Below are positions 1 through 34,643 of a stretch of 34,643 nt of DNA, piece after piece (positions within the stretch are counted from its first letter, which is position 1; each line of letters opens with the position of its first letter). The notes below the pieces were generated by a model, which was given only the letters and a program-made list of their open reading frames with translations, was not told the DNA's origin and ran no database searches. Source of the stretch: an uncultured Lachnospiraceae bacterium (GTDB taxonomy: Bacteria; Bacillota; Clostridia; Lachnospirales; Lachnospiraceae); contig CANSTU010000036.1 in the NCBI GenBank assembly GCA_947650005.1, forward strand, positions 1 through 34,643. The letters are read 5' to 3'. A program made the position numbers and the translations under genes.

Positions 1-90
1 CTGTCCTGAAGGCTCCTCTGCGGGCTCAGTCCTGCCGGTGTGCGAGATGCAACGGCCCAACGCTATTGCCTAGGCGGGAGTGCAGGTCAA

Positions 91-933
91 TCATACCTGC
101 CTGTCCAGGATCTGCCGCATCCTCCCGTTGACCTGGCTGAGTTCCTCTTCCCATGTCTCGCTTCCCTGATACCAGAATTCCGTCACGTACTTGCGCACGC
201 CGATGCTCCAGGCGGCCTGGATAATCTTCTCAAAATCCACGTGTCCTTTCCCGTAAGGGATCTCCCGGAATTTCCCAGGACGGGTCTCTTTTAGGTGAAT
301 GGAGCTGATGTGTCCCTTGCCTGATAGAAGATCCTGCGCCTCGTCCGAACCGTAGGCCACGGCGGCGTTGGTGATATTACCGGAGTCCGGATAAATGCCC
401 AGATAGACCGAATTAATCCGGCTTACGTGGTACATTGCCTTCCATACCGTATTCATGAAGGCATTTTCCATCGTTTCCATTTCAACCAAAACCCCCGATC
501 TGGCTGCAAAAAGGGCGAGTTTTTCCAAATTTTCCTCAAAAAAACGTCTGGTCTGTGACGTGGATTCTCCGTAATAAATATCGTATCCGGGAATCATTAC
601 GATCCGCACTCCCAGATCTTCCGCGAGCTGTATGGCCCCCCGGGCGATCTCCATTCCCCTTTCCCGCAGTCCCTTGTCACTGTTTCCAAGGGAGTACTTT
701 GTCAACGCGCTGACGCACATGGAGCGGATCGGCGTGCCCGTTTCGTACATATCGCGGATCAGGGACAAACGTTCCCCGCGATCCATATCGATCCGCCGGA
801 TCTTCTCCTGCGTTTCGTCTATGCTGATCTCCACATAGTCGTATCCCGCCCTCCCGGCTGCCCGGAGTTTTTCTTTCCAGCTCAGATGGGCAGGCATTGC
901 CTTTTCGTACAGTCCGATGGCATATTCTCTCAT
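91..933 (-). CDS. ulaE: UlaE-type L-ribulose/L-xylulose-5-phosphate 3-epimerase
   Basis: Predicted cytoplasmic TIM-barrel sugar-phosphate epimerase of 280 residues, close to the usual UlaE/SgaU length of about 284. It begins MREYAIGLYEKAMP, the typical opening of this family, and carries VEISIDETQEKIRRI, ALTKYSLGNSD, VEMETMENAFMNT and YVTEFWYQG, which hold the acidic and histidine metal and substrate ligands. The family interconverts L-xylulose 5-phosphate and L-ribulose 5-phosphate. The start at 933 is chosen because GGAAAGGAAG lies about 6 bases upstream; the open frame runs further 5' but overlaps the kinase gene. It is the last sugar gene visible in the operon, 100 bases after the LyxK-like kinase, whose product it would use. 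No terminator is visible before the window edge, so the operon may continue. Family assignment is firm; the exact substrate is inferred. Confidence 0.88.
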   Translation of the reverse strand: MREYAIGLYEKAMPAHLSWKEKLRAAGRAGYDYVEISIDETQEKIRRIDMDRGERLSLIRDMYETGTPIRSMCVSALTKYSLGNSDKGLRERGMEIARGAIQLAEDLGVRIVMIPGYDIYYGESTSQTRRFFEENLEKLALFAARSGVLVEMETMENAFMNTVWKAMYHVSRINSVYLGIYPDSGNITNAAVAYGSDEAQDLLSGKGHISSIHLKETRPGKFREIPYGKGHVDFEKIIQAAWSIGVRKYVTEFWYQGSETWEEELSQVNGRMRQILDRQV

Positions 934-1033
934 GAAAGTCTTCCTTTCCAGCAAATGTCTATCCCGCGCCTTACGGGAAGCGTTCATCGATGGCTCAAAG
1001 AGTTTCGTATCAGGAAGATACCTGTTTCCTGGT

Positions 1034-2566
1034 TCACCGGGATGTCCCCGACAGACACATCCGATCCCACAGGCCGTCCAGCGTTCCAACCGCATCCAGA
1101 TACGCCCTGTATTTTGCATCATAAACGGCCTTCCGGCCTGCATCCGGCAGGAAGATTTTCGAGATCTTCGTCATATTCGCGGCCGCGCTTTCTACGGAAG
1201 GGTATTCTCCCGCCGCGCAGGCGGCCAGAATGGCACAGCCCAGCGCCCCTGCCTCCCCGGTAGGGATCACTTCCACTGGAAGCTGCATCACGTCGGCAAA
1301 CATCTGCGCCCACACCCTGGCCCTGGCAGCGCCTCCCACCAGGCGGATCGCTTCCGGCCTTTCCGGCCTTGTGGCAAGGAGCTTGTCGAGATGGTATCTG
1401 TGTCCAAAGGTGATCCCCTCAAACACGCTCCTTGCCAAGTGCTTCCTGGTATGGCTCGCTTTCAGCCCGATAAAGCAGGACTGCGCCCTGGGATTCACAT
1501 TGGAGGCCATCAGAAACGGCAGAAAGACCGGTACATAATCCTCCGGGGAGATCTCCTCCACCCAGTCATCCACCACCTCGTAGATATCCCTGCCCGCTGA
1601 TTCCGCTTCCTTTCCCAACTCCGGCAGAAGCTCCCGGACGAACCACTCGTTGTTTCCCGCGGATGTGGCGCTGGATTCCTCCACCAGATAATAGCCGGGC
1701 AGACAGTACAGGGAATTCATCAACACGCTGCCGTCCAGGACAGGTTCTTCCCTGATGTATTCGTTAATGGACCAGGTTCCCGCTATCATACAGATTCTGG
1801 AAGAATCCAGTATTCCTGCTGCCATCGCGCAGGCGTTGATATCAAACATACCGCCGATTACAGGCGTTCCAACTGCCAGTCCGCATTGCTGCGCCGCTTC
1901 CTGCGTGACCCAGCCAGCCACCTCCATCGCATGGCACAGGGGAGGAAGCGCCTCTTCCACCTGCTCAATCCCAAAGAGATGAAGGAGTTCGCAAGAGAAC
2001 CGTCTGGTATGCAGATCCATCAGACCTGTCCCGGAATAATCCGTAATCTCCGCCCTGGCCTCTCCCGTCAGGCGGAAACGTATGTAATCTTTACATTCAA
2101 AGATCCAACGGATATTTCTGTATCTTTCCGGCTCTTGGTCCCGGATCCATGCCAACAGCGTTACAGGCTGACAGGCCATAATATGCTGGCAGGAACGTTT
2201 GAACGCTTCACGTTCAGTTCCGTCCGCCCTCCATTTTTCCAGATAGGACACGGCACGGTTATCCGCAGAAAGGATACCGGGACCGTTCGGCTTTCCATCC
2301 TTTCCCCACAGGTACAATCCCTTCCCATGTCCGCAGATGCCCACGCCGCCAATGTCTCCGGCCGCAATCCCGCTTTTTTCCAATACCGTCCGGATCACCT
2401 CGCAGTTTGTCCGCCACATTTCCTCCATATCCCGTTCCACGAAATCCGGCCTGTCCATAACGGCGTCCGAAGAAGCGCTACTACAGGCGATCTCTCTCCC
2501 GTATCTGTCGAACACGGCCGCTTTGGTCTTCGTGCCCCCGTTATCCAATCCTAATAAATATTTCAT
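1034..2566 (-). CDS. lyxK: FGGY-family carbohydrate kinase, L-xylulokinase (LyxK) type
   Basis: A 510-residue FGGY kinase that phosphorylates a ketose with ATP in the cytoplasm. The N-terminal phosphate-binding loop is GLDNGGTKTKAAVFD. Then come FVERDMEEMW, the GVGICGHGKGLYL strand, GGMFDINACAMAAG with the likely catalytic Asp, AGTWSINEY, and the C-terminal ATP motif IRLVGGAARARVWAQMFADV. The pattern resembles E. coli LyxK/YiaP (ERDM, GKGLFL, GGLFD, SGNLEWF) rather than RhaB, whose motifs are absent. It follows the small ASRT-like gene by about 50 bases and precedes the ulaE-like epimerase, so kinase then epimerase is a sensible order. The start at 2566 has AGGGAG nine bases upstream, directly after a GC hairpin. 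Kinase family is certain; preference for L-xylulose is inferred from resemblance and context. Confidence 0.9.
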   Translation of the reverse strand: MKYLLGLDNGGTKTKAAVFDRYGREIACSSASSDAVMDRPDFVERDMEEMWRTNCEVIRTVLEKSGIAAGDIGGVGICGHGKGLYLWGKDGKPNGPGILSADNRAVSYLEKWRADGTEREAFKRSCQHIMACQPVTLLAWIRDQEPERYRNIRWIFECKDYIRFRLTGEARAEITDYSGTGLMDLHTRRFSCELLHLFGIEQVEEALPPLCHAMEVAGWVTQEAAQQCGLAVGTPVIGGMFDINACAMAAGILDSSRICMIAGTWSINEYIREEPVLDGSVLMNSLYCLPGYYLVEESSATSAGNNEWFVRELLPELGKEAESAGRDIYEVVDDWVEEISPEDYVPVFLPFLMASNVNPRAQSCFIGLKASHTRKHLARSVFEGITFGHRYHLDKLLATRPERPEAIRLVGGAARARVWAQMFADVMQLPVEVIPTGEAGALGCAILAACAAGEYPSVESAAANMTKISKIFLPDAGRKAVYDAKYRAYLDAVGTLDGLWDRMCLSGTSR

Positions 2567-2581
2567 ATTCGTGCACTCCCT

Positions 2582-2597
2582 GCCCGCTTCAACGGGC
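2582..2597 (-). promoter_or_regulatory. GC hairpin abutting the kinase ribosome-binding site
   Basis: GCCCG / CGGGC arms with a 6-base loop lie directly upstream of the AGGGAG ribosome site of the kinase gene. It is one of the recurring hairpin plus Shine-Dalgarno leaders described in the findings. Confidence 0.6.
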
Positions 2598-2617
2598 GTC
2601 CGAACGGTCGCTTCTCT

Positions 2618-2971
2618 TTAGTCCAGTGCAACAGCCATGGTGGTCGCCAAGCCCAGAGCGCTCTGGGTGGTATCCACACGGGTATACTGTACCACGACCG
2701 GTTCATCACATTCGATCACCGCCGCGTATCCGACTCCTCTGGGAACGCAGATATCCTGTCCGTTTTTCAGATCATAGGTATGGAAATGGATCGTCCGTTC
2801 CGCCGGCACGGGCAGCCGGAACCCCTCCAGCTTCTCCCGATCCTCAAAATAAAGCGTCATATATGCCACGATATCATGATCCGAGCTATTCAATATGCTG
2901 ATTGCCTCATGTCCCAGATAGCTCCCCTGATCGACCGGGGGCCAGAAGCAATCCGGTATACAATATTTCAT
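2618..2971 (-). CDS. Anabaena sensory rhodopsin transducer (ASRT)-like small protein
   Basis: A 117-residue soluble protein that I recognise as a homologue of the ASRT family (PF07100 type). Diagnostic stretches are YLGHEAISILNSSDHDI, TLYFEDRE, FRLPVPAERTIHFHTYDL and VIECDEPVVVQYTRVDT. They align with FISHETVCILNAGDEDA, RLTVPARRTKHVRFNDL and VVQHTRLDS in Anabaena ASRT as I recall it. The fold is a small beta-sandwich; family members outside the rhodopsin system have been proposed to bind carbohydrates. There is no rhodopsin gene here; it lies between an aldo/keto reductase and a ketose kinase, so a role in sugar binding or metabolism is likelier than light signalling. The open frame extends upstream to 3091. 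I chose 2971 because the hairpin leader with an AAAAGG ribosome site lies just before that ATG and the length then matches the family. An in-frame GTG three codons earlier is an alternative. Confidence 0.82.
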   Translation of the reverse strand: MKYCIPDCFWPPVDQGSYLGHEAISILNSSDHDIVAYMTLYFEDREKLEGFRLPVPAERTIHFHTYDLKNGQDICVPRGVGYAAVIECDEPVVVQYTRVDTTQSALGLATTMAVALD

Positions 2972-2987
2972 CCTTTTCACGCATTCC

Positions 2988-3003
2988 GCCGCCGACAGGC
3001 GGC
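2988..3003 (-). promoter_or_regulatory. GC hairpin leader before the ASRT-like gene
   Basis: Perfect GCCGCC-GACA-GGCGGC hairpin. In RNA sense it is followed by GGAATG and then the ribosome site. The same stem and loop occurs before hicB at 14669-14684, so this is a repeated element and not a chance palindrome. Confidence 0.7.
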
Positions 3004-3063
3004 ATTCTATTTCATATGAACGGGCTGCAGCTTTCAGCCCCTTGTATTTCGCACGCATCCCCC

Positions 3064-4047
3064 TTATGGAGTATCCGGTTCCAATAACCATTCATAATCC
3101 GCATCCGTAAAGGGTACGTCCAGCGTCCCGCACGCATCCGTCACATGCTCCGGGACGGCAGGACCGTAGAGCGGCACACAAGGGAAGGGCTGATGATAGA
3201 AAAATCCCAATACGCACTGCGTGATCGTACATCCGTACTTTTCACACAGGATGCGCATCTTTTCCGCTACCATGACGTTCTCTCTCGTATAGTAAGGGTT
3301 TCCCTTCACGCCCTCTTCCCCTTTCTTGGCGAAAATATGGAAGAAACCGCTGCAATTTCCCATATAGGGCATTTCCAGATTCCGAAGATTTTCCACATGG
3401 TAGTCCCACGCATCGCCTTGGGTATAAGCAAGGGTATCATCCGCCAGCCCTTTGAAATATTTCATTCCCAGGTTCAGAAGGCTCTGATCCGCCACGAACC
3501 CTCGGTAACCTTTAGAAGCGCAGTAGGCATCGGCGGCGCGCATCCGCTCTGCGGTCCAGTTGGAACAGCCATAATAGCGGATTTTGCCCTTTTTTATGAA
3601 TTCCTCCATGGTTTCGATCTCCTCTTCCACCGACTGGGAGAGATCGTCCCGGTGATAGAAATACAGATCAATGTGATCCGTCCGCAGCTGCGCCAAGGAC
3701 TCATCCAAATCCTTCTCCATATCCCCATGGGACATACGGCTGCGGTGCAGATCCGGGTTCTTTCCCTTCATATCCGGATGGCCGCCCTTGGTGACCAGAA
3801 CGATTTCGTTGCGTCTGCCGCTCCTTTGAAGCCAATCTCCCACCACCCGCTCTGCCCGGGCAATTTCTCCCGGGATCCAGTCGGAATAGACGTGGGCGCA
3901 GTCCACCAGATTTCCTCCCTGAGACAAATAAGTTTCAAAGATGGCATCCGCCTCTTTCCCGTCCCAAAGAAGGCCTGCATCCACCGTTCCCAGCCCGATC
4001 GGGAAAACCGACAGCTGCGTGTCCTGAATCTGTATTCTTTTATCCAT
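3064..4047 (-). CDS. Aldo/keto reductase
   Basis: A 327-residue NAD(P)H-dependent aldo/keto reductase of the (beta/alpha)8 superfamily. The catalytic tetrad is visible: Asp and Tyr in NLVDCAHVYSDW, Lys in VLVTKGGH, and His in DLYFYHRDD. GCSNWTAERM and the C-terminal QCVLGFFYHQPFPCVPLYG give the cofactor-binding strands. It probably reduces or oxidises a sugar, sugar aldehyde or ketose intermediate, judging by its position between rhaA and the ASRT-like gene. The ATG at 4047 has GGGAG six bases upstream. That ribosome site belongs to the last of three tandem 66-base hairpin units filling the gap between rhaA and this gene. Substrate cannot be told from sequence. Confidence 0.88.
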   Translation of the reverse strand: MDKRIQIQDTQLSVFPIGLGTVDAGLLWDGKEADAIFETYLSQGGNLVDCAHVYSDWIPGEIARAERVVGDWLQRSGRRNEIVLVTKGGHPDMKGKNPDLHRSRMSHGDMEKDLDESLAQLRTDHIDLYFYHRDDLSQSVEEEIETMEEFIKKGKIRYYGCSNWTAERMRAADAYCASKGYRGFVADQSLLNLGMKYFKGLADDTLAYTQGDAWDYHVENLRNLEMPYMGNCSGFFHIFAKKGEEGVKGNPYYTRENVMVAEKMRILCEKYGCTITQCVLGFFYHQPFPCVPLYGPAVPEHVTDACGTLDVPFTDADYEWLLEPDTP

Positions 4048-4050
4048 ATT

Positions 4051-4236
4051 TTGCTCCCGTCTGCGCGCCTTAGCGCGCCTTTATATCAGGGGGGATGAAA
4101 GCGTCCTTCTTTCATCCTTGCTCCCGTCCGCGCGCTTTGGCGCGCTCTCCTATCAGGGGGATGAAAGCGTCCTTCTTTCATCTTTGCTCCCGTCCGCGCG
4201 CCTTGGCGCCTCTTACACCCCAAATTTTCTTTCATC
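4051..4236 (-). repeat. Three tandem about 66-bp hairpin/Shine-Dalgarno units
   Basis: In RNA sense each unit has a GCGCGC stem-loop (4063-4078, 4130-4145 and a degenerate one near 4198-4209), then RGACGGGAGCAA, which is a perfect ribosome site. In the two upstream copies this is followed by a second palindrome, GATGAAAG...CTTTCATC (4094-4116 and 4160-4182), and a C-run. The period between equivalent palindromes is 66 bases. The final copy supplies the ribosome site of the aldo/keto reductase. Each GATGAAAG also contains an ATG at good spacing from GGGAG, so short start sites are duplicated. Confidence 0.85.
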
Positions 4237-4238
4237 CT

Positions 4239-4275
4239 GGCGCACAAGTTTTTCATTGCAGAGAACTTGTGCGCC
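4239..4275 (-). terminator. Long hairpin after rhaA
   Basis: A perfect 12-bp stem (GGCGCACAAGTT / AACTTGTGCGCC) with a 13-base loop begins 16 bases after the rhaA stop codon. No U-run follows on the minus strand, so it may protect or process mRNA, or partly attenuate, and need not be a full terminator. Confidence 0.45.
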
Positions 4276-4291
4276 AACAAATCATCCTGTT

Positions 4292-5524
4292 TTATCCGCG
4301 CAGGGCACTTTCCACCCAATCTCCTGTCGGCACGTCATTTTTCTGACAGTACTTGTCCCAGACCAGGCCAAAGGGCATTGCCTTCTGTCTCTCGATATAG
4401 GCCAGACGGCGGGTATAGTCTCCCTCCCTCTCATATTCCTTCAAACGGCCGGTGGGTTCCAGCAGGCCATACAGCAGCGCCTGTTTAATGCTCCTGGCCC
4501 CCAGGGCCTGTGCGGCGATCCTATTGATCGAAGCGTCAAAATAGTCCGTGCCGATATGTACCCGCCCAAAGGCGTCCTGTCTGCAAATCTCCGCCATCAC
4601 ATCTCGTACCTCGTCGCTGAGGATGACCACATGATCTGAATCCCAACGCACCGGACGGCTCACATGCAGCATCACTTCTTTCCCGAAGGTCAGATAGGAG
4701 GTCAGCTTGTCCGCAATCTGCTCCGTGGGATGAAAATGCCCCATATCCATACAGACCATACAATTTTTATGGGTCATGGCATAATTGGTATAGAATTCAT
4801 GGGAGCCTACCGTATAACTCTCCAGCCCCAGGCCGAAAAGCTTGCTCTCCCAACTGTCAACCGTATGCGCTGCATCATACTTTTCCGCCATGATTTGATC
4901 CATACTCTCAAGGAGCAGCTCCCTGTGCGCCTGTCTGTCCACGGTTAAATCCTTGTAACCGTCCGGGATCCAATGATTGTCGATGCATACCTCCCCCAGA
5001 CGCTCCCCCAAGTATGCGCTGACGCGCCTGCAGCGTTTTCCGTGCTCGACCCAAAACGCCCTGGTTTGCGGGTCATAGCTCGAAAGAGTGAAATCCGTAT
5101 CCGCCTTTTCATGGCTGAAATAGGTGGGATTGAAGTCCAGTCCCACGCCATGTTCCCTCGCCCACTCCGCCCAGGATGCAAAATGGGACGGCTCAATCAC
5201 ATCCCGTTCCACAAAGCTACCGAAATTATCCAGATAGATTGCATGGAGCGCCACCTTCTTCCTGCCGGGAACCAGGGACAGCGCCTTTTCCAGATTTTCA
5301 TAAAATTCGTCCTTGTTCTTCGCCTTGCTGGGATCTCTTCCAGTGGCCTGTATCCCGCCGGTCAGCCCTTTATCCGGATTTTCAAATCCGCTCAGATCAT
5401 CGATCTGCCAGCAATGCATGCTCACCGGGATCCCATCCAGCTTTTCCATTGCCAGGTCAGTATCCACACCGATCTCGGCATACATTTCTCTGGCAATCTC
5501 ATACCCACGGTCGACCCGCTCCAT
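4292..5524 (-). CDS. rhaA: L-rhamnose isomerase (RhaA)
   Basis: A 410-residue metal-dependent aldose-ketose isomerase. It interconverts L-rhamnose and L-rhamnulose, and the E. coli enzyme also acts on L-lyxose, giving L-xylulose. Family signatures are intact: GIPVSMHCWQIDDLSGFE, GGIQATG, LHAIYLDNFG, GLDFNPTYFSHEKAD, WIPDGYKDLTVDR, VESKLFG-like SWESKLFGLGLESYTVGS, MDMGHFHPTE, HVSRPVRWDSDHVV and HIGTDYFDASINRIAAQ. These include the Mn2+ ligands. The frame is open further upstream to 5596. The ATG at 5524 fits the family N-terminus and has AGAGG four bases away; 5536 and 5548 are alternatives. No rhaB or rhaD accompanies it, which is unusual for a rhamnose locus and suggests use in a lyxose/xylulose route with the neighbouring LyxK-like kinase. 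Confidence 0.95.
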   Translation of the reverse strand: MERVDRGYEIAREMYAEIGVDTDLAMEKLDGIPVSMHCWQIDDLSGFENPDKGLTGGIQATGRDPSKAKNKDEFYENLEKALSLVPGRKKVALHAIYLDNFGSFVERDVIEPSHFASWAEWAREHGVGLDFNPTYFSHEKADTDFTLSSYDPQTRAFWVEHGKRCRRVSAYLGERLGEVCIDNHWIPDGYKDLTVDRQAHRELLLESMDQIMAEKYDAAHTVDSWESKLFGLGLESYTVGSHEFYTNYAMTHKNCMVCMDMGHFHPTEQIADKLTSYLTFGKEVMLHVSRPVRWDSDHVVILSDEVRDVMAEICRQDAFGRVHIGTDYFDASINRIAAQALGARSIKQALLYGLLEPTGRLKEYEREGDYTRRLAYIERQKAMPFGLVWDKYCQKNDVPTGDWVESALRG

Positions 5525-5551
5525 CCTTCCTCTCATTTCAACCACCATTCT

Positions 5552-5566
5552 GCCGCTCACAGGCGA
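5552..5566 (-). promoter_or_regulatory. Imperfect GC hairpin leader before rhaA
   Basis: In RNA sense GUCGC-CUGUGA-GCGGC-like stem followed by AGAATGG. It is a degenerate copy of the hairpin leader seen before the ASRT-like gene and hicB. Confidence 0.45.
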
Positions 5567-5650
5567 CCTGCAAATTAGAAAGCATCCCCGAGGCACTGAG
5601 AAATTTCCGTGCGCTTCTTATGTGCAGACTCCCGTCAATGCCATAACTTC

Positions 5651-7042
5651 CTATTGCGCATTCGCATCAAGTTTTTCCCTTCCCAATACCTTTTTCCGCA
5701 GTAGCTTTAAATAGATTTCCTGATCCCTCATGACGCAGCCGGTCTGGCAATGTCCCTTCTGGATCAGGTCGTAGCACTTATCGCAGAGCATACAGCATTT
5801 CTCCCTGTGCATGATGCCCTCCCGTTTCAGATCCGTCGGAAAATCCGGATAGGCCATGAACTGTCTGCCAAAGCCGCCGATATCGAACCAACCGTCCCGG
5901 ATCGCCCCGGCGGTGACATGCCCGCCGAACTGTTCCAGCCAGGTCATACCCGTGCTCACGAAGAATGCCTCCGGTACAGCTTCCTTCATCAGCTTGGTAG
6001 CCTTCATCAACTCATATACGCCTTCATAAGGATTGATCTGCGCCTCCGGCCCTTCCTCATGTTCCGCCATCAGGCCCCTTCCAAACGGCTTATACCTGGG
6101 CATCATCGTGGTAATATCGATTATCCGCACGCCTCGCTCCACCAGCATCTTACATAGCCTGATCGGCTCTGTGAGATCCGGTTCCATCACGCCCTCCTCC
6201 ATCTTCATGCCCCATCCATACGGATACGGCACACAGTCATAAGCGTTCAGCCGCACACAGATGTCCAGACAGTCCCCCAGCCGTTCGCGGATACCGTCAA
6301 TGATTTCAAATACAGCTCTGGTTCTGTTCTCAAAGCTTCCGCCGTATTTTCCCGGGCGGGTAAAGGCGGACAAAAGCTCCCGCAGGATATATTCGTGGCA
6401 AATCTTGATGTCCACCGCATCAAAGCCAGCCTGAGAGGCCAGAATCGCACCGTCAATGAATCCTCTCACAATCTCTTCGATCTCATCGTCAGTGGCAATC
6501 CGGATCTCTCCCTTGCTTCCGTCAATGCTGGTGTGGGAATCCATGTAGGGATTGCTGCACACCGCAAGGGGGGTTGATTCCCAGTTCTTATTATTGCTGC
6601 GTCTTCCCGAATGGGTCAGCTGCAGCACGTTATAAGGTTTCCGGCCAAAATTCTTCCTTGCCTCCGCGTTCGCCGCATCCACCATTTCCCTGATCTTTTC
6701 CACAGTAGAGGGACGGATTACCATCTGCAGCGGATTGCATCTGCCATCCTCGGAAATGGCAATGGATTCCCACCACAGCAGGCCCACGCCGCCTCCGGCT
6801 ATCCTGATATATCTCCTGAAATCCAGGTCGGACGGGGAACCGTCCGGTTCTCCGTCAAATCCTTCGCAGGGCTGGGAACAGAGACGGTTGGGGATCACCT
6901 TGTCCCCAATCACCAGAGGTTCGAACAATACTCCCAGATCGTCTGATACCGGGAATTCCAGCCCGTCCGCCGCCAAAGCCGCCGTGAATTCTCCGGGCGT
7001 CTTATACTCCCGAAATTGATATGGTTTCAATACTTTTTTCAT
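5651..7042 (-). CDS. Old-Yellow-Enzyme-type FMN oxidoreductase with C-terminal Cys cluster
   Basis: A 463-residue protein of the NADH:flavin oxidoreductase / 2,4-dienoyl-CoA reductase superfamily. The FMN TIM barrel shows LFEPLVIGDKVIPNRLCSQP, LQLTHSGRRSNN with the active-site His and Arg, FDAVDIKICHEYILRELL and PGKYGGSFENRTRAVFEII. After the barrel comes CCMLCDKCYDLIQKGHCQTGC, a clustered-cysteine motif like the [4Fe-4S] site of dienoyl-CoA reductases. The FAD and NADH domains that normally follow (total near 670 residues) are absent and the protein ends about 33 residues later. An external electron donor is therefore likely. In a sugar operon it may reduce or oxidise an unsaturated or keto-sugar. 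Start 7042 (ATG) is the first methionine after GGAAAGG; spacing is long at 13 bases, and an upstream in-frame TTG at 7054 is possible. Confidence 0.8.
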   Translation of the reverse strand: MKKVLKPYQFREYKTPGEFTAALAADGLEFPVSDDLGVLFEPLVIGDKVIPNRLCSQPCEGFDGEPDGSPSDLDFRRYIRIAGGGVGLLWWESIAISEDGRCNPLQMVIRPSTVEKIREMVDAANAEARKNFGRKPYNVLQLTHSGRRSNNKNWESTPLAVCSNPYMDSHTSIDGSKGEIRIATDDEIEEIVRGFIDGAILASQAGFDAVDIKICHEYILRELLSAFTRPGKYGGSFENRTRAVFEIIDGIRERLGDCLDICVRLNAYDCVPYPYGWGMKMEEGVMEPDLTEPIRLCKMLVERGVRIIDITTMMPRYKPFGRGLMAEHEEGPEAQINPYEGVYELMKATKLMKEAVPEAFFVSTGMTWLEQFGGHVTAGAIRDGWFDIGGFGRQFMAYPDFPTDLKREGIMHREKCCMLCDKCYDLIQKGHCQTGCVMRDQEIYLKLLRKKVLGREKLDANAQ

Positions 7043-7065
7043 GCCGATAACCAAGCCTTTCCACA

Positions 7066-7236
7066 GCCCGCGGTTTCAACCCGCAGGCCGCAAATCCAGG
7101 AAACCGCTGCCGATTGATGGCAACGGATTTCCACATCTCTAACTTCCGCGCCTCGCCCCTTACGGCTTTACAACAGGATTCTTCGATCTTCTTCCTGTAA
7201 GCCCCACCCAGGACGTGTCGCCTCTGCGGCGACTGC
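7066..7236 (-). promoter_or_regulatory. 171-base leader with stacked hairpins
   Basis: Gap between the epimerase stop and the oxidoreductase start. It contains a GC hairpin (about 7066-7089, GCCCGCGG/CCGCAGGC arms) and a longer imperfect inverted repeat around 7092-7127 (AATCCAGGAAACCGC / GGCAACGGATTTCC). I see no gene in it. Confidence 0.4.
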
Positions 7237-8037
7237 CTATATGCGCCCGAACACATTCTGATTAATATAGGACAGGCACTGCGGCGCCACAGCCGCATAA
7301 TCCTGGAGGTAAATATCCAGAGAAACCGGCCCATCGTATCCAAGGGACTTCAATTTCCTATAAGCTGCCAGCAGGTCGATGTCCCCCTCCCAGGGCAGCT
7401 TATGGCAATGCTCTCCCATGCACATATTGTCGATGTGGGAATAACAGATATAATCCTTTGCCCTCTCCATGGCTGCGTACAGATCCTTTTCAGACAGGTA
7501 GAAATGGCCCACGTCGAAGTTGATCTTCAGCGCCGGGCTCTTCACCCGGTCCGCCAGCTCCAGAAATCGGTCCAGGTTGTGTACCAGCTGATTCGGTTCG
7601 ATCTCGATTGCCAAATTCAGACCCTGATCCTGGGCGATGTTACATAACTCCCTGGTCCTCTCCACCAATTGCGTATATACTTCCTTTTCATGCAGCTCCC
7701 TTTGCCCATATTCCATGAAGGTGGAAAGGATCACCGTCCCGGAAACCGGATGATACCCGGCTGCTTTCTTCAAGAGCTTTTTTTCTATCTCATAAGTATA
7801 GTCATCCCACACATAGTTCTGATGACAGGCCCGGGCAGTGATGGGAAATGACAGCTCCTCGCTCACCTCGTTTACCCTGTCGATCACATAGTCCTCCAGA
7901 TAATTCGTGTCCAGCCACTTCCCCATCCCATGCTGCAGGCTCAGCTCCAGTCCGCCATACCCCATCCCATGGAACAGCCTCATGGTATCGATCAAAGAAC
8001 GATCCTGTATGATGTGGCTTCTTCCCGCTAAATACAT
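7237..8037 (-). CDS. Sugar-phosphate isomerase/epimerase family TIM-barrel protein
   Basis: A 266-residue xylose-isomerase-like TIM-barrel protein (IolE/AP_endonuc_2 superfamily). Metal-ligand strands are visible: GYGGLELSLQHG, LNLAIEIEPNQ, ALKINFDVGHFYLSEKD, YICYSHIDN and GPVSLDIYLQDY. Such enzymes isomerise or epimerise free or phosphorylated sugars and keto-sugars in the cytoplasm. It follows the second permease by about 165 bases. The frame is open to 8127. I chose the ATG at 8037 because an AGAGGG ribosome site and a GCCGC/GCGGC hairpin sit immediately before it, as for neighbouring genes; a GTG at 8127 would add 30 residues of poor family resemblance. The specific reaction is not determinable. 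Confidence 0.8.
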   Translation of the reverse strand: MYLAGRSHIIQDRSLIDTMRLFHGMGYGGLELSLQHGMGKWLDTNYLEDYVIDRVNEVSEELSFPITARACHQNYVWDDYTYEIEKKLLKKAAGYHPVSGTVILSTFMEYGQRELHEKEVYTQLVERTRELCNIAQDQGLNLAIEIEPNQLVHNLDRFLELADRVKSPALKINFDVGHFYLSEKDLYAAMERAKDYICYSHIDNMCMGEHCHKLPWEGDIDLLAAYRKLKSLGYDGPVSLDIYLQDYAAVAPQCLSYINQNVFGRI

Positions 8038-8052
8038 CCTGTCCCTCTTTCC

Positions 8053-8159
8053 GCCGCCCCAAGCGGCTTTTTCATAGAGAGGAATTCGCAAATACGAATT
8101 CCCGTCGAAAAACAGCAGATTTTCCACCCGTTCTTCTTTTTCCGCTGCCGATAGGCAGC
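8053..8159 (-). repeat. Nested hairpin leader before the epimerase gene
   Basis: Three palindromes in a row: GCCGC/GCGGC at 8053-8067 next to the ribosome site; GGAATTCG-CAAATA-CGAATTCC at 8081-8102; and GCTGCC-GATA-GGCAGC at 8144-8159. The order GC hairpin, AT-richer palindrome, GC hairpin matches the units at 4051-4236 and 9084-9163. Confidence 0.65.
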
Positions 8160-8203
8160 CTTTCCTTCCCAGGAATCCGTGGAACCAAATTCCCGCCGTT
8201 CCC

Positions 8204-9067
8204 TCACCCTTTTACGGCTCCGGACGTGATTCCCTGCACGAAATATTTCTGAAAATAAATGAAAACAGCGATCAGCGGAACGACAATGATCGTGATCGCC
8301 GCCGCGAAAGGCCCCCATTCGATCCCGTATTCTCCCCGAAAATAGAGCAAGCCCACAGGGATGGTCTGAATCTTCGCAGACGAGGTCGCCGAGATGCTGG
8401 CCCACATGTATTCTCCCCAGATATTAATAAAGTTGAATACCGTGACCGTGGCCAAGGCCGGCGTCACCAGCGGCAACATGATCTGAAAGAAAACAGACAG
8501 CTCCGCAGCCCCGTCCATCCTCGCCGCTTCCGTCAGTTCAGAAGGGATGGAGTCGAAAAAGTTCTTAAAGATATAGACGCTGAACGGGATTTGCCATGCC
8601 AGATAAGGCAGAATCAGCATGAACAGCGTTCCATTTAGATGAAGCCCTATCATCTGCGAGTAGAGCGGGATATAATAGGCTACCCCGGGCACGAAGTTAA
8701 ACACCATGAATGCGGACAGGATCAAGTTGGCCTTGGGGATCTTCATCTTGGAAAGTGCGTACCCGCCAAAGGCTGTGATCAGAACCGAACCGGCCACCGC
8801 AGTGAGCGTAACGATCACGCTGTTTGCCGCATACTGTCCAATTTTCCCCTCTATCCATGCGTAACTATAGTTCTCCCCTCTCCATATCTGCGGAAGTCCC
8901 CATATATTTGAATAAAACTCCTGGTTGTTTTTGAAGGAAACCAGAATCGTAAAAAACAACGGGTAGACCACGACCAGACACAGCAGCACGGTAAGTACTC
9001 TGGAAAGTATTCGGATACGCCGGTTTGTAAACATACCGCTCTCTTCTTTCTTACACTCAATATTCAT
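8204..9067 (-). CDS. Carbohydrate ABC transporter permease (MalG/CUT1 type)
   Basis: A 287-residue inner-membrane permease with about six hydrophobic segments. These include LTVLLCLVVVYPLFFTILVS near the N-terminus, and ILSAFMVFNFVPGVAYYIPL. The EAA loop that docks the ATPase is EAARMDGAAELSVFFQIMLP, followed by VTPALATVTVFNFINIWGEY. It pairs with the upstream MalF-type permease and the lipoprotein to import a sugar or small glycan. No ATPase gene is in the operon, which is usual for CUT1 systems sharing an MsmK-type ATPase. The ATG at 9067 has AGGGGG about seven bases upstream. Confidence 0.92.
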   Translation of the reverse strand: MNIECKKEESGMFTNRRIRILSRVLTVLLCLVVVYPLFFTILVSFKNNQEFYSNIWGLPQIWRGENYSYAWIEGKIGQYAANSVIVTLTAVAGSVLITAFGGYALSKMKIPKANLILSAFMVFNFVPGVAYYIPLYSQMIGLHLNGTLFMLILPYLAWQIPFSVYIFKNFFDSIPSELTEAARMDGAAELSVFFQIMLPLVTPALATVTVFNFINIWGEYMWASISATSSAKIQTIPVGLLYFRGEYGIEWGPFAAAITIIVVPLIAVFIYFQKYFVQGITSGAVKG

Positions 9068-9083
9068 AGCTATACCCCCTGCA

Positions 9084-9163
9084 TTTCACATTTCAATTTT
9101 GCTCCCGCCTGCGTGCACCACACGCTCTCGATTCGGGGAAATTGAAATTTTACATTTCAATTT
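9084..9163 (-). repeat. Nested palindromic element between the two permease genes
   Basis: In RNA sense, AAATTGAAAT...ATTTCAATTT (9139-9163) overlaps the last codons and stop of the upstream permease. It is followed by CCCC, a GCGTG/CACGC hairpin (9111-9125), and GGGAGCAAAATTGAAATG. The outer parts ATTTCAATTTTCCCC-like and GGGAGCAAAATTGAAAT are inverted copies of each other, so the whole forms a nested fold-back. The arrangement matches the 66-bp units at 4051-4236. Confidence 0.75.
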
Positions 9164-10046
9164 TTTCTCCTCTGAATAAGAATCGTAACAGAATGATAAA
9201 CGCAAGCACGATGAAAAGAAACGCCACACACATCGCGCTGGCATATCCGAATTTGGAATACGTGAACGCGTTTTCTATGATATACATGGGCAGGACCACC
9301 GTCTGCCGGGCCGGGCCGCCTCCTGTGAGGGATACCACGGAATCATAGATTTTGAGTCCGCCCAAAAAGGTGAACATGGTCGCCAGCTCGATCTGCGGCT
9401 TGATCAGCGGAAGCATGATCCCGGTGAACACCTTGAAGGTACTTGCCCCGTCGATCTGTGCCGATTCGATCAGACCTGCCGGAATCCCCTGGAATCCGGC
9501 AAAGCACAGGATCATGGTCAGGCCGAATTGTCTCCAGATCTGTGCCACGACGATGGAAGGCCGCACGGTCGCCGGATTGACCAGCCAGGCAGTGGCCAGC
9601 CGCTCCATCCCCACAGCCCGAAGGATATTATTCAGCAGGCCGATGTCCTCCGTTAAAATAAACATAAACAGCAGGCCCGTGATGGTGGGTGCGATCATAT
9701 TGGGCACGAAAAGGATTGTTCTCGTGATCTGCCCCTCCATTTTCCTGATAAAGAGGTTCAGCCAGGCCATCAGAATACCTGCCAGAACGCTCAGGATGCC
9801 CGATACGATTGCAAAATACAGTGTATTCTTCAATGCCCGCAGGAACATCGTATCCGCAAATAAGGAAAAAAAGTTGTCCGGGCCGATATATTGCGCCTCT
9901 CCGAATCCGCTCCAGCTGGTGAAAGACAGATAGAATGTCCGAAGCAGCGGATAGATCATAAAGACCGCATACAGAAGGATGGAAGGGAGCAGAAAAGTCC
10001 ATCCTATGAGCATACTTTTAGGTATTTTCTTTGCTTTTTCCCGCAT
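9150..10046 (-). CDS. Carbohydrate ABC transporter permease (MalF/CUT1 type)
   Basis: A 298-residue integral membrane permease with about six segments, starting with SMLIGWTFLLPSILLYAVF. The ATPase-docking EAA loop is ESAQIDGASTFKVFTGIMLP, followed by IKPQIELATMFTFLGGLK. The C-terminal IYDSVVSLTGGGPARQT is typical of MalF-like subunits. It works with the MalG-type partner and the lipoprotein. The frame is open to 10097; the ATG at 10046 is chosen because GAGG lies eight bases upstream and the protein then starts with MREKAKKIPKS ahead of the first membrane segment. The last codons and stop overlap a palindromic element (9139-9163), which suggests insertion into or against the gene end. Confidence 0.92.
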   Translation of the reverse strand: MREKAKKIPKSMLIGWTFLLPSILLYAVFMIYPLLRTFYLSFTSWSGFGEAQYIGPDNFFSLFADTMFLRALKNTLYFAIVSGILSVLAGILMAWLNLFIRKMEGQITRTILFVPNMIAPTITGLLFMFILTEDIGLLNNILRAVGMERLATAWLVNPATVRPSIVVAQIWRQFGLTMILCFAGFQGIPAGLIESAQIDGASTFKVFTGIMLPLIKPQIELATMFTFLGGLKIYDSVVSLTGGGPARQTVVLPMYIIENAFTYSKFGYASAMCVAFLFIVLAFIILLRFLFRGEKIEM

Positions 10047-10072
10047 AGCTGTGTCCTCATCTATGTATGCCA

Positions 10073-10091
10073 GGAAGCGGCCTGCGCTTCC
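10073..10091 (-). promoter_or_regulatory. Hairpin leader before the first permease
   Basis: GGAAGCG-GCCTG-CGCTTCC hairpin with a 7-bp stem, about 15 bases upstream of the GAGG ribosome site. It lies between the binding-protein stop and the permease start. Confidence 0.55.
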
Positions 10092-10108
10092 CGGCACCGA
10101 TCCCTGTT

Positions 10109-11509
10109 CTATTGTCCGCCGGCTGCCAGGCGGATCCGTTCCATTTCCTCCAGCGTCTGATCAATCGTCATCTGCCCGCTGCAGGGTGCGGCGAAGATCT
10201 GCTGTTTGATGAAGGTCTGCATTTCCGAACTGGTTCTGGTGGGATTCAACCCAGCTTCAATCCTGCTGGTATTGAAGATATCGATTACCTCCTCCAGAAT
10301 CGGGCTCATATCCGTATATTCGTAGGTCGTCATGGACGGGATCTGGTTTCCCCCGACCACTGCCTGCTGGATCTCCTGACTCAGGATTGCTTCCAAGAAT
10401 GCAACACCCGTATTGATCTGCTCAGGCGAGGCATTGGACGGGATAAAAAATACATCAGGCTCCGTATTTTCTTCCGATTCTATGGACGCATCCGAAGTGG
10501 GCTTTAAGAAAGTGCCGATCTCAAAATCACAGGAAGGCACCAGGGTTCCAAGGGAACCGCTGAAATTGAAGATCACCGCGCATCTGCCCTGTGCAAAAGC
10601 CGCATTTGCATCATCCGGCGAACAGTTAATGCCTCCGTCTCCGGGATACCAGTAGCCCGCCTCGTACCATTCCTGTACCTGCTTGATACAGTCTGCGATA
10701 ACATTCCCCGCATCCGTGCCAGGCGCCACGGAAACATCGCCGTTGGCAACGCCATAGGCCGTACCGGGTCCCACCTTTGCATCCAGCTCCCCATAAGTGA
10801 TCCCGTACAGGCAGTCCTGCATGGAAGCTGAATTGGTGGAAAAGCCAAAGATATCATCCTCCTTCAGCTTCTGAAAGATCTCCGTCATCTCATCCCAGGT
10901 TCTGGGTTCCTCAAAGCCGTACCTATCAAAAATTTCCGTATTGTAATAGCAGGTATGATAGACGCACTTGACCGGTATCGCATAGATCTCGCCATTGTCC
11001 CCTTTGCATGGCGCCAGCATTTGTTCATTGATTCCCGCTAATAGTTCGGGATCGATCAGATCCGCCAAATCCAGGCACATACCGTTATCATAGAAAGAAT
11101 TTACCCTGGTTCCCCAGTAATATCCCAACGTGGGCGGATCGCCTGCAGCAATAGCTGTCTTAATCACCTGCTCCCTGGTATTGGTGTCGCAGGGCGGATA
11201 TTCCACTTCTATCTCCGGATGTTCTCCTGTCACCATGGCCGCTGCGTCCACCATATACTGATCCGGATTACCTGTTGCCCCGGATATAGTCAGCTTCCCA
11301 TACGTCTTATCTTCCTGCGCTTCTTCTGCCTCCTTTTCCGTCGTCTGGCTTTCTTCTGCCTGCGGTGTTTCCTTTTCTTGCGTACCTGTTTCCTGGGACG
11401 CTTCCGTCACCGGCGCATTCTCCGGCGCCTTACTTCCTCCGCAGCCTGCCAGCGTCAATGTCGCAGCCATCAGTATCGCTGTCACCGCTGAAAAACCTTT
11501 TTTGATCAT
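10109..11509 (-). CDS. Sugar-binding lipoprotein of ABC transporter
   Basis: A 466-residue extracellular solute-binding protein (SBP_bac_1 type). It has a lipoprotein signal peptide, MIKKGFSAVTAILMAATLTL, followed by the lipobox AGC, then a long Glu/Thr/Gln-rich linker of about 50 residues. The mature domain opens with KLTISGATGNPDQY and includes YDNGMCLDLADLIDP, IYAIPVKCVYHTCYYNTEIF, the usual hinge region, and FAQGRCAVIFNFSGSLG. It captures the transported sugar for the two permeases downstream. The frame is open to 11539, but the signal peptide and a GGGAGG ribosome site place the start at 11509. Ligand is not readable from sequence. Confidence 0.92.
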   Translation of the reverse strand: MIKKGFSAVTAILMAATLTLAGCGGSKAPENAPVTEASQETGTQEKETPQAEESQTTEKEAEEAQEDKTYGKLTISGATGNPDQYMVDAAAMVTGEHPEIEVEYPPCDTNTREQVIKTAIAAGDPPTLGYYWGTRVNSFYDNGMCLDLADLIDPELLAGINEQMLAPCKGDNGEIYAIPVKCVYHTCYYNTEIFDRYGFEEPRTWDEMTEIFQKLKEDDIFGFSTNSASMQDCLYGITYGELDAKVGPGTAYGVANGDVSVAPGTDAGNVIADCIKQVQEWYEAGYWYPGDGGINCSPDDANAAFAQGRCAVIFNFSGSLGTLVPSCDFEIGTFLKPTSDASIESEENTEPDVFFIPSNASPEQINTGVAFLEAILSQEIQQAVVGGNQIPSMTTYEYTDMSPILEEVIDIFNTSRIEAGLNPTRTSSEMQTFIKQQIFAAPCSGQMTIDQTLEEMERIRLAAGGQ

Positions 11510-11523
11510 TTTTCCTCCCATCT

Positions 11524-11580
11524 GCGCTTTAGCGCGCATACCAATTAGGGGTTTCCTCCCATTCTGCCGCCATAGGCGGC
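11524..11580 (-). repeat. Double hairpin/Shine-Dalgarno leader of the binding-protein gene
   Basis: In RNA sense GCCGCC-TAT-GGCGGC, AGAATGGGAGGAAA, CCCC, then GCGC-TAAA-GCGC and AGATGGGAGGAAAA before the ATG. The hairpin plus GGGAGG module is duplicated within 70 bases; only the second ribosome site is in register with the gene. Confidence 0.75.
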
Positions 11581-11599
11581 CGGTTCCATAACTTGTTGG

Positions 11600-11610
11600 T
11601 TGTCCGACAT
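11600..11610. promoter_or_regulatory. GntR-family operator, sugar operon side
   Basis: TTGTCCGACAT differs by one base from the perfect palindrome TTGTC-C-GACAA before gntR. It fits the FadR-subfamily operator type (TNGTNNNACNA). It lies about 90 bases before the binding-protein start, suited to control of the transport and catabolic genes. Confidence 0.65.
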
Positions 11611-11630
11611 CTTATTGCGTAATAATTCCC

Positions 11631-11677
11631 CTGCCGTCCCTTTGCGGCAGCGTCATGCGAAATCCACACACGCTGCC
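11631..11677 (-). promoter_or_regulatory. Two mutually exclusive hairpins in the operon leader
   Basis: GGCAGCGT/ACGCTGCC (11646-11677, 8-bp stem) and CTGCCG/CGGCAG (11631-11650, 6-bp stem) share bases 11646-11650, so only one can form at a time. They lie between the gntR stop and the operator. No U-run follows, so classical attenuation is not established. Confidence 0.35.
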
Positions 11678-11729
11678 AGACGAACGGCACTCACCGCATC
11701 TGCGGCTCCCCTCCTTTCCCGCATCTCAT

Positions 11730-12431
11730 TTATGTCGTTTCTGTTTTATTCAAAAAATGCATAACTCTGTCTATCAGCATATCATAATGTTCACCCATCA
11801 CTCTGATCGCACGCTCCTCATCCCGTTCCAGCAGGGCCTGATAGCATTTCACGTGCTGCTCAATGCTCCTCCTGCTGCCATGCACTGCCACGATATCCCG
11901 CAGGTATTCATGCAGCAATACTGATGTGATTTCCATTGCCTTGATGAAGAGCACATTTCCCGTAAGGAAGGACAAATATTTATGATATCCCATATCCTCG
12001 TTAAAATAGGCCTCATAATCCTTTTCCGCTTCCATCTGATCTAAGTAGGAATGAAGCTTCAAAATCTCCTCCTGCGTAGCATTCCGGCAGACCAGCCTGG
12101 TACTTTCCACCTGGATGCTCTTCGCAAAGGACAATACCGTAATGCTGTCGCTTTCATTGAGCAACAGGGACGGCACCAATAAATTCATATAAAAGCTGAT
12201 GTCCACTCTCTGCACATAGGTCCCCTTCCCCTGCCTCGATTTTAGCAAGCCGAGGGCGCTCAGCTTATGGATGGACTGTCTGACCGAATCACGGCTGACG
12301 CCGAACTCTTCGCTCAACACGTTTTCCGAAGGGATCATCTGCCCTTCCTTCCATGTTCCGTTGATAATCATCTCCATCATCTGTTGATAGATTTGATCCG
12401 ATACGTTGTTTTTCCTGATCTGATTTATCAT
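11730..12431 (-). CDS. GntR-family transcriptional regulator (FadR/FCD subfamily)
   Basis: A 233-residue DNA-binding regulator. The N-terminal winged helix shows YQQMMEMIINGTWKEGQMIP, LSEEFGVSRDSVRQSIHKLS and LGLLKSRQGKGTYVQ, the standard GntR signature. The C-terminal part (about residues 90-225) is all-helical and FCD-like. Likely metal or effector ligands are in FNEDMGYHKYL and the SIEQHVKCYQAL histidine. It probably responds to a sugar acid or sugar intermediate and represses the downstream operon. It is the first gene of the locus, 220 bases before the binding-protein gene. Matching operators lie in both leaders. The start ATG at 12431 has GCAGG close by. Confidence 0.9.
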   Translation of the reverse strand: MINQIRKNNVSDQIYQQMMEMIINGTWKEGQMIPSENVLSEEFGVSRDSVRQSIHKLSALGLLKSRQGKGTYVQRVDISFYMNLLVPSLLLNESDSITVLSFAKSIQVESTRLVCRNATQEEILKLHSYLDQMEAEKDYEAYFNEDMGYHKYLSFLTGNVLFIKAMEITSVLLHEYLRDIVAVHGSRRSIEQHVKCYQALLERDEERAIRVMGEHYDMLIDRVMHFLNKTETT

Positions 12432-12557
12432 CCTGCCTGCTCTCTTTCTGCGTAGGCTGTCCTATCCTTAACAGTTCTTCTGCTATAAACGATCCAATCG
12501 AAAGTCTTCTGGCAGAGCCTGACCTTGATGAAAAGATTGCTGGTCAATATTTATCGG

Positions 12558-12568
12558 TTGTCCGACAA
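12558..12568. promoter_or_regulatory. GntR-family operator, gntR side
   Basis: Perfect palindrome TTGTC-C-GACAA within a 17-base context shared with 11597-11610 (GGTTGTCCGACA). It lies about 30 bases downstream of the gntR promoter start region, suggesting autorepression by blocking transcription. Confidence 0.7.
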
Positions 12569-12602
12569 GTCAATTCTTACACACTTTATTCTTTCTTGCA
12601 AT

Positions 12603-12632
12603 AGTATAATTCACTAATCTTTTCCCGTCCAA
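12603..12632 (-). promoter_or_regulatory. Promoter of gntR
   Basis: TTGGAC (12627-12632), 18-base spacer, TATACT (12603-12608) on the minus strand. It lies about 170 bases before the gntR start with the operator between. Confidence 0.6.
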
Positions 12633-12657
12633 TTTAGTACTTTTCCACTAAGACATG

Positions 12658-12688
12658 TATGAAGCCGCTTTTCGAAAGCGGCTTCATA
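12658..12688 (-). terminator. Perfect hairpin after the carboxypeptidase gene
   Basis: A 14-bp stem (TATGAAGCCGCTTT / AAAGCGGCTTCATA) with a 3-base loop lies between the D,D-carboxypeptidase stop and the gntR promoter. There is no clear U-run on the minus strand, so efficiency is uncertain; position suggests it separates the two transcripts. Confidence 0.55.
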
Positions 12689-12766
12689 TACCAAGGAAAC
12701 TAATAATTTTTTTACAACCTTTGCGTCTATTTGTGTGCGCGGCCCGCGCTCAAATCCAGGAAACAT

Positions 12767-14317
12767 TTATCTGCGTCTGCGCCATCCACCCCTCCGCCTG
12801 CGTCTCCTGTAGCCAGAGCTGAAACCGAAACCGGAGTACGCGGAAAAACTTTCGCTCCTCCTCTTCCACCTGTTTCTCCAGACCATCCTGCGGCCCGCCA
12901 GGAAAACAGCCACACCCAGCACAACAACCGCTGCGGCTCCAGTCGCCGCATATTGCCAGCGAAATTCCCATCTACGTTCCACCTTTTCCGTTCTTTCCTC
13001 TTCTTCCACCTGGGAAACCGCCTTCTGCGCTTCCTCCGGCCGCGTTTTCTCCGGCACGGCCAGGGGCGGAGCCAGGGCGATCAAGGCGCTTCCCACCGCC
13101 TGTCCCCCGTAGCTACATTCCAGAAGGGCCTCCTCTCCCGGGGCGGCATGTTCCGTATCATAGTATAAATCCAGACTCAGATCTGCAAAGTCCGTCAAAA
13201 CAGGCACCACCGCATATCCGTCCTGCGCCACTTTCAGGTGCAACTGCTGAAGGGAAGGCTCATCAGCCTGCGCGCCCTCCGTCCTGGCATGGACGTTCAC
13301 AGAAGCCAGGCTGGGCATATTCTCCTTCACATCCAGCTTCTTAAAAGATTCAAAACCGAAGTCGAAGAGGGCTGCGGTATCCACATAAACCTGCTTCCCT
13401 TCCGTTTTCATGGTCACACAGATCAATTCCATCCCATCCCTGGCCGCACAGGTAACCAGGGTATTTTTCGCTACAATCGTATAACCTGTTTTTCCTGCAA
13501 AAACGCCTTCATAATGATAGGGGGTGGAGGTGAGCATCCTGTGATGGTTAGACAGGGGAATCTGATCCGGCTGCTTGGCTGAGGGAGGGATTTCATAGAA
13601 GACCGTTCCGGAAATCTCCCGGAAAACCTCATGCTTTAGCGCCTCTCTTGTGATCAACGCCATATCATAGGCGCTGGTTAAATGCTGCTCATTGGGAAGT
13701 CCATGGGGATTCACGAAATGGCTGTCCGTACATCCCAGTTCCTGAGCCCGGCTGTTCATCAAAGCGGCAAATCCCTCAATGCTGCCTGATACATGGATGG
13801 CTAGGGCATAAGACGCATCATTGGCAGAAGCTAGCAGTACACCGTACAGGCAGTCCTTTACCGTGAGCTCTTCTCCCTCGTCCAGCGCGATATGGGATCC
13901 CTTATCCTCATCCATGTACACCGCTTCATGGGGGATCGTGACGATCTCATCCATATCACAGTTTTCTATCACAATCAGGGATGTCAGAATCTTCGTGATA
14001 CTGGCTGGATAATATTGGGCATGGACATTCTTACTGTAGAGGATTGTACCCGTGGATACCTCCATAAGGATCCCCGACTCCCCTTCAATGCCTGGCCCTG
14101 CAGGCCAGCTTTGTTCCTGCATCCCATCGGAGGGCTGCATTTCCTCTCCGTTGTCGCCCTCTCCGTCCTGCTGCGCCTCCTGGCCTTCTCCGGCCGCCTC
14201 TCCCTGGGCTGGAGGATTGCCGCTCTCCACCGCCCTAATCTTCGTCGGAAGAGACAGTACCAAAAGCGCGGCCAACAGCGCCAGTGCCATTCCTGTCATC
14301 CTGAACCTGTGTTTCAT
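12767..14317 (-). CDS. dacF: Serine-type D-Ala-D-Ala carboxypeptidase with membrane anchor and Arg-rich tail
   Basis: A 516-residue penicillin-binding protein of the S11 family that trims the terminal D-Ala of peptidoglycan stem peptides. An N-terminal signal peptide (MALALLAALLVLSLPTKIRA) is followed by an acidic Gln/Glu/Gly linker to about residue 75. Active-site motifs are SITK (serine and lysine), SAN in LLASANDASYAL, and KTG in VFAGKTGYTIV. A C-terminal beta domain (PBP5_C-like) and a membrane segment AATGAAAVVVLGVAVFLAG follow. The protein ends in a Gly/Ser stretch and an Arg-rich tail (YRRRRRRGGWRRRR), presumably cytoplasmic. The ATG at 14317 has GGTGAGGAG about 8 bases upstream. Symbol dacF is by family likeness. 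Confidence 0.93.
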   Translation of the reverse strand: MKHRFRMTGMALALLAALLVLSLPTKIRAVESGNPPAQGEAAGEGQEAQQDGEGDNGEEMQPSDGMQEQSWPAGPGIEGESGILMEVSTGTILYSKNVHAQYYPASITKILTSLIVIENCDMDEIVTIPHEAVYMDEDKGSHIALDEGEELTVKDCLYGVLLASANDASYALAIHVSGSIEGFAALMNSRAQELGCTDSHFVNPHGLPNEQHLTSAYDMALITREALKHEVFREISGTVFYEIPPSAKQPDQIPLSNHHRMLTSTPYHYEGVFAGKTGYTIVAKNTLVTCAARDGMELICVTMKTEGKQVYVDTAALFDFGFESFKKLDVKENMPSLASVNVHARTEGAQADEPSLQQLHLKVAQDGYAVVPVLTDFADLSLDLYYDTEHAAPGEEALLECSYGGQAVGSALIALAPPLAVPEKTRPEEAQKAVSQVEEEERTEKVERRWEFRWQYAATGAAAVVVLGVAVFLAGRRMVWRNRWKRRSESFSAYSGFGFSSGYRRRRRRGGWRRRR

Positions 14318-14374
14318 TGGAAAATCTCCTCACCTCATTTGTTGGATCACTTAGAATTCCTATCCGAAGAACCG

Positions 14375-14653
14375 CTAATCATTATCGGGAAGAAGTTTGA
14401 CCCGAACCATGATCTGCCGTACCGTCTCCCCTTCCTTCAGCTCAATATGCTCCGGCGACGTCTGGGGCGGCAGGCTGCAGTCCTCCTCTTCCATCTCCGA
14501 CATAATCCAGTTATAGGCCGCATCCGCAGCGTTATCCACCGCATCCTCCAGATCGCACCCATACGCAGTGCAGCAGGCAAGATCCGGAAAACGCACATGA
14601 TATCCTTTTTTGTTCTCGTCAGGCGTAAAGACCGCCGGGTATACAAACGTCAT
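14375..14653 (-). CDS. hicB: HicB-family antitoxin-like protein, no HicA partner seen
   Basis: A 92-residue protein of the HicB/UPF0150 RNase-H-like fold. It opens MTFVYPAVFTPDENKKGYHV and has RFPDLACCTAYGCDLEDAVDNA, the usual core. HicB antitoxins neutralise HicA mRNA interferases; solitary members are common and may have other roles. No 60-80 residue HicA-like double-stranded-RNA-binding ORF lies on either side, and the flanks are the carboxypeptidase (57 bases) and the ferredoxin reductase (81 bases). It lacks an obvious C-terminal DNA-binding domain. The ATG at 14653 follows TGAGG, directly after the GCCGCC/GGCGGC hairpin leader. Confidence 0.8.
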   Translation of the reverse strand: MTFVYPAVFTPDENKKGYHVRFPDLACCTAYGCDLEDAVDNAADAAYNWIMSEMEEEDCSLPPQTSPEHIELKEGETVRQIMVRVKLLPDND

Positions 14654-14668
14654 CTTTCCTCACATTCT

Positions 14669-14684
14669 GCCGCCGACAGGCGGC
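14669..14684 (-). promoter_or_regulatory. GC hairpin leader before hicB
   Basis: GCCGCC-GACA-GGCGGC, identical in stem and loop to 2988-3003. In RNA sense it is followed by AGAATG, TGAGGAAAG and the ATG. Confidence 0.7.
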
Positions 14685-14734
14685 TCTCCATTCAGGGCAA
14701 CTTTCCGTCCGGGCGCTGCAGACATGCACGCCGC

Positions 14735-15895
14735 TCAAACTTCTTCCCCATTCCGGCGAAACAGCTCCGCCGTGCTGGCCATCCGCTCCACCACATGCAC
14801 GCCAAAGGGGCAGCGCGTCTCACATCCGCCGCATCCCACGCAATGGGAAGCGCGGGCGGACAGCCCTTCATAATGGGCCCGGAGGGTGGCCGGAATCTCC
14901 TCCTGCATCCGCGCCAGGTCGTAGAGCTTATTTACCATGGCGATATCAATGCCGGAAGGACAGGGCGCACAGTGCCCGCAGTAGGTACACTGGCCGGAAT
15001 ACGCATGGCGCGGCGCCCCGGCCAGAACGCTGGCATAATCCTTTTCCTCTTCAGAAGCCGTCTCGTAAGCCACGGCCGCATCCACATGTTCAGGCGTATC
15101 GAAACCTGCCATCACACTGGCCACCGCCGGACGGGTTAAGGCATAATGCAGACACTGCACAGGGCTCAGCGCCACGCCAAAGGGGGAAGCCTCCGCCGTA
15201 AACAGCCGTCCCCCCATATATCCTTTCATCACCGTGATCCCCACGCCCTGCTGCTCACAGATACGATAGAGCTGCGCACGTTCCGGCGTAATGCCTCCGA
15301 AGCGCTCATCGTATTCTTCCTTGAAATATTCGTCAATATCCTCACTGGCCGGAAGCATGTCAAAGGCCGGGTTCACGGAAAAGAGGATCATCTCCACCAC
15401 GCCGCTTTGGGCCGCCAATTTAGCCACATCCGGATTGTGGGTGCTCATCCCGATATGCCGGATGCGTCCCTGCTTCTTCAGCCCCTGCACATATTCCAGG
15501 AACTCTCCCTCCATAATCGCGGAAAACTCCGCTTTCTCATCCACGAAATGGATCATCCCCAAATCGATATAATCCGTGCGCATCCGCGTTAAAAGATCCG
15601 CAAACGCTTCCTCCGCCTTCTTAAGGTCTCGGGTACGCGCATACTGGCCGTCCTGCCACGTGGAGCCGATATGCCCCTGAATAATCCACTTTTCCCGCTG
15701 TCCTTCCAGCGCTGCCCCGATATTGGAACGCACATTTGGCTCCGACATCCAGCAGTCTAAAATATTGATTCCCGCCTGGGCGCAACGGTCGATAACCGCT
15801 TTTACCTCTTCCGTATTATGCCGCTCCAGCCATTCTCCTCCCAACCCGATTTCGCTGACCCGCAGGCCTGTCTTTCCGAGTTCTCTATATCTCAT
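14735..15895 (-). CDS. Aldo/keto reductase with C-terminal 4Fe-4S ferredoxin domain
   Basis: A 386-residue oxidoreductase. The N-terminal aldo/keto reductase barrel begins MRYRELGKTGLRVSEIGLGG and has INILDCWMSEPNV, DYIDLGMIHFVDE and IRHIGMSTHNPDV. The C-terminal third carries two cysteine motifs, CTYCGHCAPCPSGIDI and CVGCGGCETRCPFGVHV, expected to bind two [4Fe-4S] clusters. The usual catalytic Tyr and Lys positions are weak (DCWMSE in place of DTAxxY), typical of this ferredoxin-fused subgroup. Its physiological substrate is unknown. GGAAGGAGG six bases before the ATG supports the start. It may share a transcript with hicB downstream and MATE/NrdR upstream. Confidence 0.9.
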   Translation of the reverse strand: MRYRELGKTGLRVSEIGLGGEWLERHNTEEVKAVIDRCAQAGINILDCWMSEPNVRSNIGAALEGQREKWIIQGHIGSTWQDGQYARTRDLKKAEEAFADLLTRMRTDYIDLGMIHFVDEKAEFSAIMEGEFLEYVQGLKKQGRIRHIGMSTHNPDVAKLAAQSGVVEMILFSVNPAFDMLPASEDIDEYFKEEYDERFGGITPERAQLYRICEQQGVGITVMKGYMGGRLFTAEASPFGVALSPVQCLHYALTRPAVASVMAGFDTPEHVDAAVAYETASEEEKDYASVLAGAPRHAYSGQCTYCGHCAPCPSGIDIAMVNKLYDLARMQEEIPATLRAHYEGLSARASHCVGCGGCETRCPFGVHVVERMASTAELFRRNGEEV

Positions 15896-15995
15896 GGCAG
15901 CCTCCTTCCTTTCACATAGGCCATACGAACGTTTTCACCGCAAGCAATCCCGGCGGCTCCTGCCAGTCAAAACGCATACTCTCTATCCGTTACTC

Positions 15996-17414
15996 TCATG
16001 CCCGTTTCTTTTTCATCCCGGCCAGTTCCTCCCGGAAGGCGGGCAGAGCCCGGCGGCCTTCCTCGGTCACGGGTTTTATCCACTTACCTCCTGCCGTATA
16101 CCACACCTCAAAGATCAGCCGGATCAGCTCGTCCGTATACAGGAAGGAAAATACCGCCAGAAACGGCAGATGAAGCACCATCCCGGCGATCCAGGTAGCC
16201 GGCACGCTGATAGAAAATAGACAGACGATCTCTAGGACCGTTCCGAATACGGCTTCCCCGCCGGCCCTATAGCAGCAATTCATGATATAATTGCAGGTAC
16301 GCACCGTTCCTGCAGCCAGATAAATCAGAAGCATATATTTTCCGTAATACATAGCTTCCGCCCCAAGGCCGAACAGACTCAGGATCGGCCGGTTCAAAAG
16401 AAAACCCACGCCGGTGATACAGAAGGTAATGGCCGGGCACAGCAGGGCAAATCCCTTCACATACTGATACCCCCTCATATGGTTTCCTGCGCCCACTTCC
16501 TTTCCCACCACAACGGAGCTGGCGTCCGCCAGGCCGCCGAAGAAAGCGAACACAAATCCTTCCAACACACGAAATGCAGCCATGGCTGCAATAGCTGATT
16601 CCGCCTGATGGCCGATTACGATATTGATCAGCATCTGCCCGACCCCATAGAACAACTCGTTGCAAAGAATGGGCAGACATTTTTTCAGATAGGTCGCCAT
16701 GAATCCCTCGCCCCAGGCGAACATGTCCCTAAACCGGAGCGCAACGGCGCTTTTATCTTTCCAAAGGAATACCAAAAGCCCGGCCAGATTCACCATGCCG
16801 GAAACAAGGGTTCCTACGGCAGCGCCCGCAGCGCCCATCTGAGGCATTCCAAACCTTCCGTAGATCAGGATCCAATTCAGGATGAAATTCGTAAGAAGCG
16901 CCAGGATAGAACATACCAGCGGAGCCTTCACCCGCTCCGTGGAACGCATCAAAAAGCTGATGATGACAGCCATCACCTGGAGAGGATAGGCAAAACCCAC
17001 AATTCGGATATAGGGAATCCCCACCGCTATGATAGTCTCCTTATCCGTATAGATACGCAGCAGAAAACCAGGATGACTCACCGCCACCCCGCCGAATGCC
17101 AAGGCCACCAACAACATGCAGGTCATGGACAGGCCAAAGGTTTTGTTGATCCCTTTCCTGTTGCCTGCCCCCCAATACTGGGAGAAAAAGAGCAGCGCGC
17201 CCCCCGCGAAACCAAAATAACAGGAGAAAAACAGGGACGTGATCTGGGAACAGATTCCCACCGCCGCCACCGACAGTTCTCCCTGGCTCCCGATCATGAT
17301 CGTATCCACCATACTTGCAGTGGTGGACAGAAAATTCTGAAATGCAATAGGCAGTGCGATGGTTACCACCGCCTGAAAGAAGACCTTCCAATCCAGCTTT
17401 GCCTTATTCTTCAA
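15996..17414 (-). CDS. MATE family multidrug/cation exporter
   Basis: A 472-residue inner-membrane antiporter of the MATE/NorM superfamily with about twelve hydrophobic segments. Family features are IALPIAFQNFLSTTASMVDT, IMIGSQGELSVAAVGICSQI, FSQYWGAGNRKGINKTFGL near the first half and the pseudo-repeat VVVGKEVGAGNHMRGYQY in the second. It exports cationic compounds using Na+ or H+; substrate unknown. It starts with TTG at 17414, sharing four bases with the nrdR stop, so the two are translationally coupled; GAAGGA lies upstream. The C-terminal Arg/Lys end is ordinary. Confidence 0.92.
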   Translation of the reverse strand: MKNKAKLDWKVFFQAVVTIALPIAFQNFLSTTASMVDTIMIGSQGELSVAAVGICSQITSLFFSCYFGFAGGALLFFSQYWGAGNRKGINKTFGLSMTCMLLVALAFGGVAVSHPGFLLRIYTDKETIIAVGIPYIRIVGFAYPLQVMAVIISFLMRSTERVKAPLVCSILALLTNFILNWILIYGRFGMPQMGAAGAAVGTLVSGMVNLAGLLVFLWKDKSAVALRFRDMFAWGEGFMATYLKKCLPILCNELFYGVGQMLINIVIGHQAESAIAAMAAFRVLEGFVFAFFGGLADASSVVVGKEVGAGNHMRGYQYVKGFALLCPAITFCITGVGFLLNRPILSLFGLGAEAMYYGKYMLLIYLAAGTVRTCNYIMNCCYRAGGEAVFGTVLEIVCLFSISVPATWIAGMVLHLPFLAVFSFLYTDELIRLIFEVWYTAGGKWIKPVTEEGRRALPAFREELAGMKKKRA

Positions 17415-17875
17415 ACCGATTCCTTCGCCCCCATCACTTTCTTAAGTTCATCCATAAAAGTATTGATATCTTTGAATTCCCGATATACCGACGCAAAGCG
17501 CACATAGGCCACCGCATCCAGATCCTTCATCCGATCCATTACCAGCTCACCGATCAACTGGCTTGGGATTTCCTTTTCTTCTCTGCTGAAAATTTCCGTC
17601 TCCACCTCATCCACCAGTTTAGAAATCTGGTTGGCGCTCACCGGCCTCTTATGGCAGGCACGCAGCACACCCGCCTCAATCTTAGTTCGGTCATAGCTCT
17701 CTCTGTTATCATCCTTTTTCATAACGATCAAGGGAATCGTCTCGATCTTCTCATAAGTTGTGAACCGCTTGCCGCACTCATCGCACACCCTGCGACGGCG
17801 AATGGAATTGTTCTCATCCGCAGGCCTGGAATCTATCACCCTCGTATTCTCATGACTGCAAAAGGGACACTTCAT
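17411..17875 (-). CDS. nrdR: Transcriptional repressor NrdR
   Basis: A 154-residue repressor of ribonucleotide reductase genes. The N-terminal zinc ribbon has the pairs CPFC and CDEC in MKCPFCSHENTRVIDSR and RRVCDECGKRFTTYEK. The ATP-cone domain follows (IPLIVMKKDDNRESYDRTKI, VLRACHKRPVS, LVMDRMKDLDAVAYVRFASV), binding ATP/dATP to set activity. Length is normal. It overlaps the MATE gene by four bases. A GTATGC/GCATAC hairpin directly precedes the GATAGGAG ribosome site. No NrdR box was identified here; its targets are elsewhere. Confidence 0.97.
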   Translation of the reverse strand: MKCPFCSHENTRVIDSRPADENNSIRRRRVCDECGKRFTTYEKIETIPLIVMKKDDNRESYDRTKIEAGVLRACHKRPVSANQISKLVDEVETEIFSREEKEIPSQLIGELVMDRMKDLDAVAYVRFASVYREFKDINTFMDELKKVMGAKESV

Positions 17876-17890
17876 ATCTGGCTCCTATCC

Positions 17891-17906
17891 GTATGCCCTG
17901 GCATAC
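17891..17906 (-). promoter_or_regulatory. Hairpin leader before nrdR
   Basis: GTATGC-CCTG-GCATAC hairpin followed in RNA sense by GGATAGGAGCC and the ATG. The same GATAGGAGCC ribosome site after a hairpin recurs before the XRE gene at 34061. Confidence 0.55.
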
Positions 17907-17957
17907 ATCCGAGTCTGTCCCGCCGAAAAATGCAGCTTTCGCCGCTGTCCGCAGGAA

Positions 17958-18611
17958 TTAAAGGGATTTTTCCGCCGCCTTCTTTCCGTATAGAAGCGGC
18001 CTGGAAAAAATATGATTAAAAAATTCGATCATAGGCCCCATGAAAAATGCCGCCACCAGGGTCCCGAGCCCCGGAAGGAGCCCACAGAGCGCCCCCACGG
18101 TCACACAGATCAGATCGCTTCCGATCCGGCAAAACCGGAAGGGCTTTCCGCTCCGATTGGAAATGATGATGGGAAGCGCATCATAAACGGATACGCCCAG
18201 ATCTGAAGTCATGTACAAAGAAGCGGCAAAACACATCACCACAACCCCGACGGCCAGAAGAACCACCCGCACAGCCAGCGACGGAGAAGGCAGAAGACGG
18301 CTGATCGTCGCTTGGGAAAAATCTGCGATATACCCCGTTAAAAAAAGGTTAATAAAAGTAGCGATACCTATGTAGTGCCGGTCCAAAAAGAGATCAGCCG
18401 CCAGCATGATCAAACACAGGCCCGTATAATAGCTCCCGTAGGAAAAGCCGCCGAAAAAGCGCCCCCAGCTTCCCTGCGCCAGGCACTGGAATGGGTCAAC
18501 GCCGAAAAGGGAGCATTTGAAAAAACCCACGGCCAATGCACAAAGAACAACCCCGCCGATGGTCATAACCAGACGGAGAGCAAATTTCTGCGGAAGTTTC
18601 ATCTCTTTCAT
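17958..18611 (-). CDS. YitT/YczE-family integral membrane protein
   Basis: A 217-residue membrane protein of unknown function with five or six hydrophobic segments: LVMTIGGVVLCALAVGFF, YYTGLCLIMLAADLFL, FINLFLTGYIADF, VVLLAVGVVVMCFAASLYM and ICVTVGALCGLLPGLG. The DLGVSVYDALPIII and SLFGVDPFQCLAQG motifs, with repeated Gly-Val-Asp/Ser-Pro/Val elements, are characteristic of YczE-type proteins. The frame is open to 18659; the ATG at 18611 has AGGGGGATAGGA upstream. A strong SigA-type promoter lies about 125 bases before it. Neighbours give no functional clue. Confidence 0.82.
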   Translation of the reverse strand: MKEMKLPQKFALRLVMTIGGVVLCALAVGFFKCSLFGVDPFQCLAQGSWGRFFGGFSYGSYYTGLCLIMLAADLFLDRHYIGIATFINLFLTGYIADFSQATISRLLPSPSLAVRVVLLAVGVVVMCFAASLYMTSDLGVSVYDALPIIISNRSGKPFRFCRIGSDLICVTVGALCGLLPGLGTLVAAFFMGPMIEFFNHIFSRPLLYGKKAAEKSL

Positions 18612-18620
18612 TCCTATCCC

Positions 18621-18686
18621 CCTGCATATCGCAGGCCGCGCCCGCGCTGCTATCGCCAATAAAGAGTTTGAAACGAGGTTTCAAAC
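18621..18686 (-). repeat. Leader element with GC hairpin and AT palindrome before the YczE-like gene
   Basis: CCTGC-ATATC-GCAGG (18621-18635) next to the ribosome site, a linker containing TATCGCCAATAAAGAG, and the perfect palindrome GTTTGAAAC-GAG-GTTTCAAAC (18666-18686). The layout and several words recur at 30091-30158 and in part at 28561-28600. Confidence 0.65.
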
Positions 18687-18735
18687 CTTTCCTGTCCGCA
18701 TATTCCCTTGATAGGATACTGCGGCTTCCTTTCCA

Positions 18736-18764
18736 AATATACTAGAAACCATCAAAGAAGTCAA
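18736..18764 (-). promoter_or_regulatory. SigA-type promoter of the YczE-like gene
   Basis: TTGACT (18759-18764), 17-base spacer, TATATT (18736-18741) on the minus strand. Confidence 0.75.
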
Positions 18765-18794
18765 CACCTACACGTGGGTGAGCACGACAAACGC

Positions 18795-18881
18795 ATGGCC
18801 CAAACCGTTACATTTCCCACCTCCGCCGCGATGCAGCTAAAGAAGCACGGCCTAGGAGAAGGCGTGCAAGCCGTCCCCTGA
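18795..18881 (+). CDS. Possible 28-residue micro-ORF
   Basis: ATG to TGA, encoding MAQTVTFPTSAAMQLKKHG and nine more residues. The only ribosome-site candidate is a weak GGGTGAG upstream. The stretch KKHGLGEG faintly recalls the start of phage minor capsid proteins, but this is too short to support that. It lies in the gap between two divergent promoters; it could be noise. Confidence 0.15.
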   Translation: MAQTVTFPTSAAMQLKKHGLGEGVQAVP

Positions 18882-18899
18882 TCCCCTCTAAAAAATCCA

Positions 18900-18927
18900 T
18901 TGACATTTCCGCAGAAACCCTTATAAT
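18900..18927 (+). promoter_or_regulatory. SigA-type promoter of the XRE-cupin/potABCD operon
   Basis: TTGACA (18900-18905), 16-base spacer, TATAAT (18922-18927). This is a consensus promoter about 90 bases before the regulator start. Confidence 0.85.
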
Positions 18928-18948
18928 GGATATCAGCGCATTTGTTTA

Positions 18949-18983
18949 GTGATTGTAAACTTTAAGTTTATTTTTACAGTCAC
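18949..18983. promoter_or_regulatory. Dyad operator in the pot operon leader
   Basis: GTGATTGTAAA (18949-18959) and TTTACAGTCAC (18973-18983) form an inverted repeat with one mismatch. The inner palindrome AAACTT-T-AAGTTT (18957-18969) lies within it. It begins about 15 bases after the expected transcription start, a natural site for autorepression by the XRE-cupin protein. Confidence 0.6.
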
Positions 18984-19017
18984 ACAGGCCCGGCCGCACA
19001 GACAGGAGCAGACGCTT

Positions 19018-19557
19018 ATGAATATAGGAAACAAACTGAAGGAACTGCGCATCCAGAAGGGCTTAACTCAGGAGGATCTGGCCGACCGGGCCGAGCTTTC
19101 CAAAGGGTTCATCTCCCAGCTGGAACGTGACCTCACCTCCCCTTCCATCGCCACGCTTGTGGATATCCTGCAGGTGCTCGGAACGGATCTGAACGAGTTT
19201 TTCAGCGAAAAGACGGAGGAGCAGATCGTCTTCTCCGCCCAGGATTATTTTGAAAAGGTGGATGAGGACTATCGAAACCGGACGGAATGGATCATCCCCA
19301 ATGCCCAGAAGAACATCATGGAGCCCATCCGCCTCACTTTGGAGCCGGGCGGATCCACTTATCCGGATAATCCGCATGAGGGGGAAGAGTTCGGTTATGT
19401 CCTGAGCGGCAGCGTGACCATCCACATCGGGAAGCGCGCCATACGGGCCAAAAAAGGGGAATCCTTTTATTTCACGCCCAATTCTACGCACTATCTTACC
19501 GCCGGGGAAAAGACCGGGGCAACCCTTATATGGGTCAGCAGCCCGCCCAGCTTTTAA
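19018..19557 (+). CDS. XRE-family regulator with cupin domain (PuuR-like)
   Basis: A 179-residue regulator. Residues 1-65 are an HTH_3/XRE domain ([40 protein letters not shown]). Residues 105-178 are a cupin_2 barrel with [31 protein letters not shown] and [18 protein letters not shown], where His/Glu positions could hold a metal or ligand. This class controls polyamine uptake or catabolism and heads potABCD operons in many Firmicutes. It probably senses spermidine/putrescine and represses the operon and itself through the dyad upstream. The frame is open to 18949; AGGAG nine bases before 19018 decides the start. Confidence 0.9.
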
Positions 19558-19604
19558 GCCTGCTTTACCAGGCCATACCGCACAGCGGAGAAAGGTCGCA
19601 CACG

Positions 19605-20678
19605 ATGAGCAACAGACTGATCGATCTTCAGCACATCACCAAATCCTTTGGATCTACCGCGGTTCTGGACGATATGAACCTGTACATCCGGGAAAATGAA
19701 TTTCTCACCCTGCTCGGCCCCAGCGGCTGCGGCAAAACCACTACACTGCGCATCATCGGCGGCTTCGAAACGCCGGATCAGGGGAAGGTTCTCTTTGAGG
19801 GAAAGGATATCACCAACCTGCCGCCCAATAAACGGCAGCTCAATACGGTATTTCAGAAGTATGCCCTCTTCACCCACATGAATATTGCAGAAAACATTGC
19901 CTTCGGGCTGAAAATAAAGGGAAAGAGCAAAAGCTATATCGACGATAAAATCCAGTATGCCTTGAAGCTGGTAAATCTGGACGGCTACGCCAAGCGTATG
20001 CCAGATTCCCTGAGCGGAGGTCAGCAGCAGCGTGTGGCTATCGCCCGGGCCATCGTCAACGAACCCCGGGTATTGCTTCTGGACGAACCGCTGGGAGCCC
20101 TGGATCTGAAGCTGCGCCAGGATATGCAATACGAGCTGATCCGGCTGAAAAACGAATTGGGCATTACGTTCATCTATGTCACCCACGACCAGGAAGAGGC
20201 GCTCACCATGTCCGACACCATCGTGGTCATGAACCAGGGATACATACAGCAGATCGGCACGCCCGAAGACATCTATAACGAGCCGGAAAACGCCTTCGTG
20301 GCGGACTTCATCGGGGACAGCAACATTTTCGATGCGGTTATGAAGCACGACGGCCTGGTCTCCATCCTGGGCTTTCCCTTCCCCTGCGTGGACACAGGCT
20401 TCGGGAATGATAGGCCGGTGGATGCCGTCATCCGCCCCGAGGACGTGGAGCTGGTGGAGCCTGCCGACGGGATCCTCCAGGGCGTTGTCACCCATCTGAT
20501 CTTTAAGGGTGTCCATTACGAGATGGAGGTTACTGCAGGAGGTTTTGAGTGGCTGGTTCATTCCACCCGTCTGTTCCCAGTAGGAACGCCGGTGGGGATC
20601 CGGGTGGATCCTTTCAACATCCAGATCATGCACAAACCTGCTTCCGAGGATGAGGAGGCCGTTGCCGTCGATGAATAA
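19605..20678 (+). CDS. potA: Spermidine/putrescine ABC transporter ATPase PotA
   Basis: A 357-residue cytoplasmic ATPase. It has Walker [13 protein letters not shown], the Q-loop, signature [14 protein letters not shown], Walker [13 protein letters not shown] and switch His in [11 protein letters not shown]. The C-terminal third is a TOBE_2 domain ([29 protein letters not shown]). It energises uptake through PotBC. It begins 47 bases after the regulator; ATG 19605 has GGAGAAAGG upstream, whereas the frame is open to 19530 inside the previous gene. It overlaps potB by eight bases. Confidence 0.96.
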
Positions 20679-21495
20679 GAAACGTTATCTGAACCTGATG
20701 TCCGCTCCCTATGTGCTGTGGTCCGCTGCATTCATCATCATTCCTCTGTGTATGGTTTTCTATTACGGACTTACGGACCGAAGCGGCGCATTTACCCTGA
20801 GCAACGTAGCGGCCATCGCCACCCGGGAACACGCCAGAGCGCTATGGCTTTCCATCGGCCTTTCCCTGATCAGCACGCTGATCTGTTTCTTGCTGGCCTA
20901 TCCGCTGGCCATGATCCTGGCGCGCATGAACGTGAACCAGCACAGCTTCATCGTGCTGATTTTCATTCTTCCCATGTGGATGAATTTTCTGCTCCGTACC
21001 CTGGCCTGGCAGACTCTGTTGGAAAAGACGGGCGTGATCAACTCCGTCCTCTCCTTCCTGCATCTGCCAACCCTGGCCATTATAAACACCCCGGCCGCCA
21101 TCATCCTGGGCATGGTATACAACTTCCTGCCCTTCATGGTGCTTCCGATTTACAATGTGCTCACCAAAATCGATCCAAATGTGGTGAATGCGGCCCGGGA
21201 TTTGGGAGCCAACAGCTTCCAGACTTTTCTTCGGGTGACCTTTCCCTTAAGTCTGCCGGGCGTGATCAGTGGAATCACCATGGTATTCGTCCCGGCTCTC
21301 ACCACCTTCGTCATCAGCAATCTGCTCGGCGGAAGCAAGATCCTTTTAATCGGGAACGTCATCGAGCAGGAGTTCACGCAGGCCGGCAACTGGAACCTGG
21401 GCAGCGGGCTTTCCATTGTCCTCATGCTCTTCATCATCCTGAACATGGTCCTCACTGCCGTCTTCGATAAGGAAGGGGAGGGAACAGCGCTTTGA
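20671..21495 (+). CDS. potB: Spermidine/putrescine ABC permease PotB
   Basis: A 274-residue integral membrane permease with six segments, beginning [17 protein letters not shown]. The ATPase-docking EAA loop is [24 protein letters not shown]-type N-terminus and the long periplasmic loop are typical of PotB/PotH. Together with PotC it forms the translocation path. The start is chosen at 20671, overlapping the potA stop by eight bases, with GAGGAGG about 13 bases upstream. An ATG at 20650 would place the ribosome site inside the coding region and is less likely. Confidence 0.93.
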
Positions 21496-22274
21496 AAACT
21501 ACAATCCTGAAGAAAATCTATATCGCCCTGATTTTCCTCTTCCTGTATGCCCCCATCCTCACGCTGATGGTGCTTTCCTTCAATGCCAGCAGGACAAGGG
21601 CCAAATGGGGCGGTTTTACCTTGAAATGGTATGGGGAGCTTTTCCAAAACCGGATCATTTTGGAGGCGCTGTCCAACACCCTGCTGATCGCCTTCCTCTC
21701 CGCCGTCATCTCCACCGTCATCGGCACCGTGGCCTGCCTGGCCATGGATCGGATGAAGCGGCGCAGCCGGGCTGTTTTGATGGGCATCACCAACATTCCC
21801 ATGCTCAACGCGGAGATCGTCACCGGAATTTCCCTGATGCTCCTTTTTATCAGTATGGGGGTACGGTTCGGCTTTGGAACCATCCTGCTTTCCCACATCA
21901 CCTTCAACATCCCTTATGTGATCCTGAGCGTGATGCCCCGGATGAAGCAGTTAAATCCCAGCACCTTTGAAGCCGCCATGGATCTGGGAGCGTCCCGGCT
22001 GAGGGCCTTTTTCAGCGTGGTCTTTCCCGACCTGCTTCCGGGAATCCTTTCGGGTTTCCTGATGGCCTTTACCATGTCTCTCGACGACTTCATCATCACC
22101 CACTTTACCAAGGGACCCGGTATCGATACGCTGTCCACCAAGATCTATACGGAGGTAAAGAAAGGGATTAAACCGGAGATGTATGCGCTCTCCACCCTGA
22201 TCTTTGTCGCCGTTCTCCTGCTGCTCTTTCTGGTCAACCGGATGCCCGGTGAGAAACGCGCAGCTTGTAGCTGA
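21492..22274 (+). CDS. potC: Spermidine/putrescine ABC permease PotC
   Basis: A 260-residue membrane permease with six segments, starting KKIYIALIFLFLYAPILTLM. The docking loop is EAAMDLGASRLRAFFSVVFP, followed by LSGFLMAFTMSLDDFIITHF, which is strongly PotC/PotI-like. It begins with a TTG at 21492 that shares four bases with the potB stop, with GGGAGGG about eight bases upstream. PotC ends at a TGA 155 bases before potD. Confidence 0.93.
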   Translation: MKTTILKKIYIALIFLFLYAPILTLMVLSFNASRTRAKWGGFTLKWYGELFQNRIILEALSNTLLIAFLSAVISTVIGTVACLAMDRMKRRSRAVLMGITNIPMLNAEIVTGISLMLLFISMGVRFGFGTILLSHITFNIPYVILSVMPRMKQLNPSTFEAAMDLGASRLRAFFSVVFPDLLPGILSGFLMAFTMSLDDFIITHFTKGPGIDTLSTKIYTEVKKGIKPEMYALSTLIFVAVLLLLFLVNRMPGEKRAACS

Positions 22275-22429
22275 CGCGCTGCACGTTTCCAAATCGGATC
22301 TTGCAAAGAATGCGTTTCAACGAATGGAAACAAGGAGAATCGTTCCAAGCAAAGGGAGGGCTATTCCCTTCCATAGATTCATACGGGCGCAAGGATTGTC
22401 GCCCATGCACAGATAGGAGGTAACCATCC
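22275..22429 (+). promoter_or_regulatory. potC-potD spacer with hairpins
   Basis: 155 bases without a gene. A GGGCG/CGCCC hairpin (22385-22404) lies 11 bases before the AGGAGG of potD, and a GGGAGGG...TCCCTTCC stem lies near 22355-22373. This layout may raise binding-protein expression by limiting 3' decay, as is known for other binding-protein genes; that role is inferred. Confidence 0.4.
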
Positions 22430-23491
22430 ATGAGAAAAAGATCCGCACTGCTTCTTTTCACCCTCGCCGCCCTCTTCCTTGCCGCCTGCGGTTCCTCATC
22501 CTCCGGCGGGGACAATGGGGAAGTGGTGGTCTATAACTGGGGGGAGTATATCGATCCCGACACCCTTGAAATGTTCGAGGAAGAAACGGGGATCCACGTA
22601 GTCTATGATGAATTTGAAACCAATGAAATCATGTATCCCCGCGTGGAAGCCGGCGCATCCGCCTATGATGTTGTATGTCCCTCCGACTACATGATTCAGA
22701 AGATGATCCAGAACGACCTTCTAGCCGAGCTCAACTTTGACAATATTCCCAATGCCAAGCAGAACATAGGCGCCCAGTACTGGGAACAGTCCACCCAGTT
22801 CGATCCGGGAAATAAGTACGCCGTCCCCTATTGCTGGGGAACCGTGGGCATCCTGTACAACAAGACCATGGTGGATGATCCCGTCGATAGCTGGTCCATC
22901 CTCTGGGATGAGAAATATGCGGATAACATCCTGATGCAGGATTCCGTCCGTGACGCCTTCATGGTCGCCTTAAAGCTCTCCGGATGTTCCATGAATTCCG
23001 TGGACGAACAGGAACTGCAGGCCGCCAGGGATCTCCTCATCAGCCAGAAACCCTTGATTCAGGCCTACGTAATCGATCAGGTGCGGGATAAGATGATCGG
23101 AAATGAAGCCGCGATCGGCGTCATTTACTCCGGAGAAGCCATCTATACCCAACGGGAAAATCCGGATCTGGAGTATGTCATCCCCAAGGAAGGGACGAAC
23201 GTCTGGATCGACTCGTGGGTGATTCCCAAAAATGCACCCAACCAAGAAAATGCAGAAAAATTCATCGATTTTATGTGTCGGGCCGATATCGCGCTGCTGA
23301 ATTTTGAATATATCACCTACTCCACGCCCAATGATGCCGCCCGTGAATTGATTGAAGACGAGGACATCCGCACTTCCTCGATCGCTTTCCCAGACCTGAA
23401 TGCTTATGACCATTTGGAAACCTTTTCCTATTTGGGCGAGGAAGCGGACGCCGTTTATAATGAACTGTGGAAGGAAGTCAAGTCCAATTGA
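22430..23491 (+). CDS. potD: Spermidine/putrescine-binding lipoprotein PotD
   Basis: A 353-residue solute-binding lipoprotein. Signal peptide MRKRSALLLFTLAALFL leads to the lipobox AAC at residue 20. The mature domain opens with VVVYNWGEYIDPDTLEMFEE, the hallmark of PotD/PotF. YDVVCPSDYMIQKM, YAVPYCWGTVGILYN, DSVRDAFMVALKLSG, VIYSGEAIYTQ and GTNVWIDSWVIPKNA give the polyamine-binding cleft, including the aromatic and acidic ligands. It delivers polyamines to PotBC. AGGAGGT lies eight bases before the ATG. The operon ends at a strong terminator about 60 bases downstream. Confidence 0.96.
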   Translation: MRKRSALLLFTLAALFLAACGSSSSGGDNGEVVVYNWGEYIDPDTLEMFEEETGIHVVYDEFETNEIMYPRVEAGASAYDVVCPSDYMIQKMIQNDLLAELNFDNIPNAKQNIGAQYWEQSTQFDPGNKYAVPYCWGTVGILYNKTMVDDPVDSWSILWDEKYADNILMQDSVRDAFMVALKLSGCSMNSVDEQELQAARDLLISQKPLIQAYVIDQVRDKMIGNEAAIGVIYSGEAIYTQRENPDLEYVIPKEGTNVWIDSWVIPKNAPNQENAEKFIDFMCRADIALLNFEYITYSTPNDAARELIEDEDIRTSSIAFPDLNAYDHLETFSYLGEEADAVYNELWKEVKSN

Positions 23492-23552
23492 TTTTTTGTT
23501 CAGGTGTGCGCTTCCTTTCAGGCTAAGGGCCTGGCAGGGATATGGATATGGA

Positions 23553-23597
23553 GAAGGGGATATCGCTTCCTTTCGGAAACGATATCCCCTTCTTTTT
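23553..23597 (+). terminator. Intrinsic terminator of the pot operon
   Basis: A 13-bp stem (GAAGGGGATATCG / CGATATCCCCTTC) with a 14-base loop followed by TTTTT. It may also serve the converging Cys-rich gene. Confidence 0.9.
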
Positions 23598-23607
23598 CAT
23601 TCTGTTC

Positions 23608-23979
23608 TCAATTGTCGTCACAGCCGCAGGACGGTCCGTCGGCAAAGGGCGGGAACGGCCTGGGGAATGGCTGATCCGGTCTGGGACCCGGTTCCGAACA
23701 GGGAGGTTCCGGACGTTTATCCTGGCAAGGGCAGCCCCCATCGCGTTCCGCCCCGGCCCGGCGGATCTCCTCATGTACGTGGCCCATATTCCGCATATCC
23801 GTTCCACATCTGGACGGCTCCTCCCGTCTCGGAGCGCCGCTCCTAGGCGCGATCGGCTCACAGCACGGAGGCGTATTTCTCCTACAGGAACACTCTCCCA
23901 TACATCCGTTGTTCGTTGTGCAGCATTGATTCGACCGGCTGCAGCAGCATAAAAGCAGCAATAAATACAGACAGTTCAT
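23608..23979 (-). CDS. Cysteine-rich small protein of unknown function
   Basis: A 123-residue protein starting MNCLYLLLLLCCCSRSNQCC. A short hydrophobic Leu/Cys run is followed by a Cys-, Arg- and Pro-rich segment (CCEPIAPRSGAPRREEPSRC) and ends with CGCDDN, with about 18 cysteines in all. The run of only about ten hydrophobic residues is short for a membrane segment. I know similar LLLLLCCC openings among unannotated Clostridia proteins but no function. Many cysteines suggest metal binding or a cross-linked spore or envelope component; this is speculation. The frame is open to 24075; AAAGGAG eight bases before the ATG at 23979 decides the start. It is convergent with potD. Confidence 0.6.
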   Translation of the reverse strand: MNCLYLLLLLCCCSRSNQCCTTNNGCMGECSCRRNTPPCCEPIAPRSGAPRREEPSRCGTDMRNMGHVHEEIRRAGAERDGGCPCQDKRPEPPCSEPGPRPDQPFPRPFPPFADGPSCGCDDN

Positions 23980-24040
23980 ATTCTCATCTCCTTTACCATT
24001 ACTATATGTAAAGGAAACGAAATACGTTCCTATCCGCGTC

Positions 24041-24097
24041 AAACGCCGGAAAGGCCTCCCTGGCACAGAGGCCAAGGACCAGGCCTTTCCGGCGTTT
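24041..24097 (-). terminator. Long hairpin after the DUF5662 gene
   Basis: A perfect 17-bp stem (AAACGCCGGAAAGGCCT / AGGCCTTTCCGGCGTTT) with a 23-base loop lies 8 bases after the DUF5662 stop. The stem itself ends in GTTT on the minus strand; the U-run is short. Confidence 0.7.
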
Positions 24098-24105
24098 AAT
24101 AGCAG

Positions 24106-24705
24106 CTACCGCCTCCGCCTTCTCCTGCCCTTTCCAAGAAGTTTTACCCGCACATAGGCAAAAGTGGCCGCCTCTCCTTTTCTGGCAAGCATGGTCAAAA
24201 GCTTCAATAACAGCGCTCTCGTCTTCTCATGCATGATAGGCAGTTCCTTGGAGGAAGTAAAATACAGCAAAGGATCTTCATCCTTGTATGCGCTGCCCCG
24301 GTATACCTTGGAAGCGGCAATTCTGTCCATCAGCATTTCCGCCACGTATTTCACAGGCATCTCCACCGGGGCCATTCCACCGGGCACATCTCTGGTGCTG
24401 TAGTCGATCCAATATTCATAGTGGTGTCTGTTACGGCCCTTATGATGAAGCCACGCGGAGGAATAACCCTTTTCTTCCCGTTCCGCATTGTTTGGGCTCC
24501 GGTCTCCCTGAAAATATTTGGCTCCCATTAGAAATTCTGTTGGTTCATATTTGGACAGATCGTGGGTGAGTCCCTGCTTATATAATCCTACGGCAAAGCA
24601 GCCTTTCATCACCAAATATTTGTGATAGGTAATCGTCTTTAAATGCCTCCATGCCCCGGTAGGTATAATCATGCGCCGGCAGCGGCTTCGTTCTTCTCTT
24701 TTCAC
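24106..24705 (-). CDS. DUF5662 family protein
   Basis: A 199-residue protein of a family common in Clostridia, with no known activity. Diagnostic segments are HLKTITYHKYLVMKGCF, GLTHDLSKYEPTEF, YFQGDRSPNNAEREEKGYS, AWLHHKGRNRHHYEYWIDYS and MPVKYVAEMLMDRIAASKVY. The many conserved His and Asp residues (HDLSKY, HHKGRNRHH) look like a metal-binding HD-type site, but that is inference. It ends in GKGRRRRRR. A GTG start at 24705 overlaps the stop of the GlgX-like gene by four bases; an ATG at 24672 is the alternative, but it lacks a ribosome site. Coupling to the GlgX-like gene suggests a shared role. Confidence 0.8.
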   Translation of the reverse strand: MKREERSRCRRMIIPTGAWRHLKTITYHKYLVMKGCFAVGLYKQGLTHDLSKYEPTEFLMGAKYFQGDRSPNNAEREEKGYSSAWLHHKGRNRHHYEYWIDYSTRDVPGGMAPVEMPVKYVAEMLMDRIAASKVYRGSAYKDEDPLLYFTSSKELPIMHEKTRALLLKLLTMLARKGEAATFAYVRVKLLGKGRRRRRR

Positions 24706-26675
24706 TCTGTTTTCCGTCCTCTTCCCCGATTTTTACGGCCGCGTTTCGCCCCCTTGGAACCTTTTTCCAGGGCCATTCCTTCCAGGATGCAGATCGATCG
24801 TTCCCGCACCGGATATTTTCTGCGGATATCCGTCTCCTGCTCCTCTTCCGAAGCCATCTGTCCGCCTGAAGCAGGCGGAAACCACTCCGCTCCGGCTGCC
24901 GTCGCCGTGTTACAGACCTCCTGCCATTTCATTCCCGCCGGAAGGGCCGGAAGGGCGAATTCATGGGCCTCCCAGTGCATATTATATGCAAGGTAGAGGA
25001 AACTATCGTCTTCCTCCCTGTCCTTTTTCGCATAGCGGCCGCAGTACATCACTCCCGCCTGCCTGCTCAGCCTGTCCGCATCCAGCCGCCAGGCGTCTTT
25101 TCCATGATAGGACAGATCAGGATAACCGTAACCCCTATAATCCAACATGGTAAATTCTTTTTCCTGATGCAGAATGGGATGGCGCTTCCGGAAAGCGATC
25201 GCCTCTTTGACAAAGGCATAGAAGTCTTTGTTCCTTTCCACCAGCCGCCAGTCCAGCCAGCTCACCTCATTGTCCTGGCAGTACGGATTGTTGTTTCCCT
25301 TCCTGCTGAAACCGAATTCGTCTCCGCCAAGGATCATAGGAGTCCCTTGGGCCGTTAAAAGGAGCAGCATAGCATTCTTCATCTGCCTTTTGCGCAGTTC
25401 CAAGATACTCTTTCTCCTCGTCTTCCCCTCGCAGCCGCAATTCCAGCTCACATTATAGGTCTCCCCATCGGAGCCTCCCTCTCCGTTTTCCTCATTGTGT
25501 TTTCTGTCGTAGGACACCAGATCTGCCAGGGTAAAACCACAATAATTGGTAATATAATTGATGACCCCGGCCTGTTCGCCGCTGCGTTTCAGGCTTTCCA
25601 GCGCCGGCGAAAGGGAACCCTCGTCGCTTTTCAGGAAGCGGCGTATCGCGTACAAAAATCCGTCATTGTAGGTTGCCAGATTCTTGTATACAGGAGGCTG
25701 CGAACCATCAAAAATCTCGCGGCAGGGTATATCCTGATAGAAAAGCTTCACATTCCCCAAGATCGGTTCCGTTGCCAAAAGGGCCATAGGAACCTGTGTG
25801 CCCATCAGGTGAAAACCATCCACATGATATTCCAGAACCCAGTGCCTTACCACTTCCAAAATGTATGCCTGCTTCACCTCCATGGGAAAATAGAACTGCA
25901 TGACCACTTCGATCCCCGCCCGATGCAGAGCTTTCACCATATCACGAAATTCCCTGCCTGGGCAACCCGTTGCCGATAGGGACATCTTGGGTGCAAAATA
26001 GTATCCCCGCTTATACCCCCAGTAGTTGATCCGCGGCGTCTCCTCCTCCGGCGGATCCATATAATGGGACAGCGCAGCTTCCATACTGGCCTCCGCCTTA
26101 GGAGGCTTTTCCAGCTCCATAAACTCATAGGAAGGCATCAGCTCCACCGCAGTGATTCCCAGGTCAAGCAAATACGGGATTTTCTCCGCGATCCCTGCAA
26201 AAGTTCCCTTGCACGATACGCCGGAACTGCCATGCCGCGTGAATCCCCGCGGATGGAGCAGATAAAGGACTGTTTCCGCCAGCGGCGTCATCAAAGGCAT
26301 GTCCTCTTCCCAATCGTAGCTCTCTCTCTCTATCCCGCCCTTTAAAAGAGGACTGACTAATTTCCCCCAGCGTTCGTTCCCGTAAACGATCCCTGCATAA
26401 GGATCCGTAACGACCTCGTCCCCTGCATAAAAATTATATTTGAAATCAATTCCCTCCAGTCCGTCCACCTGGAGACAATAAATATTTCCGATCCTTTTGC
26501 CGGTACGAAACGGCAGCCTGATTGGGGCGCCGTGATTTTTCAGATACAGAAGCACGCCGCATTCCTCCAGGGAATGAAGGGCGGCGGCAAAATTCACTTT
26601 CCCGTCGGGCTCAAAGGACGCTCCCATGGGATAAGGCTTTCCGGGAAGGGTTTTTAAATTCTGTCTCGATACCAT
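24702..26675 (-). CDS. GlgX/isoamylase-like GH13 homologue, predicted catalytically dead
   Basis: A 657-residue homologue of glycogen-debranching enzymes (GH13_11). It has an N-terminal CBM48-like domain (residues 15-100), then the barrel with INYWGYKRGYYFAPK. The usual catalytic positions are changed. VDGFRFD reads VDGFHLM, so the nucleophile Asp is Met at about 291. The LIAEPWD acid/base Glu reads LFYQDIP, Gln at about 314. The NHD Asp of the third site reads NYC, Cys at about 379. Region I DVVYNH reads QFYFPM. Neighbouring sequence such as GFTLADLVSYDRKHNEENGE and LTAQGTPMILGGDEFG is well kept, so this is not random decay. It may bind glycogen or regulate, not cleave. It ends in a basic tail. 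The ATG at 26675 has AAAGGAG upstream; the frame is open to 26735. Confidence 0.85.
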   Translation of the reverse strand: MVSRQNLKTLPGKPYPMGASFEPDGKVNFAAALHSLEECGVLLYLKNHGAPIRLPFRTGKRIGNIYCLQVDGLEGIDFKYNFYAGDEVVTDPYAGIVYGNERWGKLVSPLLKGGIERESYDWEEDMPLMTPLAETVLYLLHPRGFTRHGSSGVSCKGTFAGIAEKIPYLLDLGITAVELMPSYEFMELEKPPKAEASMEAALSHYMDPPEEETPRINYWGYKRGYYFAPKMSLSATGCPGREFRDMVKALHRAGIEVVMQFYFPMEVKQAYILEVVRHWVLEYHVDGFHLMGTQVPMALLATEPILGNVKLFYQDIPCREIFDGSQPPVYKNLATYNDGFLYAIRRFLKSDEGSLSPALESLKRSGEQAGVINYITNYCGFTLADLVSYDRKHNEENGEGGSDGETYNVSWNCGCEGKTRRKSILELRKRQMKNAMLLLLTAQGTPMILGGDEFGFSRKGNNNPYCQDNEVSWLDWRLVERNKDFYAFVKEAIAFRKRHPILHQEKEFTMLDYRGYGYPDLSYHGKDAWRLDADRLSRQAGVMYCGRYAKKDREEDDSFLYLAYNMHWEAHEFALPALPAGMKWQEVCNTATAAGAEWFPPASGGQMASEEEQETDIRRKYPVRERSICILEGMALEKGSKGAKRGRKNRGRGRKTE

Positions 26676-26724
26676 GTCTAACCGTTCTCCTTTCGTATGC
26701 CGGAAAATGTCTGCATCACTTTCA

Positions 26725-26730
26725 ATTATA
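26725..26730 (-). promoter_or_regulatory. Probable -10 element of the GlgX-like operon
   Basis: TATAAT on the minus strand about 50 bases before the start. No good -35 hexamer sits at 16-18 bases, so the promoter call is partial. Confidence 0.4.
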
Positions 26731-26785
26731 AGCAAGAAATTTGTTCTATTTTACCATATTATGCCCCATGAAACAAGAAAAATAA

Positions 26786-26826
26786 CCAAAAAAAGCCCAC
26801 CGACTCCAAGAGGATCCGGTGGGCTT
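26786..26826 (-). terminator. Intrinsic terminator of the nucleobase permease gene
   Basis: A 10-bp stem (AAGCCCACCG / CGGTGGGCTT) followed on the minus strand by TTTTTTT, 12 bases after the permease stop. Confidence 0.9.
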
Positions 26827-26837
26827 CCCCATCCTTT

Positions 26838-28208
26838 TTACAAGAAAATATACTTTAAAATGAATAAAACGGTGAGAATATACATCAATATGCTGATTCT
26901 CTTGTCCTTCCCCTTGCCTGTGATCAGGTTCAGCAGCGTCCAGGAGATCACACCGATGGCAATTCCTTCGGAAATGCTGTAAGCCAGAGGCATGGCAATA
27001 ATGCACAAGAATGCCGGAATGGCCTCAGCCATATCGTCGAAGTTAATCCGCACCACGGCGCCCATCATATAGAAGCCCACGATGATCAGGGCAGGCGCCG
27101 TCGCAAAGGACGGGATCGTCAGAAACAACGGTGAAAAGATCAGAGCCAGCAGGAACAGAAGACCTGTGGTCATCGCGGTAAGTCCGGTGCGTCCCCCTTC
27201 TGTCACGCCGGAAGCGCTTTCCACATAGGTTGTGGTGGTGGAAGTTCCAAAGACCGCCCCAACGCTGGTCGCCACTGCGTCCGCAAGAAGGGCCCCCTTG
27301 ATCCTGGGAAGCTTCCCGTCCCGATCCAGCATGTCCGCCTTAGAGGCCACGCCGATCAGGGTTCCAAGAGTATCGAACAAGTCAACGAACAGGAATGCAA
27401 ACATGATTACGATAAAGTCAAGGATCTTGACACTTCCGAAATCGGCCGAAAACACCTTGCCAAAGGTCTGCCCGATGGCGGTGAAATCAAAACTGATGAT
27501 CGCGGAAGGAATCACGGAATACATGCCCGCGTCCGGGTTGGGCACATAAAGCCCCACGAGTTCACAGAAGATTCCCAGCACCCAAGTGGCAATGATACCG
27601 AACAGGATGCCGCCCTTTACCTTCTTCACCAGAAGAATGGCTGTGATGAGCACTCCGATCAGCGCCAGAAGAGCGCCCACGCCGATGGAATGGAAGTTTT
27701 CGCCCTTAAAGGTCTGATAAGTTAACAGCGTGGAATCGCTGTTGACGATGATCTTCGCGTTCTGCAGACCGATGAATGCGATAAACAGGCCGATGCCTAC
27801 ACTTACCGCGGATTTCAACGTCATGGGAATCGCATTGAAGATCGCCTCACGCACATTTGTCAGCGAAAGGACGATGAAAATGATACCCTCCAGAAATACC
27901 GCCAACAGGGCGATCTGCCAGGAATATCCCATGCCTAACACCACCGTATAGGCAAAGTATACGTTCAGCCCCATGCCGGGAGCCAGCGCAAACGGATAAT
28001 TTGCGAGCAAAGCCATCAGGGCCGTCCCGATGAACGATGCCAGCGAAGTGGCGATCAGGACCGCATTCGCATCCATCCCTGCTGCGGAAAGGATACTGGG
28101 GTTGACCGCCAGGATGTAAGCCATCGTCATGAACGTGGTGATACCGGCCATCACTTCAGTCTTCACATCCGTTTTGTTTTCCTTCAACTTGAAGAAATTT
28201 TCCAACAT
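26838..28208 (-). CDS. pbuG: NCS2-family purine permease (AzgA/PbuG type)
   Basis: A 456-residue membrane transporter for hypoxanthine/guanine/adenine-type bases. AzgA-subfamily features are NKTDVKTEVMAGITTFMTMA, YILAVNPSILSAAGMD, LAPGMGLNVYFAYTVV, FVDLFDTLGTLIGVASKADM with the substrate Asp, and FGTSTTTTYVESASGVTEGG. About twelve to fourteen segments are expected. It fits the nucleoside-salvage genes upstream (amidohydrolase, cytidine deaminase, PNP). The frame is open to 28247; AGGAGG seven bases before 28208 sets the start. A promoter lies at 28252-28280. I looked for a purine riboswitch in the leader and found none. Confidence 0.92.
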   Translation of the reverse strand: MLENFFKLKENKTDVKTEVMAGITTFMTMAYILAVNPSILSAAGMDANAVLIATSLASFIGTALMALLANYPFALAPGMGLNVYFAYTVVLGMGYSWQIALLAVFLEGIIFIVLSLTNVREAIFNAIPMTLKSAVSVGIGLFIAFIGLQNAKIIVNSDSTLLTYQTFKGENFHSIGVGALLALIGVLITAILLVKKVKGGILFGIIATWVLGIFCELVGLYVPNPDAGMYSVIPSAIISFDFTAIGQTFGKVFSADFGSVKILDFIVIMFAFLFVDLFDTLGTLIGVASKADMLDRDGKLPRIKGALLADAVATSVGAVFGTSTTTTYVESASGVTEGGRTGLTAMTTGLLFLLALIFSPLFLTIPSFATAPALIIVGFYMMGAVVRINFDDMAEAIPAFLCIIAMPLAYSISEGIAIGVISWTLLNLITGKGKDKRISILMYILTVLFILKYIFL

Positions 28209-28251
28209 TTCCCTACCTCCTAAGATTTTGTAAAAATAAAAATACATTTCT

Positions 28252-28280
28252 ATTCTATACTCTATCTTCGGCTTTGTCCA
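28252..28280 (-). promoter_or_regulatory. Promoter of the purine permease gene
   Basis: TGGACA (28275-28280), 17-base spacer, TAGAAT (28252-28257) on the minus strand; the short leader leaves no room for a riboswitch. Confidence 0.6.
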
Positions 28281-28383
28281 TGACTTTTTTCACGCTTAAG
28301 CAATCCTTTGCAACAAAATACAGGCGTGATTGACGGCTTGGTTGTCGATCCCTGTTCCCGCAAGATGATCTTCGGCAGCAGAC

Positions 28384-28530
28384 TTATTTCGGAGCGTAAC
28401 GGTCGATCCGGCTGCAATTATCTTTCCAATCCATCCCGAATCCAATCCTCTTCCCCGCTCTGTCAATCGCCATTACCATTTTCTTTCCTTCATACATAAA
28501 GAAATGGGGGACATCTTTGATCCTGTCCAT
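28384..28530 (-). CDS. Small ORF or gene remnant, 48 residues
   Basis: Encodes MDRIKDVPHFFMYEGKKMV and a further 29 residues ending IDRYAPK. The codon pattern and amphipathic composition look protein-like. I do not recognise it. No strong ribosome site precedes the ATG (GCAGGT only), and the frame is open upstream to 28590 into an inverted-repeat element. It may be the 3' end of a gene disrupted by that element. Confidence 0.25.
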   Translation of the reverse strand: MDRIKDVPHFFMYEGKKMVMAIDRAGKRIGFGMDWKDNCSRIDRYAPK

Positions 28531-28584
28531 GGTACCTGCACTCACGCTTGTACTTCTATATATCGCGGGTATGGCCTGAGATAT

Positions 28585-28728
28585 CGCCAATAATAAAGAG
28601 GGTGTTGCAAAATCAGCAAATTAGATGATTTTGCAACACCCTCTTTTCTTCTTTTTCACATAAAAGTGGAGCCATTGCTCCATAAATGATTACTCATCTA
28701 TTTTGCAACAGCCCCTTTATTATTGGCG
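28585..28728. mobile_element. 144-bp element with 29-bp terminal inverted repeats (IS1182-end-like)
   Basis: The left end (28585-28613) and right end (28700-28728) match in inverted orientation at 27 of 29 positions. They read CGCCAATAATAAAG, then GGGCTGTTGCAAAAT or a close variant. GGGGCTGTTGCAAA is, as I recall, typical of IS1182-family ends. There is no transposase. The left half also forms a 21-bp hairpin (28595-28646). It looks like a MITE or a solo IS end pair. Confidence 0.7.
28595..28646. terminator. 21-bp hairpin within the inverted-repeat element
   Basis: Perfect stem AAAGAGGGTGTTGCAAAATC(A) with its complement and a 10-base loop. T-rich sequence follows on both strands, so it can end the amidohydrolase transcript (minus), whose stop is at 28768. 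Confidence 0.7.
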
Positions 28729-28767
28729 TGTTAATAGGTGCGCAAACGGTTACTGAACATGCGTTTC

Positions 28768-30078
28768 TTACGCTTCATTTCCGGACAGCCTGGCAATGAT
28801 CTCATTGGCCTTCGCATACAAGGCTTCCGGATCTTCACAGCACAAGAATTTTCCGTCCTGATAGAGGATTTTCCCATCGACCATGGTCATCTTAACATTC
28901 TGCTTGCTGCCGCTGTATACGATATTTTTCGTGATATTATTCAAAGGCTGCATATTGGGCTGATGCAAGTCTATCATGATTAAGTCGGCTTTTTTCCCTT
29001 CCGCCAGCACGTCACAGTCCGAAAGTCCCATGGCCTTCGCACCGTTTACCGTGGCCATGCGCAGTACTTCATCCGCATCGACAGCCGAAGCGTCGCTATC
29101 ATACAGCTTGGCCAGGCCCGTGGTTAAGAACATTTCCCGGAACATGTCCAAACAGTTGTTGCTGGAAGCGCCGTCCGTTCCGATTCCCACGTTGATCCCT
29201 TTTTCCAAGAAACGGGTGACGGGAGCGATGCCGCTCGCCAGCTTGGTGTTGGAGCCGGGGTTTGTGATGACAGAAAGGCCTTTTTTTGCAAATAAATCCA
29301 TGTCCTCTTCCGTGAAGTAGACGCAGTGATATCCGCCTCCGCCATAGTCAAAGAGGCCGAGGGAGTCTAAGAATTGGGGCGGCGTCATCCCGTAGCGGGC
29401 AATGCATTCCTCCGTTTCCATTTTCGTCTCCGACAGATGGGAGAATATGGGGGCTTTGTATTTGTGGACGAGTTCGGATACCTGTTCCAGAAGTTCCTTG
29501 GAACAGGTATACTCCGCATGGACGCCCATCCAATAACTGACCAGCGGATGCATGGCATTGAGTTGATTGAAGCGCTCCTCCATCACCTCAAGAGCCGGGC
29601 CGAACTTGTTCAGTCCGCTGACCTGGACGCAGCGCATCCCCATGTCGACGCAGGCCCGGGCGATGTCCTTCGGCGAGAGGTACATATCGAAAATAGCCGT
29701 AATCCCCGACGTCACGTATTCCAGAATGGCGAGCTGGGTTAAATCATAATTATCCTGATCCGTCATCTTCGCTTCCAGCGGGAATATTTTAGTATGAAGC
29801 CACTCCTGCAGGGGCATGTCGTCCGCAAGGGAACGCATGGCCACCATGGCCGAATGGGTATGGGCATCCTTGAAGCCCGGCATCAACACATTTCCCGCAC
29901 AGTCGATTTCCTGATCCCAGACGATGCGTCCTTTTCCCGTTCTGCGGTAAAAATCGTCCAGGTCTTTTCCGTCTCCCACATAAAGGATCCTGTCCTCTTC
30001 CACCCAAAGTTCACCTTCAAAAAGAGCGCTTCCTTGTGTCATTGTCAAAATTCTTGCATTGTAAAAACGGATTTTCAA
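28768..30078 (-). CDS. mtaD: Amidohydrolase, MTA/SAH deaminase type
   Basis: A 436-residue metal-dependent amidohydrolase with TIM barrel. The metal site is visible: LMPGFKDAHTHSAMVA (HxH), GVHAEYTCSKELL, PIFSHLSETKME (His), GGYHCVYFTEED (His), and VGIGTDGASSNNCLDM with the final Asp. The last motif and VSYWMGVHAEYT are characteristic of 5-methylthioadenosine/S-adenosylhomocysteine deaminases (guanine-deaminase-like clade), so it likely deaminates an adenosine derivative. Neighbouring cytidine deaminase and PNP support nucleoside salvage. Start is TTG at 30078 because AGGAGG lies seven bases upstream; the frame is open to 30102. Exact substrate is uncertain. Confidence 0.85.
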   Translation of the reverse strand: MKIRFYNARILTMTQGSALFEGELWVEEDRILYVGDGKDLDDFYRRTGKGRIVWDQEIDCAGNVLMPGFKDAHTHSAMVAMRSLADDMPLQEWLHTKIFPLEAKMTDQDNYDLTQLAILEYVTSGITAIFDMYLSPKDIARACVDMGMRCVQVSGLNKFGPALEVMEERFNQLNAMHPLVSYWMGVHAEYTCSKELLEQVSELVHKYKAPIFSHLSETKMETEECIARYGMTPPQFLDSLGLFDYGGGGYHCVYFTEEDMDLFAKKGLSVITNPGSNTKLASGIAPVTRFLEKGINVGIGTDGASSNNCLDMFREMFLTTGLAKLYDSDASAVDADEVLRMATVNGAKAMGLSDCDVLAEGKKADLIMIDLHQPNMQPLNNITKNIVYSGSKQNVKMTMVDGKILYQDGKFLCCEDPEALYAKANEIIARLSGNEA

Positions 30079-30090
30079 ACCTTTACCTCC

Positions 30091-30158
30091 TGAGTATCGC
30101 AAGCAGCGCCTGCGGTACTGCTACTAAAAAAGGGTTGCAAGCAAAGTTTCAAACTTTG
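30091..30158 (-). repeat. Leader element before the amidohydrolase
   Basis: In RNA sense: palindrome CAAAGTTT-G-AAACTTTG (30142-30158), a T-rich linker, then an AGCAG...CTGCT hairpin with CAGGCGCTGCTTGCGATA, CTC and AGGAGG. Same layout and many shared words as 18621-18686. Confidence 0.6.
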
Positions 30159-30187
30159 TCCCTGCCCTTCTTGATTCACGTAACTAT

Positions 30188-30214
30188 ACGGGCAGGCTCA
30201 ATAGGCCTGCCCGT
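30188..30214 (-). terminator. Hairpin after cytidine deaminase
   Basis: A 10-bp stem (ACGGGCAGGC / GCCTGCCCGT) with a 7-base loop, 10 bases after the cdd stop. No U-run on the minus strand, so read-through to the amidohydrolase is possible. Confidence 0.5.
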
Positions 30215-30223
30215 CATATTTTC

Positions 30224-30658
30224 TTATCGAAGCATCTGTCCGCCGAACCCCTCCGGCAGGAGTTCCCGCAGGCGGTGTACCTGGTACTTGTCTTCCGAAA
30301 CAGCAGTCACGATCTCAAAGGTATCCGGATCGCAGAATTCCTGCATCACCTGCCTGCATACGCCGCAGGGCATGGCAAACTCCGTCACCAGCCCATGCAT
30401 CCCGCCCACGACGGCAATGGCCCGGAAGGAGCGTTCCCCCTCACTCACTGCTTTAAAAAAAGCGGTACGCTCCGCGCAGTTGGTGGGAGAATAGGCCGCG
30501 TTTTCAATGTTGCAGCCCCTATACACTACAGGATTCCCGTCCTCCGTCCGCTCTGCCAGCAGGGCTGCCCCCACCTGGAAACCGGAATAGGGCACATAGG
30601 CCTTTTCCATCGCTTGGAAAGCCTCTGCGACCAGGCTTTTATATTCTCTGTCTGTCAT
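30224..30658 (-). CDS. cdd: Cytidine deaminase
   Basis: A 144-residue zinc enzyme converting cytidine or deoxycytidine to uridine. Zinc and catalytic residues are in CNIENAAYSPTNCAERTA (Cys and Glu) and MPCGVCRQVMQEFCDP (two Cys). YVPYSGFQVGAALL is the usual substrate region. Length is normal for the tetrameric class. The frame is open to 30691; ATG 30658 has AAGGG nine bases upstream. It lies 140 bases after the PNP gene and probably shares its promoter. Confidence 0.96.
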   Translation of the reverse strand: MTDREYKSLVAEAFQAMEKAYVPYSGFQVGAALLAERTEDGNPVVYRGCNIENAAYSPTNCAERTAFFKAVSEGERSFRAIAVVGGMHGLVTEFAMPCGVCRQVMQEFCDPDTFEIVTAVSEDKYQVHRLRELLPEGFGGQMLR

Positions 30659-30798
30659 TATGAACACCCTTGCCTTTCCGAAACCTGCCAAACTATATGT
30701 ATGCCAAATATGCCATACGCAGGCCTTGCGCTAAACGAGCGAGCCCATGCAATGCCAGTGGGGCTTTTCATGAATTCCCCAGCTGGCCGCCCCGGCCG

Positions 30799-31626
30799 TC
30801 AGCAGCCGAATTTCTTCACCGATTCCGTCACCAGCGTTTTGAACAGGGGCGCCGCCGCGTTTGCCGCTTCCTGTACCTCCTCATGGGTGAGCGGGTTTTC
30901 TGTCATACCCGCCGCCAGATTGCAGACGCAGGAGATACAGCAGATCTTCATTCCCATATGGTTGGCCGCAATGGCCTCCACCACCGTGGACATGCCCACC
31001 GCATCCACTCCCAGCTTGTGGAGCAGCTGTATTTCCGCCGGAGATTCAAAGGACGGCCCAGTGAGCTGGGCATAGACGCCTTCCTGCAGCCTGATCCCCT
31101 GCTGTTTTGCCGTTTCCCGGATCATTTCCTGCAGTTTCTTATCGTAAACGGCGCTCATATCAGGAAACCGCACGCCGAGCTCGTCCAAGTTGGCCCCGAT
31201 GAGCGGATTGGGCGCCCACAGGGATACATGATCGGTGAGCATCATAAAATCTCCTGCCCGGAAGGACGGGTTGATGCCGCCGGACGCATTGGTGAGGAAA
31301 AGGATCTTTGCCCCCATCATCTTCATCAGACGGGTGGGAAGCACTACATCGGAAATGGGATATCCTTCATAATAATGCACCCTTCCCTTCATGCACACCA
31401 CCGGGACATCCCCCACATAGCCGAAGATGAACTTTCCCGCATGGCCAGGAACCGTGGATACCGGAAAACCTTCGATCTCGTGATAGTCCAGCTGCGCTTC
31501 CACCCGGATATCCTCCGCATAGTCGCCCAGGCCGGAGCCCAAAACAATGGCCACCTCCGGCCGAAAATCGATTTTCTTCCGAACGCTCTCATAGCATTTA
31601 ATCAATTTATCGTAGACAGGATTCAT
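30799..31626 (-). CDS. punA: Purine nucleoside phosphorylase (trimeric, PunA type)
   Basis: A 275-residue phosphorylase that splits inosine/guanosine with phosphate. Motifs are VAIVLGSGLGDYAEDI (phosphate site), VPGHAGKFIFGYVG, MKGRVHYYEGY, FLTNASGGINPSFRAGD, YAQLTGPSFESPAEIQLL and VGMSTVVEAIAANHMGM. The ENPLTHEEVQEAA Asn/His-region near residue 243 (MTENPLTHEEV) is typical of trimeric PNP. AAGGAGG seven bases before the ATG supports the start, and a SigA promoter lies just upstream. It leads a salvage operon with cdd. Confidence 0.96.
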   Translation of the reverse strand: MNPVYDKLIKCYESVRKKIDFRPEVAIVLGSGLGDYAEDIRVEAQLDYHEIEGFPVSTVPGHAGKFIFGYVGDVPVVCMKGRVHYYEGYPISDVVLPTRLMKMMGAKILFLTNASGGINPSFRAGDFMMLTDHVSLWAPNPLIGANLDELGVRFPDMSAVYDKKLQEMIRETAKQQGIRLQEGVYAQLTGPSFESPAEIQLLHKLGVDAVGMSTVVEAIAANHMGMKICCISCVCNLAAGMTENPLTHEEVQEAANAAAPLFKTLVTESVKKFGC

Positions 31627-31668
31627 GTCTGTTCCTCCTTCCCCAAAATAGGTATTTGTTTATTGGAT

Positions 31669-31697
31669 ATCATATCATAATCCTTCCCCGTCTTCAA
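31669..31697 (-). promoter_or_regulatory. SigA-type promoter of punA
   Basis: TTGAAG (31692-31697), 17-base spacer, TATGAT (31669-31674) on the minus strand, about 45 bases before the start. Confidence 0.7.
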
Positions 31698-31839
31698 TCA
31701 AATCCTTTACTTTCCCAGGACAAACCCATGAATATGCCGCCCGTTCCCTTTGCTTCCTGTGCCGTCCCGCCTTGGCGCCAGCCCTATGTTCCGGCGACCC
31801 CGTACGAATATCTGTATGCATTGTGTGCAATTCCATAGA

Positions 31840-31886
31840 AAAATACGTCCGCGGTCTTCGCTTCCGACCGCTGACGCATTTTTCTA
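31840..31886 (-). terminator. Intrinsic terminator of spoIVA
   Basis: Minus-strand hairpin with arms AAAAATGCGTC-A-GCGGTC and GACCGC-G-GACGTATTTTT and a 9-base loop. It is about 90 bases after the spoIVA stop. The rest of the 280-base gap (31698-31975) shows no gene. Confidence 0.75.
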
Positions 31887-31975
31887 TCCCCACTTCTTCT
31901 TCTCCCCTACCTGCGTTCTTTTCTCCGGCATTCTTTCTCTTTTTACTGATCCAAATCGTTCTATACCCGTTTTTT

Positions 31976-33457
31976 TCAGATGATGATGCATACCATCCCG
32001 CCGTTGCTGTCATTGACAATCTTCTGCATGGTTTCCTGCAGCTTCACCTGGCTTTCATCCCCGATCATAGAAATCTTGCTGGTGATTCCGTCGTTAACGA
32101 GCTGTTCCACCGTTTTTCCGAAAATATTGGTTTCCCAGATTCCGTCCTCATCCCTTTTCGCTTCGGAAATATAGCTGATCAGGTCCTCCGCCTGCTGCTC
32201 GGTCCCTACAATGGGCGCAATCTCTGTGATCACGTTTGCCCGTATCAGGTGGATGGACGGGCTTTCCGCTCTGATCTTTACGCCGAACTTATTGCCGTGT
32301 TTAATAACCTCCGGTTTCTCTAAGCTGATCTCCGACCGTTCCGGCGTCACCACACCGTACCCCTTGAGCCGGACGGATTCCATGGCATGGAGCACTTTGG
32401 TATACTCCCGGCGCATCTGCGCCATCTCTTTCAGTACGGTAATGAGCTGATATTCGCTGCTCACATTTTCCCCAATGAGTTCGCTGAGCATCTCGTAATA
32501 ATAGTTGTCATCCACATCCAGCACGACCCGGATGCTTCCGTCCGCCATATTGATATTTTCCACGATGCAGCGTTTGACATAGCCTCCGTCCAGGCTGACG
32601 GGCGTATCCACCACATCCCGGATGGTATCGATCCCGGCCATCAGCGTACGGATCTGCTCGATCAGGTCCGCTTTCAGCTTGTGGGTATTCGGAAGCATCT
32701 CCACCCATTTGGGCATATAGAACTCCAGCATGGTAACCGGGAATTCATAGAGCACGCTTTCCATAATTTTGTTAATATCATCCTTCCGTAGCTGCTCACA
32801 ATTCACTGCGAGCGCCGGGACGTGATATTTTTCCTGAATCTGATCCGCTGCCCGCAGCGCTTCTTCTCCATGGGGCCGCGCGGAATTCACCAGCACCAGG
32901 AAGGGTTTATGGAGTTTTTTCAGCTCCTGGATGGTCTTTTCCTCAGGCGCCAGGTAGCTTTCCCGCTTCAGTTCCCCGATGCTTCCGTCCGTGGTTACCA
33001 CAATTCCGATGGTGGAATGGTCGCTGATCACCTTCTTGGTTCCCACTTCCGCCGCTTGGGTGAAGGGGATTTCGTAGTCATACCAAGGGGTTTTCACCAG
33101 CCGTTCTTCCTCGTCCTCCATATGGCCCGCCGCTCCATCCACCATGAAGCCCACGCAGTCCACCAGCCGCACCCGTACATTTACGTCCCCGCTCAAGGTT
33201 ATGGAGGCCGCCTCCTTAGGTATGAATTTGGGTTCCGTCGTGGTAATCGTCTTCCCTCCGGAACTCTGGGGCAGTTCATCCTGCGCCCTTGTTTTCTCCG
33301 CCTCATCCGTAATCGAAGGGATTACCAGAAGATCCATAAAGCGTTTGATGAAGGTGGATTTCCCCGTGCGTACCGGGCCCACCACGCCGATGTAGATCTC
33401 CCCTCCGGTTCTTGACTGGATATCCCTGTATAGATTCTGCGTATGCAAAGTGTCCAT
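31976..33457 (-). CDS. spoIVA: Stage IV sporulation protein A (spore coat ATPase)
   Basis: A 493-residue ATPase that polymerises on the forespore outer membrane as the base of the spore coat. The Walker A is VGPVRTGKSTFIKRFMDLL; other landmarks are ELPQSSGGKTITTTEPKFIP, VRLVDCVGFMVDGA, FVLVNSARPHG-like LVLVNSARPHGEEAL, and the end NDSNGGMVCIII. Length and start match the family. AGGGGA lies before the ATG at 33457. A SigE-type promoter precedes it. The gene shows the organism can sporulate, or recently could. Confidence 0.97.
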   Translation of the reverse strand: MDTLHTQNLYRDIQSRTGGEIYIGVVGPVRTGKSTFIKRFMDLLVIPSITDEAEKTRAQDELPQSSGGKTITTTEPKFIPKEAASITLSGDVNVRVRLVDCVGFMVDGAAGHMEDEEERLVKTPWYDYEIPFTQAAEVGTKKVISDHSTIGIVVTTDGSIGELKRESYLAPEEKTIQELKKLHKPFLVLVNSARPHGEEALRAADQIQEKYHVPALAVNCEQLRKDDINKIMESVLYEFPVTMLEFYMPKWVEMLPNTHKLKADLIEQIRTLMAGIDTIRDVVDTPVSLDGGYVKRCIVENINMADGSIRVVLDVDDNYYYEMLSELIGENVSSEYQLITVLKEMAQMRREYTKVLHAMESVRLKGYGVVTPERSEISLEKPEVIKHGNKFGVKIRAESPSIHLIRANVITEIAPIVGTEQQAEDLISYISEAKRDEDGIWETNIFGKTVEQLVNDGITSKISMIGDESQVKLQETMQKIVNDSNGGMVCIII

Positions 33458-33493
33458 AAAACATCCCCTTTTCGCTTATGCCTGGATGATACA

Positions 33494-33523
33494 TGTATAT
33501 GCGGAGGAGATTTGCAGTTATGC
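33494..33523 (-). promoter_or_regulatory. SigE-type sporulation promoter of spoIVA
   Basis: GCATAAC (33517-33523), 15-base spacer, CATATACA (33494-33501). This approximates the SigE consensus (-35 GHATATT, -10 CATACAHT), and spoIVA is a known SigE-dependent gene in Bacillus. Confidence 0.6.
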
Positions 33524-33562
33524 CTGTTTTTTCGCCATTGTGGTTTCTTAATCGGGCGGCGG

Positions 33563-33825
33563 TGGAGCCTGAGAAAGCAAGAACGGTCCGGCTGTCCCTT
33601 TTGCCCTGCAAGACGTTTCTCCATGCCAGCCCCCTTTGGGGATCCATCGGGGACACGCTTTCGCTCAGCCAAAAACGCAACGGTACTAAGCTCGCAAAGG
33701 GCGTGCTCGCTAAGTGCCGGCGTTTTTGGATGGCCCCCTCTGTGATCCCCAAAGGGGACTGGCATGGAGAAACGTCTTGCAGGGCAAAAGGGACAGCCGG
33801 ACCGTTCTTGCTTTTTTAGGCTCCA
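33563..33825. repeat. 263-bp fold-back element with 82-bp inverted arms
   Basis: The left arm (33563-33644) and right arm (33744-33825) are inverted copies, identical at 79 of 82 positions. The 99-base centre is also self-complementary: CCAAAAACGC near 33680 pairs with GCGTTTTTGG near 33722, and GGTACT with AGTGCC. The whole can fold as one long hairpin. It has no credible ORF and lies between spoIVA and the XRE gene. Confidence 0.9.
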
Positions 33826-33912
33826 ATGAAAGTCCGACCTCAACAGGCGCTTGAGCAAAAAATGAGAATACGGATATTCGGCGCATGTCAGTACCTCGCA
33901 TTCAAGAATAAG

Positions 33913-33941
33913 TTGATAGCCCAAGGCCTTAAATATGATAT
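33913..33941 (+). promoter_or_regulatory. Probable promoter of the XRE gene
   Basis: TTGATA (33913-33918), 17-base spacer, TGATAT (33936-33941), 120 bases before the start. Confidence 0.5.
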
Positions 33942-34060
33942 ACTGATCTTGTGACCGCTCAATCGATACGAAATTCTCCGATATATAAGATGCCTGCGGC
34001 GTCAGAAAGGGAGAAAACCGCTGATTTGTAAGCGCTGGAACGCGCAGATAGGAGCCGAGT

Positions 34061-34643
34061 ATGTTCAATGTAGCGGAAATTGCCGACAAAATAAGGCAGG
34101 CCAGGATTGGAAAAAACCTTACGCAGATGAATGTGGCCGATGCATTGGGCGTAACTTACCAGGCCGTATCCAATTGGGAGAGAGGAAACTCCATGCCCGA
34201 TATCGGAAAATTGGGAGATCTCAGCAGTTTACTGGAAATCACTCTCGAAGACCTTTTGGGGCACACAACAGCTTCGGAGCATATTCAAAAGTTGATGGAT
34301 GACAAAGAATATGAGGATATACAAATCAGCCTTCCGGAGCTTGCAGATCTGTCTCCCCTGCTGCCCCCTGTGGTCGTCCAAGAACTGGCCTTACGGGTGC
34401 AAGCTTCCACAATAGAAGAACTGGTATCCATTGCCCCGTTTATCAGCCAAGAAACGCTGGAGCAATTGGCTAAAAAACTCAATGCCGAATCCTTATCCGA
34501 ATTGTCCATGATCGCTCCTTTCATCGGAAAGGATGCCCTGGAACACATGGCTGCGGGGCTCAAAGCCGAGTCCTTATCCGAATTGTCCTCTCTCGCCCCC
34601 TTTATCGGAAAGGATGCCCTGGAACGCATGGCTGCGGGGCTCA
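34061..34643 (+). CDS. XRE-family regulator with C-terminal tandem repeats (truncated by window edge)
   Basis: At least 194 residues, running off the right edge. Residues 5-67 form an HTH_3 domain (IADKIRQARIGKNLTQMNVA, VTYQAVSNWERGNSMPDIGK). From about residue 86 it holds 27-residue repeats of the pattern ESLSELxxIAPFIGKDALE, at least four, the last two nearly identical in DNA. They look like helix-turn-helix solenoid units. The domain likely binds DNA and the repeats bind a partner or ligand; the function is unknown. GATAGGAG seven bases before the ATG supports the start, and a short GCGC hairpin lies just before it. It follows the fold-back element. Confidence 0.8.
   Translation, partial: MFNVAEIADKIRQARIGKNLTQMNVADALGVTYQAVSNWERGNSMPDIGKLGDLSSLLEITLEDLLGHTTASEHIQKLMDDKEYEDIQISLPELADLSPLLPPVVVQELALRVQASTIEELVSIAPFISQETLEQLAKKLNAESLSELSMIAPFIGKDALEHMAAGLKAESLSELSSLAPFIGKDALERMAAGL
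34316..34643 (+). repeat. 81-bp tandem coding repeats in the XRE gene
   Basis: Units begin at 34316, 34397, 34478 and 34559. The last two share long identical runs such as GGAAAGGATGCCCTGGAAC and GCTGCGGGGCTC. The first is the most diverged, indicating expansion from the 3' side. The array continues beyond the window. Confidence 0.8.

Follow-up and report, generated by a model that had tools for sequence, protein, structure and literature searches.

Debranching enzymes of the GlgX, TreX and bacterial isoamylase group (GH13_11; TIGR02100) are the closest described relatives of the protein reported here. GlgX can also act as a signal receptor: according to PMC9530166, the Streptomyces venezuelae enzyme is allosterically activated by c-di-GMP. 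In plants, PMC12892837 describes ISA2 as a dead isoamylase that forms a complex with ISA1 and raises its activity, and the β-amylases BAM4 and BAM9 as proposed regulators that have lost a catalytic Glu; PMC12510319 gives ISA2 an extra N-terminal β-sandwich and proposes non-catalytic roles for it. Our literature searches found no paper on a family of catalytically dead GlgX proteins in Lachnospiraceae.

The window, by which we mean the whole stretch of DNA analysed (34,643 nucleotides, contig CANSTU010000036.1 of assembly GCA_947650005.1), comes from an uncultured bacterium of the Lachnospiraceae, a major family of gut bacteria. It encodes a protein, pseudo-GlgX, that shares the fold of the GH13_11 enzymes but is without their catalytic carboxylates, their Arg and His and their region I, and carries two deletions. 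The likeness to ISA2 lies in the loss of catalytic residues, the nucleophile included; unlike ISA2, pseudo-GlgX is bacterial and, as sampled, limited to Lachnospiraceae, and an active GlgX is seen in 34 of its 100 carriers. We regard analogy as the best explanation of this likeness, the two proteins having presumably evolved separately, although the tree on which we rely contains no plant sequences. BAM4 and BAM9, members of GH14, resemble pseudo-GlgX as glucan-enzyme folds turned putative regulators but belong to a different glycoside hydrolase family. The S. venezuelae GlgX has the same fold but is catalytic; the window protein lacks its c-di-GMP motif ExR(X)6R (N-terminal domain), which occurs in 1 of 125 clade rows.

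The window protein and its former catalytic site

The gene and the segments of the former active site are as follows (segment coordinates are by codon arithmetic from the ATG at 26675).

24702..26675, minus strand: pseudo-GlgX gene, encoding a 657-residue isoamylase-fold protein without catalytic residues
25878..25901, minus strand: former region I (MQFYFPME, residues 259-266), right after which a loop some 44 residues long is absent
25803..25811, minus strand: former region II, residues 289-291, with H289 for Arg and M291 for the nucleophile Asp and about 14 residues absent after it
25734..25736, minus strand: former region III, with Q314 where the acid/base Glu would stand, placed by alignment
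25539..25544, minus strand: former region IV, Y378-C379 for His-Asp, placed by alignment

The initial annotation described a long unbroken frame with a good ribosome site, in which all three catalytic carboxylates are replaced (Asp to Met, Glu to Gln, Asp to Cys) and the DVVYNH block is lost, and we confirm each of these points. The minus-strand frame is open throughout, from the ATG at 26675 to 24702 (657 residues), and upstream of the ATG the minus strand reads AAAGGAGAACGGTTAGAC, in which AAAGGAG is a good ribosome site. Among the sequence matches of the protein are isoamylases and GlgX enzymes (4j7r, 249 bits; TreX, 243 bits). Its score against NCBIfam TIGR02100, 297.1 bits, is well below the curated cut-off of 640.9, a cut-off also missed in 18 of the 37 family genomes that bear GlgX and exceeded in 19 of 120. 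An AlphaFold2 model calculated on 24 family rows (pLDDT 79.0, pTM 0.83) has the overall GlgX/isoamylase architecture of N-terminal sandwich, (β/α)8 barrel and C-terminal sandwich, and a structure search returned ISA1, GlgX, TreX and ISA2 chains as its best matches. The first strand lies at residues 8-11, the protein aligns to ISA1 from residue 8 on, and it is without the additional sandwich of ISA2. The CBM_48 profile finds 3 of 24 members at E 0.001, the window protein not being among them; the structural match covers that part.

Aligned to TreX and E. coli GlgX (b3431), M291, Q314 and C379 take the places of D336 (nucleophile), E371 (acid/base) and D443 (third Asp). H289 aligns with R334 and Y378 with H442, so that the partner Arg and His are replaced as well, and the Asp, Asn and His of the region I motif D-x-x-x-N-H have become Q260, P264 and M265. 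All eight catalytic-site positions are therefore changed in the window protein. We read the same eight columns (D, N and H of region I, R and D of II, E of III, H and D of IV) across 126 clade rows, the window included: none of the octet is kept in 43 rows, one residue in 51, two in 26 and three in 6, and as for the three carboxylates, 79 rows keep none, 44 one, 3 two and no row all three. The octet is complete in E. coli GlgX, in nine further GlgX proteins and in 29 of 29 other GH13 rows (27 GlgX rows, some partial or one gene cut twice, and another GH13 protein, from contig C48 of the window's genome, present as two cuts). No intermediate between a dead and a full site was seen among these rows (126 clade, 29 other, nine GlgX and E. 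coli GlgX).

Whether relatives share the substitutions has a divided answer. Loss of the site is common to the 125 clade relatives, which goes far beyond chance, but the exact Met, Gln and Cys are local: Met occupies the nucleophile column in 18 of 126 clade rows, Gln the acid/base column in four (window, L005, L061 and L115) and Cys the third Asp column in two, the window and L005, a sibling 86% identical to it. The initial annotation is silent on two loop deletions, of about 44 and 14 residues, that are common to 125 of 125 aligned clade rows. The spacing from F263 to W279 is 16-17 letters in every one of these rows against 61 in 37 of 37 active rows, and that from G287 to K310 is 23-24 letters against 36-38. 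A shorter subfamily of about 570-630 residues (L145-L156 with L119 and L133; for example in G036, G041 and G117) is shorter near the old acid/base Glu as well.

Distribution, ancestry and selection

Full-length pseudo-GlgX is present in 12 of 13 genomes of the window's genus; the other, G011, has a 39-residue match. The profile matched in 104 of 120 sampled Lachnospiraceae genomes (119 genera), and after the catalytic columns of the fetched loci were read, 100 genomes were assigned the dead form, L063 and L089 being counted via the identical frames L048 and L055. A search of a class-wide sample of 293 genomes, with a threshold of E 1e-110, matched 11 of the 13 Lachnospiraceae listed and 1 of 280 other Clostridia (G412). 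In G412 the match is a GlgX whose octet is complete, leaving the dead form in 0 of 280 other Clostridia at this threshold, which would miss members outside Lachnospiraceae as distant as the divergent dead forms inside the family, whose scores go down to about 1e-108.

A quick maximum-likelihood tree of 70 rows sets the 47 clade rows apart from all others by a single branch of length 0.68 with SH-aLRT 100; it has no bootstrap and a long E. coli branch, and its rows L178 and L183 ('active_other') are from the same family. Pseudo-GlgX is a single old clade. The window copy is not a recent mutant, as no clade member has an intact site (126 rows).

Between the window gene and its sibling L034, dN is 0.078 and dS 0.777 (dN/dS 0.100). 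Over 13 genus pairs the ratio is 0.073-0.165 for the dead form and 0.055-0.138 for the GlgX of the same pairs, all such ratios being rough since dS exceeds 1 in many comparisons. A dN/dS of about 0.1 signifies strong purifying selection, and together with the single clade, its spread through the family and the lack of any intact member it strongly supports the description of the protein as a maintained pseudoenzyme.

Selection is not uniform along the protein. In three groups, residues 256-385 of the dead form give ratios of 0.093, 0.042 and 0.122 against 0.029, 0.022 and 0.019 in GlgX, while residues 386-475 give 0.060, 0.049 and 0.060 against 0.066, 0.047 and 0.025. Constraint on the catalytic segment has thus been eased some two- to sixfold, yet is still strong. 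The shift is uneven: the old catalytic segment has the lower value of the two in the Eisenbergiella B group (0.042, with 0.049 for residues 386-475) and between the window and L034 (0.026 for residues 261-380, 0.044 for 381-500).

A predicted half-cleft and its possible role

25251..25520, minus strand: residues 386-475, the most conserved segment family-wide (HN..N...DG...SWNCG.EG; GDE; GNNNPYCQDN)

Mean pairwise identity in the dead form (1500 sampled pairs) is 0.61 over this segment and 0.37 over residues 256-385; the corresponding values for GlgX are 0.72 and 0.71. If the usual GH13 topology applies, as we assume, residues 386-475 hold the loops that follow barrel strands 7 and 8, and strands 3 and 4 are those followed by the deletions. 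On this basis one side of the cleft would be gone and the other kept, a placement that is predicted and involves loops of low pLDDT. Residues 388-420 and 457-470 are modelled at pLDDT below 50, so that the most conserved loops of the dead form are those modelled with least confidence.

A dead copy kept under such strong selection very probably has another function, which may be to hold glycogen. The half-cleft predicted to be retained suggests glucan binding and a regulatory or scaffold role, and our preferred reading, to which we give slightly less than an even chance, is that pseudo-GlgX is a family-wide, non-cutting pseudoenzyme of the GlgX/isoamylase fold that binds α-glucan and serves as a putative non-catalytic regulator or scaffold of glycogen metabolism. 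Cutting of α-1,6 bonds would have been lost with the nucleophile, most other catalytic-site residues and the two adjoining loops, whereas the remaining side of the cleft (the 386-475 loops) may still hold an α-glucan such as glycogen, and the protein could regulate or scaffold glycogen metabolism without catalysis. As GlgX is not seen in most carriers, it would act by itself or together with other proteins; the DUF5662 protein is a candidate partner but not an obligatory one. We note that the glycogen synthase gene glgA is found in 119 of the 120 family genomes and, being near-universal, cannot tie the dead form to glycogen by co-occurrence.

A dead GlgX commoner among Lachnospiraceae than the live one (100 against 37 of the 120 genomes) would mean that genes of the family named debranching enzymes by similarity cannot catalyse that reaction. 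It would also provide, independently of plants, an example of an isoamylase retained for a non-catalytic role. The question posed by ISA2, what a dead isoamylase does, could then be tested in bacteria, among them species that have no live GlgX.

Neighbours, partners and other explanations

24106..24705, minus strand: DUF5662 gene, directly downstream of pseudo-GlgX (PF18907, 127 bits against a cut-off of 27; GTG start, in-frame ATG at 24672 possible)

Pseudo-GlgX might instead be a protein-binding module that holds no glucan, its barrel serving as a scaffold and its main task being to partner or regulate the DUF5662 protein. In 53 of the 88 genomes that have both genes, DUF5662 follows downstream on the same strand, no more than 900 bases away (in 41 of them with fewer than 200 bases between homology ends), an arrangement found in several branches of Lachnospiraceae, and the conserved loops of low confidence could be ones that fold on a partner. 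DUF5662 is, however, present in 103 of 120 family genomes, and the two genes are not significantly associated (both in 88, DUF5662 alone in 15, the dead form alone in 12, neither in 5; Fisher p 0.16). Other genes are often nearby too: in the fetched flanks, which are of unequal length, of 124 dead-form loci, DUF5662 appears at 71, a UvrD-like cluster at 43 and ABC-F-like genes at 45. We consider this explanation unlikely. The coupling to DUF5662 proposed in the initial annotation consequently stands as regards the shared direction and order but not as a fixed pairing; the link is widespread but loosely kept, and not obligatory. The four-base overlap GTGA (24702-24705) on which the proposal rested exists only if DUF5662 starts at the GTG, and translation could equally well begin at the in-frame ATG at 24672. 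The neighbours of pseudo-GlgX, named by eye, are of housekeeping type (UvrD-like, ABC-F-like, DUF1292-like, gltX-like and luxS-like) and do not form a glycogen operon. A cysteine-rich ORF of 155 residues (23608..24075, minus strand) lies just downstream of DUF5662.

A second explanation is that the site has been rebuilt for a different catalytic activity. The replaced columns are not random, and the old site does not drift freely: the region I Asp column holds Glu in 72 rows, Gln in 34 and Asp in 13 (119 of 126 clade rows), the Arg column is His in 74, and the third Asp column is Asn in 59 and Asp in 26 (85 rows). The low dN/dS of residues 261-380 between the window and L034 points the same way. 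Against this, no catalytic-type residue is common to all 126 clade rows at the eight positions, among which Gln, His and Cys occur in the window protein; a single row has Asp in the nucleophile column (L154, in which the rest of the site is replaced), and the two loops beside the site are deleted. A new activity therefore seems to us quite unlikely.

It is improbable, in our judgement, that pseudo-GlgX is an ISA2-like non-catalytic subunit of the active GlgX of its own genome, the heteromers tuning debranching. We called GlgX at 335 bits or more, with a match threshold of E 1e-70 (ten weaker rows sit at dead-form loci), and found it in 37 of the 120 family genomes, so that the dead form is the commoner of the two. 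In favour of a subunit, 34 of these 37 genomes also have the dead form, and the window's genome contains a GlgX C-terminus at a contig edge (G000:C116:2-310) that is 83% identical to the GlgX of the sister genome G007. The remaining genomes comprise 66 with the dead form only, three with GlgX only and 17 with neither, and the association is not significant (Fisher p 0.12, n = 120). The figure of 66 is an upper bound, because the window's genome is counted there though the C116 fragment shows that it has both genes; 49 of the 66 show a single GlgX-type match with a looser family profile (E 1e-20) and the other 17 at least two pieces. Since most carriers (66 of 100 by that bound) show no GlgX, the dead form cannot generally be a GlgX subunit.

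We have equally little confidence in a more elaborate form of our preferred reading, in which pseudo-GlgX would be a lineage-defining glycogen receptor: glucan on the 386-475 half-cleft would control how active the DUF5662 protein is, perhaps as a phosphohydrolase of the HD type, and stored-carbon status would thereby become a nucleotide signal. A decaying pseudogene or sequencing artefact, for which we found no evidence, has next to no chance of being correct, given that 126 rows share the loss in long open frames, the presence of the gene in 100 of 120 genomes from 119 genera, and a dN/dS of about 0.1, well below 1.

Finally, the window protein has a C-terminal tail rich in Lys and Arg (24705..24767). 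Of 125 clade rows, 40 have tails of at least 15 residues, which in 17 cases carry a net charge of +5 or more; in GlgX such tails are found in 1 of 37 rows, and a net charge of +5 or more in 0 of 37. In one apparent fusion, an 813-residue ORF (L070, genome G026), the pseudo-GlgX frame continues into a stretch containing PCHRV that looks Ogt/MGMT-like by eye.
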